Origin: an uncultured Mediterraneibacter sp.
Lineage (GTDB): Bacteria; Bacillota; Clostridia; Lachnospirales; Lachnospiraceae
Length of the DNA: 52,827 nt
Assembly: GCF_934309415.1 (NCBI RefSeq)
Contig: NZ_CAKRDI010000021.1
Coordinates: 1 to 52,827, forward strand
Direction of reading: 5' to 3'
This document shows positions 1 through 52,827 of the stretch, piece by piece; position 1 is the first letter of the stretch; every line of letters starts with the position of its first letter. Under the pieces are notes generated by a model. The model saw only the letters and a list, made by a program, of their open reading frames with translations, had not been told where the DNA came from and did not search any database. The position numbers and the translations under genes are program-made.

Positions 1-131
1 CTCCTTCTGATAAACTGCGGAGCAGTTATTCGGTTATGAGCAAGTAGCGAAGCGGATTGCGAATATCCGCTTGACATGGAATGTGAAAAAAGCAATTTGT
101 AATAAAAAATGCAAAATGAGGTGGAAAATAC
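1..131. other. Intergenic leader of the glycan locus, two small hairpins
   Basis: No gene is visible. There are two small inverted repeats: ACTGC-GGA-GCAGT near 15-27 and GCGGAT-N7-ATCCGC near 53-72. A TTGACA hexamer at 71-76 could be a -35 box, but no convincing -10 box follows at 16-18 bases. The stretch AGCGAAGCGGATTG...TTGACATGGAATG loosely resembles the distal end of the 143-bp repeat element described further right, but the match is too weak to call a copy. The gene or operon start to the left is outside the window. Confidence 0.3.
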
Positions 132-2141
132 GTGATAAAAAAGATTAAGAAAATGATGTATGGCGGGGATTATAACCCGGAACAGTGGCCGGAGGAAGTA
201 TGGCAGGAAGATATGCGTCTTTTAAAGGAAGCACATGTGGATACTCTGACTCTGAATGTATTCAGCTGGGCAGCCCTGCAGCCGTCAGAGGAAGAATATA
301 ATTTTTCAAAGCTGGATAAAATCATGGAACTGGTGAAAGACAATGGATTTCAGGTAGTTCTGGCTACTTCCACAGGAGCACATCCGGCGTGGATGGCGAA
401 GAAATATCCAGATATTTTACGTGTAGAATTTGACGGAAGAAAGAGAAAATTCGGTGGCCGTCATAATTCCTGCCCGAACAGTCCGACCTACAGAAAGTAT
501 TCCGTCCGTCTGGCAAAGAAACTGGCAGAGCGATATCAGGGATACGATAACATTGTGGCATGGCATATTTCCAATGAATATGGTGGAGAGTGTTACTGTG
601 AGAATTGTGAAAAAGCATTTCGTGTATGGCTGAAGAAGAAATATAAAACGATGGATGCGCTGAATGAGGCGTGGAATACAAGTTTCTGGGGACATACGTT
701 TTATGACTGGGATGAAATCGTACTACCGGATCTGAGAAGTGAGCATTTTGAATATGACAGAAGTCAGTTCCAGGGAATCACATTGGATTATAAGCGTTTT
801 AATTCCGAGAGTATTCTGGATTGTTATAAGATGGAATATGAGGCTGTTAAGAGTGTGACACCGGATATCCCGGTGACTACGAATCTGATGGGATTCTTTA
901 AGATGCTGGATTATAAGATGTGGGCGAAATACATGGATTTTGTATCATGGGATAATTATCCGGCGAATGAAGATTCCCCCGCCATGATCGCCATGAGTCA
1001 TGATCTGATGCGTGGAATTAAGGGAGGACAGCCATTTGTACTGATGGAGCAGACGCCGAGTGTGACGAACTGGCTGCCTTACAATGCACTGAAACGACCG
1101 GGAGTGATGCGGTTGTGGAGTTACCAGGCAGTGGCGCATGGTTCTGATTCTGTCATGTTTTTCCAGATGCGGCGTTCTACAGGAGCCTGTGAAAAACTGC
1201 ATGGCGCAGTGATTGATCATGTAGGAAAGGATGAGACAAGAGTTTATCGGGAAGTCCGGGAACTTGGTGCAGAACTGGAGCAGATCGGTGGTCTGACACT
1301 GGGAGCAAGAGCCGATGCGAAAGTGGGACTTTATTTCGACTGGGACAACTGGTGGGCAGTAGAGTGTTCAGCAGGTCCGAGCTGTGAACTGAAGTATAAG
1401 GATGAAATTTTAAATTATTACGAAGCATTCCATGGAATGAATATTCCGGTGGATCTGGTAGGTCCGGAAGAGGAGCTGGATCAGTATAAGGTTCTGATCG
1501 CACCGGTGCTGTATATGACAAAGACAGGATACGATGAGAAGATTCGTCAGTTCGTAAAAGATGGCGGAACATTTCTTACGACATTTTTCAGTGGCTATGC
1601 GGATGAGTGCGATAAGATTATTCTCGGCGGCTATCCCGGAAAACTGAAAGACATTGTGGGACTCTGGGTGGAGGAGGAAGATGCACTTCCGGCCGGAACA
1701 GAGAATTCATTTGAATACAAAGGAAGTACATATCCGGCGAAACTTCTCTGCGATCTCAGTCATCCGAAAGGCGCAGAAGTATTAGCCAGATATGACACAG
1801 ATTTTTATGCCGGAATGCCGGTTCTGACAGTAAATCATTTTGGAAAAGGAAAAGCTTACTATGTGGCAACCCGCTCCAATCCGGAGTTTTATCATACATT
1901 TCTGAAAGAAATCTGTGACGAAGGGGGGATAACGCCTGTGATCGAACCACAGAAGAATCTGGAGGCTACAGAACGAATCAATGAAAACGGAAGATTCTTA
2001 TTCCTGCTCAATCATGGAGAAGAAGAGATTCAGGTGAAACTGGACAGAACCGGAAAAGAACTGATCAGTGGAAAGGAATATACGTCCGGTGAAAAAGTAG
2101 TTCTGAGCAAAAAAGACGTAAAGATTATTTGGACGAGGTAG
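132..2141 (+). CDS. GH42 beta-galactosidase
   Basis: Retaining beta-galactosidase of family GH42, removing terminal beta-D-galactose from oligosaccharides. The N-terminus (MMYGGDYNPEQWPEE) is the family signature. Glu149 in WHISNEYGG fits the acid/base and Glu306 in FVLMEQTPS the nucleophile. Cys114, Cys154, Cys156 and Cys159 reproduce the structural zinc cluster seen in many GH42 enzymes. At 669 residues it is the usual three-domain length (TIM barrel, trimerisation, C-terminal beta domain). No signal peptide, so cytoplasmic. The GTG start at 132 was chosen because GAGGTGG at 118-124 lies 7 bases upstream; the in-frame ATG at 153 is too far from it. First gene of a run with the fucosidase and two esterases. 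In this context the likely substrate is the galactose of xyloglucan side chains; galacto-oligosaccharides are the alternative. Confidence 0.93.
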   Translation: MIKKIKKMMYGGDYNPEQWPEEVWQEDMRLLKEAHVDTLTLNVFSWAALQPSEEEYNFSKLDKIMELVKDNGFQVVLATSTGAHPAWMAKKYPDILRVEFDGRKRKFGGRHNSCPNSPTYRKYSVRLAKKLAERYQGYDNIVAWHISNEYGGECYCENCEKAFRVWLKKKYKTMDALNEAWNTSFWGHTFYDWDEIVLPDLRSEHFEYDRSQFQGITLDYKRFNSESILDCYKMEYEAVKSVTPDIPVTTNLMGFFKMLDYKMWAKYMDFVSWDNYPANEDSPAMIAMSHDLMRGIKGGQPFVLMEQTPSVTNWLPYNALKRPGVMRLWSYQAVAHGSDSVMFFQMRRSTGACEKLHGAVIDHVGKDETRVYREVRELGAELEQIGGLTLGARADAKVGLYFDWDNWWAVECSAGPSCELKYKDEILNYYEAFHGMNIPVDLVGPEEELDQYKVLIAPVLYMTKTGYDEKIRQFVKDGGTFLTTFFSGYADECDKIILGGYPGKLKDIVGLWVEEEDALPAGTENSFEYKGSTYPAKLLCDLSHPKGAEVLARYDTDFYAGMPVLTVNHFGKGKAYYVATRSNPEFYHTFLKEICDEGGITPVIEPQKNLEATERINENGRFLFLLNHGEEEIQVKLDRTGKELISGKEYTSGEKVVLSKKDVKIIWTR

Positions 2142-2147
2142 AGGAAG

Positions 2148-3632
2148 ATGACACCAGAACAGGAAAAGCAATATTTAAAGGAAATTCATACAGTGGCAGA
2201 GGGCGGCCCTTTTACACCGGACTGGAACTCTCTGTTTCAGTTTCAGGTGCCGCAGTGGTATAAAAATGCGAAATTTGGAATCTTTATCCACTGGGGACTG
2301 TACAGTCTGGCAGCCCATGCGAATGAATGGTATTCCAGAAATATGTATATCAAGGAAAAAGAAGAGTGGGAGTATCACAGAAAAACATTTGGAGAGCATA
2401 CCAAATTTGGATATAAAGATTTTATTCCGTTGTTTCAGGCTGAAAAGTTTGATCCGAAAGAATGGGCAGAGCTTTTCAGGGAAGCGGGAGCGCAGTATGT
2501 GTTTCCGGTGGCAGAGCATCACGATGGATTTCAGATGTATCAAAGTGAGATCTCAAAATATAATACATGGGATATGGGACCGCACAGAGATATCCTCGGT
2601 GAGTTAAAAGAGTCGGTGGAAGAGGAAGGAATGATATTCTGCACGTCCTCTCACCGTGCGGAACACTGGTGGTTTATGGGACATGGCAAAGAATTTGACA
2701 GTGATGTGAAAGAACCGATGAAACGTGGAGATTTCTACTGGCCTGCCATGCCGGAACCACATGAGGCAGACCTGCAGAGCAAGCCTTATCCTTCGGAAGA
2801 ATTTCTGGAAGACTGGCTGCTTCGTACCTGTGAGATCATTGATAAGTATCAGCCGTCCCTACTTTATTTTGACTGGTGGATCCAGCATGAAGCATTCCGT
2901 GAAGTATTTAAGACAATGGCAGCATACTATTATAACCGTGCCGCACAGTGGGGAAAACAGGTGGCTGTCTGCTACAAGCATGATGCCATGATGTTTGGCA
3001 GTGGAATTCTGGAAGTGGAACGCGGTGCACTGGCTGAGGCGAAGCCTTATGTATGGCAGACAGATACGGCCATTGCGAAGAACTCCTGGTGCTATACGGA
3101 TACACTGGAGTATAAGAATGCAAGACAGATTATTCAGACTCTGGTAGAGTGTATCTGTAAGAATGGAAATCTGCTTCTGAATGTGGGACCAAAAGGAGAT
3201 GGATCTATACCGGAAGAAGATGTAAAGATCTTAAAAGAGATCGGTGCATGGATGAAGAAGAACGGACAGGCAGTATATGGAAGTCGTTCGTGGAGAAAGG
3301 AAGCAGAAGGGCCAACTAAGATCCGGGAAGGGCAGTTCACAGACAATGAGGAACTGCCATATACAGAGAAAGACATTCGTTTTGTTGTAAATGGAGACAG
3401 TATCTATGCATTCGTGATGAAGTTTCCGAAGAATGGAACAGTAGTGATTCAGTCGCTGGCAGAATCAAGAGATCAGAATTCATCTGCGTTCCATGGATTG
3501 ATTGAGGATGTGAAGATTCTTGGGTATGAGGATGCAAAGATTGAATGGTCAAGAGATGAGAACGGATTCTATCTGAAAGCAGATGGTGTGGATACAGATC
3601 TGCCAGTGGCTGTGCGTGTGAAAGTGCGTTAA
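2148..3632 (+). CDS. GH29 alpha-L-fucosidase
   Basis: Alpha-L-fucosidase of family GH29, releasing L-fucose from glycan ends. The N-terminal barrel motifs are clear: KFGIFIHWGLYS near residues 42-53 and AEHHDGFQMY near 122-131. Asp242 in LLYFDWW fits the catalytic nucleophile. The second half has the GNLLLNVGPKGDG strand typical of the family, and a C-terminal beta domain follows. It has 494 residues and no signal peptide, so it is cytoplasmic. It starts 6 bases after the GH42 stop, with a purine-rich AGGTAGAGGAAG upstream, and is surely co-transcribed. Next to GH42 and YicI-type GH31 enzymes, it most plausibly removes the alpha-1,2-fucose that caps galactose in fucosylated xyloglucan. Host mucin or milk glycans are alternatives. 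The acid/base residue, which varies in this family, was not assigned. Confidence 0.92.
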   Translation: MTPEQEKQYLKEIHTVAEGGPFTPDWNSLFQFQVPQWYKNAKFGIFIHWGLYSLAAHANEWYSRNMYIKEKEEWEYHRKTFGEHTKFGYKDFIPLFQAEKFDPKEWAELFREAGAQYVFPVAEHHDGFQMYQSEISKYNTWDMGPHRDILGELKESVEEEGMIFCTSSHRAEHWWFMGHGKEFDSDVKEPMKRGDFYWPAMPEPHEADLQSKPYPSEEFLEDWLLRTCEIIDKYQPSLLYFDWWIQHEAFREVFKTMAAYYYNRAAQWGKQVAVCYKHDAMMFGSGILEVERGALAEAKPYVWQTDTAIAKNSWCYTDTLEYKNARQIIQTLVECICKNGNLLLNVGPKGDGSIPEEDVKILKEIGAWMKKNGQAVYGSRSWRKEAEGPTKIREGQFTDNEELPYTEKDIRFVVNGDSIYAFVMKFPKNGTVVIQSLAESRDQNSSAFHGLIEDVKILGYEDAKIEWSRDENGFYLKADGVDTDLPVAVRVKVR

Positions 3633-3854
3633 AATCTGTTGATGGAAAATGGATATCGTTTAAAAGTATGTTTTGTCTCTAAAACGTGTTTGGAGATAGC
3701 TTTCAGTAAGAGATACTTTATAATTTGTGAGAATATTTTGAGGTATTTTGGGATAGCAGTTTAATAGATGAAGATGATATAAGAATATTTTATAAAAGTG
3801 CAAAAAGCAGTTTTTACGCAGTTAAAAGAAAATTATAGAAGAAGAGATATAAAA

Positions 3855-4532
3855 ATGAGCAAGAGAATTTTATTTACAGGTGACAGCATTTCTGATGGAA
3901 ACAGATATAAAGAGGAAAAGGACAGAGGAGATCTGAATCATCAGATCGGTCACAGTTATGTGTATGTGATTGATGCTTTAATGGGAAGTAAATATCCGGA
4001 GAAAGAACTGGAATTTTTCAACCGGGGAATTTCAGGAAACCGTGTGATTGAGTTATACGGAAGAATTTATGAGGATATGATCGCGCTGAAACCGGATGTG
4101 GTAAGTATTCTGGTGGGAGTAAATGATGGACCACAGGCGGAACATGGATGTCATGCAACCGGAGCGGCTTATGGAACAATTTACAGAATGATGTTGAAAG
4201 AATTAAAAGAAGCCTGCCCGGATGTGAAACTTGTGGTGATGGAACCATTTATCGGAAAAGAAGGTCCGGTCTATGATGATGATTATGAGTTATGGGCAGA
4301 GTGTATTGGAGCATATCAGCAGGAAGCAAGAAAGATCGCGGAAGAATTTGATGCAGTATTTGTGCCGCTTCAGGAAATGTTCGACAGAGCGTGTGAAAAG
4401 CGTGAGACGCATTACTGGATCTGGGATGGAATCCATCCGACTGAGGCCGGACATGGACTGATCGCGAGACAGTGGCTGAAATATGCAGGACATCTGATAG
4501 GAGGAAATGAAGATGAGATTTACGAAATATAA
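3855..4532 (+). CDS. SGNH/GDSL-type carbohydrate esterase
   Basis: A 225-residue SGNH hydrolase. Block I is FTGDSISDG with nucleophile Ser11; GNRV near 61-64 carries the block II glycine; GVND at 88-91 is block III; DGIHPTEAGH gives Asp191 and His194 of the triad. The compact size without signal peptide matches intracellular acetylesterases acting on oligosaccharides. The ATG at 3855 is preferred: AGAAGAAGAG lies just upstream and the next residues (MSKRILFTGDS) are the conserved start. An in-frame GTG at 3798 would add 19 unconserved residues. It overlaps the following esterase gene by 20 bases. In this locus it probably removes O-acetyl groups, as found on xyloglucan galactose, but the leaving group cannot be read from the sequence. 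Confidence 0.85.
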   Translation: MSKRILFTGDSISDGNRYKEEKDRGDLNHQIGHSYVYVIDALMGSKYPEKELEFFNRGISGNRVIELYGRIYEDMIALKPDVVSILVGVNDGPQAEHGCHATGAAYGTIYRMMLKELKEACPDVKLVVMEPFIGKEGPVYDDDYELWAECIGAYQQEARKIAEEFDAVFVPLQEMFDRACEKRETHYWIWDGIHPTEAGHGLIARQWLKYAGHLIGGNEDEIYEI

Positions 4533-5715
4533 TTCTATGACGGATATTTTAAAATATCCGCAGATGCGGGAGTATCTGCAGGTCTTTTATTCAGAGTATC
4601 TGTTTGATATGTATCCGAAAGAACTGTATGATCTTCCGATCGCGAGAGAGGAACAGGTGGCCAAAACTCCGTGGGGAGAGCCGTTTTCAATCGTTGCAGA
4701 TCAGTTGATGGACGCGGTGAATCTGGTGCTGGATCTGAAAGAAAATCACACTAGAAGAGCAATTGCACTCTGGGAGTACGAGGAGGAGAATGGAATTTAC
4801 GGAGAATGGACGTTAGAGAAGAATGCCCATGGCGGAAAGGAGAGAGTCTGCCTGATCACACCGGATATGGAGCAATTGAAGAAAGAAAAAAGCATCTTTG
4901 GAGACAGAAAACGTCCGGCTGTGATCATATGCCCGGGTGGCGGCTATGAAGAAGTGTGCTTTAGCGGGGAAGGAACTCCGGTGATGTATTTCATGGAAGC
5001 AAATGGATATGGAGCATTTATGCTGAAATACCGTGTGGGAAAAGATGGTGTGTATCCGGCTCCGCAGGAAGACCTTGCGCGAGCAATCCGCCATGTAAGG
5101 GCACATGCGGAAGAATATCAGATTGATCCGAAGAATGTGATGGTTCTTGGTGGTTCCGCAGGTGGCCATCTGTGTGCTTCTGAGGCGGCACTTTATGGAA
5201 GAACCGGGTATGACAATCTCTGTCTGGTTTCTTCAAAAGAGGTGGCTTCTGAGAAAGAGTCAAAAGAGACAGGCGAAGAAAAAGCGTTAGCAGGATTGCT
5301 TTATGAAGACCAGGCAGGTGAATTCAAAGGCATTAGTGCAAAACCGGATAAGGTAGCATTATGCTATCCGGTCATCAGTCTGGAAAAGGAAATTCACGAA
5401 GGAAGCGCAAAAGCGCTGACTGGTGGTGAGAAAGAAGAAACAGAACTTCTGAGACATAAACTTTCAGTGGAAAATCTTGTGACAGAGGAGTATCCGCCGA
5501 CCTTTGTATGGACCTGCGCGGACGATGACTGTGTGCCTCCGTCCAATGCAGTACGGATGGGAGAAGCACTGGAAAAGGCTGGTGTCCCGCATGAATTGCA
5601 TGTGTACCCGACAGGTGGACATGGCTGTGCGCTGGCTTACTCTAAATCAGCACATGACTGGAGTCAGGCGATGCTGGAATTCTTTCAGAATATTGACAAA
5701 CAGGACAGAGATTAA
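4513..5715 (+). CDS. Alpha/beta-hydrolase esterase (acetylesterase-like)
   Basis: Serine esterase of the alpha/beta-hydrolase fold, close to the group called acetyl-xylan or feruloyl esterase-like. The oxyanion motif is PGGGY at 141-145. The nucleophile elbow is GGSAGGH with Ser215. Near the end, CADDDCVPP carries the acid and GGHGCAL the histidine. It is about 400 residues because of roughly 130 residues ahead of the hydrolase core and an insert near 230-275. No signal peptide. Two ATGs compete: 4507 and 4513. AGGAGG at 4499-4504 is only 2 bases from the first but 8 from the second, so 4513 is preferred. The overlap with the SGNH gene suggests translational coupling and a shared task: deacetylating imported oligosaccharides. 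Exact substrate unknown. Confidence 0.82.
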   Translation: MRFTKYNSMTDILKYPQMREYLQVFYSEYLFDMYPKELYDLPIAREEQVAKTPWGEPFSIVADQLMDAVNLVLDLKENHTRRAIALWEYEEENGIYGEWTLEKNAHGGKERVCLITPDMEQLKKEKSIFGDRKRPAVIICPGGGYEEVCFSGEGTPVMYFMEANGYGAFMLKYRVGKDGVYPAPQEDLARAIRHVRAHAEEYQIDPKNVMVLGGSAGGHLCASEAALYGRTGYDNLCLVSSKEVASEKESKETGEEKALAGLLYEDQAGEFKGISAKPDKVALCYPVISLEKEIHEGSAKALTGGEKEETELLRHKLSVENLVTEEYPPTFVWTCADDDCVPPSNAVRMGEALEKAGVPHELHVYPTGGHGCALAYSKSAHDWSQAMLEFFQNIDKQDRD

Positions 5716-5723
5716 CAGATGAA

Positions 5724-5765
5724 AAAAATCCGGCGATAACTTTGGAGTTACGTGCCGGATTTTTG
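5724..5765. terminator. Bidirectional terminator between convergent operons
   Basis: A strong hairpin: AAAAATCCGGC at 5724-5734 pairs with GCCGGATTTTT at 5754-5764, with a second inner stem TAACT-TTGG-AGTTA. It has T-runs in both directions and sits between the plus-strand esterase gene (ends 5715) and the minus-strand response regulator (ends 5832), so it can end both transcripts. Confidence 0.9.
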
Positions 5766-5831
5766 TATTTTATGGTGAAAAGCGGATCATTTCTATGTTT
5801 TGTGTTCTGCAGATCAGCAGAGAAAATCATT

Positions 5832-7373
5832 TTATTGTGGTGCAGCCTTACGGTATTCGGCTGGGCTTGTTCCAACATATTTTTTGAATTTTTTATGGAA
5901 GTAATCTACGTTGCTGTAGCCGATCTGCTCGGCAATCTCATAGACTTTCAGGTTATCCTGTTCCAGAAGTTTCTTTGCTTCATCAATTCGGACCTGATCC
6001 ACATAGGAATTAAAGTTTACGCCAAGCTTCTTGTTGAATACTTTTCCGAGATAGGAACTGCTGTATCCAAACAGTGGGGCGATATTTTCCAGTTTCAGAT
6101 TCTCGCGGTAGTTATGATGGATGTAGTAGAGAACTTCATCCATTACATTTTCACCGGAAGAATATCCGACAGAATGAGTCCACATATCAAACTGTTCTGC
6201 CAGAAATGAAATGATTTCATACAGATAGTATTTTCTTTCCAGCAGATCAATCGCGGAGGCATTTGCAAGGAACGGAATGTCCACATTCGGATAGAGCTGC
6301 ATGATCTTCTGCTTCACGAGAATGTAGAGATCGATCAGGAAATGTTTGATCGTGGTGATCTCTTCTCTGGAGTAATGCAGTGATTCAGAGAGTTCTCTTA
6401 ATGTCTCGGTAATCAGTGTCTGGTTGTGAGACTGAATGAAATTACTGAATTTCTCTGCATAAGCAGGAGCTGAATCCCGTGTGAGTTTCGGTTCAGAATC
6501 AGGAAGATCATACAAAGTCTCATATCCGATGATGTGCTGGTTTTCATCACAGAAAAATCTTCGATCGCAGAGTTTGCATACATCATCAAAAGACAGATGA
6601 ATATCCCGTACGCGGGAAACTTTCTGTCCATATGCAAGAAAGACGGAATCAAACGGAGATCCTTTCTGTGGAGCTACCTGATAATGACGCAGCAGGTCTT
6701 CAAACTTGGAGATGGCAAAATCTCCTTTCAAAAGGATGATCTTGCGCTGATCCAGCTCGATAATATCAAAGGTGTTATTATCCTGATTGGTGACGCGCAT
6801 CAGATCAGCGAAATTCCAGGTTGGATAGAAATAATTCTGGTTGTAGTTCTCATAAGAGATTACCTGATAAATATTTGCATTCAAGTGCAGATCATTGAAA
6901 TCCAATCTGGAATAATCGCAGATATTCTGCATGATCTCCTGAAGAATTCCCTGTTTGGCTTTGTCACGATACTGGTTATAGAAATTCTGGTTTTTGGCTT
7001 CTGTCTGCAACAGATCATGAACAGACCGTACAGCCTGTTCCAGTTCGTCTTCATCAATCGGTTTAGTGAGATAAAAATCAACACCATAGCGCATGGCAGT
7101 CTGAGCCAGCTTAAAATCTGTGACACCGCTCAAGATGATAAATTTACCGGTGTATCCCTGTTCAACAGCAGCCTGCACCACTTCGATCCCGGTCATTTTC
7201 GGCATACGGATATCCATCATGACAAGATCCGGTTTCAGACTCAGGATCTTTTCCAGTGCATCCGCACCGTCAGAGGCAGTCTGGCAGATGGTAAAACCAA
7301 GACTGTTCCAGTCGATAATATATTTCAGACCTTCCAGTACAATCTTTTCATCGTCCGCAATTAAAACGTTCAT
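5832..7373 (-). CDS. YesN-type response regulator, REC + AraC HTH
   Basis: DNA-binding response regulator of 513 residues. The receiver domain covers about 1-120: acidic pair Asp8/Asp9, phosphoacceptor Asp54 in VMMDIRMPKM, and the conserved lysine in YLTKPID near 105. The middle about 270 residues are a linker region usual in this family. An AraC-type double helix-turn-helix occupies the last 100 residues (LENIAPLFGYSSSYLGKVF and YEIAEQIGYSNVDYFHKKF). It is encoded as the second gene of an operon with the sensor kinase, overlapping it by 4 bases (ATGA). Regulators of this type commonly control neighbouring glycan-uptake and hydrolase genes, so the flanking glycosidase genes are the likely targets. 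The inducing sugar is not known. Confidence 0.92.
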   Translation of the reverse strand: MNVLIADDEKIVLEGLKYIIDWNSLGFTICQTASDGADALEKILSLKPDLVMMDIRMPKMTGIEVVQAAVEQGYTGKFIILSGVTDFKLAQTAMRYGVDFYLTKPIDEDELEQAVRSVHDLLQTEAKNQNFYNQYRDKAKQGILQEIMQNICDYSRLDFNDLHLNANIYQVISYENYNQNYFYPTWNFADLMRVTNQDNNTFDIIELDQRKIILLKGDFAISKFEDLLRHYQVAPQKGSPFDSVFLAYGQKVSRVRDIHLSFDDVCKLCDRRFFCDENQHIIGYETLYDLPDSEPKLTRDSAPAYAEKFSNFIQSHNQTLITETLRELSESLHYSREEITTIKHFLIDLYILVKQKIMQLYPNVDIPFLANASAIDLLERKYYLYEIISFLAEQFDMWTHSVGYSSGENVMDEVLYYIHHNYRENLKLENIAPLFGYSSSYLGKVFNKKLGVNFNSYVDQVRIDEAKKLLEQDNLKVYEIAEQIGYSNVDYFHKKFKKYVGTSPAEYRKAAPQ

Positions 7374-9184
7374 ATTTCTTCCTCCCTGAGATTAATAAGC
7401 GGAATGGTCAGTGTGACCAGTGTTCCCATGCCCGGGCGGCTCTTCAGGGTCAGTCCGTACTGGCTTCCGTAGAAGAGATGTACCCGGTTATTGATATTAT
7501 AAAGTCCCACGCCATGATCGGATTCCGGCTGTGGAATATCCAGATGTTCGATGACATAATCCAGACGTTCCTGACTCATGCCGACACCATTGTCGAAGAC
7601 ATCTGCTGTCAGGACATCATTTGCGCCTCTGGAGATCTTGATAATGATATGCCCGTCATATTCCGCATCGCGCAATCCGTGAGAAAAGGCATTTTCTACG
7701 ATCGGCTGAATGAGAAGCGGCAGGATCTGGTAGTTGGACGGCTGCAGATGCTCATCTACACGGATCGTGTATCCAAGTTTACTTCCGAAACGGATCTGCT
7801 GGATGGAGAGATAGGTGCGGATATAATCAATCTCTTTATCCAGAGTGGTGGCAGTTGATTTTGTATTGTTTAAAACATACCGCATGGATTTTCCAAGCAG
7901 CTTGATCGCAGTGGCAACTTCACGATTTCCTTCAGCAAAGGCTTTCATGCGAATGGTTTCCAGCGTATTGTAAAGGAAATGTGGGTTGATCTGGTTGGCA
8001 AGAAGCTTCAGTTCCATCTGTTGTTGCTGGTTGTAAAGCATCTGTTCGTTGATCTTTGATTCATAGATCTCCGCTTCAGTCTGTTTCAGTTTTGCGACCA
8101 TTGTGGTCAGATCTTTAAAGGTAGCGGTCAGCTCATCATCTCCCTGCATGGAATTCACAATTTCATAGGCATTGTGGGAGACTTTATACATAGCCAGGCG
8201 TAATGTCTGGATCCTGTCACTGAAATATCTGGCATACAGGAAAATGATCAGTGCCGAGATTGCAATTGTACATAAGAAAGTTGCAATCAATACAAGTGCC
8301 AGCCGATGGATATAGTACAATGCATCTCTGGATGCAACAAGGATATTAATCTGGTCTTTCGTGTTGTATGGCGTCAGTGTAGTGAGAGAACAGATGGCAT
8401 TTTCTCCATGTATAGTGTACTTTCCGGTAGTCTGCTTTTTCGACATATTATCCAGTGAGACAGGAAGCGAATTTCCGGCATAGGACCGGTCAGAGCTGAA
8501 AAAGACCGGATCGGAATTTACAGAAATATATACATCGTATTCGTCACGTTGGATCAGGTTCTTCAGGTAGTCGTTGGATACAGTCAGTACAAGGACTGCA
8601 TAGGATCCTGTCTGGGGAATTGGAATATGACAGTAGTAATTTAATTCCCAGTAAAAGACACCGTAAGTGCCGATTCGCAGAGAAGATTTCCAGAAATTGC
8701 CGCGCGTGGAGGCTGCCTGTCGGTACCAGAGGGTATCCTCGATGGAGTCTGTGATCGGATAAAAATAATTGGAGTCTTCGTGCAGCTGGAATGCATCGTT
8801 CTGTATATAGAGTTTCAGACCGGATAAGGTTGCGTTCCTGGACAGAATTTCTGTAAATCCTTCGTAGCGTTTCAGTGCATCCTGAGCTTGCGTGGCATCT
8901 GTGTAATCATCGGAAAGGATTGAGCGCAGTTCTTCATCATTTACAACGTTATTATAAATATTTTCAGTGTACAGTGTTGTTGCCACAAGTACAGACTGAA
9001 CCTGTCTGGCTTTCATGGCAGTTAGATGCTCATAGTTCTGTGTCTGCTGATGATAAGAAAAGATATACACAATAGAACCAATCAGCAGGATGGGAAGGAT
9101 AATTGCAAAAATATACAGAGAGCGCAGCTGCGTTCCGACATTCTGTTTTGAAAAATAAGTAAGTTTTGATCCTTTCAGTTTCAT
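7370..9184 (-). CDS. YesM-type membrane sensor histidine kinase
   Basis: Sensor kinase of 604 residues. Membrane helix 1 is near 22-43 and helix 2 near 295-317; the roughly 250 residues between them form an extracellular Cache-like sensor. A HAMP-like stretch follows. The phosphoacceptor His402 lies in NQINPHFLYNTLE, the hallmark of the LytS/YesM His_kinase family, and DNGVGM marks the ATPase N-box/G1 region. The ATG at 9184 is chosen because GGAGGAAACCT lies directly upstream; an upstream in-frame start would add 19 residues. It is transcribed divergently from the GH31 gene and ahead of the YesN-like regulator. It presumably detects an extracellular oligosaccharide, possibly through a binding protein, and phosphorylates the partner regulator. 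Confidence 0.92.
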   Translation of the reverse strand: MKLKGSKLTYFSKQNVGTQLRSLYIFAIILPILLIGSIVYIFSYHQQTQNYEHLTAMKARQVQSVLVATTLYTENIYNNVVNDEELRSILSDDYTDATQAQDALKRYEGFTEILSRNATLSGLKLYIQNDAFQLHEDSNYFYPITDSIEDTLWYRQAASTRGNFWKSSLRIGTYGVFYWELNYYCHIPIPQTGSYAVLVLTVSNDYLKNLIQRDEYDVYISVNSDPVFFSSDRSYAGNSLPVSLDNMSKKQTTGKYTIHGENAICSLTTLTPYNTKDQINILVASRDALYYIHRLALVLIATFLCTIAISALIIFLYARYFSDRIQTLRLAMYKVSHNAYEIVNSMQGDDELTATFKDLTTMVAKLKQTEAEIYESKINEQMLYNQQQQMELKLLANQINPHFLYNTLETIRMKAFAEGNREVATAIKLLGKSMRYVLNNTKSTATTLDKEIDYIRTYLSIQQIRFGSKLGYTIRVDEHLQPSNYQILPLLIQPIVENAFSHGLRDAEYDGHIIIKISRGANDVLTADVFDNGVGMSQERLDYVIEHLDIPQPESDHGVGLYNINNRVHLFYGSQYGLTLKSRPGMGTLVTLTIPLINLREEEI

Positions 9185-9211
9185 AGGTTTCCTCCAGTAG
9201 TTCATTTCCTT

Positions 9212-9241
9212 AGTATATAGCATATCAGAACAGAAGTGCAA
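9212..9241 (-). promoter_or_regulatory. Candidate promoter of the sensor kinase operon
   Basis: On the minus strand TTGCAC (9236-9241) is followed after 18 bases by TATACT (9212-9217), 28 bases before the kinase ATG. The -10 box is close to consensus and the -35 box is weak, as expected for an activated promoter. A perfect palindrome lies just upstream at 9247-9274. Confidence 0.55.
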
Positions 9242-9246
9242 ATGTA

Positions 9247-9274
9247 ACCGTATTTTTGAACGGAAAAATACGGT
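9247..9274. promoter_or_regulatory. Perfect 11-bp inverted repeat, candidate operator
   Basis: ACCGTATTTTT (9247-9257) and AAAAATACGGT (9264-9274) form a perfect palindrome with a 6-base spacer. It sits 5 bases upstream of the weak -35 box of the kinase/regulator operon and about 225 bases before the divergent GH31 start. Position and symmetry suggest a regulator binding site. It lacks the T-run expected of a terminator in this place. Confidence 0.5.
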
Positions 9275-9408
9275 ATAAATCAGACATTGGATTTCTTATA
9301 ATGTCAGTAGTTCTTAAAAAGTAAATGTCTGTTACAGAATCAGAGAATGACAGACAATGCTGCATATGGGCAGGGAAACTACCACAGAAGATTTTCTGAT
9401 TCATTGCA

Positions 9409-9427
9409 ACTGTTATTTAGTAACAGT
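9409..9427. repeat. Short inverted repeat upstream of the GH31 gene
   Basis: ACTGTTA (9409-9415) and TAACAGT (9421-9427) flank TTTAG. The rest of 9275-9499 holds TATAAT at 9297-9302 without a good -35 partner. The repeat may be a degenerate member of the dispersed GTTACTGTT palindrome family or a binding site for GH31 control. Confidence 0.3.
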
Positions 9428-9499
9428 GCAGATGGTGAGGAGTGGAAAGTCTTTGCTTAAGAGTCAAATAATAATACAAATAACAGGAGGAAACAGAAC

Positions 9500-11863
9500 A
9501 TGAAATTTCATAATGGATGCTGGCTTTTTAAAGAAGGATTTGAATGCTTTTCCCCTCAGCAGGTTTATGAGGTGAGAAAGAATGAGAAGGAAGTAGTGCT
9601 CTGCGCACCGACAAGCAGAATTAATCATAAAGGAGATACACTGGGAGGAATCAATCTGACGATCCGTATCACGGCGCCGGTTCCGGAAGTGATCCGTGTG
9701 CAGACATTCCATCATCTCGGCGTGCAGGACAGAAGCCCGAAATTTGAACTGGATCTTCCGGAGACAGCAGATGCGCTGCAGGTAGAGGAGACAGAAGAAC
9801 TTCTGACAGTCAGAAGCGGACATATGGCGTTGATCATCAATAAAAATAACTGGTCTATGAGATACGAGAGAGAAGACGGATATCTTCTTACAAAGAGTGA
9901 ATGGCGTGATCTTGCCTACCTGAAATCAGACTGGAGAGGATATGCATATGACAAAGGCGGAGATGATGCTTATATGTGCCAGCAGCTTGGCCTTTCTGTA
10001 GGAGAGCTTGTATATGGACTTGGTGAGAGATTTACACCATTTGTGAAAAATGGACAGTCTGTAGAAATCTGGAATGAAGACGGTGGTACAAGTACAGACC
10101 AGTCTTATAAAAATATCCCATTTTATCTGTCAAACAGAGGATACGGTGTATTTGTAAATCATCCTGAAAAGGTAGAATTTGAAGTGGCAACAGAGCAGGT
10201 TTCCAAGACTGCGTTCAGTGTCAAAGGAGAGTCTCTGGATTATTTCCTGATCAATGGACCGACGATGAAAGATGTTCTGGTCCGTTATACAGATATCACA
10301 GGAAAACCGGCACTTCCTCCGCAGTGGACATTCGGCCTGTGGCTGTCTACTTCTTTCACAACAGATTATGATGAAGAGACGGTTATGAGCTTTATTGACG
10401 GAATGGAACAGAGAGGAATTCCGCTGAGTGTCTTCCATTTTGACTGCTGCTGGATGAGAGAGTTCCACTGGACAGACTTTGTATGGGATGAGAGAGTCTT
10501 CCCGGATCCGGAAGGTATGCTTTCCAGAATCAAAGCAAAGGGAATCAAGATCTGTGTATGGATCAATCCTTATATTGGTCAGGAGTCTGTCCTGTTTAAA
10601 GAAGGAATGGAAAAAGGCTATTTCCTGAAACGCCCGAACGGAGATGTATGGCAGTGGGATATGTGGCAGCCGGGAATCGCAATTGTTGATTTTACAAATC
10701 CGGAAGCAACAAAATGGTATCAGGAGAAACTCGAAGAGCTCATGGATATGGGAGTTGACTGCTTTAAGACAGACTTCGGTGAGCGTATTCCGACAGATGC
10801 TGTATATTACGATGGAAAAGATGCAGAGAAGATGCACAACTATTATACATACCTTTACAACAAGGCAGTATTTGATGTGGTTGAAAAGAAAAAAGGCCAT
10901 GATGAGGCAGTTGTATTTGCCCGTTCCGCTACAGTCGGCGGACAGAAATTCCCGGTTCACTGGGGTGGAGACTGCTGGTCTAACTATGTTTCCATGGCAG
11001 AAAGTCTGCGTGGTGGATTATCACTGACAAGCAGCGGCTTTGGATTCTGGAGCCATGATATTGGTGGATTTGAGAGTCAGTCTACACCGGATGTGTATAA
11101 GCGTTGGGCTGCCTTTGGTCTTCTTTCTACACACAGCCGTCTTCACGGAAGTACTTCTTACCGTGTGCCGTGGGCTTATGATGATGAAGCGGTAGATGTA
11201 GTGAGATTCTTTACAAAACTGAAACTTTCTCTGATGCCATATCTGTACAGTGGTGCAGTAGTTACATCTGAGACAGGAATCCCGATGATGCGCAGCATGG
11301 CACTGGAATTTGAAGGAGACAGAAACTGCCAGTATCTGGATAAGCAGTATATGCTTGGAGATAAGATTCTTGTAGCACCGATCTTTGATGAGTCCGGAGA
11401 GGTATCTTATTATCTTCCTACAGGAACATGGACGAATTATCTGACAGGAGATGTGGCAGAAGGCGGATGCTGGAGAGAAGAAAAACATGAGTATCTTTCT
11501 ATTCCGATGTGGGTACGCTCCAACAGCATCATTCCGACAGGAATTAAGTCAGAACGTGCAGATTATGACTTCACAGACAATGTAGAGATGAAAGTGTTTG
11601 ATCTGGAGGATTCTGCGGAGTCAGTGGTATATCAGGAGCATGAAGAAGTACTGAAACTGGAATTGAAACGTGAAGTGTCAGAAGATACAGAAGAAGGAAA
11701 AGTTGCCAAAGTAACAGGTAAGGTTACAGGCAAATCCGGATGCAGAGTAAGACTGGTGAACTGCAAGGCTGAGAATGTAAGAGGGGCCGCTTCTGAGTGT
11801 GAGGGAAATGATACAGTGATCATTCTTGAGAGAGAGGGAGAATTCAGCTGCGAAGTTAAATAA
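9500..11863 (+). CDS. yicI: GH31 alpha-xylosidase (YicI type)
   Basis: Retaining alpha-xylosidase of family GH31, closely like Escherichia coli YicI from memory of its sequence; matching stretches include VYGLGERFT, NRDGG/NEDGGTST, ICVWINPYIGQ and FGFWSHDIGGFE. Asp425 in KTDFGERIP is the nucleophile and Asp491 in HWGGDC the acid/base. It has 787 residues, an N-terminal beta-sandwich, a TIM barrel and C-terminal beta domains, and no signal peptide. Start 9500 has a good site (ACAGGAGGAAAC). The known YicI activity is release of alpha-1,6-xylose from isoprimeverose and xyloglucan oligosaccharides. It is monocistronic as far as the sequence shows, with a terminator after it, and lies opposite the two-component system that may control it. 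Confidence 0.93.
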   Translation: MKFHNGCWLFKEGFECFSPQQVYEVRKNEKEVVLCAPTSRINHKGDTLGGINLTIRITAPVPEVIRVQTFHHLGVQDRSPKFELDLPETADALQVEETEELLTVRSGHMALIINKNNWSMRYEREDGYLLTKSEWRDLAYLKSDWRGYAYDKGGDDAYMCQQLGLSVGELVYGLGERFTPFVKNGQSVEIWNEDGGTSTDQSYKNIPFYLSNRGYGVFVNHPEKVEFEVATEQVSKTAFSVKGESLDYFLINGPTMKDVLVRYTDITGKPALPPQWTFGLWLSTSFTTDYDEETVMSFIDGMEQRGIPLSVFHFDCCWMREFHWTDFVWDERVFPDPEGMLSRIKAKGIKICVWINPYIGQESVLFKEGMEKGYFLKRPNGDVWQWDMWQPGIAIVDFTNPEATKWYQEKLEELMDMGVDCFKTDFGERIPTDAVYYDGKDAEKMHNYYTYLYNKAVFDVVEKKKGHDEAVVFARSATVGGQKFPVHWGGDCWSNYVSMAESLRGGLSLTSSGFGFWSHDIGGFESQSTPDVYKRWAAFGLLSTHSRLHGSTSYRVPWAYDDEAVDVVRFFTKLKLSLMPYLYSGAVVTSETGIPMMRSMALEFEGDRNCQYLDKQYMLGDKILVAPIFDESGEVSYYLPTGTWTNYLTGDVAEGGCWREEKHEYLSIPMWVRSNSIIPTGIKSERADYDFTDNVEMKVFDLEDSAESVVYQEHEEVLKLELKREVSEDTEEGKVAKVTGKVTGKSGCRVRLVNCKAENVRGAASECEGNDTVIILEREGEFSCEVK

Positions 11864-11934
11864 TACAGTTGAAAACAGAAACTGTGATTATGAAGTGAAC
11901 AGCAGCGTAAATTCCTATATAGTAATCAATCCTT

Positions 11935-11962
11935 AAAAGCGGGGCTTATGCTCCGCTTTCTT
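11935..11962 (+). terminator. Terminator of the GH31 gene
   Basis: AAAGCGGGGC (from 11936) pairs with GCTCCGCTTT (to 11959) around a TTAT loop, followed by CTT. A ten-base stem with one G-T pair, 70 bases after the stop codon. Confidence 0.75.
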
Positions 11963-12017
11963 AGAAAATACATTTGTAGTAAATAAGGACATTTATGACC
12001 GGTATGATTGTTATGCT

Positions 12018-12041
12018 TATTCATGTGATTGAACATGAATA
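12018..12041. promoter_or_regulatory. Inverted repeat, candidate operator of the GH3 gene
   Basis: TATTCATGT (12018-12026) and ACATGAATA (12033-12041) form a perfect 9-bp palindrome around GATTGA, about 95 bases before the GH3 start. No T-run follows. It differs in sequence from the palindrome near the kinase promoter, so if both are operators they bind different proteins. Confidence 0.4.
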
Positions 12042-12133
12042 GAGTATAAGAAGTTATTTACAGAGAAAGAGTTTATTTATAACAGATACAGGAACGTTTG
12101 TGGTAAATACAAGAATTATGGAAGGAGAAGAAA

Positions 12134-14278
12134 ATGAAACAGACAGATTTGAGAAATAAAGCAGAAATGCTGACAGAAAAGCTTACATTAGATGAAAAAA
12201 TCGGCATGGTACACGGAGCACAGCTCTTTCAGACAGCAGGTGTGGAGCGTCTGGGAATCCCACCATTTAAGATGTCTGATGGACCGATGGGCGTGCGTCA
12301 GGAGTTTAAGCCGGCATCCTGGGAAACAATAGGACTTTCCGATGATTATGTAACGTATCTTCCGTGCAACAGTGCACTGGCAGCTACATGGAACAGAGAG
12401 CTTGCATATAATACAGGATCTGTTCTTGGAGAAGAGGCAAGAGGACGTGGAAAAGATGTGATCCTTGGACCGGGAGTGAACATTAAGAGAAGTCCGCTGT
12501 GTGGACGAAATTTTGAATATTTCAGTGAAGATCCTTATCTGACCAAGGAGCTTGCAGTTCCTTTCATTCAGGGAGTCCAGAACTGGGATGTGGCTGCATG
12601 CGTGAAGCATTTTGCAGTAAACAATCAGGAGACAGAGCGTCTCTGGGTTAATGTAGAAATTGATGAAAAAGCATTGCGTGAGATCTATCTTCCGGCATTT
12701 CATGATGCAGTGACAAAAGGCGGAGCATACACACTTATGACAGCTTATAATATGGTAAATGGAACTCATTGCTATGCAAATGAGCATCTTCTGAAAGATA
12801 TCCTCAGAAAAGAGTGGGGATATGACGGAACAGTGATCTCAGACTGGGGCGGTGTTCATGATACGGAGATGGCTGCTGAATCTGCGTTGGATATTGAGAT
12901 GTCTGTTACTTATAATTTTGATGAATACTTTATGGCTGAACCGTTAAAGAAAAAGATAGAGTCTGGAGAGATCAGTGAGGAAGTGCTGGATGAAAAAGTA
13001 ATACATATCCTGATGCTGATGCTGCGTCTGCATATGATTGAAGGAGCAGAAGAGAACCGTCCACGCAAGGCAGGAAGTTATAATACTGCAGAGCACAGAG
13101 AAAAAGCACTTGCAACTGCAAGAGAATCTGTGGTACTTTTGAAAAATGAGGAACATCGTCTTCCAATGGCGAAAGAGAATCTGAAGAAATTACTTGTTAT
13201 TGGAGAAAATGCAGAGTGTGTTCACTCAAATGGTGGAGGAAGTGCGGAGATCAAAGCGCTCTATGAAATTACTCCGCTGATGGGAATTAAGACACTGCTT
13301 GGCGGTAATACCGAGGTGAGATTTGTACAGGGATACAAACGGGATGATGCTGCGGCTGATTCAGATAAAAACTGGCAGGAGACCAGTCTGGAAGATGGCG
13401 GTGGAAGTGTGAAAACTGCAGAAGAGGCTGTAAATGAAGCAATCAAGGCAAAACGTGCCGATATGAGAAAAGAAGCAGCAGAACTTGCTGCACAGTATGA
13501 ACAGGTCATTCTGATTGGTGGTCTGAATCACGAGCATGACAGCGAGGGAAATGACCGTGCAGATATGAAACTTCCATATGAACAGGATGAACTGATTCAG
13601 GAAGTCTTGAAAGCCAATCCGCAGACGGTGATTGTGATGATGGGTGGAAGTCCGGTTGAGATGGGAAGCTGGATTCAGGAAGCAAAAGCAGTTGTATGGA
13701 ACTGGTATGCAGGAATGGAGGGTGGAAAGGCACTGGCAGAAGTACTCTTTGGCCAGGTGAATCCATCCGGAAAACTTCCGGAGACATTCTACCGCAGACA
13801 TACAGACTGCTCTGCACATGCAGTCGGAGAATTCCCGGGAGATACAAAAGTAAGATATAAAGAAGGAATCTTTGTCGGTTACAGATATAATGATACTTTC
13901 CATGTAGAACCGGAATTCTGCTTTGGACATGGATTGTCTTATACGACATTTGAGTACAGCAATCCTTCTGTGAGATTTGAGCAGGATGGCGTGAAAGTGT
14001 GCTGTGATGTTGAAAATACAGGAACTGTCGCCGGCAAAGAGACAGTTCAGGTCTATCTTGCTGCGAAAGAGAGAAAGGAAGAAGAGCCACTACAGCAGTT
14101 GAAAGGATTTGAAAAGACAGAATTGAAACCGGGTGAAAAGAAACGTGTGGAGATCCAGATAGAAGTACCGGAAGAAACTGCAAAGGGAACAGAGGCAGGA
14201 AGTTCAGAGAGAACACTGCTTCAGAGAATGCAGATCCGGATCGGAAGTTCTTCAAGAGATATCCGCCTGACGATCTAG
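12134..14278 (+). CDS. GH3 beta-glucosidase
   Basis: Beta-glucosidase of family GH3, 714 residues. The N-terminal barrel has MSDGPMGVR, CGRNFEYFSEDP, VKHFAVNNQE, and the nucleophile Asp237 in VISDWGG. The C-terminal alpha/beta domain contains HDSEGNDR, whose Glu fits the acid/base, and GNPSGKLPETF-like VNPSGKLPETF. A fibronectin-III-like domain ends the protein (GYRYNDTF onward). No signal peptide, so cytoplasmic. GGAAGGAGAAG lies just before the ATG. It stands alone between two terminator regions. In the xyloglucan scheme it would cleave the glucan backbone after xylose removal, alternating with the GH31 enzyme. A general cellobiose or glucoside role is the alternative. Confidence 0.92.
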   Translation: MKQTDLRNKAEMLTEKLTLDEKIGMVHGAQLFQTAGVERLGIPPFKMSDGPMGVRQEFKPASWETIGLSDDYVTYLPCNSALAATWNRELAYNTGSVLGEEARGRGKDVILGPGVNIKRSPLCGRNFEYFSEDPYLTKELAVPFIQGVQNWDVAACVKHFAVNNQETERLWVNVEIDEKALREIYLPAFHDAVTKGGAYTLMTAYNMVNGTHCYANEHLLKDILRKEWGYDGTVISDWGGVHDTEMAAESALDIEMSVTYNFDEYFMAEPLKKKIESGEISEEVLDEKVIHILMLMLRLHMIEGAEENRPRKAGSYNTAEHREKALATARESVVLLKNEEHRLPMAKENLKKLLVIGENAECVHSNGGGSAEIKALYEITPLMGIKTLLGGNTEVRFVQGYKRDDAAADSDKNWQETSLEDGGGSVKTAEEAVNEAIKAKRADMRKEAAELAAQYEQVILIGGLNHEHDSEGNDRADMKLPYEQDELIQEVLKANPQTVIVMMGGSPVEMGSWIQEAKAVVWNWYAGMEGGKALAEVLFGQVNPSGKLPETFYRRHTDCSAHAVGEFPGDTKVRYKEGIFVGYRYNDTFHVEPEFCFGHGLSYTTFEYSNPSVRFEQDGVKVCCDVENTGTVAGKETVQVYLAAKERKEEEPLQQLKGFEKTELKPGEKKRVEIQIEVPEETAKGTEAGSSERTLLQRMQIRIGSSSRDIRLTI

Positions 14279-14324
14279 AGTGTGTCTGAAAAATCTTGCA
14301 GAAAGCATTTTTAAGACACACTCT
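14277..14324. repeat. Long inverted repeat at the end of the GH3 gene
   Basis: AGAGTGTGTCT (14277-14287) pairs perfectly with AGACACACTCT (14314-14324), and AAAAAT pairs with ATTTTT inside. It begins within the stop codon. There is no T-run after it. It may be a 3' stability hairpin and carries an AGTGTGTCTGA motif seen at other intergenic sites in the window. Confidence 0.6.
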
Positions 14325-14349
14325 GGTAAAAGAAAAAGAAAGAATAACG

Positions 14350-14390
14350 CAGAGTCCGAAGTGTGAAAAAGCTTCGGACTCTGTTTGTTA
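14350..14390 (+). terminator. Terminator downstream of the GH3 gene
   Basis: CAGAGTCCGAAG (14350-14361) pairs perfectly with CTTCGGACTCTG (14372-14383) around a 10-base loop, followed by TTTGTTA. A clear intrinsic terminator separating the glycan locus from the molybdopterin genes. Confidence 0.85.
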
Positions 14391-14432
14391 TATTAAACTC
14401 AAAAATTTCTTAATGTGAAATAACCTGAAATA

Positions 14433-14485
14433 TGTTATGATAGAAATAACGCCATAAAGTGAAAATGAAGAAATTTGCTTTATGG
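14433..14485 (+). promoter_or_regulatory. Candidate moaC promoter and leader hairpin
   Basis: An extended -10 box TGTTATGAT (14433-14441) has no clear -35 partner. The transcript would start near 14448 and immediately carry a hairpin: CCATAAAG (14452-14459) with CTTTATGG (14478-14485), 18-base loop with further AAAT/ATTT pairing. The leader is too short and simple to match the molybdenum-cofactor riboswitch. Confidence 0.45.
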
Positions 14486-14522
14486 ATGGAGAAACGATTT
14501 CTAGGACAAAGAGGGATAGAAC

Positions 14523-15032
14523 ATGGGACTGACACATTTTGATGAAAAGGGAAAGGCCATTATGGTGGACGTGACGGAAAAGAAAGAAACGGTTCGTGAG
14601 GCGACTGCCACAGGAAAGATTACTGTAAATAAAGAAGTATTTCAGGCGGTAAAGAACGGAACGGCAGGAAAAGGAGATGTGCTGGGTGTTGCTACAACAG
14701 CCGGAATCATGGGGGCCAAGAGGACATCGGATCTGATCCCGATGTGTCACATTCTTCCGATTACAAAATGCAAAGTGGAATTTGAACTGGTGGAAAGTGA
14801 ACTAGCAATCTACTGTGACTGCACTGTGAGAGTGACCGGAAAGACCGGTGTGGAAATGGAAGCACTGACAGGGGTAAGTGTTGCACTTCTGACCGTTTAT
14901 GATATGTGTAAAGCCATGGATAAGAAGATGGAGATCGGAGAGATTTATCTGGTAAAGAAAACAGGTGGAAAGAGTGGTACGATTGAAAATGGAAGAAAAA
15001 AGATGGAAAGCGGCAGTAGTGACGCTGAGTGA
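14523..15032 (+). CDS. moaC: Cyclic pyranopterin monophosphate synthase MoaC
   Basis: MoaC turns the MoaA product into cyclic pyranopterin monophosphate in molybdopterin synthesis. The sequence opens with LTHFDEKGKAIMVDVTEK, has the conserved SDLIPMCHILPITK and the TGVEMEALTGVSVALLTVYDMCKA block near the end. At 169 residues it is slightly longer than the usual 155-162, the excess being a C-terminal tail. AAAGAGGGATAGAAC provides the ribosome site. Its 3' end overlaps the next gene by 44 bases, so the group moaC - mog/moaB - moaA is one operon. MoaE, MoaD and MoeA are not in the window. Confidence 0.93.
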   Translation: MGLTHFDEKGKAIMVDVTEKKETVREATATGKITVNKEVFQAVKNGTAGKGDVLGVATTAGIMGAKRTSDLIPMCHILPITKCKVEFELVESELAIYCDCTVRVTGKTGVEMEALTGVSVALLTVYDMCKAMDKKMEIGEIYLVKKTGGKSGTIENGRKKMESGSSDAE

Positions 15033-15507
15033 TAAAGGATATGCGGGAGAACGGGAAGACAAGAGCGGTCCATTATTGAAAGAGATGCTGGAGCAGTCCG
15101 GATATGAAGTAGTGGAAGAAGTGCTTCTTCCGGACGAGCAGGCTGAGATTGAGAAATGTCTGTGCAGGTTAAGTGATGAGACGAAAGTTGACCTGATCGC
15201 AACAACAGGTGGAACCGGATTTGCTCCAAGAGACTGTACTCCGGAGGCAACGCTGGCAGTGGCTACAAAGAATGCTCCGGGAATCGCTGAAGCAATGCGT
15301 CTGGCATCTTTACAGGTGACACCAAGAGCGATGCTCAGCCGTGGAGCATCCGTGATCCGCAATCAGACATTGATCATCAATCTGCCGGGAAGTCCGAAAG
15401 CAGTGAAGGAGAATCTGGAAGCAGTGCTCCCGTCTTTGGAACATGGTCTGGCCATTCTGACAGGTCAGGCGGGAGAATGTGCACAGCCTTTGAAAAAGGT
15501 GGAATGA
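14989..15507 (+). CDS. MogA/MoaB family molybdopterin adenylyltransferase
   Basis: A 172-residue protein of the MogA/MoaB family, which adenylates molybdopterin before metal insertion. Clear motifs are AAVVTLSDKGYAGEREDKSG, TTGGTGFAPRDCTPEAT and NLPGSPKAVKENLEAVLP. The ATG at 14989 is preferred because the conserved part begins just after it (MEEKRWKAAVV). It lies inside the end of moaC, has no strong Shine-Dalgarno site and is probably translated by coupling. An upstream in-frame start at 14965 would add 8 residues. Whether it acts as Mog or MoaB cannot be decided here, so no symbol is given. Confidence 0.88.
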   Translation: MEEKRWKAAVVTLSDKGYAGEREDKSGPLLKEMLEQSGYEVVEEVLLPDEQAEIEKCLCRLSDETKVDLIATTGGTGFAPRDCTPEATLAVATKNAPGIAEAMRLASLQVTPRAMLSRGASVIRNQTLIINLPGSPKAVKENLEAVLPSLEHGLAILTGQAGECAQPLKKVE

Positions 15508-15511
15508 TGGT

Positions 15512-16489
15512 ATGATTGATCAGTATAACAGACAGATTGAATATTTGAGAGTTTCTGTGACAGACCGTTGTAATCTCAGATGTGTCTATTGTATGCCGGA
15601 AGAAGGAGTAGAGCTGATTCCGCATGCGCAGATCCTGACATTTGATGAAATTACACGGATCTGCTGTCAGGCAGCAGAACTCGGAATTTCAAAGATAAAG
15701 CTGACGGGGGGAGAGCCGTTGGCACGCAGAGGTCTTCCTGAGCTTGTGGGGATGCTTAAGAAGATTAAAGGAATTGAACAGGTAACTCTGACAACGAATG
15801 GAATCCTTTTAAAAGACCAGATTGACCGTCTGATAGAACACGGGCTGGACGGAGTAAATATCAGTATAGATACGTTAGACCCAGAACAGTACCGGACAGT
15901 AACACGCTGCGGAGATGTGAAGCAGGCATTGGAAGGAATGGAAGCGGCACTTGCTTATGAACAATTGAAGGTAAAGATTAATTGTGTTCCGCTGACGCAG
16001 ACAACAGAAGAGTATCTCCGCCTTGCAAGACTGGCAGAATCGCGAAGAGTGGAAGTCAGATTTATTGAGATGATGCCGATCGGAATGGGGAAGGAATATC
16101 AGGGAAAGAACCGGGAAGAAATACAGGAGATACTGGAACGTGAATTTGGAAAGGCAGAAGTTTACGAAAAGCGACTTGGAAATGGACCAGCGGTTTATAT
16201 ACAGTTTTCAGGATTTGAAGGACGGATTGGCTTTATCAGTGCGATGAGTCATAAATTCTGTGATTCCTGTAACCGGGTCCGGCTGACATCGGAAGGATTT
16301 TTGAAACTGTGCCTTCAGTATGAGACAGGAATTGATCTGAGAAAACTGCTCAGGGAAGGGGTGACCGACGAGGTGCTCCGGCAGAAGATGAAGGATGCGA
16401 TTTTCAGAAAACCGGCATGCCATGAGTTTGGAAAGAATATTTTTTCAGATCAGAAAGAGAAAAAAGGGATGTCGAGTATCGGCGGTTAA
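15512..16489 (+). CDS. moaA: GTP 3',8-cyclase MoaA
   Basis: Radical SAM enzyme for the first step of molybdopterin synthesis. The SAM cluster is Cys20, Cys24 and Cys27 (DRCNLRCVYC). LTGGEPLARR follows. The second cluster is in KFCDSCNRVRLTSEG with a further Cys in KLCLQ. The protein ends SSIGG; the terminal double glycine is known to be needed for MoaA activity, so the 325-residue reading frame is complete and the stop codon is right. It starts 4 bases after the preceding stop with GGTGGAATGATGG upstream. Confidence 0.94.
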   Translation: MIDQYNRQIEYLRVSVTDRCNLRCVYCMPEEGVELIPHAQILTFDEITRICCQAAELGISKIKLTGGEPLARRGLPELVGMLKKIKGIEQVTLTTNGILLKDQIDRLIEHGLDGVNISIDTLDPEQYRTVTRCGDVKQALEGMEAALAYEQLKVKINCVPLTQTTEEYLRLARLAESRRVEVRFIEMMPIGMGKEYQGKNREEIQEILEREFGKAEVYEKRLGNGPAVYIQFSGFEGRIGFISAMSHKFCDSCNRVRLTSEGFLKLCLQYETGIDLRKLLREGVTDEVLRQKMKDAIFRKPACHEFGKNIFSDQKEKKGMSSIGG

Positions 16490-16622
16490 GAGTAGGAATA
16501 GAAAATGATAGTAATATCGAACGCTGTAAGCATACAAGGATGTATTTAATATTTTAAATAGGTATTGTCGTTGCCAATCAAAGTGGCGGCTGATACAGAA
16601 AAAAGAGAAGAGGAACAGATAA

Positions 16623-17063
16623 ATGGGAATTGTAATTGCAGTCTGTACGAGTCCTGCGAAAGGAACTCAGAAAAGCAGAATAGAAGAGGGAAACTTTATA
16701 GAAGATTTTGGACTGGAAGGGGATGCACATGCAGGAAAATGGCATCGTCAGATCAGTTTGTTATCTTATGATAAGATAGAAGCATTCCGTGCAAGAGGCG
16801 CGGAAGTTGAGGATGGTGCATTTGGAGAGAATCTGATCGTGCAGGGGATTGATTTCCGTACGCTTCCGGTAGGAACAAGATTAAAATGTAATGATGTGCT
16901 GCTGGAGATGACCCAGATAGGAAAAGAGTGTCACCATGGATGTCAGATTTTTCAGAAAATGGGAGAATGTATCATGCCGAGAGAAGGGGTATTTGCAAAA
17001 GTACTTCATGGTGGTAAGATAAAGGCTGGCGATGAAATGATCATTCTGCCAGTTGATGAATGA
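16623..17063 (+). CDS. MOSC domain protein
   Basis: A stand-alone MOSC domain of 146 residues, the fold found at the C-terminus of molybdenum cofactor sulfurases. Recognisable pieces are GLEGDAHAG, QISLLSYDKI, GAFGENLIVQG, LPVGTRLKC and the cysteine motif GKECHHGC. These proteins are thought to bind or sulfurate the cofactor. It follows moaA after 133 bases without an obvious terminator and is preceded by GAAGAGGAAC. Its TGA overlaps a possible ATG of the next gene, but that gene more likely starts 27 bases further on. Exact reaction unknown. Confidence 0.85.
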   Translation: MGIVIAVCTSPAKGTQKSRIEEGNFIEDFGLEGDAHAGKWHRQISLLSYDKIEAFRARGAEVEDGAFGENLIVQGIDFRTLPVGTRLKCNDVLLEMTQIGKECHHGCQIFQKMGECIMPREGVFAKVLHGGKIKAGDEMIILPVDE

Positions 17064-17089
17064 AAAATCAGATTAATGGAGAAGACCGG

Positions 17090-18007
17090 GTGAAAAATAG
17101 AATCAGAAAGACAGTGCTCCTTTTATCTGTGATGATGTTATTCACAGGATGTGCTGCGAATAGCGGAAAAACAGTCGAAACAACCGCGGACGATGTGGAA
17201 AACTCAGAATCGGGTGTGGTGACAGAGCAGGAGAATGGGAAGACCTATTTTGTATTTCAGGATGTAAAAGAGGAAGAATATCGAGCAGAGCTTCTTGACG
17301 ATGTGCCTGAGAATACGTATAATTTTAAGAATCTTAGTGTGGATGAAGAAACAGGATATAAGAGTTATTACGATGAGAAGAATCAGGTGTCTGCGAAGAA
17401 AGGAATCGATGTCTCTGAATTTCAAGGAGAAGAGATCGACTGGAAACAGGTAAAAGAAAGCGGCATTGATTTTGTGATTCTTCGTCTTGGATACCGTGCC
17501 TATGGTGAAACGGGACAGCTTGTTCTGGATGATATGTTTGCTCAGAATGCAGAGGGTGCGATCGAGGCAGGACTGGATGTAGGTGTCTATTTTTTCTCAC
17601 AGGCAATTTCACCGGCAGAGGCGGTGGAAGAAGCGGACTTTGTGCTGGAACATATTCAGCCTTACAAGATCCGCGGACCGGTTGTCTATGACACTGAGGA
17701 GATCAAAGATGATACTGCCCGTACAGATGATAATACAAGAGAAGAATTTACGAATTACTGTAAGATCTTCTGTGATGGAATCCGGCAGGCAGGATATGAT
17801 CCGATGATCTATGCCAATATGAAATGGATGGCATTTACACTGAAGATGGAGGAACTGACGGAGTATGATTTCTGGTATGCAGATTATCATGAGGCTCCTC
17901 AGTGTCCGTATCAGTATAAGATGTGGCAGTACAGTGAGACCGGAGAAGTGCCGGGAATAAAAGGAAATGTTGATTTAGATTTGTGGTTTCAGGAGGAAGT
18001 CAGATGA
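17090..18007 (+). CDS. GH25 lysozyme-type lipoprotein
   Basis: A secreted muramidase-like protein. A lipoprotein signal covers residues 1-20, with the lipobox LFTGC and lipidated Cys21. After a spacer of about 80 residues the GH25 domain begins at KKGIDVSEFQG (Asp107) and carries VYDTEE (Asp201, Glu203), the pattern of GH25 catalytic residues. It ends in the usual MWQYSETGEV...VDLDLWF strand. The GTG at 17090 is preferred because GGAGAAG at 17078-17084 is 5 bases upstream and it places the signal peptide at the N-terminus; an ATG at 17060 has no ribosome site. It overlaps prmA by 4 bases. The likely role is peptidoglycan cleavage at the outer membrane face of the cell. Confidence 0.88.
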   Translation: MKNRIRKTVLLLSVMMLFTGCAANSGKTVETTADDVENSESGVVTEQENGKTYFVFQDVKEEEYRAELLDDVPENTYNFKNLSVDEETGYKSYYDEKNQVSAKKGIDVSEFQGEEIDWKQVKESGIDFVILRLGYRAYGETGQLVLDDMFAQNAEGAIEAGLDVGVYFFSQAISPAEAVEEADFVLEHIQPYKIRGPVVYDTEEIKDDTARTDDNTREEFTNYCKIFCDGIRQAGYDPMIYANMKWMAFTLKMEELTEYDFWYADYHEAPQCPYQYKMWQYSETGEVPGIKGNVDLDLWFQEEVR

Positions 18008-18960
18008 AGTGGAATAAATTCAGATTAAAGACAACAACAGAGGCAGAAGATATTGTCAGCAGCATGCTGGCAGATCTTGGGATCGAAGGCGTGGAGATTG
18101 AAGATAAAGTGCCGCTGACACAGTCAGATAAAGCGCAGATGTTCGTAGATATCCTGCCGGAGATCGATCCGGATGACGGTGTGGCGTATCTGAGTTTCTA
18201 TTTAGAAGAAGAGGACGATGCAGAGAAGATTCTTGCAGATGTAAAACAGGAACTGAAAGAAATGTCAGCGTACGTGAATGTCGGAGAATGTACAATCGAA
18301 GAATCTCAGACAGAAGATGTAGACTGGGTGAATAACTGGAAGAAATATTTCCATCAGTTCTATGTGGATGATATTTTGATCATTCCGTCCTGGGAAGATG
18401 TAAAACCTTCCGATGAAGACAAGATGGTAATCCACATTGATCCGGGAACTGCGTTCGGAACAGGAATGCATGAGACAACACAGCTCTGTATTCGTCAGAT
18501 CCGTAAATATACAACAGAGACAACGAAGATTCTTGATGTAGGATGCGGAAGCGGAATTCTTGGAATGTTAGCATTAAAATTCGGTGCAGAGCATTCTGTC
18601 GGAACCGATCTGGATCCATGTGCTATTGATGCGACTTATGAAAATATGGAGAACAATGGAGTTCCGAAAGATAAATATGAAGTTATGATCGGAAATATCA
18701 TTGATGATAAAGAAGTACAGGATAAAGTAGGATATGGATGCTATGATATTGTGGCAGCGAATATTCTTGCCCCGGTACTGGTTGAGCTGACTCCAGTGAT
18801 CGTCAATCAGCTGAAACCGGGCGGCATCTATATTACAAGCGGAATCATTGATGATAAAGAAGAGATGGTAAAAGAGGCTGTATTAAAAGCAGGACTTGAG
18901 ATCCTGGATGTGACATATCAGGGCGAGTGGGTCTGCGTAACAGCCCGGAAGAACGGATAA
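18004..18960 (+). CDS. prmA: Ribosomal protein L11 methyltransferase
   Basis: PrmA methylates ribosomal protein L11. The N-terminal substrate domain (MKWNKFRLKTTTEAEDIV) precedes a class I SAM domain with DPGTAFGTGMHETT, LDVGCGSGILG and the N-[IL]-A motif in ANILAPVL. It has 318 residues, normal length. The start at 18004 is fixed by AGGAGG 9-14 bases upstream and by the ATGA overlap with the GH25 stop; an upstream in-frame start at 17983 would sit inside the GH25 gene without a ribosome site. Followed after 13 bases by rsmE, the usual partner in Firmicutes. Confidence 0.95.
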   Translation: MKWNKFRLKTTTEAEDIVSSMLADLGIEGVEIEDKVPLTQSDKAQMFVDILPEIDPDDGVAYLSFYLEEEDDAEKILADVKQELKEMSAYVNVGECTIEESQTEDVDWVNNWKKYFHQFYVDDILIIPSWEDVKPSDEDKMVIHIDPGTAFGTGMHETTQLCIRQIRKYTTETTKILDVGCGSGILGMLALKFGAEHSVGTDLDPCAIDATYENMENNGVPKDKYEVMIGNIIDDKEVQDKVGYGCYDIVAANILAPVLVELTPVIVNQLKPGGIYITSGIIDDKEEMVKEAVLKAGLEILDVTYQGEWVCVTARKNG

Positions 18961-18973
18961 TAGGAGAAGTCGG

Positions 18974-19717
18974 ATGCAGAATTTTTTTGCAGAGCCTTCC
19001 TGGATCGGTGAACAGCAGATCCGACTCGAAGGTGCGGATGTAAATCATATGAAGAATGTCCTCAGGATGAAATATGGGGAAGATGTTCAGATCAACGATG
19101 GAGAGGGAAATGTCTATTTGTGTACGGTGAACGGATATGAAGATAATGTCGCAGTGCTTGATATTCTGAAGAAACTGGATCAGGATACAGAACTTCCGTC
19201 CAGACTCTGGCTTTTCCAGGGGCTTCCAAAAGGGGACAAGATGGAATGGATCGTTCAGAAGGCAGTGGAGCTTGGCGCATACAGTGTAGTTCCGTTTGCG
19301 GCAAAAAGATCCGTAGTGAAGCTGGATGAAAAGAAAGCAGAGAAGAAAAGAACCCGCTGGCAGGCCATTGCCAAAGGTGCGGCAGAGCAGTCGGGAAGAG
19401 GGATTGTGCCGGAGGTACAGCCTGTGGTGAGTTTCCAGAAAGCACTGGAACTGGCAAAGGAACTGGATGTGATCCTGATTCCGTATGAACTGGAAGAAGG
19501 AATGAAAGAGACTGCCCGCAGGATTCAACAGATCCGTCCGGGACAGTCTGTAGGAATCTTCATCGGTCCCGAAGGCGGATTCGAAGAAGCGGAAGTGGAG
19601 CTTGCAAAAGAGGCGGGAGCCACATCTGTATCTCTTGGAAAGAGAATTCTGCGTACAGAGACTGCAGGACTTACGACTCTTTCGATTCTGATGTATCATC
19701 TGGAGACCTGTGAGTGA
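18974..19717 (+). CDS. rsmE: 16S rRNA (uracil1498-N3)-methyltransferase
   Basis: RsmE, a SPOUT-class methyltransferase acting on U1498 of 16S rRNA. It begins MQNFFAEPSW, with an N-terminal PUA-like part (LEGADVNHMKNVLRMKYGE), and ends in the knot motifs IGPEGGFEEAEVELA and LGKRILRTETAGLTTLSIL. It has 247 residues. AATAGGAGAAGTCGG gives a good ribosome site. It is the last gene of the run from moaC. Confidence 0.95.
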   Translation: MQNFFAEPSWIGEQQIRLEGADVNHMKNVLRMKYGEDVQINDGEGNVYLCTVNGYEDNVAVLDILKKLDQDTELPSRLWLFQGLPKGDKMEWIVQKAVELGAYSVVPFAAKRSVVKLDEKKAEKKRTRWQAIAKGAAEQSGRGIVPEVQPVVSFQKALELAKELDVILIPYELEEGMKETARRIQQIRPGQSVGIFIGPEGGFEEAEVELAKEAGATSVSLGKRILRTETAGLTTLSILMYHLETCE

Positions 19718-19734
19718 TCTCAGACAGAGTTGGT

Positions 19735-19810
19735 GTTATTGTTCAATCCACAGCGGTTCATCTGGCTATGAACAGTAACCATTATTTGACAGGTTACCTG
19801 TGAACAGTAC
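19735..19810. repeat. Degenerate copies of the dispersed palindrome
   Basis: GTTATTGTTCA (19735-19745) and TGAACAGTAAC (ending 19779) are arms of the dispersed palindrome held 23 bases apart, and CAGGTTACCTGTGAACAGTAC (19790-19810) carries another right arm. The arms are recognisable but the loop is expanded. The region lies between rsmE and the cysteine desulfurase gene. Confidence 0.55.
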
Positions 19811-19884
19811 TGGCTGGTAATGTATCAGAATAATACAAACAGACATAATTTAGTAGTAAAGAACGAAAAGTAAAGGAACGGAAA

Positions 19885-21042
19885 ATGGAAGCATATTTAG
19901 ATAATTCTGCCACGACAAGAGCATTTCCGGAAGTGGGAGAACTGGTATATAAAGTGATGTGTCAGGACTTTGGTAATCCGTCTTCCATGCACAGAAAAGG
20001 TGTGGAGGCAGAGCATTATATAAAAGATGCAAAAGAAAGCCTTGCGAAAATATTAAAAGTAAATACAAAGGAAATTTTCTTCACATCAGGTGGAACAGAA
20101 AGTGATAATCTTGCGCTGATCGGATGTGCAAGAGCAAATAAAAGAAGAGGAAATCATCTGATCACAACTTCAATCGAACATGATGCGATCCTTAACACGA
20201 TGCGTTATCTGGAAGAAGAGGAAGGATTCAGAGTGACTTATCTGCCGGTGGATTCTAACGGAAAAGTCAGTCTGGAAGCTTTGAAAGAGGCTCTGTGTCC
20301 GGAGACGATTCTTGTATCGATCATGTATGTAAATAATGAGGTCGGTACAGTGCAGCCGGTGGAAGAGGCTGCAAAGATCGTAAAAGAATACAATTCGAAT
20401 ATTCTGGTGCATTCCGATGCAGTACAGGGATTTGGAAAATATCATATTTATCCTAAGCGCCAGAAGATCGATCTGTTAAGTGTAAGCGGTCACAAGATCC
20501 ACGGACCGAAGGGTGTCGGATTCATTTACATTGGTGAAAAAGTGAAGATACGTCCAATTCTGTTTGGCGGCGGACAGCAGAAAGACATGCGCTCCGGTAC
20601 AGAGAACGTGCCGGGAATTGCAGGTCTTGGTCTGGCTGCAAAGATGTCTTATCAGGATTTGGATATGAAAGTGGCGCTGATGCGTGAACTGAAAGCACAT
20701 TTCCTGGAAGGGCTTAAGCAGATCGATGATATTACGATTCATGGTGTGACGGATGAAGGAAGTGCACCGCACATTATCAGTGTGGGAGTTGCGGGAATCC
20801 GAAGCGAAGTACTTCTTCACACATTGGAAGAGAAAGGAATCTATGTATCTTCCGGTTCAGCCTGTGCTTCCAATCATCCGGCAGTCAGCGGCGTGTTAAA
20901 GAGCATTGGTGCGGAGCAGAAGTATCTGGATTCCACAATTCGTTTCAGTATGTCAGAATTTACAACAAAAGAAGAAATTGACTACGTGCTGGAAACACTA
21001 TATAATTGTATACCGATGTTGAGAAGATATACGAGACACTAA
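19885..21042 (+). CDS. Cysteine desulfurase (NifS/IscS family)
   Basis: PLP-dependent enzyme taking sulfur from cysteine. It begins EAYLDNSATTRAFPEV. TSGGTESDN binds the cofactor phosphate, Lys204 in SGHKIHGPKG is the PLP lysine, and Cys327 in SSGSACASNHP is the sulfur-accepting cysteine on its short loop. It has 385 residues. It sits directly before thiI, as in the Bacillus nifZ-thiI pair, so its main job is probably sulfur supply for 4-thiouridine in tRNA rather than general Fe-S assembly. No IscU/SufU gene is adjacent. Confidence 0.92.
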   Translation: MEAYLDNSATTRAFPEVGELVYKVMCQDFGNPSSMHRKGVEAEHYIKDAKESLAKILKVNTKEIFFTSGGTESDNLALIGCARANKRRGNHLITTSIEHDAILNTMRYLEEEEGFRVTYLPVDSNGKVSLEALKEALCPETILVSIMYVNNEVGTVQPVEEAAKIVKEYNSNILVHSDAVQGFGKYHIYPKRQKIDLLSVSGHKIHGPKGVGFIYIGEKVKIRPILFGGGQQKDMRSGTENVPGIAGLGLAAKMSYQDLDMKVALMRELKAHFLEGLKQIDDITIHGVTDEGSAPHIISVGVAGIRSEVLLHTLEEKGIYVSSGSACASNHPAVSGVLKSIGAEQKYLDSTIRFSMSEFTTKEEIDYVLETLYNCIPMLRRYTRH

Positions 21043-21045
21043 AGT

Positions 21046-21077
21046 GTTACGGCTCATACTATAGCTGCAAATGGTAA
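21046..21077 (+). repeat. Degenerate copy of the dispersed palindrome
   Basis: GTTACGGCTCATACTATAGC followed by TGCAAATGGTAA aligns with the consensus GTTACTGTTCACAG-CATAG-CTGCAAACAGTAAC with several substitutions. It lies between the desulfurase and thiI genes. Confidence 0.5.
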
Positions 21078-21136
21078 AGTATTTTACCATAATGTAAGTT
21101 TTGTGGTCAGTAACGTTTCAAGAAGGAGATAAAAAT

Positions 21137-22327
21137 ATGAAATTTCAGTCATTTCTGATTAAATACGGTGAAATCGGAATCAAAGGAAAGAACCGTTATA
21201 TTTTCGAAGATGCTCTGGTACGTCAGATCCGTTATGCCCTGCAGGGAGTGGACGGAGAATTTCTCGTACACAAGTGTCATGGAAGAGTTTATGTAGACTG
21301 TGAAGGCGAGTATGATTTTGAAGAGACAGTAGAAAGTCTGAAAAAGGTATTCGGTATTGTCGGAATCTGCCCGGTTGTACGAGTTCCTGTAGCAGAACTG
21401 GAACAGTTGAAAAAAGACGTTGTAAACTATGTTGATCAGGCGTATCCGGAGAAGAACAAGACATTCAAAGTTGAGGCAAGAAGAGCAAACAAGCGTTATC
21501 CGGTGAATTCTATGGAGATTAACTGTGAACTTGGCGGAGCAGTTCTGGATGCATTCCCGGAGATGAAAGTAGATGTGCATAACCCGGACATTCGACTGAA
21601 TGTAGAGATCCGTGAAGAAGTTTACATTTATTCCAGAATTATTCCGGGACCGGGAGGAATGCCGATCGGGACAAACGGAAGTGCCATGCTTCTTCTTTCC
21701 GGCGGAATCGACAGTCCGGTTGCTGGTTATATGATCGCAAAACGTGGAGTAGAACTTGAGGCAACTTATTTCCATGCGCCACCGTATACAAGTGAGAGAG
21801 CAAAAGAGAAAGTAGTAGACCTTGCACGTCTGGTATCTGCCTATGCAGGACCGATCAAACTGCATGTTGTCAACTTTACAGATATCCAGCTTTACATTTA
21901 TGAGAAATGCCCACACGATGAGCTTACAATTATCATGCGTCGTTATATGATGCGTATTGCAGAGCATTTTGCTAAACAGGATGGTTGTCTGGGACTGATC
22001 ACAGGAGAGAGTATCGGACAGGTGGCAAGCCAGACAATGCAGAGTCTGAATGCAACCAATGCAGTATGTACTTTGCCGGTATACCGTCCGCTGATTGGAT
22101 TTGATAAGAAAGAGATCGTAGAGATTTCAGAGAAGATCAATACTTATGAGACATCCATCCAGCCGTTTGAAGACTGCTGTACAATTTTCGTTGCAAAACA
22201 TCCGGTTACAAAACCGAATGTGGAACGTATTGAAAAATCAGAACTGAACCTGACAGAGCAGATCGAGGAACTGATGCAGAAAGCAATTGAGACTGCAGAA
22301 GTGATCCGTGTGAAACAGGGAGAGTAA
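21137..22327 (+). CDS. thiI: tRNA 4-thiouridine synthase ThiI
   Basis: ThiI adenylates U8 of tRNA and inserts sulfur from the desulfurase. Order of domains: N-terminal ferredoxin-like part, THUMP domain to about residue 165, then the PP-loop ATP pyrophosphatase with SGGIDSP at 188-194. There is no rhodanese domain, as in Bacillus; EDCCTIF near the end may supply a cysteine. The ATG at 21137 (396 residues) is chosen because AGAAGGAGAT lies just ahead; an in-frame GTG at 21101 would add 12 residues without such a site. It partners with the desulfurase gene 95 bases upstream. Confidence 0.94.
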   Translation: MKFQSFLIKYGEIGIKGKNRYIFEDALVRQIRYALQGVDGEFLVHKCHGRVYVDCEGEYDFEETVESLKKVFGIVGICPVVRVPVAELEQLKKDVVNYVDQAYPEKNKTFKVEARRANKRYPVNSMEINCELGGAVLDAFPEMKVDVHNPDIRLNVEIREEVYIYSRIIPGPGGMPIGTNGSAMLLLSGGIDSPVAGYMIAKRGVELEATYFHAPPYTSERAKEKVVDLARLVSAYAGPIKLHVVNFTDIQLYIYEKCPHDELTIIMRRYMMRIAEHFAKQDGCLGLITGESIGQVASQTMQSLNATNAVCTLPVYRPLIGFDKKEIVEISEKINTYETSIQPFEDCCTIFVAKHPVTKPNVERIEKSELNLTEQIEELMQKAIETAEVIRVKQGE

Positions 22328-22334
22328 AACAGTT

Positions 22335-22367
22335 GTTACTGTTTGCAGGTTGCCTGTGAACAGTAAC
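22335..22367 (-). repeat. Dispersed 33-bp palindrome, copy
   Basis: GTTACTGTTTGCAG-GTTGC-CTGTGAACAGTAAC, a near-perfect copy in minus orientation just after the thiI stop. Both arms pair except for the two-base internal mismatch characteristic of the family. Confidence 0.85.
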
Positions 22368-22383
22368 AAACAGTTATGAAGAG

Positions 22384-22418
22384 ATAAAAAAAGAGCTGCT
22401 CCGTCAGGAACAGCTCTT
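22384..22418 (-). terminator. Terminator of the HPr-like gene
   Basis: AAGAGCTG (22391-22398) pairs with CAGCTCTT (22411-22418), with an inner TCC/GGA stem. The A-run at 22386-22392 is a T-run on the minus strand, so it terminates the minus-strand gene ending at 22459. On the plus strand no T-run follows. Confidence 0.8.
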
Positions 22419-22458
22419 CGTTAATAAATCATAAGTCCGTAAATGAATACCGGGATGA

Positions 22459-22692
22459 TTATTTGATGATGTAAGCGTCAAGTGCTGCAAGAATCTCATC
22501 AATGTTTCCATCAGCGTGGATGTTTAAATCAATCGGTTTGGAAAGATCAAGACTGAAAATACCCATGATTGACTTGGCATCTATAACATATCTTCCGGAT
22601 ACTAAATCAAAATCATTGTCGTACTTTGTGATTGTGTTAACGAATGATTTAACTTTGTCGATTGAATTTAATGAAATCTGTACTGTTTTCAT
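22459..22692 (-). CDS. HPr-like protein lacking the active-site histidine
   Basis: A 77-residue protein with the HPr fold pattern. Residues 36-50 (VIDAKSIMGIFSLDL) match the HPr segment around regulatory Ser46, with Ser41 here. The region where HPr has GIHARPA with the phosphorylated His15 reads NSIDKVKSFVNTI, with no histidine. It therefore cannot work as a normal PTS phosphocarrier. AAGGAGGGATTTTCAA precedes the ATG, so expression should be good. A longer open frame upstream on the same strand is antisense to mtaB and is not coding. It could be a regulatory HPr/Crh-like protein; function unknown. No PTS gene is nearby. Confidence 0.85.
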   Translation of the reverse strand: MKTVQISLNSIDKVKSFVNTITKYDNDFDLVSGRYVIDAKSIMGIFSLDLSKPIDLNIHADGNIDEILAALDAYIIK

Positions 22693-22851
22693 TTGAAAAT
22701 CCCTCCTTGAATTATACAATAAAGTAAAGGTTTCTGACCTCGTTATTATTCTACGGGATATGGAAATAAAAGTCAAGAGTGATTGACAAGGGAATACACA
22801 GTAACCAAGAATTAGTAGAACATATATAATAGAAAAATGAGGTGATAGATT

Positions 22852-24141
22852 ATGAAGAAAGCAGCACTGCACAATCTGGGATGTAAGGTGAATGCGTATG
22901 AAACCGAAGCGATGCAGGAAATGCTGGAACAGGCAGGATATGAGATCGTACCATTCAAAGAAGGAGCGGACGTCTATGTGATCAATACCTGTACTGTGAC
23001 GAACATTGCGGATCGTAAATCCCGTCAGATGCTTCACCGTGCAAGAAAGATGAATCCGGATGCGATCGTTGTGGCAGCCGGCTGTTATGTACAGGCTCAG
23101 GACAAGAATGGAGTGGTAGATCCATGTATCAATATTGTCCTTGGAAACAATAAGAAGAAAGATCTGATCCGTGCACTGGAAGAGTATCAGGATGCTCACG
23201 GAATGAAAGATGTGGAGGATATCAGCAGAACAAAAGAGTATGAATCCCTTCATCTTACAAAACCGGGGGATCATACAAGGGCTTACATTAAAGTACAGGA
23301 TGGATGTAATCAGTTCTGCACTTACTGCATCATTCCATATGCGAGAGGAAGAGTTCGCAGCAGAGAGACAGAGGATGTTTTGGAAGAAGTGAAGACTCTG
23401 GCAGGAAATGGATACAAAGAAGTGGTCCTGACAGGAATTCATCTGAGTTCTTACGGAATTGATTTTGACGGAGAGAGACATCTGCTGGATCTGATTCAGG
23501 CAGTTCACGGAATTGACGGAATCGAACGAATCCGTCTTGGTTCACTGGAACCGGGAATCATTACAGAAGAATTCGCGAAGGCAATTTCTGAGTTACCAAA
23601 GATGTGTCCACATTTCCATCTGTCTTTACAGAGTGGATGTGATGCCACGCTGAAGCGTATGAATCGTCGTTATACAAGTGCAGAATATGTGGAAAGATGC
23701 AGAATTCTTCGCAAATATTTTGAAAATCCGGCACTGACAACGGATGTGATTGTTGGATTCCCGGGAGAGACAGAGGAAGAATTTGAAGAGTCAAGAGCTT
23801 TTGTAGACAGCATTGACTTCTACGAGACACACATTTTTAAATATTCCAGACGTGAGGGAACCAAAGCGGCCGTGATGGAAAATCAGGTCAGCGAACAGAT
23901 CAAGGCAGAGAGAAGTAATGTCCTGATCGAACTTGGTGAGAAAAAGCGCAGGGCATATGAGGAAAGTTTCATCGGAAAAGAAGTAGAAGTACTGGTGGAA
24001 GAGGATGTCGAAATCGACGGAAAGACCGTTCAGACAGGCCATACAAAGGAATATATGAAAATTGCACTACAAACAAATGAAAATCTGAAAAATTGTGTTG
24101 TAAAAGTTCAAATTGGTTGTGATTCACAAATTATTCATTGA
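22852..24141 (+). CDS. mtaB: tRNA t6A37 methylthiotransferase MtaB
   Basis: Radical SAM methylthiotransferase that converts t6A37 to ms2t6A in tRNA. The N-terminal MTTase domain has Cys11, Cys47 and Cys78 for the auxiliary cluster. The radical SAM cluster is Cys152, Cys156 and Cys159 (CNQFCTYC), followed by IPYARGRVRSR. A TRAM-like domain ends the 429-residue protein. The opening KKAALHNLGCKVNAYE distinguishes MtaB from MiaB. GAGGTGATAGATT is the ribosome site. It is divergent from the HPr-like gene. Confidence 0.94.
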   Translation: MKKAALHNLGCKVNAYETEAMQEMLEQAGYEIVPFKEGADVYVINTCTVTNIADRKSRQMLHRARKMNPDAIVVAAGCYVQAQDKNGVVDPCINIVLGNNKKKDLIRALEEYQDAHGMKDVEDISRTKEYESLHLTKPGDHTRAYIKVQDGCNQFCTYCIIPYARGRVRSRETEDVLEEVKTLAGNGYKEVVLTGIHLSSYGIDFDGERHLLDLIQAVHGIDGIERIRLGSLEPGIITEEFAKAISELPKMCPHFHLSLQSGCDATLKRMNRRYTSAEYVERCRILRKYFENPALTTDVIVGFPGETEEEFEESRAFVDSIDFYETHIFKYSRREGTKAAVMENQVSEQIKAERSNVLIELGEKKRRAYEESFIGKEVEVLVEEDVEIDGKTVQTGHTKEYMKIALQTNENLKNCVVKVQIGCDSQIIH

Positions 24142-24202
24142 ATTTTGCATGGGATTATATTAAAATTGTAGATAGAGTTTCTGGGTTTTCCAGAAGAAAA
24201 TT

Positions 24203-24305
24203 ATTACTGTTTGCAGTTGGAGAAGATGTCTGCTGATGCGGGCAACAGCAGATTTGACAGGAGAATGATCAAAGCCGGTGTCGCAGACAGATTGTGAACA
24301 GTGAA
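24203..24305 (-). repeat. Split copy of the dispersed palindrome, arms 75 bases apart
   Basis: TTACTGTTTGCAG (24203-24215) and TTGTGAACAGTGAA (about 24292-24305) are the two arms of the family, separated by about 75 bases that contain further self-complementary pieces (GTCTGCTGATGC, GCAACAGCAGA). It lies in the mtaB-ireB gap. It looks like a palindrome with inserted sequence. Confidence 0.5.
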
Positions 24306-24337
24306 AAACAGAAGGAGAAGGAAAAGGAGGAAGAAAG

Positions 24338-24601
24338 ATGAGTGATTTAAGTAATACTCAGTTCTTTCAGGTAGAACCGGGACCGCAGATCTCAGCAAAA
24401 GATATTCTTGAGATTGTCTTTAAAGCACTGAAAGAAAAAGGATACAACCCGGTCAACCAGATCGTTGGTTATATCATGTCAGGAGATCCGACTTACATTA
24501 CAAGCTACAACGGAGCAAGAAGTCTTGTGATGAAAGTAGAAAGAGATGAGCTGGTGGAAGAGTTATTAAAAGCGTATATTGAACACCACGCGTGGGAATA
24601 A
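24338..24601 (+). CDS. ireB: IreB family regulatory protein
   Basis: An 87-residue protein of the IreB (UPF0297) family. The run [35 protein letters not shown] and the ending EHHAWE are typical. In Enterococcus the family member is a substrate of the Ser/Thr kinase IreK and affects cephalosporin resistance. AAAGGAGGAAGAAAG precedes the ATG. It is the first gene of the conserved Firmicute run with ruvX and the DUF1292 gene. Confidence 0.93.
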
Positions 24602-24608
24602 TCAGATT

Positions 24609-25052
24609 ATGAGAATTATGGGATTAGACTACGGGACGAAGACAGTCGGAGTTGCAATCAGTGATGCACTTGGACTGACGGCCCAGGGGATCGAGACGAT
24701 CACACGGAAAGAAGAGAACAAACTTCGCAAGACCTGTGCCAGGATTGAGGCGCTGATCAAAGAATATGAGGTGGAGAAGATTGTACTCGGCTTCCCGAAA
24801 CATATGAATAATGATATTGGAGAGCGTGCTCAGAAGTCTCTGGAATTTCGTGATATGCTGGAACGGCGTACAGGACTGGAAGTCATCATGTGGGATGAGC
24901 GCCTGACTACTGTAGAGGCAGAGCGTACATTGATCGAAAGTAATGTGAGAAGAGAGAACCGTAAGAAATATGTGGATAAGATCGCAGCGGTATTCATTCT
25001 TCAGGGATATCTGGATTCACTTTATCTGAAAAACAGACAAGGGGATAATTGA
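24609..25052 (+). CDS. ruvX: Holliday junction resolvase-like RuvX (YqgF)
   Basis: YqgF-family protein of 147 residues with an RNase H-like fold. The first motif is [39 protein letters not shown] and [18 protein letters not shown] follow. Members take part in Holliday junction resolution or pre-16S rRNA processing. The ATG at 24609 is taken because homology starts at MRIMGLDYG; an upstream in-frame start at 24579 lies inside ireB. Only 7 bases separate it from the ireB stop, with no strong ribosome site, suggesting coupling. Confidence 0.92.
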
Positions 25053-25313
25053 ATGGAAAAAGTAAGTTTTACTTTCAGCGATGGAAGCGGAGCAGACGAA
25101 TTTTTTGTACTGGAAGAGACAAAGATCAATGGATCAGCATACATACTGGTAGCCGATTCAGAGGATGATGATGCGGAATGCCTGATTTTAAAAGAAGTCG
25201 GAGATTCTAAAGAATCAGAAAAATTCTACGAGATCGTAGAGGACGATACAGAACTGATGGCAGTGTCCAAAGTATTTGAAGAATTATTGGACGATGTCGA
25301 CATTGAGATGTAA
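25053..25313 (+). CDS. DUF1292 family small acidic protein
   Basis: An 86-residue acidic protein. The pattern SFTFSDGSGADEFFVLEETKINGSAYILVAD, then ILKEVGD and a C-terminal VFEELL fits DUF1292. Its start codon follows the ruvX stop directly, with CAAGGGGATAATTG as ribosome site. It is part of the ireB - ruvX - DUF1292 trio found across Firmicutes. Molecular function not known. Confidence 0.88.
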   Translation: MEKVSFTFSDGSGADEFFVLEETKINGSAYILVADSEDDDAECLILKEVGDSKESEKFYEIVEDDTELMAVSKVFEELLDDVDIEM

Positions 25314-25386
25314 ACAGGAAAGTAAAATCCAGTTGGATTTTTACGATAGATTTACTGAAATTTATTAAAAAAGGGAGAAAAGGCTG

Positions 25387-25860
25387 ATGGAAACAGAAAA
25401 GACGCAGGAACTGCTGAAGGAAAGACTCAAAGAAAAAGGCCTGAAGGTCACTCATCAGAGACTGCTTGTTTTGTCAGTACTTGAAGAGAACAGCGGCAGG
25501 CATATGACAGCGGAGGATATCTACGAGCTTGTATCATCAGATTATCCCGAGATCGGACTGGCTACCGTGTACAGAACATTACAGCTTTTGTGGGATATGC
25601 AGCTGGTAGACAGGATTAACTTTGATGATGGATGTGTTCGTTATGAGATTGGGCATTTGTTGAACGGAGAGACGAAGCATAATCACCATCATCTGATTTG
25701 CAGAAAGTGCAATAAAGTGCTTGCATTTGATGATGATCTTCTAGATGATCTGGAACAGCATATAGAGGAGGCAACCGGATTCCATGTCCTGGACCACGAA
25801 CTGAAATTCTACGGACTGTGTAAAGAATGTATGGAAAAACAGAATAGTGGAGGTGCTTGA
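25387..25860 (+). CDS. Fur-family metalloregulator
   Basis: A 157-residue Fur-family repressor. The winged helix contains LKVTHQRLLVLSVLEE and IGLATVYRTLQLL. The metal and dimer domain has HNHHH near 98-102, Cys105/Cys108 (CRKC) and Cys145/Cys148 (CKEC), the structural zinc site. Fur, PerR and Zur cannot be separated safely by reading. The place between DUF1292 and RNase J genes is conserved in Clostridia. AAAAGGGAGAAAAGGCTG precedes the ATG. Its 3' end is 3 bases from rnj, so the two are co-transcribed. Confidence 0.9.
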   Translation: METEKTQELLKERLKEKGLKVTHQRLLVLSVLEENSGRHMTAEDIYELVSSDYPEIGLATVYRTLQLLWDMQLVDRINFDDGCVRYEIGHLLNGETKHNHHHLICRKCNKVLAFDDDLLDDLEQHIEEATGFHVLDHELKFYGLCKECMEKQNSGGA

Positions 25861-25863
25861 TTT

Positions 25864-27534
25864 GTGAAAAAACAGAATAATGGAAAACTGCGTATCATAC
25901 CACTTGGAGGTCTGGAACAGATTGGTATGAATATTACTGCCTTTGAATACGAAGACAGTATTGTTGTTGTGGACTGCGGACTTGCGTTCCCGGAAGATGA
26001 TATGCTTGGAATCGACCTTGTAATTCCGGATGTAACCTATTTGAAGGACAATATTTCAAAAGTAAAAGGCTTTGTAATTACTCACGGACATGAGGACCAT
26101 ATCGGTGCTCTTCCGTACGTATTAAAGGAAGTCAATATTCCGATCTATACAACAAAGCTGACAATGGGAATTATCGAGAACAAACTGAAAGAGCATAATC
26201 TGCTCCGCAGCACAAGAAGAAAAGTGGTACGTCACGGACAGTCCATCAATCTTGGAAAATTCAGAATTGAATTTATTAAGACAAACCACAGTATCCAGGA
26301 TGCATCCGCACTTGCAATCTATTCACCGGCAGGTGTAGTGGTGCATACAGGAGACTTTAAGGTAGATTATACACCGGTATTTGGAGATGCGATCGATCTG
26401 CAGAGATTTGCAGAGATTGGTAAGAAAGGTGTCCTGGCGTTGATGTCAGACAGTACGAACGCAGAGAGAAAAGGATTCACACAGTCTGAACGTACGGTGG
26501 GAATCACGTTTGACCACATTTTTGCAGAACATCAGAATACCCGTCTGATCATTGCAACTTTTGCATCGAACGTAGACCGTGTCCAGCAGATTATCAACTC
26601 TGCATATAAATATGGAAGAAAAGTAGTCGTAGAAGGACGCAGTATGGTGAACATCATTGCAACTGCATCCGAACTCGGATATCTGAATGTACCGGAGAAC
26701 ACACTGATCGAGATTGATCAGATGAAGAATTATCCTCCGGAGAAGATGGTACTGATCACAACCGGAAGTCAGGGAGAATCTATGGCGGCTCTGTCACGTA
26801 TGGCAGCAGATGTACACCGCAAGGTAACAATCCAGCCGAATGATACGATTATTTTCAGTTCCAATCCGATCCCTGGAAATGAGAAATCTGTTTCCCGTGT
26901 GATCAATGAACTTTCAGCAAAAGGTGCGGAAGTTATCTTCCAGGATGCGCATGTATCAGGTCATGCATGTCAGGAAGAACTGAAACTGATCTATTCTCTT
27001 GTGAAACCGAAATATGCGATTCCGGTTCATGGAGAGTATCGTCATCTGAAAGCAAATGCAGGAGTTGCAAGATCTCTCGGAATTCCGAAAGAGAACGTGT
27101 TTATCATTCAGTCCGGTGATGTACTGGAGTTATGCGATGAGTCTGCAAAAGTAGTAGACAAGGTGCATACAGGTGCAATCCTTGTAGACGGACTAGGTGT
27201 CGGAGATGTTGGAAATATCGTACTCCGTGACAGACAGCATCTGGCAGAAGACGGAATTATCATCGTTGTGCTGACACTGGAGAGAAGAACAAACCGTCTG
27301 CTTGCAGGACCGGATATTGTATCCCGTGGATTCGTCTATGTGCGTGAGTCGGAGCAGTTGATGGAAGATGCGAGAAAGGCTGTTTCAGAATCACTGGATA
27401 AATGTCTCAAAGGCAGACATACAGACTGGAACAAGATCAAACTGGTCATCCGTGATACAATGAATGATTATATCTGGAAAAAGACAAAGAGAAGACCTAT
27501 GGTGATTCCGATCATCATGGATGTGGATGTGTAG
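25864..27534 (+). CDS. rnjA: Ribonuclease J
   Basis: RNase J, a metallo-beta-lactamase/beta-CASP nuclease with endo- and 5'-3' exonuclease activity in mRNA decay and rRNA maturation. The zinc motif is HGHEDH (His74, His76, Asp78, His79); SDSTNAERKGFTQSE, TTGSQGE and HVSGHA follow. It has 556 residues, full length. GTG at 25864 is the start, with GGAGGTG 10-16 bases upstream inside the end of the Fur gene. If the genome has a second RNase J, this one could be either paralogue; the symbol rests on overall resemblance. Confidence 0.93.
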   Translation: MKKQNNGKLRIIPLGGLEQIGMNITAFEYEDSIVVVDCGLAFPEDDMLGIDLVIPDVTYLKDNISKVKGFVITHGHEDHIGALPYVLKEVNIPIYTTKLTMGIIENKLKEHNLLRSTRRKVVRHGQSINLGKFRIEFIKTNHSIQDASALAIYSPAGVVVHTGDFKVDYTPVFGDAIDLQRFAEIGKKGVLALMSDSTNAERKGFTQSERTVGITFDHIFAEHQNTRLIIATFASNVDRVQQIINSAYKYGRKVVVEGRSMVNIIATASELGYLNVPENTLIEIDQMKNYPPEKMVLITTGSQGESMAALSRMAADVHRKVTIQPNDTIIFSSNPIPGNEKSVSRVINELSAKGAEVIFQDAHVSGHACQEELKLIYSLVKPKYAIPVHGEYRHLKANAGVARSLGIPKENVFIIQSGDVLELCDESAKVVDKVHTGAILVDGLGVGDVGNIVLRDRQHLAEDGIIIVVLTLERRTNRLLAGPDIVSRGFVYVRESEQLMEDARKAVSESLDKCLKGRHTDWNKIKLVIRDTMNDYIWKKTKRRPMVIPIIMDVDV

Positions 27535-27537
27535 AAT

Positions 27538-28233
27538 ATGATAGTAGATGAACGTATTGTTACATTCATCAATTCTATGGACACAGAGAACAGTGAAATA
27601 CTGGAGAAAATCGAGCAGGAAGCTCTTGCGGATGATGTGCCGATCATCCGGCATGAGATGCAGAGTTTCCTGCGGGTTCTCCTTATGATGCAAAAACCTA
27701 TGCGCATTCTGGAAGTCGGAACTGCCGTAGGTTTCTCTGCGTTATTGATGAATGATGCAGCACCGCAGGGGTGCCATATAACCACAATAGAAAATTATGA
27801 GAAAAGAATCCCGATCGCCAGGGAGAATTTTAGGAGAGCGGGAAAGGAAGATGAGATTACGCTGATTGAGGGAGATGCAATGCAGGTACTGGCAGAACTG
27901 GATGGGACTTATGATTTTATCTTTATGGATGCAGCCAAAGGTCAGTATATCCATTATCTTCCGGAAGTACTCCGGCTTCTTGCAGACGGAGGCTGTCTTG
28001 TGTCAGATAATGTGATGCAGGATGGAGAGATTATTGAATCACGCTTCGCAGTGGAGCGTAGAAACAGAACAATTCATGCAAGAATGAGAGAGTATCTGTA
28101 TGAATTGAAACACAGAGAAGATCTTGTTACATCGATCATTCCACTGGGAGATGGTGTGGCAGTCAGTGTAAAACAGAAAGTTGAGGAGAAAAAAGATGAG
28201 CAGACATCCCGAATTATTGATTCCGGCAAGTAG
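27538..28233 (+). CDS. trmR: tRNA 5-hydroxyuridine methyltransferase-like (TrmR family)
   Basis: A class I SAM O-methyltransferase of 231 residues: LEVGTAVGFSALLM, ITLIEGDAMQVL, YDFIFMDAAKGQYIHYLP, and GGCLVSDNVMQDG. In Bacillus, TrmR (YrrM) methylates 5-hydroxyuridine at tRNA wobble position 34, and its gene lies next to U32-family genes, exactly as here. It begins 3 bases after the RNase J stop and overlaps the U32 gene by 38 bases. The symbol rests on family plus context; another O-methyltransferase activity is possible. Confidence 0.82.
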   Translation: MIVDERIVTFINSMDTENSEILEKIEQEALADDVPIIRHEMQSFLRVLLMMQKPMRILEVGTAVGFSALLMNDAAPQGCHITTIENYEKRIPIARENFRRAGKEDEITLIEGDAMQVLAELDGTYDFIFMDAAKGQYIHYLPEVLRLLADGGCLVSDNVMQDGEIIESRFAVERRNRTIHARMREYLYELKHREDLVTSIIPLGDGVAVSVKQKVEEKKDEQTSRIIDSGK

Positions 28234-29434
28234 TCTGGAAGTGTTGAAGACCGCAGTAATTTTTGGAGCAGATGCAGTCTATATAGGTGGAGAGGCATTT
28301 GGTCTCAGAGCAAAAGCGAAGAACTTTTCAATGGAAGATATGAAAGAGGGAATTCGATTTGCTCATGAACATGATGTTAAAGTCTATGTGACAGCCAATA
28401 TTCTTGCACACAACGATGATCTGGAGGGTGTGAGAGAGTATTTTAAAGAACTGAAGGAAATTGGTCCGGATGCACTGATCATTGCGGATCCGGGGGTATT
28501 TGACATTGCGAAAGAAGTATGTCCTGAGATCGAGCGTCATATCAGTACACAGGCCAATAATACAAACTATGGAACATACAACTTCTGGTACCGTCAGGGA
28601 GCCAGCCGTGTGGTATCAGCCAGAGAGCTGTCTTTAAAAGAGCTGAAAGAATTAAGAAGTAAGATTCCGGAAGACCTGGAGATAGAGACATTTGTCCACG
28701 GTGCTATGTGTATTTCCTATTCTGGAAGATGTCTTTTGAGTAATTATTTTACAGGACGAGATGCCAACCAGGGAGCATGTACACATCCGTGCCGTTGGAA
28801 ATATGCGGTAGTTGAAGAAAAGCGTCCGGGAGAATATCTGCCGGTTTATGAAAATGAACGCGGAACCTATATCTTTAACTCAAAAGATCTCTGCATGATC
28901 GAACACATTCCGGAGCTGATCGATGCAGGAATTGACAGTCTGAAGATCGAAGGACGTATGAAGACTGCCCTGTATGTTGCAACGGTTGCGAGAACTTACA
29001 GACGTGCTCTGGATGATTATCAGAAGGATCCTGAGCTTTATAAGAAGAATATGCCATGGTATCTTGACCAGATCTCCAACTGTACTTACCGTCAGTTTAC
29101 AACCGGATTTTTCTTTGGTAAACCGGATTCTGAGTCACAGATCTACGATAATAATACTTATATTAAAGAGTATACTTATCTTGGAATCGTCGGAGGAATC
29201 GATTCCGAAGGACGTGCTCAGATTGAACAGCGCAATAAGTTCTCTGTTGACGAGACGATCGAGATTATGAAACCGGACGGAAGAAATCTGGAGGCGAAAG
29301 TTCTGCGGATTTTGAATGAGGACGGCGAGGATCAGGAAAGCGCACCTCATTCAAAGCAGAAACTGTTTATCGAATTGAGCGAGCAAGCTGAGATGTATGA
29401 TCTTCTGAGAAGACAGGAACAGCCGGAAGCATAA
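28196..29434 (+). CDS. U32 family protein, TrhP-like tRNA hydroxylation factor
   Basis: A 412-residue U32 protein. It opens ELLIPASSLEVLKTAVIFGADAVYIGG in two steps typical of the family, and has FVHGAMCISYSGRCLLSNYFTGRDANQGACTHPCRW, whose cysteines (CTHPC and others) would bind an Fe-S cluster, and IEGRMKT. Though called peptidases, family members such as TrhP (YrrN/YrrO, YegQ) hydroxylate U34 of tRNA. The trmR gene directly upstream supports that reading: one enzyme adds the hydroxyl, the other the methyl. ATG 28196 is chosen for GGAGAAAAAAG upstream; an earlier in-frame start at 28181 has no such site. Here only one U32 gene is present where Bacillus has two. Confidence 0.87.
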   Translation: MSRHPELLIPASSLEVLKTAVIFGADAVYIGGEAFGLRAKAKNFSMEDMKEGIRFAHEHDVKVYVTANILAHNDDLEGVREYFKELKEIGPDALIIADPGVFDIAKEVCPEIERHISTQANNTNYGTYNFWYRQGASRVVSARELSLKELKELRSKIPEDLEIETFVHGAMCISYSGRCLLSNYFTGRDANQGACTHPCRWKYAVVEEKRPGEYLPVYENERGTYIFNSKDLCMIEHIPELIDAGIDSLKIEGRMKTALYVATVARTYRRALDDYQKDPELYKKNMPWYLDQISNCTYRQFTTGFFFGKPDSESQIYDNNTYIKEYTYLGIVGGIDSEGRAQIEQRNKFSVDETIEIMKPDGRNLEAKVLRILNEDGEDQESAPHSKQKLFIELSEQAEMYDLLRRQEQPEA

Positions 29435-29536
29435 ATGCAAATGAATCAGACAGTCAGAGATGAATTACTGATCTGGAGTGCGAAAAGCAGTGCAGATGGT
29501 GGATGACTGTCTGAAAAAATAAACGGAAGGTGAAAA

Positions 29537-30154
29537 TCAGAACCAGATTTTTAACTTTTCAACTGCACTTTTTTCAATGCGGGATACATAAGAACGGGAA
29601 ATGCCAAGCTGTGCGGCAATTTCCCGTTGTGTGTATTCTTCTCCGTTATATAATCCATATCTTAATTTTAAAATCAGTTTTTCCCGTGGAGAAAGTTCAT
29701 TTTCCACTTTTTCATAGAGTTTCTGAATATTTTCTTTGAGATAGACCTTTTCTGTGATATCCGGTTCCTCTGTTTCAATCACATCATAAAGTTTGATTTC
29801 ATTTCCTTCGCGGTCTGTTCCGATCGGTTCGTAAAGTGAGACTTCTTTTCCTGACTTTTTCTTTCCACGCAGATACATTAAGACTTCATTTTCTACACAA
29901 CGCGAGGCATAGGCAGCCAGACGATTCCCTTTCTGTGGATCAAATGTGATGACTGCTTTGATCAATCCGATGGTTCCTATGGAAATCAGGTCTTCCGGAT
30001 CTTCGCCGAGATTCTGATATTTTCGTATGATATGAGCGACCAGACGAAGATTCCGTTCAATAAGAATGTGTTTTGCATCCAGATCCCCTTCTGTATATTT
30101 CTGAATATAATATTGTTCTTCGGACGGAGTGAGGGGATTAGGAAATGCTTTCAA
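29537..30154 (-). CDS. sigK: Sporulation sigma factor SigK
   Basis: RNA polymerase sigma factor of the late mother-cell programme. Region 2 reads NLRLVAHIIRKYQNLGEDPEDLISIGTIGLIKAV with a break; region 4 ends TQREIAAQLGISRSYVSRIEKSAVEKL. It has 205 residues, intact, with no skin-type insertion. It starts AFPNPLTPSEE right after the first codons, so the roughly 20-residue pro-sequence of Bacillus SigK is absent, as in Clostridioides difficile. The start is TTG at 30154, with AGAGGTG 6 bases upstream on the minus strand; no upstream start extends it convincingly. It is convergent with the U32 gene. Confidence 0.92.
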   Translation of the reverse strand: MKAFPNPLTPSEEQYYIQKYTEGDLDAKHILIERNLRLVAHIIRKYQNLGEDPEDLISIGTIGLIKAVITFDPQKGNRLAAYASRCVENEVLMYLRGKKKSGKEVSLYEPIGTDREGNEIKLYDVIETEEPDITEKVYLKENIQKLYEKVENELSPREKLILKLRYGLYNGEEYTQREIAAQLGISRSYVSRIEKSAVEKLKIWF

Positions 30155-30260
30155 GACGGCACCTCTCAGTGCATTTGATATAGTTTATGAAAGTGGACAG
30201 TCAAGTGTGCTTTTCCATTTAAAAAATCATTTATGCCAGAAATTCTTGCGTTATAATTTC

Positions 30261-30289
30261 TTGACAATTTGGAATCCCTACTTTATGAT
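30261..30289 (+). promoter_or_regulatory. Sigma-A promoter of the comM operon
   Basis: TTGACA (30261-30266), 17-base spacer, TATGAT (30284-30289): near-consensus. It lies about 275 bases before comM, so the transcript has a long leader holding a copy of the dispersed palindrome. Confidence 0.75.
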
Positions 30290-30342
30290 AACGATACAAT
30301 TCCCGGAAGATTCAGTTCTGGTAATTCAAAGGTAACATCTAA

Positions 30343-30374
30343 GTTATTGTTTACAGATATTTTGTGAACAGTAA
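30343..30374 (-). repeat. Dispersed palindrome, copy in the comM leader
   Basis: GTTATTGTTTACAG-ATATTTT-GTGAACAGTAA, minus orientation. Arms GTTATTGTT and AACAGTAA pair. The rest of the 30296-30564 leader has a long-range complement, ACAGGTAA (30454-30461) with TTACCTGT (30504-30511), and no gene. Confidence 0.75.
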
Positions 30375-30564
30375 TACATCTAATCAGGTTAGAACATGTC
30401 TTGATAATTAGTTTCAGACGGTTCTGTTTCAACCCAAAATTCAATTTTATTTTACAGGTAACAGGAGAACGAATTTTAAACAGGAAAACTTTATTGGTTT
30501 GAATTACCTGTACAGGAATGATTCATGAAGAATGCATGAGCATCATCAGGAAAGGAGCATGTAT

Positions 30565-32103
30565 ATGAGCTTTAGTAAAGTGTTGTCTGCTGCGGTAGAC
30601 GGACTTGCAGTGGATTATGTCCGTGTAGAAGCGGATGTAAGCAATGGACTTCCGGTATTTCACATGGTCGGTTATCTTTCATCAGAGGTCAAAGAAGCAG
30701 GAGAAAGAGTAAGAACAGCGATTAAAAATTCAGGGTATGAATTCCCGGCAAAAAGGATGGTGATCAATCTGTCACCGGCGACAGTCAGGAAAAGGGGAGC
30801 TTCGTTTGACCTTCCGATTGCAGTATCTGTCCTGAAAGCACTTGGAGAAGAAAAGCTAAGTCTTCCGGAAAATTGTCTGATTCTGGGAGAGATGGGGCTG
30901 GATGGAAGTATCAAGAGAGTACCGGGAATCCTTGCAATGGTGGCAATGGCGAAACAGGATGGTATTACCTCCTGCATTGTGCCAATGGAAAATGCAGCGG
31001 AAGCATCTCTGGTGGATGGGATGCAGATCTATGGTGTAAGGACATTACGTGAAGCCATGGAGTTATTACAGGGAAAAAAATCTTTAGAGTCTGTGGTATA
31101 TAAAAAGAAGATACTGGATAAAGATAAGAGAGAGGAGAAACTACCTGATTTTGCGGATGTATGTGGACAGGAATGTGTAAAGCGGGCTGCAGAGATCGCG
31201 GTTGCAGGAGGACACAATTTACTTTTGATCGGGCCACCCGGAAGCGGAAAGACGATGACGGCAGAGTGTATCGGAGGAATATTGCCGCCCATGTCTCTGG
31301 AAGAGAGCCTGGAAGTTACAAAGATTTACAGCATTATGGGGATGTTGGATATAGAGCAGCCATTGATTCAAAGAAGACCGTTTCGGGAGGTACATCATAC
31401 GGTTACAGCCGCAGCACTTGTCGGAGGAGGAATGATCCCAAAACCAGGGGAGATTACACTGGCACATGGAGGCGTGCTTTTCCTGGATGAACTGCCGGAG
31501 TTCCGGAAACAGGTACTGGAAGTTTTAAGACAGCCGCTGGAACGGAGAAAGATCCAGCTTACAAGGAACAGCGGAACGTATCAGTTCCCAGCAGATTTTA
31601 TGCTGGTGGTGGCAATGAATCCATGCCCCTGCGGATGTTATCCGGATCTGGACCGCTGCACCTGTACGCCGGCGCAGATTCAGGCCTATCTTGGAAAGAT
31701 CAGTCAGCCGTTTCTGGATCGGATCGATTTGAGCGTGGAGGCAGAAAAAGTGTATTACGGAGATCTGAAGCAAGAGGAAAAAGCAGAAAGTTCCAAACAG
31801 ATCAGAGAACGCATCTGCAAGGTAAGAGAAAAGCAGAAAATCAGATATCAGAAACGTGGAATTCGAAAAAATGCGGAATTGAGTGGAGAGTTACTGAAAG
31901 AATATTGCGCCCTGGGGAAAGAAGAGGAAAAGATGATGGAACGGGCATTTGAAGTAATGGGACTGACTGCACGCGGTTATCATCGAATCCTGCGGGTGGC
32001 AAGAACGATTGCAGATCTGGAAGAGGAAGAGAAGATACATGTCGCACATCTCCGAGAAGCAATTGGATACCGCACGATGGATAAGAAATACTGGGGAAGG
32101 TGA
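30565..32103 (+). CDS. comM: ComM/YifB family Mg-chelatase-like AAA+ ATPase
   Basis: A 512-residue ComM-family protein. The N-terminal Lon-S5-like part (GLPVFHMVGYLSSEVKEA, INLSPATVRKRGASFDL) precedes the AAA+ core: Walker A GPPGSGKT near 223-230, Walker B GGVLFLDELPEF, and NPCPCGCYPD. The C-terminal part ends in a Mg-chelatase-like helical domain. ComM is a helicase promoting branch migration in natural transformation of Gram-negative bacteria; in Firmicutes its role is less clear. ATG 30565 is preferred, with AGGAAAGGAG 7 bases upstream; ATG 30559 is too near that site. It is followed at once by dprA, which supports a DNA-uptake or recombination role. Confidence 0.9.
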   Translation: MSFSKVLSAAVDGLAVDYVRVEADVSNGLPVFHMVGYLSSEVKEAGERVRTAIKNSGYEFPAKRMVINLSPATVRKRGASFDLPIAVSVLKALGEEKLSLPENCLILGEMGLDGSIKRVPGILAMVAMAKQDGITSCIVPMENAAEASLVDGMQIYGVRTLREAMELLQGKKSLESVVYKKKILDKDKREEKLPDFADVCGQECVKRAAEIAVAGGHNLLLIGPPGSGKTMTAECIGGILPPMSLEESLEVTKIYSIMGMLDIEQPLIQRRPFREVHHTVTAAALVGGGMIPKPGEITLAHGGVLFLDELPEFRKQVLEVLRQPLERRKIQLTRNSGTYQFPADFMLVVAMNPCPCGCYPDLDRCTCTPAQIQAYLGKISQPFLDRIDLSVEAEKVYYGDLKQEEKAESSKQIRERICKVREKQKIRYQKRGIRKNAELSGELLKEYCALGKEEEKMMERAFEVMGLTARGYHRILRVARTIADLEEEEKIHVAHLREAIGYRTMDKKYWGR

Positions 32104-32107
32104 GAAG

Positions 32108-33280
32108 ATGCACAGAATACCGGAAATGGAAAAGACAGAGAAAATGAAAAATCCAGGAGAAGAGAAAGTAAGGAAAAAGCAGGAAGAGATCTATCAGTTC
32201 TGGCTGGCCGGGATCCGGGGAATTCCCGCTGAGAAAAAGTGCCGGATTTACAGGTGGGCAGCCTCTGCAAAGCGTATTTATAATATAGAAGAAACTCCAT
32301 TGAAAAATGCAGGACTGCTGACAGAAAAGGAGTGGAATATACTGAAAAGCGCCAGAAAAGATACTGGATTTGAAGAACGGTATGAGCGGATGAAAGAGGC
32401 AGAAATCCAATTTATCACGCAGGATTCAGAGCAGTATCCAAAATGTCTTTTGGAACTTCCGGATCATCCATTTGCCCTGTTTGTAAAAGGAAATCTTCCG
32501 GATGAGACAACACGCCGGGTAGCGATTGTGGGAGCAAGAAAATGTACTTCTTACGGTGAACGGTATGCGATGGAATTTGGAAGGGAGCTGGCGGCGGCCG
32601 GAATTCAGATCATCAGTGGTCTGGCAAGAGGAATTGATGGAATGGGACAGCGGGGAGCATTGAATGGAAATGGGAAGACTTTTGCGGTGATGGGCTGCGG
32701 AGTGGAGCAGTGTTATCCGAAGGAGCATCAGGGGTTATATCATGATATTCTGGAGCATGGCGGAGGTATTTTGTCGGAATATGAACCGGGGGTTCCACCG
32801 CTGGCTCAGAATTTCCCGGCGAGAAACCGGATTATCAGCGGGCTTGCGGATGCGGTTCTTGTGATGGAGGCAAGAGCCAGGAGTGGATCATTGATTACAG
32901 TGGATATGGCACTGGAACAGGGGAGAGATGTGTATGCTCTTCCGGGACAGATCGACAGCACACTGAGCAGTGGCTGTAACCGACTGATCCAGCAGGGGGC
33001 CGGAATTCTGATTTCTCCTGAAAATCTGCTGAAAGAATGGGGGATAGAAACGGAGAAATTGTGTAGTAAAAATATAGAAAAAGAGGAACAAAAGAAAAAA
33101 GTTCTTGAAAGTACAGAAAATTTGGTGTATAGTTGTGTCGGTTTGTATCCCAAGAATGTGGAATCTATTTTACGCGAAACAGGGCTGGAGCTGAGAAAAC
33201 TGCTCAGCATTCTTGTCTCTTTGGAATTACAGGGATACATAAGAGAAATTTCAAAAAATTATTATATAAAAGTAAAGTAG
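32108..33280 (+). CDS. dprA: DNA processing protein DprA
   Basis: DprA binds incoming single-stranded DNA and loads RecA. The Rossmann-like core is clear: VAIVGARKCTSYGERYA, IISGLARGIDG, GCGVEQCYPKEH, SEYEPGVPP, FPARNRIISGLADAVLVMEA. A C-terminal winged-helix domain (YSCVGLYPKNVESILRETG...) is present. It has 390 residues, the N-terminal 60 being lysine- and glutamate-rich. The ATG at 32108 has GGGGAAGGTGAG ahead and lies 4 bases after the comM stop; upstream in-frame starts lie inside comM. The order comM - dprA - topA is a common Firmicute arrangement. Confidence 0.93.
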   Translation: MHRIPEMEKTEKMKNPGEEKVRKKQEEIYQFWLAGIRGIPAEKKCRIYRWAASAKRIYNIEETPLKNAGLLTEKEWNILKSARKDTGFEERYERMKEAEIQFITQDSEQYPKCLLELPDHPFALFVKGNLPDETTRRVAIVGARKCTSYGERYAMEFGRELAAAGIQIISGLARGIDGMGQRGALNGNGKTFAVMGCGVEQCYPKEHQGLYHDILEHGGGILSEYEPGVPPLAQNFPARNRIISGLADAVLVMEARARSGSLITVDMALEQGRDVYALPGQIDSTLSSGCNRLIQQGAGILISPENLLKEWGIETEKLCSKNIEKEEQKKKVLESTENLVYSCVGLYPKNVESILRETGLELRKLLSILVSLELQGYIREISKNYYIKVK

Positions 33281-33332
33281 AAGGCGGTTCCGGCGTTACT
33301 GTTCCGGCTGCCAGATGGAGGAGTTAGGTTTT

Positions 33333-35414
33333 ATGGCACACTATCTTGTTATCGTAGAGTCTCCGGCAAAAGTAAAAACAATTAAAAAGTTTCTGGGAAG
33401 CAGTTATACGGTTGCCGCATCTCAGGGACATGTAAGGGATCTTCCCAAAAGTCAGCTTGGAATTGATGTGGAGAATGACTACGAGCCGAAATATATTACG
33501 ATCAGAGGAAAAGGAGATATTCTGGCGACTCTGAGAAAAGAAGCAAAGAAGTCAGACAAAGTCTTTCTTGCAACCGACCCTGACCGTGAGGGAGAGGCAA
33601 TTTCCTGGCATCTGGCTGCAGCGTTAAAGCTGGATGACAAGAAGATGCGCCGTATTACATTTAACGAGATTACAAAGAATGCAGTAAAAGCATCTCTGAA
33701 GAACCCCAGAGATATCGATATGAACCTGGTGGATGCACAGCAGGCCCGCCGAATTCTCGACCGTATGGTGGGATATAAAATCAGTCCGGTACTCTGGGCA
33801 AAAGTAAAAAGAGGATTAAGTGCCGGAAGAGTACAGTCAGTTGCGCTCAGAATCATCGCTGACCGCGAAGAAGAGATCGATGCATTTATCCCGGAAGAGT
33901 ACTGGTCGCTGGATGCGATCCTGAAGATCAAAGGTGAAAGACGTCCGCTGACAGCAAAATTCTATGGAACTGAGAAAGAAAAGATGACGATCGGTTCGAA
34001 AGAAGAGCTGGATCAGATTGTCAATTCTCTGGAAAAAGAAGAATTTAAAGTTACAGATATCAGACGTGGTGAGAGAATCCGTAAAGCACCACTTCCATTT
34101 ACAACGAGTACCCTCCAGCAGGAGGCTGCCAAAGCATTGAATTTTGGTACACAGAAGACAATGCGTATCGCACAGCAGTTATACGAGGGTGTGGATATCA
34201 AAGGAAGCGGAACAGTCGGTGTGATCACCTATCTCCGTACAGATTCTACCAGAATTTCTGACGAGGCAGATGCTTCTGCAAGAGCTTACATTGCTTCTAT
34301 GTATGGAGAAGAATATGTGGCAGCAGGCAGTACAGTAAAGAACAGTGATAAGAAGATTCAGGATGCCCATGAAGCAATCCGTCCGACAGATATTGCGAGA
34401 ACTCCGGCAGAGATCAAGGATTCTCTGAGCAGAGATCAGTTCCGTTTGTATCAACTGATCTGGAAGCGTTTTACAGCCAGCAGAATGCAGCCGGCAAAGT
34501 ACGAGACAACGTCCGTTAAGATCGGAGCAGGGGACTATCGCTTTACAGTTTCTACAACAAGAATTGCGTTTGACGGTTTCCGTTCCGTATATACAGAGGC
34601 AGATGAAGAGAAAGAAGAGAGCAACGTACTGGTTGGAAATCTGAATATGGATTCTGTTCTTACAAAAGAAGATTTCGAGATGAAACAGCATTTTACACAG
34701 CCGCCGGCACATTATACAGAAGCCAGTCTGGTAAAGACACTGGAAGAACTGGGAATCGGACGTCCAAGTACTTATGCACCGACAATTTCCATTATTCTCG
34801 GAAGACGCTATGTCACTAAAGAAGGTAAGAATCTCTATATGACAGAGATCGGAGAAGTTGTAAATAATATTATGAAACAGTCATTCCCGAGCATCGTGGA
34901 TGAGCACTTCACAGCCAATATGGAAGGACTTCTCGATATGGTAGAAGAAGGAAAGGTAGCGTGGAAAGAAGTAATCCGCAATTTCTATCCGGATCTGGAT
35001 GAGGCAGTACAGAAAGCAGAGAAAGAGTTGGAGTCTGTCAAGATTGAAGATGAAGTGACAGATGTAATCTGTGAAGAATGTGGCCGTAATATGGTTATTA
35101 AATATGGTCCGCATGGAAAATTCCTTGCATGTCCTGGATTTCCGGAATGCAGAAATACAAAACCGTATCTGGAGAAAATCGGTGTGCCGTGTCCGGTTTG
35201 CGGAAAAGATGTTGTGATCCGCAAGACGAAGAAGGGCAGAAAATATTATGGCTGCGAGAATAATCCGGAATGTGAATTTATGTCCTGGCAGAAACCATCG
35301 AAAGAAAAATGCCCGCAGTGTGGTGGATATATGGTTGAAAAAGGGAATAAGTTAGTCTGTGCAGATGAACAGTGTGGATATGTAACTTCACTGAAAAAAG
35401 ATGACGAAAAATAA
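33333..35414 (+). CDS. topA: DNA topoisomerase I
   Basis: Type IA topoisomerase relaxing negative supercoils, 693 residues. The Toprim domain starts YLVIVESPAKVKTIKKFLG and has DPDREGEAISWH. The catalytic tyrosine is Tyr300 in TYLRTDSTRIS. Three C4 zinc ribbons end the protein (CEECGRN..., CPVCGKD..., CPQCGGY...). The ATG at 33333 follows GGAGGAG by 9 bases and gives the standard MAHYLVIVES start; an in-frame start at 33315 is inside that ribosome site. The 143-bp repeat element begins 3 bases after its stop codon. Confidence 0.96.
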   Translation: MAHYLVIVESPAKVKTIKKFLGSSYTVAASQGHVRDLPKSQLGIDVENDYEPKYITIRGKGDILATLRKEAKKSDKVFLATDPDREGEAISWHLAAALKLDDKKMRRITFNEITKNAVKASLKNPRDIDMNLVDAQQARRILDRMVGYKISPVLWAKVKRGLSAGRVQSVALRIIADREEEIDAFIPEEYWSLDAILKIKGERRPLTAKFYGTEKEKMTIGSKEELDQIVNSLEKEEFKVTDIRRGERIRKAPLPFTTSTLQQEAAKALNFGTQKTMRIAQQLYEGVDIKGSGTVGVITYLRTDSTRISDEADASARAYIASMYGEEYVAAGSTVKNSDKKIQDAHEAIRPTDIARTPAEIKDSLSRDQFRLYQLIWKRFTASRMQPAKYETTSVKIGAGDYRFTVSTTRIAFDGFRSVYTEADEEKEESNVLVGNLNMDSVLTKEDFEMKQHFTQPPAHYTEASLVKTLEELGIGRPSTYAPTISIILGRRYVTKEGKNLYMTEIGEVVNNIMKQSFPSIVDEHFTANMEGLLDMVEEGKVAWKEVIRNFYPDLDEAVQKAEKELESVKIEDEVTDVICEECGRNMVIKYGPHGKFLACPGFPECRNTKPYLEKIGVPCPVCGKDVVIRKTKKGRKYYGCENNPECEFMSWQKPSKEKCPQCGGYMVEKGNKLVCADEQCGYVTSLKKDDEK

Positions 35415-35416
35415 TG

Positions 35417-35559
35417 GTTAATGTTCACTCCAATGTCAATCACTTCGCTGATTGGCATGGAGGATGCACGTATTGTCTTGAATGTATCTCGTCCATCGCC
35501 AAAGGCGATTCTAAATGACGAGATACGTTACTGTTTGCAGCTATGCTGTGAACAGTAAC
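35417..35559 (-). repeat. 143-bp structured repeat element, full copy (minus)
   Basis: Read on the minus strand it has three parts. Part A is the 33-bp palindrome (35527-35559). Part B is a two-step hairpin, GTATCTCGTC with GACGAGATAC and inside it ATCGCC-TTT-GGCGAT. Part C has a stem with CAATCA/TGATTG and CTCCA/TGGAG and ends in GAACATTAAC. It aligns end to end with the copy at 36975-37117, same length. Differences in the part B stems are matched on both arms. It fills the start of the topA-codY gap and encodes nothing visible. Confidence 0.88.
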
Positions 35560-35687
35560 AAATAATGTGAAAAAATAAAGACGGTATGAGGAAAATTTAT
35601 TGATGTTTTCAGAATTGTATGATAATATAATTTTGGTTAATAAATTTTTTGGATTTGTATATACAACTTGAAGGTATGGAGGAAACA

Positions 35688-36467
35688 ATGAGCGTACAAT
35701 TATTGGATAAAACCAGAAAAATAAATAAATTGCTGCACAATAATAATTCCAGTAAAGTTGTGTTTAATGATATCTGTGCCGTACTGACAGAGATTCTTGA
35801 TTCAAACGTACTGGTTGTCAGCAAAAAGGGAAAGATCCTTGGAGTGAGCAAGTGTGATCACGTAAGAGAGATCCATGAACTGATCACGGAATCAGTAGGA
35901 TCACATATCGATGGTATGCTGAATGAGAGACTTTTAAGTGTTCTTTCCACAAAAGAAAATGTAAATCTTGAAACACTTGGATTTTCTGCTGACGCAGTGG
36001 AGGGATGTCAGGCGATCATCACTCCGATTGATATTGCGGGAGAGCGTCTTGGAACATTGTTTATTTATAAACAGGATGCAGGGTATTCCATTGATGATAT
36101 TATTCTGAGTGAATATGGAACTGCCGTTGTAGGACTTGAGATGCTTCGTTCTGTCAATGAGGAGAGTGCGGAAGAGACACGTAAGGAACATGTAGTTCAG
36201 GCTGCAATCGGAACACTTTCATTCTCAGAGCTTGAAGCGATCATACACATCTTTAAAGAACTGGATGGAACAGAAGGAATCCTTGTGGCAAGCAAAGTGG
36301 CAGACCGCGTTGGAATTACCCGTTCTGTGATTGTCAATGCACTTCGTAAATTTGAGAGTGCCGGTGTGATTGAATCCCGTTCTTCCGGTATGAAGGGAAC
36401 TTATATTAAAGTCCTGAATGATTATGTGTTCACAGAACTTGAGCGTATTGAGAAAGAGCGGATGTAA
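35688..36467 (+). CDS. codY: Global transcription regulator CodY
   Basis: CodY represses starvation genes when GTP and branched-chain amino acids are plentiful. The protein has 259 residues: an N-terminal GAF domain from VQLLDKTRKINKLL, and a C-terminal winged helix-turn-helix with ASKVADRVGITRSVIVNALRKFESAGVIESRS, the almost invariant CodY recognition motif. The ATG at 35688 follows GGAGGAAAC; an in-frame start at 35649 would add 13 unconserved residues. It lies downstream of topA as in many Firmicutes but separated by a repeat element, so it probably has its own promoter in 35575-35660 (TATAAT at 35626-35631). Confidence 0.95.
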   Translation: MSVQLLDKTRKINKLLHNNNSSKVVFNDICAVLTEILDSNVLVVSKKGKILGVSKCDHVREIHELITESVGSHIDGMLNERLLSVLSTKENVNLETLGFSADAVEGCQAIITPIDIAGERLGTLFIYKQDAGYSIDDIILSEYGTAVVGLEMLRSVNEESAEETRKEHVVQAAIGTLSFSELEAIIHIFKELDGTEGILVASKVADRVGITRSVIVNALRKFESAGVIESRSSGMKGTYIKVLNDYVFTELERIEKERM

Positions 36468-36504
36468 TGATCTGAGTGATCGGACTCGCCGGAGTGTGTC
36501 TGAG

Positions 36505-36539
36505 CATAAGATTGCTGTTGTGAAAGCAATGTACTTATG
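36505..36539. other. Two-step hairpin after codY
   Basis: CATAAG-ATTGCT (36505-36516) pairs with AGCAAT-GTA-CTTATG (36525-36539). No T-run follows, so it is either a weak terminator or an mRNA end structure. An AGTGTGTCTGA motif lies just before it at 36492. Confidence 0.45.
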
Positions 36540-36603
36540 TGTATGATTCTGATTTTGAGAGTTTTGGCGTGCAACGATAAAGAGTTCAGAAGGGAAGCAG
36601 AAT

Positions 36604-36909
36604 ATGTACGAGGGAAACCCGGTCGATCTGCAGATGGAGAAAGTGATTTCTGCAGATGGAATATTTGACGATACAACAAGAGCATGCAGTGTGTACAGGT
36701 ATGATGAGGAAGAGGATTACATCTATCTGGAGCTGAAAGAAGATAAGCTGACCAATATTTATCTGGATGCGAAGTACAGATGTTATATATCGACAAAGGC
36801 AGAACTGCTGGGATGCAGCGGTGTTGTGAAAGAGCGCTACAGAACAGAAGATCTGAATATTTTAAAATTTAAGATTGAGAATGGATTTTATAATATAAAG
36901 AGAAGATAG
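36604..36909 (+). CDS. Hypothetical 101-residue protein (possibly PilZ/YcgR N-domain-like)
   Basis: A small soluble protein, recognised only as hypothetical. AGAAGGGAAGCAGAAT gives a ribosome site, codon use is like the neighbours, and the frame is closed by a normal stop, so it is likely real. The alternating pattern YIYLELKEDKLTNIYLDAKYRCYI followed by GCSGVVKERYRTEDLNILKFKIENGFY (all beta-strand-like) vaguely recalls the N-terminal domain of YcgR-type proteins, but this is a guess. It follows codY after 136 bases and a strong terminator comes after it (37128-37174). No signal peptide or membrane segment. Confidence 0.7.
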   Translation: MYEGNPVDLQMEKVISADGIFDDTTRACSVYRYDEEEDYIYLELKEDKLTNIYLDAKYRCYISTKAELLGCSGVVKERYRTEDLNILKFKIENGFYNIKRR

Positions 36910-36931
36910 TTCTTACCTGAAAAAGTGAGAA

Positions 36932-36964
36932 ATCATTGTTCAGAGCAATCCTGTGAACAGTGAT
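36932..36964 (-). repeat. Dispersed palindrome, variant copy
   Basis: ATCATTGTTCAGAG-CAATC-CTGTGAACAGTGAT: 33 bases, arms pair at ATCA/TGAT and TGTTCA/TGAACA. It lies 10 bases before the full 143-bp element. Confidence 0.65.
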
Positions 36965-36974
36965 CTGAGAAAGG

Positions 36975-37117
36975 GTTACTGTTCACAGCGTAGCTGCAAA
37001 CAGTAACGCATCTCGCCATTTAGAATCGTCTGCGACGATGGGCGAGATGCATTCAGGCCAAAACGTGCATTCTCCATGCCAATCAGCGGAGTGATTGACA
37101 TGGGAATGAACAGTAAC
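36975..37117 (+). repeat. 143-bp structured repeat element, full copy (plus)
   Basis: Part A at 36975-37007 is GTTACTGTTCACAG-CGTAG-CTGCAAACAGTAAC. Part B is GCATCTCGCC with GGCGAGATGC, and inside ATCGTC-TGC-GACGAT. Part C begins ATTCAGGCCAAAACGT, folds CATTC/CCATG/CAATCA against TGATTG/CATGG/AATG, and ends GAACAGTAAC, repeating the right end of part A. It is the inverted counterpart of the element at 35417-35559; together they flank codY and the small gene after it. Confidence 0.9.
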
Positions 37118-37127
37118 GAGAAAGGAC

Positions 37128-37174
37128 CACAGAAGAGATGAGAGAAACGGAAATCATTTCTTCTGTGTTTTTTT
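37128..37174 (+). terminator. Terminator after the 36604-36909 gene
   Basis: CACAGAAGAGATGA (37128-37141) pairs with TCATTTCTTCTGTG (37154-37167), 13 of 14 standard pairs plus one G-T, then seven T's. A strong intrinsic terminator immediately downstream of the repeat element. Confidence 0.9.
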
Positions 37175-37214
37175 ATATATCAGGAAAGTACTCTTTCTAA
37201 TATATAAAAATAAT

Positions 37215-37264
37215 GTTGTTGTTCACAGGCAATCCCTGGAAATAGTAATGTATCTCGCCATTAT
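37215..37264 (+). repeat. Truncated copy of the 143-bp element
   Basis: GTTGTTGTTCACAGGCAATC, then CCTGGAAATAGTAA and TGTATCTCGCCATTA. It matches part A and the first 14 bases of part B, then ends. It stands about 30 bases upstream of the groES -35 box. Confidence 0.65.
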
Positions 37265-37295
37265 CTTTTATCTTTATAAAAAATATGTAAACTGG

Positions 37296-37324
37296 TTGAC
37301 AAATGAGGTGCAGAGTGCTATTTT
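37296..37324 (+). promoter_or_regulatory. groESL promoter
   Basis: TTGACA (37296-37301), 17-base spacer, TATTTT (37319-37324). The CIRCE operator lies directly downstream, so HrcA bound there would block the polymerase. GAGTGCTA at 37313-37320, overlapping the -10 box, copies one CIRCE half-site. Confidence 0.8.
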
Positions 37325-37335
37325 ATATTCATGGG

Positions 37336-37362
37336 TTAGCACTCAAGCTAAACGAGTGCTAA
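37336..37362. promoter_or_regulatory. CIRCE element (HrcA operator)
   Basis: TTAGCACTC (37336-37344), nine bases, GAGTGCTAA (37354-37362): exact match to the consensus CIRCE inverted repeat. It places groES-groEL under the heat-shock repressor HrcA, whose gene is not in the window. Confidence 0.98.
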
Positions 37363-37435
37363 TAAAACCACTACTCATAGGACACACTAATATGAGCAGC
37401 ATCGAATAAGTTCAATTGTTCAAGGAGGAATTACA

Positions 37436-37720
37436 ATGAAATTAGTACCATTAGGTGACAAGATCGTTTTAAAACAGTTAGAAGCAGAAGAAACAACAAA
37501 ATCAGGTATCGTATTACCGGGACAGGCAAAAGAGAAACCACAGGAAGCAGAAGTAATCGCAGTAGGACCTGGCGGAGTTGTAGATGGTAAAGAAGTTGTA
37601 ATGCAGGTAAAAGTTGGGGATAAAGTTATTTATTCTAAATACGCAGGAACAGATGTAGAACTTGAAGGAGAGAAATACATCATTGTAAAACAGAATGATA
37701 TTCTTGCAATCGTAGAGTAA
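37436..37720 (+). CDS. groS: Co-chaperonin GroES
   Basis: The 94-residue lid of the GroEL chamber. It begins MKLVPLGDKIVLKQLEAEE, contains the mobile loop TTKSGIVLPGQAKEKPQ, and ends KYIIVKQNDILAIVE. AAGGAGGAATTAC is a near-ideal ribosome site. It is controlled by the CIRCE operator and followed by groEL after 108 bases. Confidence 0.97.
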   Translation: MKLVPLGDKIVLKQLEAEETTKSGIVLPGQAKEKPQEAEVIAVGPGGVVDGKEVVMQVKVGDKVIYSKYAGTDVELEGEKYIIVKQNDILAIVE

Positions 37721-37722
37721 TT

Positions 37723-37751
37723 GTTATTGTTTACAGAAATTGTGAACAGCA
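37723..37751 (-). repeat. Dispersed palindrome inside the groES-groEL gap
   Basis: GTTATTGTTTACAG-AAAT-TGTGAACAGCA lies 2 bases after the groES stop, between two genes of one operon. It would be part of the groESL mRNA as a hairpin, so it can affect the balance of the two products. Confidence 0.65.
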
Positions 37752-37765
37752 GCAGAAAATTATAA

Positions 37766-39454
<1,689 letters not shown>

Positions 39455-39486
39455 TTCATTTCCCGAATCAGACAGAACGGAAGAAA

Positions 39487-39534
39487 CAAAAAGAGAGAAG
39501 AAAGAGGCGAAGAACCTTTTTCTTCTCTTTTTAT
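39487..39534 (+). terminator. Terminator of groESL
   Basis: A purine-rich arm (GAGAAGAAAGAGG) pairs with CCTTTTTCTTCTC, followed by TTTTT. Mostly A-T and G-T pairs with a few mismatches. The remaining 39535-39740 shows no gene. Confidence 0.7.
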
Positions 39535-39740
39535 ATTAAGAAGGTGCACTGCGGCAGATATTTTACAGAAAGTATTTTTCAGACAGGCTTCGGGATAAAC
39601 AGTATTCAGGTATTTTAGCGTCTGACAGGGGAATAAATGGGTGGAATGACTTGTTAATAGATGTGAATTTATAAGTATAACTTAATAATAATGGTTAATA
39701 TAAATCAATATGAATTTCCCTTGTGACGCCGGAAAAGCTC

Positions 39741-41274
<1,534 letters not shown>

Positions 41275-41452
41275 TATAAAAGAATATACAGAATGTCTTT
41301 GGACGGTTCTGTAAAATCAAAAGAACAGATAAACTATCATTGCAAGTCAAAAATCGAAGAATGTAAGGAATGAAAGTTTTTAACTTCTTTTATTCCCGAT
41401 GTCTTTTAAATAAAAAAGTTAACAATTTAATAAAATAATATATATACGCCCG

Positions 41453-41507
41453 ACAGTACTCTGTGGCAGTGGGATTTATTTCCGGCTGTGCAGAGTACTG
41501 TTTTTTT
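41453..41507 (+). terminator. Terminator of guaB
   Basis: ACAGTACTCTG (41453-41463) pairs perfectly with CAGAGTACTGT (41491-41501), followed by seven T's. The 27-base loop is unusually large. It lies 180 bases after the guaB stop; the stretch between holds nothing recognisable. Confidence 0.85.
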
Positions 41508-41645
41508 CATAAGTTATTTTCGCTTTTTATAAGAATTTATTCATAATCCTTTAGAAAAATTATGATATGATACAAAATAGAACAGAGTAATTGACTGGCA
41601 GGAAAGAAAGTTTATCAGAAGATAAAAGGACAGAGGAAAAGCAAA

Positions 41646-42374
41646 ATGACAGAACATAAAAACCAGAATGGAAGAAAACAAACGCAAAACAGGGGGAAAA
41701 AGAGTCCCGGAACAGGGCGGCGTGTGAATAACGCGGCAAAAAGAAAAAGACAGAGAATCAGAAAAGTCAGGGTGATGCGTCTGCTTCTGGTATTGGCAGT
41801 TCTGGCAATAATTGTAATTCTGGCAAGATCCTGTTCTGATAATAGTGAAGTATATAAAAAAGTGAATGTGGATGCAGAAGAACCGGCAATTGATGTGCAG
41901 CTTCTGGATGTGAATCCATATTCAAGACCGGGCACTACCATCGACCAGGTGAATGGTGTAGTGGTTCATTATACGGCCAATCCAGGAAGTACAGCTCAGG
42001 AGAACAGAGACTATTTTAATGGATTAAAAGACAGTCATGAGACAGAAGCGAGCAGTAATTTTGTGATTGGTCTGGAAGGAGAAATTATTCAGTGTGTGCC
42101 AACCTGGGAAATAGCATATGCTTCCAACAATCGGAATTCAGACACAGTTTCTATTGAGTGCTGTCATCCGGATGAAACAGGAAAGTTTACAGATGCGACA
42201 TATAAATCGCTTGTCAAATTGACCGCCTGGCTGTGTGAAAAGTATGATCTGACAGAGGATGATGTGATCCGGCATTATGATGTGACCGGAAAAATCTGTC
42301 CGAAATATTTTGTAGATCATGAAAATGCCTGGAATCAGTTTAAAGAAAATGTGGGAGATGCATTGAAGAAATAA
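41646..42374 (+). CDS. N-acetylmuramoyl-L-alanine amidase, membrane-anchored
   Basis: A 242-residue Amidase_2 (PGRP/T7-lysozyme fold) protein. A lysine/arginine-rich cytoplasmic head of about 43 residues is followed by one membrane helix (about 44-60, LLLVLAVLAIIVILA) and an outer domain. The zinc ligands fit His108 (VVVHYTA), His210 (IRHYDVTGK) and Cys218 (KICPKYF). It would cut the bond between muramic acid and L-alanine in peptidoglycan. AGAGGAAAAGCAAA precedes the ATG. It stands alone, with a dispersed palindrome after the stop. Confidence 0.9.
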   Translation: MTEHKNQNGRKQTQNRGKKSPGTGRRVNNAAKRKRQRIRKVRVMRLLLVLAVLAIIVILARSCSDNSEVYKKVNVDAEEPAIDVQLLDVNPYSRPGTTIDQVNGVVVHYTANPGSTAQENRDYFNGLKDSHETEASSNFVIGLEGEIIQCVPTWEIAYASNNRNSDTVSIECCHPDETGKFTDATYKSLVKLTAWLCEKYDLTEDDVIRHYDVTGKICPKYFVDHENAWNQFKENVGDALKK

Positions 42375-42388
42375 AACACTTAAAAAAG

Positions 42389-42421
42389 GTTACTGTTCAC
42401 AGCATAGCTGCAAACAGTAAC
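42389..42421 (+). repeat. Dispersed 33-bp palindrome, copy
   Basis: GTTACTGTTCACAG-CATAG-CTGCAAACAGTAAC, a consensus copy in plus orientation 14 bases after the amidase stop. It may serve as the 3' end hairpin of that transcript, though no T-run follows. Confidence 0.88.
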
Positions 42422-42454
42422 TTAAAAAGTGCGGTAAATATGCAATTTTCTACC

Positions 42455-42483
42455 TTGTCATGTAAAGGGGGAGTTGTTATAAT
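42455..42483 (+). promoter_or_regulatory. Promoter of the aroQ-aroK fusion gene
   Basis: TTGTCA (42455-42460), 17-base spacer, TATAAT (42478-42483). It is about 205 bases upstream of the ATG, leaving a long leader with no clear riboswitch. Confidence 0.75.
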
Positions 42484-42693
42484 AAAATGTACTTTAATTT
42501 GGTTCTTAAACAAAGTGCAAGAATCAGAACTGTTACTTTATCATTTTCAGAAAAATCAGATAGATTCATGGAAAGAATAAAGAAAGAGATATTTTAAATG
42601 GATGGACAGATGTTTATGATATACGTCTACAGAATGCTTTCCGGGATAAAGTGACAGATTACATAATAGATAAGGAATTGTGGAGGTTTAGAG

Positions 42694-43485
42694 ATGAACG
42701 ATCTGGAGATGTACCGTGAGCAGCTTGCCATGTGTGACGACAAGATAATTGATGCTCTTGTAGAGAGAAATACGATCATAGAAAAGATTATGGCTTATAA
42801 GGAGACTTATGGAATGCCAATCCTTCAGCCAGCTCAGGAGGAAAAACAGGAACGCAGACTGAAAGAAAAATTACAGGATAACAAATATCAGGAAGAGATT
42901 CATGATGTATTTCAGAGAATCCTCAGAAACAGTAAGAGAATTCAGGCACGTAAGCTGTTCTCCTACAATATTGTCCTGATTGGATTTATGGGAGCAGGAA
43001 AATCAACCATCTCTGATTATCTGAGTACAATGTTTGACATGAAGCTGGTAGAGATGGATCAGGAAATCGTAGAACGTGAAGAGATGAGTATCCCGGATAT
43101 TTTTGCTACATATGGAGAAGAATATTTCCGTAATCTGGAGACAAATCTGTTAAAAGAGCTTCAGGAAGGGGAGAACTGCATTATTTCCTGTGGCGGTGGT
43201 GTTGCCATGCGTGAACAGAATGTAGTCGAGATGAAGAAGAAAGGAAGAGTCGTTCTTCTGACAGCAAGCCCGGAGACAATTCTGGAGCGAGTAAAAGACA
43301 GCAATGACCGTCCGATTCTGAATGGAAACAAGAACGTAGAGTTTATCGCAGATATGATGGAGAAGCGTCGTGAAAAATATGAGGCGGCTGCCGATGTTGT
43401 AATTCAGACAGACAACAAATCAATCCTTGAGATCAGCGAAGAACTGATCACCAAACTGACGGAGTTAGATGAAGAGAATGTTTGA
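42694..43485 (+). CDS. Chorismate mutase-shikimate kinase fusion
   Basis: Two shikimate-pathway enzymes in one 263-residue chain. Residues 1-85 are an AroQ-type chorismate mutase: LAMCDDKIIDALVERN, IMAYKETYGMPILQP. Residues 91-263 are a shikimate kinase: P-loop GFMGAGKST at 97-105, the acidic shikimate site in LVEMDQEI, GEEYFRNLE and CGGGVAMRE, then the lid in DRPILNG. Both halves look complete. Shikimate kinase acts three steps before the chorismate that the mutase consumes, so this is not a direct substrate hand-over. GTGGAGGTTTAGAG is the ribosome site. It overlaps the yqeG-like gene by 17 bases. Confidence 0.92.
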   Translation: MNDLEMYREQLAMCDDKIIDALVERNTIIEKIMAYKETYGMPILQPAQEEKQERRLKEKLQDNKYQEEIHDVFQRILRNSKRIQARKLFSYNIVLIGFMGAGKSTISDYLSTMFDMKLVEMDQEIVEREEMSIPDIFATYGEEYFRNLETNLLKELQEGENCIISCGGGVAMREQNVVEMKKKGRVVLLTASPETILERVKDSNDRPILNGNKNVEFIADMMEKRREKYEAAADVVIQTDNKSILEISEELITKLTELDEENV

Positions 43486-43981
43486 GAAATTTTTCCCGGA
43501 TGAATATCTGGCATCCACATATAGTATACCATTTGAAGAGTTATACGAGAAGGGATACAGAGGGGTTATCTTTGATATTGATAATACACTGGTTCCACAT
43601 GGAGCACCGGCCAACGACCGGGCAAAGAAACTGTTTCAGCGACTGAAAGAGATTGGATTTGAGTCCTGTCTTCTGTCAAATAACCAGAAGGCAAGAGTGG
43701 AGATGTTTAATAAGGAGATCCATACACATTATATTTATAATGCTTTTAAGCCGGGAACAAAGAATTATCTTCGTGCCATGGAAATTATGGGAACTGAGAA
43801 AGAGAATACTTTGTTTGTGGGAGATCAGCTTTTTACAGATGTGTGGGGAGCAAAAAGAGCAGGAATTCACAATATTCTGGTACGTCCGATTGACCCAAAA
43901 GAGGAGATTCAGATTGTTTTGAAACGTTATCTGGAGAAGATTGTGCTTCATTTTTACAAGAAGAGTAAAGAAAAAGATTGA
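43469..43981 (+). CDS. yqeG: YqeG family HAD phosphatase
   Basis: A 170-residue HAD-family hydrolase (subclass IIIA, YqeG). Motif I is FDIDNTLVPHG, motif II is CLLSNN, the lysine is in AFKPGTKNYL, and motif IV is FVGDQLFTDVWGAKRAG. Relatives dephosphorylate phosphatidylglycerophosphate or unknown small substrates. ATG 43469 has GGAG 4 bases upstream; ATG 43478 is also possible and would lose 3 residues. Its start lies inside the end of the fusion gene, so the two are co-translated. Confidence 0.9.
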   Translation: MKRMFEKFFPDEYLASTYSIPFEELYEKGYRGVIFDIDNTLVPHGAPANDRAKKLFQRLKEIGFESCLLSNNQKARVEMFNKEIHTHYIYNAFKPGTKNYLRAMEIMGTEKENTLFVGDQLFTDVWGAKRAGIHNILVRPIDPKEEIQIVLKRYLEKIVLHFYKKSKEKD

Positions 43982-44052
43982 AAAAAGTAGAAAATTAGTA
44001 TAGAATGATATAAGCAATGTCTGAACGCTAAGCAATTGAAGGAGGATTATAC

Positions 44053-44610
44053 ATGGTTTCAGCAGGAGATTTTAAGAATGGTTTAACAATTGAGATTGAA
44101 GGAAATATTTTCCAGATTCTGGAGTTCCAGCATGTAAAACCGGGAAAAGGTGCAGCATTCGTTAGAACAAAATTAAAAAATATCATCAGTGGTGGTGTAG
44201 TGGAGAAAACATTCCGCCCAACAGAGAAATTTGAAAATGCTCATATCGAAAGAAAGGAAATGCAGTACCTGTATCAGGATGGAGATCTGTATAACTTCAT
44301 GGACGTAGAGACATATGATCAGATTGCACTGAACTCTGATGTTGTTGGTGATGCACTGAAATTCGTAAAAGAGAACGAAAACGTTAAGATCTGTTCCCAC
44401 AAAGGAAACGTATTCTCAGTAGAGCCACCGCTGTTCGTTGAACTGGCAATCACAGAGACAGAGCCAGGATTCAAGGGAGATACAGCTCAGGGAGCTACAA
44501 AACCGGCTATCGTTGAAACAGGCGCTACAGTTATGGTACCGCTGTTCGTTGAGACAGGAGATGTGCTGAAGATTGATACACGTACAGGAGAATATCTGTC
44601 CAGAGTTTAA
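44053..44610 (+). CDS. efp: Elongation factor P
   Basis: EF-P relieves ribosome stalling at proline runs. It has 185 residues in three beta domains. The tip of domain I is [10 protein letters not shown], with Lys32 the position modified in many species; the ending [17 protein letters not shown] is standard. AAGGAGGATTATAC is the ribosome site. No EpmA or YmfI-like modification gene is in the window. Followed by two hairpins. Confidence 0.97.
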
Positions 44611-44625
44611 TCGAATCAAGTAAGT

Positions 44626-44660
44626 CCCCTGCTTCAATTGCGAAAAGCAATTGGGTGGGG
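44626..44660. other. Nested hairpin after efp
   Basis: CCCC (44626-44629) faces GGGG (44657-44660), enclosing CAATTGC-GAAAA-GCAATTG (44635-44653). No T-run. It is probably an mRNA 3' structure ahead of the real terminator. Confidence 0.5.
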
Positions 44661-44700
44661 AATTGCCAGAATTTCTGACAATTAAAAAATTGACAAAAAT

Positions 44701-44750
44701 GAGAGATTCTATTTTAAAAGAGTATATCTTTTGAGGTGGAATCTCTTTTT
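44701..44750 (+). terminator. Terminator of efp
   Basis: GAGATTC (44703-44709) pairs with GAATCTC (44739-44745), followed by TTTTT. An inner stem AAAAGA/TCTTTT (44716-44732) stacks inside. Confidence 0.8.
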
Positions 44751-44951
44751 GCAGTTTGAAAATATGTTTGGAATACGATTCCTATAGTTTAAACATCTGA
44801 TTCTCAATTCTGACTAAGTGTGTCTGAAAGAATTATTCCAGCAAGCTGCTTGTGATCTGTTGACGGATATTTATTTTCATTTGGTTGACGAAAAAATTAA
44901 ATTGTAATGTTTTAACGAAAATTTGCAGTTCGATTTATGCAGATTGTGCTA

Positions 44952-44980
44952 TTGTCATCTCTGATGCGTTCAGATATAAT
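44952..44980 (+). promoter_or_regulatory. Promoter of the DUF5688-adhesin operon
   Basis: TTGTCA (44952-44957), 17-base spacer, TATAAT (44975-44980). It gives a leader of about 115 bases before the DUF5688 gene. Upstream, 44751-44950 holds an AGTGTGTCTGAAA motif at 44817 and nothing else recognised. Confidence 0.75.
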
Positions 44981-45020
44981 GGAGAGCACATAATATTGTT
45001 CTATTTATAAAAATGATCTA

Positions 45021-45042
45021 TTTCATGTAAGTTTCATGTAAG
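45021..45042 (+). repeat. 11-bp perfect direct repeat in the leader
   Basis: TTTCATGTAAG occurs twice in tandem (45021-45031, 45032-45042), a spacing of one helical turn. Just after, ACAGTTCGT (from about 45049) resembles a LytTR-type half-site. The repeats lie downstream of the promoter, so a bound protein would repress, unless a second promoter exists. Confidence 0.55.
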
Positions 45043-45101
45043 TGGCACAGTTCGTGTCGGTTTTCTCAAAATTTTAAAGCCGTATTTCAGGAAGGAGAAG
45101 A

Positions 45102-46049
45102 ATGAATTATACAGAATTTGTAAATGCGGTAGAGGAAAAAATGAATTTAAAATTGAAGGGCGGTGAAAAAGTAACTTTATATACAGCCTTAAAAAATAAT
45201 GGGACAGAACGTAAAGGCGTTATGATTGAGGTGCCTGATGTGAATGTATCTCCAACGATCTATCTTGAGGAGTTTTACAGCAAATATCAGGAAGGAAAAA
45301 CGATTGACGGTATCGTGGATGAACTGATTGAATTATATGAGGAGATTCGTCAGGATCAATCCTGGGATTATGAAAAGGTTTTGAGCTTCGAAGGGGTGAA
45401 GGACAGAATTGTTTTCAAACTGATCAATACACAGCAGAATCAGATGCTGCTTGAACGTGTCCCACACAGAAAACTGCTGGATCTTTCTCTTGTATTTTAT
45501 GTGTTATTTGAGGCAAACTGTGAAGAAACAGCCGCGATGATGATTACAAATGCCCATGCAGAGAGATGGGAAGTAGATGAGGGAATGTTGTGGAATGTAG
45601 CGGTTGAGAATTGCAGAAGACTGCTACCGGCAGAGTGTTTTACGATGAATTATGCCATGTGTGAATTGATGGGGGTGGCTGAACATTCAACGCGGGTGGA
45701 TAACGATCTGTTGGTGGCAGAGAAGACAGAAAGAGACAGAATGTATGTACTTTCTAATAAGGTACGTAATTTTGGAGCGGCCTGCATTGCATATCCATAT
45801 GTACTTGAGATGATCGGAGAGATTCTGAAAGAAGATTTTTATGTACTTCCGAGCAGTGTCCATGAAGTTGTGATTGTCCCAAGTTCAGGCGGTATCTGTA
45901 GCTATGAGATGGATGAGATGATCCGGGAGATCAACGAAACGCAGGTGCCGGATGAGGAAATCTTAAGCGATCATGCGTATTATTTTGATCATATCAGTCG
46001 TGAACTCCGGATGAGAAGAAAGGAATCTTTCAGGGAGGCGCGCGGATGA
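45102..46049 (+). CDS. DUF5688 family protein
   Basis: A 315-residue protein of the DUF5688 family as I recognise it from Lachnospiraceae. It starts MNYTEFVNAVEEKMN; central parts are VKDRIVFKLINTQQN, LERVPHRKLLDLSLVFYVL, and the end has VPSSGGICSYEMDEMIREIN. No signal peptide or membrane segment, so cytoplasmic. Function unknown. GAAGGAGAAGA is the ribosome site. It overlaps the adhesin gene by 4 bases (ATGA), so the two are made together. Many related genes stand alone, so this pairing may be specific. Confidence 0.83.
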   Translation: MNYTEFVNAVEEKMNLKLKGGEKVTLYTALKNNGTERKGVMIEVPDVNVSPTIYLEEFYSKYQEGKTIDGIVDELIELYEEIRQDQSWDYEKVLSFEGVKDRIVFKLINTQQNQMLLERVPHRKLLDLSLVFYVLFEANCEETAAMMITNAHAERWEVDEGMLWNVAVENCRRLLPAECFTMNYAMCELMGVAEHSTRVDNDLLVAEKTERDRMYVLSNKVRNFGAACIAYPYVLEMIGEILKEDFYVLPSSVHEVVIVPSSGGICSYEMDEMIREINETQVPDEEILSDHAYYFDHISRELRMRRKESFREARG

Positions 46050-48703
46050 GAGAAAAAGTAAAGATTATATCCGTTCTCCTGAGTGCAGTACTGTTGGTGA
46101 GCCTGTTGTATCTGATCACCTATGGAGGCGCAGTGTATGCAGGTGAGGAAGAAAGTTCAGAGAAAGAGGAAAAGGAAGAACTCATTGATCTCGAAGAACT
46201 GGAACAGAAAAGAACTGCGATCAAAGGAAAATATTTTTCGGAAGTGTCGGCTTGTTCGGAAGAAGAACGTGGAAAGAATCAGATGCAGGTGGAGACAGGA
46301 AGAGTCATCAAGTACAGTGGATATTCTACCAATTATTTTGAAGCAGATGGCAATACAGCCTGGTGTCTGGAACCTGCAAGGGGAACGCCTGCAAGCGGGA
46401 CTTATTCTGCAGTGGAATTAAAAAATACGTCTGATCTGGCAAGAGCTATGTATTATTCTACAGGAGCTCCGGGAGAGACAGCACTTTATGAATGGTTTGG
46501 AAGTAAAGGATACTGGCAGTATCAGGATGTAAATAGCGGGGCAGCTGTGGCATCCTGGGATGAACGATATTCTTACAGCCATATGTTCCTGTCCTGGATC
46601 TACAACGATTTTGATTATGATACTGCGTTTTATGGAACCAATCTTCCGGAGATGGAATGGTATCCGAGTCTGAAAAAAGATTTTACCAGAAAGTTATCGG
46701 ATATCCGAAGCCTTCCTGAACCATCCTCAGGATTTCAGGCTTATGTAATAGATACCGGAAATAAAAAACAGGTGATGGGTGGATTTACTTATGTAGAGGA
46801 AGGAAAGATAAGCTTAAAAAAGACTTCATCGAATCTGACAATTACGTCAGGAAATATTGGATACGGTCTGCAGGATGCAGAATATAATGTGTATCAGGAC
46901 AATGCATGTACAGATAAAGTTGGAATTTTTAAGACAAATGCAAGTGGAAAGTCAAATCTTCTGACGCTTATTCCAGGAACCTATTATGTGAAAGAAAGCA
47001 AGGCATCGAAGGGATATGCATTGGATTCAAAAGTTTATAAGGTAGTTATAACTGCCGGAGAAGAAACAGTATTAGAAGTAAAAGAAACCCCGCAGAGTAA
47101 TCCGGTCGATCTGTTGCTGGAGAAGACAGATGAGGAATGCCAAAAGAATCCGGATCAGTCAAAGATAAATCAGGGCTGTGCGAGTCTGGAAGGGGCTGAG
47201 TTTGAGGTTCGATATTATATGGGATATTACACAGAAGATCCAGAAAAAAATCACAGAAAAGCTACACGAAGCTGGATTTTGAAGACGGATCATGAAGGAA
47301 AGATAAGATTTTCAAAGAAGTATAAAATAGGTGGAGATGAATTTTATTATAATTCTTCAGGTGATGTGGTATTTCCGCTTGGAACTGTGACAATCAAGGA
47401 AAAGGAAGCTCCGAAAGGGTATCTGTTAAATGACCAGGTATATATTTGCAGAATTGAATCACAAGGAACAACAGAGGATGTAAAGATCTATGAGAAGGTG
47501 ATGGTTCCGGAGAAAATCATACGAGGCGATGTGCAGCTGGTGAAATTTGTAGAGGATACCGATCAGGAGCAGGATCAGAAAACTCCATTGAAGGGAATTA
47601 TTTTTACGCTAACTTCAAAAACGACAGGAGAGGTTTACCGGATCACAACGGATGAGAATGGCTATGCAACAACGAAACAGCTTGGAATCAGTGAGCGTGG
47701 TAACCTGGTTTACGATACCTACGTGGTACATGAGTCAAATACACCGGAAGGATTAAAGCCGGTGAGAGATTTTGAAGTGACCATTCAGGAGGAAGGGCAG
47801 ACAAAATATTATATATTAGAAGATAAACAGATCCTTGCGCCAGTCCAGCTTGTGAAAGTGGATGGAACAACAAGAGAAAAGATTCTTGTAAAGGGCGCAG
47901 AGTTTCAGTTACTTAATGCAGAGAAAGAACCTCTGGAACTGAAGGTGCATTATCCTCAGAATGAAGTCAGAAGTACGTTTGAGACAGATGAAACCGGAAC
48001 TTTTATCCTGCCTGAGAAGCTTCCGATCGGAGTATATTACTTTAGGGAAATTAAGGCACCGTATGGATATTTATTAGGAGAAGAAACAGAAATCCAGTTT
48101 GAAATCGAAGAAGGACATGACTGGATGGAACCATTGCAGGTGGTCTGTGAGAATCTGCCGGCAAAAGGAAAAATAATCATTCAAAAGGAAGATGTGGTGG
48201 ATGGAAGTAGCCTTGCAGGTGCTGAATTTGAAATTACAGCAGCTGAAGATATTCTGACCGGAGATGGAACTCTTCGCCTGAAAAAAGATGAAGTAGCAGG
48301 TTATATTATCACAGACGAACAGGGAATGGCTGAGACGGAAGAACTATTCCCAGGGAACTATCTGATGACAGAGAAAAGAGCGCCACAGGGATATGTGAAA
48401 TCAGAGGTTGTCTGGGAAGTTGAAGTGACTTATGAGGATCAGGAAACAGAGATCAGCAGAAAGGAAATAAAAGTAGTTAATCAGAAAATCCCGGAAAAAG
48501 TGATCACGGAGCAACCGAAAAAACCAGAGCAGGAGAATAGTACGAAAGAGGAGAAAAAAGAGATGAATCAGGAAAAGAATTTTAAGAATGTTAAAACGGG
48601 AGACGATCAGGATGAGATGCTTTTAAGAGTAATTATGCTGATGTTAAGTGCAGCTGTGCTGACAGGTGGAATTATTTACAGAAAACATTTACACAAGCTC
48701 TAA
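46046..48703 (+). CDS. Surface adhesin/pilin with five SpaA-type domains
   Basis: An 885-residue wall-anchored protein. Signal peptide about 1-32. Residues 90-245 form a thioester-like head with Cys107 in AWCLEPARGTP; the position where a Gln is expected reads YSHMFLSW (His179). Five SpaA/Cna-B repeats follow, about 253-347, 353-494, 494-597, 598-706 and 707-812, each with a candidate lysine (258, 360, 500, 604, 714) and the E-box glutamate (317, 452, 563, 668, 776) for isopeptide bonds, as in KAPYGY and KEAPKGY contexts. A Lys/Glu spacer, NVKTG (848-852), a helix (859-878) and a basic tail make the sorting signal. No sortase gene is near. Either a pilin or a stand-alone adhesin. Confidence 0.9.
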   Translation: MREKVKIISVLLSAVLLVSLLYLITYGGAVYAGEEESSEKEEKEELIDLEELEQKRTAIKGKYFSEVSACSEEERGKNQMQVETGRVIKYSGYSTNYFEADGNTAWCLEPARGTPASGTYSAVELKNTSDLARAMYYSTGAPGETALYEWFGSKGYWQYQDVNSGAAVASWDERYSYSHMFLSWIYNDFDYDTAFYGTNLPEMEWYPSLKKDFTRKLSDIRSLPEPSSGFQAYVIDTGNKKQVMGGFTYVEEGKISLKKTSSNLTITSGNIGYGLQDAEYNVYQDNACTDKVGIFKTNASGKSNLLTLIPGTYYVKESKASKGYALDSKVYKVVITAGEETVLEVKETPQSNPVDLLLEKTDEECQKNPDQSKINQGCASLEGAEFEVRYYMGYYTEDPEKNHRKATRSWILKTDHEGKIRFSKKYKIGGDEFYYNSSGDVVFPLGTVTIKEKEAPKGYLLNDQVYICRIESQGTTEDVKIYEKVMVPEKIIRGDVQLVKFVEDTDQEQDQKTPLKGIIFTLTSKTTGEVYRITTDENGYATTKQLGISERGNLVYDTYVVHESNTPEGLKPVRDFEVTIQEEGQTKYYILEDKQILAPVQLVKVDGTTREKILVKGAEFQLLNAEKEPLELKVHYPQNEVRSTFETDETGTFILPEKLPIGVYYFREIKAPYGYLLGEETEIQFEIEEGHDWMEPLQVVCENLPAKGKIIIQKEDVVDGSSLAGAEFEITAAEDILTGDGTLRLKKDEVAGYIITDEQGMAETEELFPGNYLMTEKRAPQGYVKSEVVWEVEVTYEDQETEISRKEIKVVNQKIPEKVITEQPKKPEQENSTKEEKKEMNQEKNFKNVKTGDDQDEMLLRVIMLMLSAAVLTGGIIYRKHLHKL

Positions 48704-48724
48704 AGTATGGGGGCTTGAGAAGAA

Positions 48725-48745
48725 TTTTCAGATACACTCTGAAAA
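48725..48745. terminator. Hairpin between adhesin and tRNA genes
   Basis: TTTTCAGA (48725-48732) pairs with TCTGAAAA (48738-48745) around TACAC. It lies 22 bases after the adhesin stop and, on the minus strand, 14 bases after the tRNA with a T-rich run before it, so it can serve both. Confidence 0.55.
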
Positions 48746-48758
48746 AGAGCAATAAAAA

Positions 48759-48830
48759 AGCGTCTGAGCGGAGTCGAACCGCCGCACATGCCTCCGGAGG
48801 GCATCGCTCTATCCACTGAGCTACAGACGC
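48759..48830 (-). tRNA. tRNA-Arg (anticodon CCG)
   Basis: Read on the minus strand: acceptor GCGTCTG (from 48830) with CAGACGC (to 48760), D stem GCTC/GAGC, anticodon stem ATGCC/GGCAT with loop CTCCGGA giving anticodon CCG, and T arm with TTCGACT. All four stems pair. No CCA is encoded. It decodes CGG arginine codons. Confidence 0.96.
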
Positions 48831-48898
48831 ACGACTATGAAAGCAATTGTTTTCACAGCCTTATTTATCCTAACATAAAATGAAAAAAATGTAAAGGG

Positions 48899-49807
48899 TT
48901 AGAGCGATTCATTATCTGCAAGAATACGTTCTTTCATCTCAGGATCAAACACTCCGCTGCGCAGCATTTCAATTTCATATTTATAAGGAGCGTAAGATTT
49001 TTTTGCCAGAGTCTGAGATGGAATGTAAGGTGTTTCAAGAATTTTAGGTACATTCTCAAAATCAGGATGATGGACAATGTAATTTAATGCATCAAATCCG
49101 ATTTCACCAAAGCCAATATTCTCATGGCGATCTTTTCCGGCACCCGGAACATTCTTACTGTCATTTATATGGAAGACAGCAATCTGATTTTTCCCAAGCT
49201 GACGGTCAAAAGTATCGATGACATCATCGAAGTGGTGAATGATATCATAGCCGCTGTCGCTGGTATGACAGGTATCAAAGCAGACTCTTAGTTTTTCATT
49301 ATGGACTACTCCGTTATAAATACGTGCAAGTTCTTCAAAGGATCGACCGATTTCAGAACCCTTTCCGGCCATGGTCTCTAATGCGATTGTACAATCAGTA
49401 TCAGCAGCCAGTACTTCATTGAGTCCTTTGATAATCTGTGCAGTACCGATTTCAACCCCTTCTCCGACATGAGAACCGGGATGGAGAATCAGGACTTTAC
49501 TTTTACATGCAACGGTTCGTTCGATTTCTTTTGCGAGAAATTCGACAGCAAGAGAAAATGTTTCTGGTTTTACAGCATTTCCAAGATTGATGATATAGGG
49601 TGCATGGACAATGATTTCTTCAATTCCATGTTGCTGCATATAATCCCAGGCTTCATTGATTTTCAGTTCGCTGATTTCTTTTCGGCGCGTATTCTGTGGT
49701 GCACCGGTATAAAACATGAATGTATCAGCATTATAGGAAACAGCCTCTTTAGCAGAGCCAAGAAGCATATCCTTTCCGCTCATACTTACGTGTGATCCGA
49801 TTTTCAT
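48899..49807 (-). CDS. nfo: Deoxyribonuclease IV (AP endonuclease)
   Basis: Endonuclease IV family enzyme cutting at abasic sites in base excision repair. It has 302 residues, starts [17 protein letters not shown] and carries the zinc-site motifs [50 protein letters not shown] and [12 protein letters not shown]. All motifs are intact. AAGAAAGGAATACACATT precedes the ATG on the minus strand. It is transcribed toward the tRNA gene. Confidence 0.96.
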
Positions 49808-49836
49808 AATGTGTATTCCTTTCTTATAGGAGAAGT

Positions 49837-49900
49837 ATTCAGGCCAAAACGTATATTCTCATATCTAATCGACAAGGGGATTATCTATGGTCTGAACAAT
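49837..49900 (+). repeat. Partial 143-bp element (part C only)
   Basis: ATTCAGGCCAAAACGT is identical over 16 bases to part C of the full element; the following ATATTCTC, AATCGACAAGGGGATT and TGAACAAT are degenerate. Parts A and B are missing. It lies directly upstream of nfo. Confidence 0.65.
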
Positions 49901-49983
49901 AATTATAGGATAACACAAATTATGATTTCTATGGAGAAAATTATAAATAAAATGTGAATTATTACAAAAATGTTAAAAATATA

Positions 49984-50012
49984 TTGAATTTATAGCTACT
50001 TTTTATTATAAT
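49984..50012 (+). promoter_or_regulatory. Promoter of the NlpC/P60 gene
   Basis: TTGAAT (49984-49989), 17-base spacer, TATAAT (50007-50012), giving a leader of about 150 bases that contains a palindrome of the dispersed family. Confidence 0.75.
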
Positions 50013-50069
50013 CTAATTTATATGAAAGTGAAAAAGTAGGATATATCCCTATATATGGATATTTTATGT

Positions 50070-50102
50070 CATTGTTCACAGGAAACCTGTTGAAAAACAA
50101 TG
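50070..50102 (+). repeat. Dispersed palindrome, variant in the NlpC/P60 leader
   Basis: CATTGTTCACAGG-AAA-CCTGTTGAAAAACAATG: outer arms CATTGTT/AACAATG and inner AGG/CCT pair. It is 33 bases like the others but with changed ends. Confidence 0.6.
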
Positions 50103-50170
50103 TTTTTTGTTGTATGATATTGAATATATGTGGGAATATAACAGATAATATAATAAGGATTGGTGAAAAG

Positions 50171-51436
50171 ATGAAATTAAAAAAAGTATGTAGCGTGATT
50201 CTTGCCGCAGCACTGACATTCTCTCTTTCTGTAACACCTGTGCTGGCTGATGAGATTAGCGATCTGAAAAAGCAGAAACAGGAAACACAGAGTCAGGTAA
50301 GCAGCTTACAGACACAGCTCAGCTCTCTTATGACAAAGATTTCAGACCTTGAGGAAGATCTGATTCAGACTGGTGAAGAGATTTCTCAGACAGAGGAAGA
50401 TCTGAAGAAAGCAGAAGAAGAGCAGGAAGCTCAGTATGAAGCTATGAAAGTGCGTATTAAATATATGTACGAAGAGGGAAGTGGTTCTGCAGTAGTAGAG
50501 AAAGTACTTACTTCAGGAAATATTACAGATGTTCTGAACCAGGCAGAGTATTCACAGCAGGTTCACTCTTATGACCGTGAGAAACTGGATGAATATGTAG
50601 CTACAGTTGAGAAAGTAAAAGATCTGAAGACATCTCTGGAAGAGAAACAGGCAGATCTGCAGGATACACAGAAAGAATATGAATCTCAGAAAACTGAGCT
50701 GAATACAACAATCACACAGAAGAGTAACGAGATTGATAATCTGGATGATCAGATTAAGGCAGCAGTAAAGAAGGCAGCAGAGGAAGAGGCGAGAAGAAAA
50801 GCAGCAGAAGAGGCCGCTAAGAAGAAAGCTGCTGAGGAAGCAGCAAAGAAGAGCAGTTCTTCTAAGAAGAGTTCAGGAAGTTCCAGCAGCTCATCAAGCA
50901 GTAGTTCGAGCTCCAGTAGCTCATCAAGCAGCTCAAGTTCATCAAGCTCAGGCAGCAGCTCAAGTTCTTCTGACAGCTCCAGCAGCTCATCAAGCAGTAA
51001 CTCCAGCAGTAGTTCAAGCTCCAGCAGCTCATCAAGTTCAAGCAGCAGTTCATCATCAGGCAGTGATGATTCAGACAGCAGCTCATCAAGCAGCGGAGCA
51101 AGCTACAATGCAGGTGCAGGAAGCACAATTGTGAGTGCAGCTTACTCACAGATTGGAGTTCCATATGTATGGGGCGGATCTACACCGGGCGTTGGTCTTG
51201 ACTGTTCAGGACTTGTTCAGTACTGTTATGCACAGGCAGGAATCTCTATTCCTAGAACAAGTGGGGCTATTCTTGCAAGTGGAACAATCGTAAGTGATCC
51301 TCAGCCAGGAGATATCTGCTGGACACCGGGACATGTAGCTATCTACATTGGTGGCGGTCAGATGATCGAAGCTCCGACAGAAGGACAGAACGTAAAAGTA
51401 AGTTCCGCTCGTGTTACATATTATGTAAGATACTAA
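50171..51436 (+). CDS. Secreted NlpC/P60 peptidoglycan hydrolase with poly-Ser linker
   Basis: A 421-residue secreted hydrolase. Signal peptide 1-26 (cut after PVLA). A PcsB-like coiled coil runs about 28-225. Residues about 227-315 are an almost pure serine tract coded by mixed AGC/TCA/TCT/AGT codons. The NlpC/P60 domain has Cys345 (GLDCSGLVQYC) and His388 (GHVAIYIGGG). It is a likely D,L-endopeptidase in cell division or wall turnover. The ATG at 50171 is chosen because the signal peptide begins there; an in-frame ATG at 50066 would add 35 residues. The linker is long compared with usual homologues, and its repeat DNA makes length variation likely. Confidence 0.92.
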   Translation: MKLKKVCSVILAAALTFSLSVTPVLADEISDLKKQKQETQSQVSSLQTQLSSLMTKISDLEEDLIQTGEEISQTEEDLKKAEEEQEAQYEAMKVRIKYMYEEGSGSAVVEKVLTSGNITDVLNQAEYSQQVHSYDREKLDEYVATVEKVKDLKTSLEEKQADLQDTQKEYESQKTELNTTITQKSNEIDNLDDQIKAAVKKAAEEEARRKAAEEAAKKKAAEEAAKKSSSSKKSSGSSSSSSSSSSSSSSSSSSSSSSSSGSSSSSSDSSSSSSSSNSSSSSSSSSSSSSSSSSSSGSDDSDSSSSSSGASYNAGAGSTIVSAAYSQIGVPYVWGGSTPGVGLDCSGLVQYCYAQAGISIPRTSGAILASGTIVSDPQPGDICWTPGHVAIYIGGGQMIEAPTEGQNVKVSSARVTYYVRY

Positions 51437-51490
51437 TTTCCGGAGTGAGCATTGATAACCAAAAAAAATTTTTTAACGAAAAAGCTCGAA

Positions 51491-51612
51491 AATGTACATA
51501 ATGAACTTTAAAACCTAAAAACAGATATTTAGAAAAAGTATCAAAAATGTACATAATTAGCTTTAAAACTTAAAAATAGAAATCACTAAAATTATTAGAA
51601 AATGTACATAAT
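51491..51612. repeat. 55-bp tandem repeats with ATGTACAT cores
   Basis: AATGTACATAAT occurs at 51491, 51546 and 51601, exactly 55 bases apart. The first two units share further sequence (CTTTAAAAC, TAAAAA, AGA). Each core contains the 8-bp palindrome ATGTACAT. AT content is far above the surroundings. It encodes nothing and precedes a terminator hairpin. Confidence 0.85.
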
Positions 51613-51643
51613 AAAAAGGAATCAGATTATGATTCCTTTTTAT
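51613..51643. terminator. Bidirectional terminator
   Basis: AAAAGGAATCA (51614-51624) pairs perfectly with TGATTCCTTTT (51630-51640) around GATTA, with A- and T-runs outside. It ends the minus-strand zinc-ribbon gene and possibly the NlpC transcript. Confidence 0.85.
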
Positions 51644-51657
51644 TTTACACTTTAAAA

Positions 51658-52179
51658 TTAAAATAGTCGCTTCTTGCGTCTTCGTCCCTTACAATAAGGA
51701 CAGCTTTCACGATGACGTTTCTTGTATAAAATCTTTTCAGAAACACTTAATTCATAGACGTGATCAGGATTACGCTTGCAAATCCACCAGACGTTAGTTG
51801 AATATTTTTCTGTAATCTCATCAGGATCAACTAATACATAATTGTTAATCCAATTCCATTCATTCATTAGATCGGGATGAAGTGCCGCGAAGGATGTTTT
51901 GCCAGGGATAGCTTTTCGACCTGAACAATACGGACAGTCGGCATTACCATTAACCATATCAATGATACGTGCATGGAAGGTCATATGACAATCGGGACAA
52001 TCCCAATCAGCTGAGTTTGTATTAGGAAGAACTTCGTCAGCGGTCAAATTATTTTGGTCACTCCATAAAGCAGCAATGTCAGGATATTTAGTAGCGAGAC
52101 TGTTATATCCGGGTGCAACCATGCGGTCATTACAATACGGACAAACACTCCATGAAGAAAAGCCGTAAGGATATTCTGC
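51658..52179 (-). pseudogene. 5'-truncated zinc-ribbon (DUF4379-like) gene
   Basis: The frame codes for tandem zinc-ribbon repeats: a CPYC at the very start, then ...LATKYPDIAALWS with CPDC and CPYC, then FAALHPDLMNEWN with WWIC and CPYC, ending in a basic tail. This matches the repeated treble-clef family known from phage and accessory DNA. An ATG exists at 52122, but homologous sequence continues in frame upstream of it (YGFSSWSVCPYCNDR) until a TAA at 52180-52182, with no start codon in between. So the true 5' part is missing. Codon use is AT-rich, unlike the core genes. Function unknown, DNA-related by association. Confidence 0.7.
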
Positions 52180-52827
52180 TTATAAATACAAATACGATGT
52201 AAATAATGCAGGAGAATTGGTACGTGTCGGAATTCGAATTCCTAAATACGGAAACGATAAGGAAAGTGCACGTGAAGAAAACATGTTTATGATTGATGAG
52301 AGATATTCTTTCAAAGCATTGGAATTATTACATCATGACTTCTGTGATCCTGCGTGTACGATAGATATTCTCAGAAAGAAATATCCATTAAAGAATAATA
52401 CTTCTACAGATGCTTATAATTTGCTATTGCCATGGGCCAAGGCCAACCGTATATTTCCAGATTATCCGAGAAAATTTGATTATCTATGGTTTGTACAATT
52501 GCATTACAAAAAAAGCACTCTTACTTTTTGTATAGCGGGAGTAGATGATAAAGAGCCGGAACTGTTCGATATCATTGAAAATAATGATTTTAGAGATCTA
52601 TATAAATTACAAGATGCGTATGAGTGGATAAGGGATATGGAAGGTAGGACAATTTCCATTTGCCTTGATTCGGATATTAAATTATACCGTATTTTAAAGG
52701 ATATTTTTCCAGATGCAATTTATATATACAATGTATTTCAAATCCAGACAGTATTGAAAGATTGTCTTGGCAAACTTAAGGGGGAAGAAAGAAGCACCTG
52801 TACAATGCATGAAAGGAAACTCCGTCA
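52169..52827 (+). pseudogene. 5'-truncated reading frame running off the window, possibly transposase-like
   Basis: A continuous open frame of 219 codons follows a TAA at 52166-52168 and is still open at the last base. It reads like protein from its first codons (YKYDVNNAGELVRVGIRIP), but the first ATG is at 52283 without a good ribosome site, so the 5' end is probably lost. The stretch ISICLDSDIKLYRILKDIFP, then DAIYIYNVFQIQTVL, resembles the ISL3-type transposase block (Asp...Y...FPnA...D-x-FHv), but the second Asp and the His are replaced by Asn and Gln. I would call it a possible degenerate transposase at most. AT-rich codon use. Confidence 0.45.

What the first reader, a model, noticed from the sequence alone, without database searches (positions are those of the whole stretch)
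35417..37117. 143-bp element with compensatory changes between two copies
Two copies of equal length lie in opposite orientation. In the part B hairpin, outer arms are GCATCTCGCC/GGCGAGATGC in one copy and GTATCTCGTC/GACGAGATAC in the other; the inner stem is ATCGTC/GACGAT versus ATCGCC/GGCGAT. Three base pairs are changed on both sides at once while the loop flank ATTTAGA is kept. That pattern is expected when a fold is maintained. The element is non-coding and ends repeat its start (AACAGTAAC). It could be a non-autonomous mobile element, a REP-like element or a structured RNA; I do not recognise it as a described family.
Basis: seen in the sequence. Interest (0 to 1): 0.8.

Follow-up and report, generated by a model that had tools for sequence, protein, structure and literature searches.

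The report
Three-hairpin MITE family of Lachnospiraceae
The two 143-base copies are insertions of a small non-coding jumping element found in many genomes of one family of gut bacteria; it has the ends of a known transposon type but carries a three-hairpin fold whose pairing is kept while its letters change, and why the fold is kept is not yet known.

Summary
The two window copies (35417-35559 +, 36975-37117 -; 126 of 143 identical) are insertions of a non-autonomous transposable element (MITE). Both lie between exact 8-bp direct repeats and have GTTACTGTTCA-type inverted ends. A covariance model finds the three-hairpin architecture in 44 of 397 sampled genomes of the family; 12 positive genomes hold 10-140 matches each. 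In 39 copies from 31 genomes, 40 of 43 base pairs are changed on both sides somewhere (392 cells against 104.5 in shuffles). The fold is maintained. No Rfam family reaches its threshold.

The ends and the 8-bp duplication are those of IS66-family elements of the ISBst12 type: 21 of 28 IS66-type C-termini have this end within 180 nt after the stop codon, and two full IS copies with 8-bp duplications were found. Mobilisation in trans is inferred; transposase and MITE overlap in genomes no more than chance gives.

Why the fold is kept is open. Orientation bias and G-U excess in hairpins A and C point to RNA; hairpin B, with 4 G-U in 602 pairs, points to DNA. New variant of a known kind.

The parts
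35417..35559 (+). Element copy 1, between topA and codY, 2 nt after the topA stop codon
35409..35416 (+). Left 8-bp target-site duplication AAATAATG (contains the topA stop codon)
   Evidence: sequence
35560..35567 (+). Right 8-bp target-site duplication AAATAATG
   Evidence: sequence
35428..35462 (+). Copy 1 hairpin A
35484..35526 (+). Copy 1 hairpin B: 10-bp outer stem, 6-bp inner hairpin, unpaired TCTAAAT on the 3' side
35527..35559 (+). Copy 1 hairpin C, the palindromic right end
36975..37117 (-). Element copy 2, between a 101-aa ORF and groES
36967..36974 (+). 8-bp target-site duplication GAGAAAGG
   Evidence: (CCTTTCTC on the - strand), sequence
37118..37125 (+). 8-bp target-site duplication GAGAAAGG
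   Evidence: (CCTTTCTC on the - strand), sequence
37072..37106 (-). Copy 2 hairpin A
37008..37050 (-). Copy 2 hairpin B
36975..37007 (-). Copy 2 hairpin C, palindromic end
22335..22367 (.). Solo hairpin C (33-bp palindrome) between 8-bp repeats AAACAGTT
30343..30375 (.). Solo hairpin C (33-bp palindrome) between 8-bp repeats ACATCTAA
42389..42421 (.). Solo hairpin C (33-bp palindrome), flanks match 7 of 8

Best explanation
[quoted passage not shown] SHOWN: inverted ends GTTACTGTTCA / TGAACAGTAAC (some genomes GTAAC...), 8-bp target-site duplication, dispersed multi-copy presence at different sites, the same ends and 8-bp duplication in IS66-family elements (ISBst12-like) of the same bacterial family, and a three-hairpin fold (A, B with an inner hairpin, C) kept by compensatory change. 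INFERRED: an IS66/ISBst12-type transposase acting in trans recognises the ends, copies or moves the element and inserts it at staggered 8-bp cuts. INFERRED, less certain: the hairpins are kept because the element is transcribed inside operon transcripts, where they shape the RNA (processing, stability, no disruption of neighbours), so copies with an intact fold are tolerated and spread. A DNA-level reason is the close rival. I give about 0.9 to the MITE identity, about 0.75 to IS66-type mobilisation and about 0.45 to the RNA-level reason.
For: Duplications: flanks match at 7 or 8 of 8 positions in 38 of 43 copies with both flanks present and in 22 of 29 copies fetched from 29 genomes, against 26 of 5800 random positions. 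Copies: 48 model matches in G016, 10-140 in the 12 positive genomes re-searched; 44 of 397 family genomes positive. The topA loci of 12 genus relatives (L103-L114) and 4 groEL loci (L001-L004) hold no match, so the insertions look lineage-specific. Ends: 21 of 28 IS66-type C-termini have the end (at most 1 mismatch) within 180 nt of the stop, one of the 21 being the query remnant itself; random windows of the same loci 207 of 5600; complete IS of 2358 bp (L233, duplication GCCGGAAT) and 2394 bp (L235, CAAAGCCC); Pfam PF03050 in both; the published ISDge4, ISBst12 group, has an end GTAACTGCTCAGCA and an 8-bp repeat (PMC12898284, passages). Fold: 40 of 43 pairs with a double change, 392 cells against 104.5 +/- 9.5 shuffled; outer B forms without the model in 37 of 39 rows. 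RNA reading: 20 copies run with and 7 against co-directional neighbour genes (two-sided p 0.019); G-U against A-C mismatches 22:10 in A and 24:3 in C.
Against: Presence of this transposase clade and of the MITE overlap in only 5 genomes (G016, G101, G120, G196, G429) where about 4.1 are expected (44 and 37 of 397). PF03050 was found in 5 of 15 genomes searched, 14 of them MITE-bearing, and no 1-3.5 kb element with exact ends appears in the G442 site list. Draft assemblies lose multi-copy IS (recalled), so this weakens but does not refute. 7 of 28 testable IS66 C-termini lack the end. NCBIfam IS66 matches stay below its cut-off (161.9 and 137 against 180). Stem B has 4 G-U in 602 standard pairs against 35 of 415 in 19 tRNAs, unlike an RNA. 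5 of 43 and 7 of 29 copies lack a clear duplication. Gene calls behind the orientation count are crude. Alignment A4 was fitted to the structure, and hairpin C is recovered without the model in only 19 of 39 rows.
Confidence: 0.8

Rival explanations
1. Same MITE, but the hairpins are kept at DNA level: single-stranded or cruciform hairpins are read by the transposase or a replication protein, as folded recombination sites are.
For: Stem B tolerates almost no G-U pairs: 4 G-U in 602 standard pairs, with 5 A-C mismatches beside them, far below tRNA (35 of 415). Hairpin C is itself a palindrome of the transposon end, and 31-33 bp solo C units occur with 8-bp duplications.
Against: I saw no hairpin A or B by eye in the 150 nt printed from each end of the two full IS66-type elements, so the transposase may not need them. 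G-U exceeds A-C in A and C, and copies have an orientation bias.
Confidence: 0.35
2. Same MITE, but no selection on the fold: replication template switching repairs imperfect palindromes to perfect ones, which mimics compensatory change.
For: Near absence of G-U in B and near-perfect arms are what palindrome correction gives. Arms turn over between genomes (26 distinct left outer arms in 39 rows).
Against: The unpaired 3' side of the inner loop (TTTAAATG-like) and the inner hairpin letters stay similar in many rows while the arms change, and the order A-B-C is kept in 31 genomes; mutation alone would not be expected to keep these.
Confidence: 0.12
3. A REP-like element spread by a REP-associated tyrosine transposase.
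For: Short, palindromic, mostly intergenic, many copies.
Against: 8-bp target-site duplications and long shared ends are not expected of REP/RAYT spread (recalled); IS66-type elements with matching ends exist. RAYT genes themselves were not searched.
Confidence: 0.03
4. A host riboswitch-like or sRNA family that only looks mobile.
For: Strong covariation.
Against: Target-site duplications, up to 140 matches per genome spread over many contigs, no Rfam family at threshold. Neighbour genes were not named copy by copy.
Confidence: 0.03

Closest known systems
IS66-family insertion sequences, ISBst12 group (one transposase gene), e.g. ISDge4 (PMC12898284, passages seen)
   Same: Ends of the type GTAACTGYTCA, 8-bp direct repeats; relatives in the same bacterial family carry the MITE's ends.
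   Different: The element has no gene, is about 16 times shorter, and hairpins A and B were not seen at the ends of the two full IS copies looked at. One of those (L235) has a further small ORF before the transposase.
Bacterial MITEs in general, e.g. MITECca01 from an IS982-family parent (PMC9769881, passages seen) and QMITE2 of Coxiella (PMC10969869, passages seen)
   Same: Short, non-coding, inverted ends, an IS parent; for QMITE2 also direct repeats of 7-9 bp and a stable transcript fold.
   Different: Those are described in one strain or species in the passages seen; here one three-hairpin architecture with conserved pairing and changing letters is found in 44 of 397 genomes of a bacterial family.
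BOX and Correia/NEMIS elements (recalled)
   Same: Modular intergenic elements with stable hairpins and an IS-like origin.
   Different: Different hosts, ends and modules; no sequence comparison was made.
REP elements with RAYT transposases (PMC2817692, search listing only; features recalled)
   Same: Intergenic palindromes in many copies.
   Different: No target-site duplication is expected there; here 8-bp duplications are the rule.

Membership tests
MITE | Short (under about 300 bp) and without a gene | tested here: met
   143 bp in the window, about 130-175 bp in full-length relatives listed; the only ORF of 80 aa or more overlapping a copy is an 82-aa minus-strand frame over copy 1 with no support
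MITE | Terminal inverted repeats | tested here: met
   GTTACTGTTCA / TGAACAGTAAC and variants
MITE | Target-site duplication of constant length | tested here: met
   8 bp; 38 of 43 and 22 of 29, control 26 of 5800
MITE | Dispersed multi-copy presence | tested here: met
   48 model matches in G016, 10-140 in 12 positive genomes
MITE | Ends shared with an autonomous parent IS | tested here: met
   IS66-type elements L233 (identical end) and L235 (2 mismatches) and 21 of 28 C-termini; a full parent in the same genome as the MITE was not found
MITE | Mobilised in trans by the parent's transposase | not testable with these tools
   Needs an experiment; presence across genomes does not correlate
IS66 family, ISBst12 group | 8-bp direct repeats | tested here: met
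   literature passage
IS66 family, ISBst12 group | Encodes an IS66 transposase | tested here: not met
   The element is non-coding, so it is at most a derivative, not a member
Known RNA family (Rfam 15) | Reaches a family's gathering score | tested here: not met
REP/RAYT | No target-site duplication (recalled) | tested here: not met
   8-bp duplications
REP/RAYT | Linked RAYT gene (recalled) | not tested
   No search made

The most novel reading that the evidence does not exclude
Hairpins A and B with their linker form a functional structured core of its own, RNA or folded DNA, found in Lachnospiraceae and carried from site to site on IS66-type ends. In genome G796 three copies of the same A+B core sit on different ends, as if the core had changed vehicle. 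It would be a mobile, structure-conserved regulatory part that is inserted between genes by the dozen.
Probability: 0.35. Interest if true: 0.8.

Novelty: new variant of a known kind. Interest (0 to 1): 0.6.

Why it matters
MITEs are usually read as passive IS relics that need only their ends. Here the inside is conserved as structure over a bacterial family while its letters turn over, so something probably reads it. Matches number up to 140 per genome in a family common in the gut (recalled), and copies often lie between co-directional genes (27 of 44; topA-codY-groES in the window), so an effect on transcripts would be widespread. The family is also a ready covariation data set for asking whether a mobile element's hairpins are kept as RNA, as DNA or by mutation alone.

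Tried and rejected
Rfam at gathering and permissive thresholds: nothing relevant (sub-threshold miRNA matches to hairpin C of L084, the best 37.7 bits against a gathering score of 82, are taken as palindrome noise). Phage and plasmid collections: one 32-nt match in a phage record, none in plasmids. IMG/VR: no exact match to the B motif, one contig with a G016-like copy, none for a second module. Search for an autonomous element by pairing end sequences in G016 (first 100 listed of 104 sites; 20 stretches read) and G442: none found; one 2.9-kb pair in G016 turned out to be separate small elements. PF03050 loci: L194, L196-L199 and L201 show no such end at 2 mismatches or fewer, L195 only a 2-mismatch sequence, while L200 and L202 (both G016 remnants) have one beside the remnant. 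Terminator or promoter role: in 35380-37300 the simple scans found no terminator inside the copies and 5 promoter-like sites against 6.3 in shuffles. A plain MAFFT alignment of distant copies misaligned B and C, so structure-aware alignment was used and then checked with unconstrained folding, which recovered hairpin C poorly (19 of 39 rows at 70% of pairs or more), A in 29, inner B in 35 and outer B in 37. From the 45 matches the count of record (A4) leaves out six: two truncated L081 matches, a weak window match at 42389, and L082, L087, L175; on all 45 the result is the same (41 of 43 pairs, 438 cells against 123.8). Outside the family: 5 of 391 genomes of the class were positive, G016 among them; I cannot tell how many of the others belong to the same family. 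Literature: in the rows listed (full-text searches of the open library; long result lists were seen only at the top) I saw no paper on a Lachnospiraceae MITE, an IS66-derived MITE or this motif; most subscription papers and all bioRxiv preprints are not held.

Full report
OBSERVATION. The inverted pair 35417-35559 / 36975-37117 is real and is the dominant repeat of the 12 kb scanned. The copies are 126 of 143 identical. Each copy folds far better than its shuffles (z -7.1 and -9.2 on the element's + strand; -6.9 and -6.8 on the other). The ends are inverted repeats, not direct ones.

WHERE IT IS. No whole genome is held for it. The nearest held genus-mates by topA DNA are G024 (83%) and G016 (82%). 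Copy 1 lies between topA and codY, 2 nt after the topA stop; copy 2 lies between a 101-aa ORF and groES (gene names are my reading of the translations).

IT IS A TRANSPOSABLE ELEMENT. Each window copy is flanked by an exact 8-bp direct repeat. With DNA similarity, 1 of 58 genomes of the genus had matches (G016, 14 matches), and 1 of 7 genomes behind the first loci (G003, 23 matches to hairpin A and its flanks). A first model (R1, 8 copies) found 44 of 397 sampled family genomes positive, in the listed rows mostly over its full length. A second model (R2, 39 copies) gave 48 matches in G016 and 10-140 in the 12 positive genomes re-searched (150 candidates were scored per genome, so G441's 140 may be too low). 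Flanks match at 7-8 of 8 positions in 38 of 43 copies (44 rows: 32 from G016, 3 G295, 7 G442, 2 window; one at a contig edge) and in 22 of 29 copies from 29 genomes (24 if the border may shift by 1 nt), against 26 of 5800 random spots. The topA loci of 12 relatives and 4 groEL loci hold no match. Recent movement is suggested by eight G442 copies with the same model score, and two copies 144/145 identical lie in tandem, separated by exactly the 8-bp repeat (L192).

WHICH TRANSPOSASE. A decayed IS66 transposase end in G016 (L202, PF03050) has TGAACAGTAAC ending 76 nt after its stop codon. With its 108-aa piece, 24 of 397 family genomes gave matches. Of 29 matches, 28 could be tested: 21 have the end with at most 1 mismatch within 180 nt after the stop (the query remnant is one of them), 7 do not; random windows of the same loci, which can include such ends themselves, 207 of 5600. 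Two complete elements with exact 8-bp duplications are L233 (2358 bp) and L235 (2394 bp; its end GTTACCATTCA has 2 mismatches). Their proteins match PF03050 and NCBIfam IS66 below its cut-off. ISDge4, filed by its authors in the ISBst12 group of IS66, has ends GTGACTACTCAGCA / GTAACTGCTCAGCA and an 8-bp repeat (PMC12898284, passages). Against a simple dependence: transposase-positive (37 of 397) and MITE-positive (44 of 397) genomes overlap in 5, about 4 expected, and PF03050 was found in 5 of 15 genomes searched.

THE FOLD. On 39 copies from 31 genomes, 94.4% of cells pair, 40 of 43 pairs have a double change, 392 cells against 104.5 +/- 9.5 in shuffles, and sliding the partners by 1-3 columns drops pairing to 26-42%. 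On all 45 matches of the first set the picture is the same. The alignment was fitted to the structure, so I also folded each row without it: outer B recovered in 37 of 39 rows, inner B 35, A 29, C 19. There are 26 distinct left outer B arms among 39 rows, while the inner part often stays near ATCGCCGAAGGCGATTTTAAATG.

RNA OR DNA. In A and C, G-U exceeds A-C (22:10 and 24:3); in B there are 4 G-U in 602 standard pairs and 5 A-C mismatches. 19 tRNAs from the same loci have 35 G-U in 415. Rows are related, so the p values are optimistic; by column and genome the G-U:A-C counts are A 20:9, B 4:5, C 19:3. Between co-directional genes 20 copies run with and 7 against the genes (p 0.019); in G016 alone I count 15 and 3 in that table, and the two window copies are split, one each way. 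Gene calls were made with a crude script. The evidence is mixed, and I lean slightly to RNA.

VARIANTS. Hairpin C alone occurs as 31-33 bp units. In the window two have exact 8-bp duplications and one 7 of 8; in the G016 stretches 6 of 12 have at least 7 of 8. These may be internal deletions or the smallest mobile units; not decided. Other small elements share only the ends. In the class sample 5 of 391 genomes were positive. G796 carries the A+B core on other ends.

VERDICT. A MITE family with IS66-type ends and a structurally conserved core. MITEs as such are known; I saw no description of this family-wide, covarying three-hairpin core in Rfam or in the rows of my literature searches.

Noticed in passing
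window 22335-22367, 30343-30375, 42389-42421: Solo 33-bp hairpin-C palindromes with 8-bp duplications (8/8, 8/8, 7/8): very small units with insertion signs.
   Followed up: partly
window 22777-22805, 36937-36961, 37220-37262, 37723-37750, 49830-49860: Apparent decayed remnants of the same element family (end, hairpin C or linker pieces).
   Followed up: no
L289, L292, L293 (genome G796): Hairpins A and B with their linker on different ends (right-end hairpin ATACATTCTTGAAC.../...GTTCAAGAATGTAT), three copies with unrelated flanks; no clear duplication seen.
   Followed up: partly
L123, L140 (G016) and L290 (G090): Another module, CCCGCGAGGTGTTTTGGCATGAATATGCCAAAATCCCGAGACAT or part of it, occurs inside elements with the same kind of ends in two genomes: the elements look modular.
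   Followed up: partly
L192 1501-1798; G313 C4:214163-214434: Tandem copies separated by exactly 8 bp; in L192 this is the duplication itself, present three times.
   Followed up: partly
L127, L141, L133 (G016): 56-bp, 58-bp and 30-bp palindromes with the same ends and similar flanking repeats.
   Followed up: no
G016 copies, left arm of hairpin B: A run of C varies from 2 to 7 between copies of one genome without matching change in the other arm.
   Followed up: no
L235 1108-1488, L240 75-521: Similar small ORFs (127 and about 149 aa) before the IS66 transposase; the L235 one has no Pfam or NCBIfam match over cut-off.
   Followed up: partly
L296 12374-12515 (IMG/VR contig): A G016-like copy with 8-bp repeats CTTTTAAG in a contig held as viral, with a second partial copy directly after it.
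   Followed up: no
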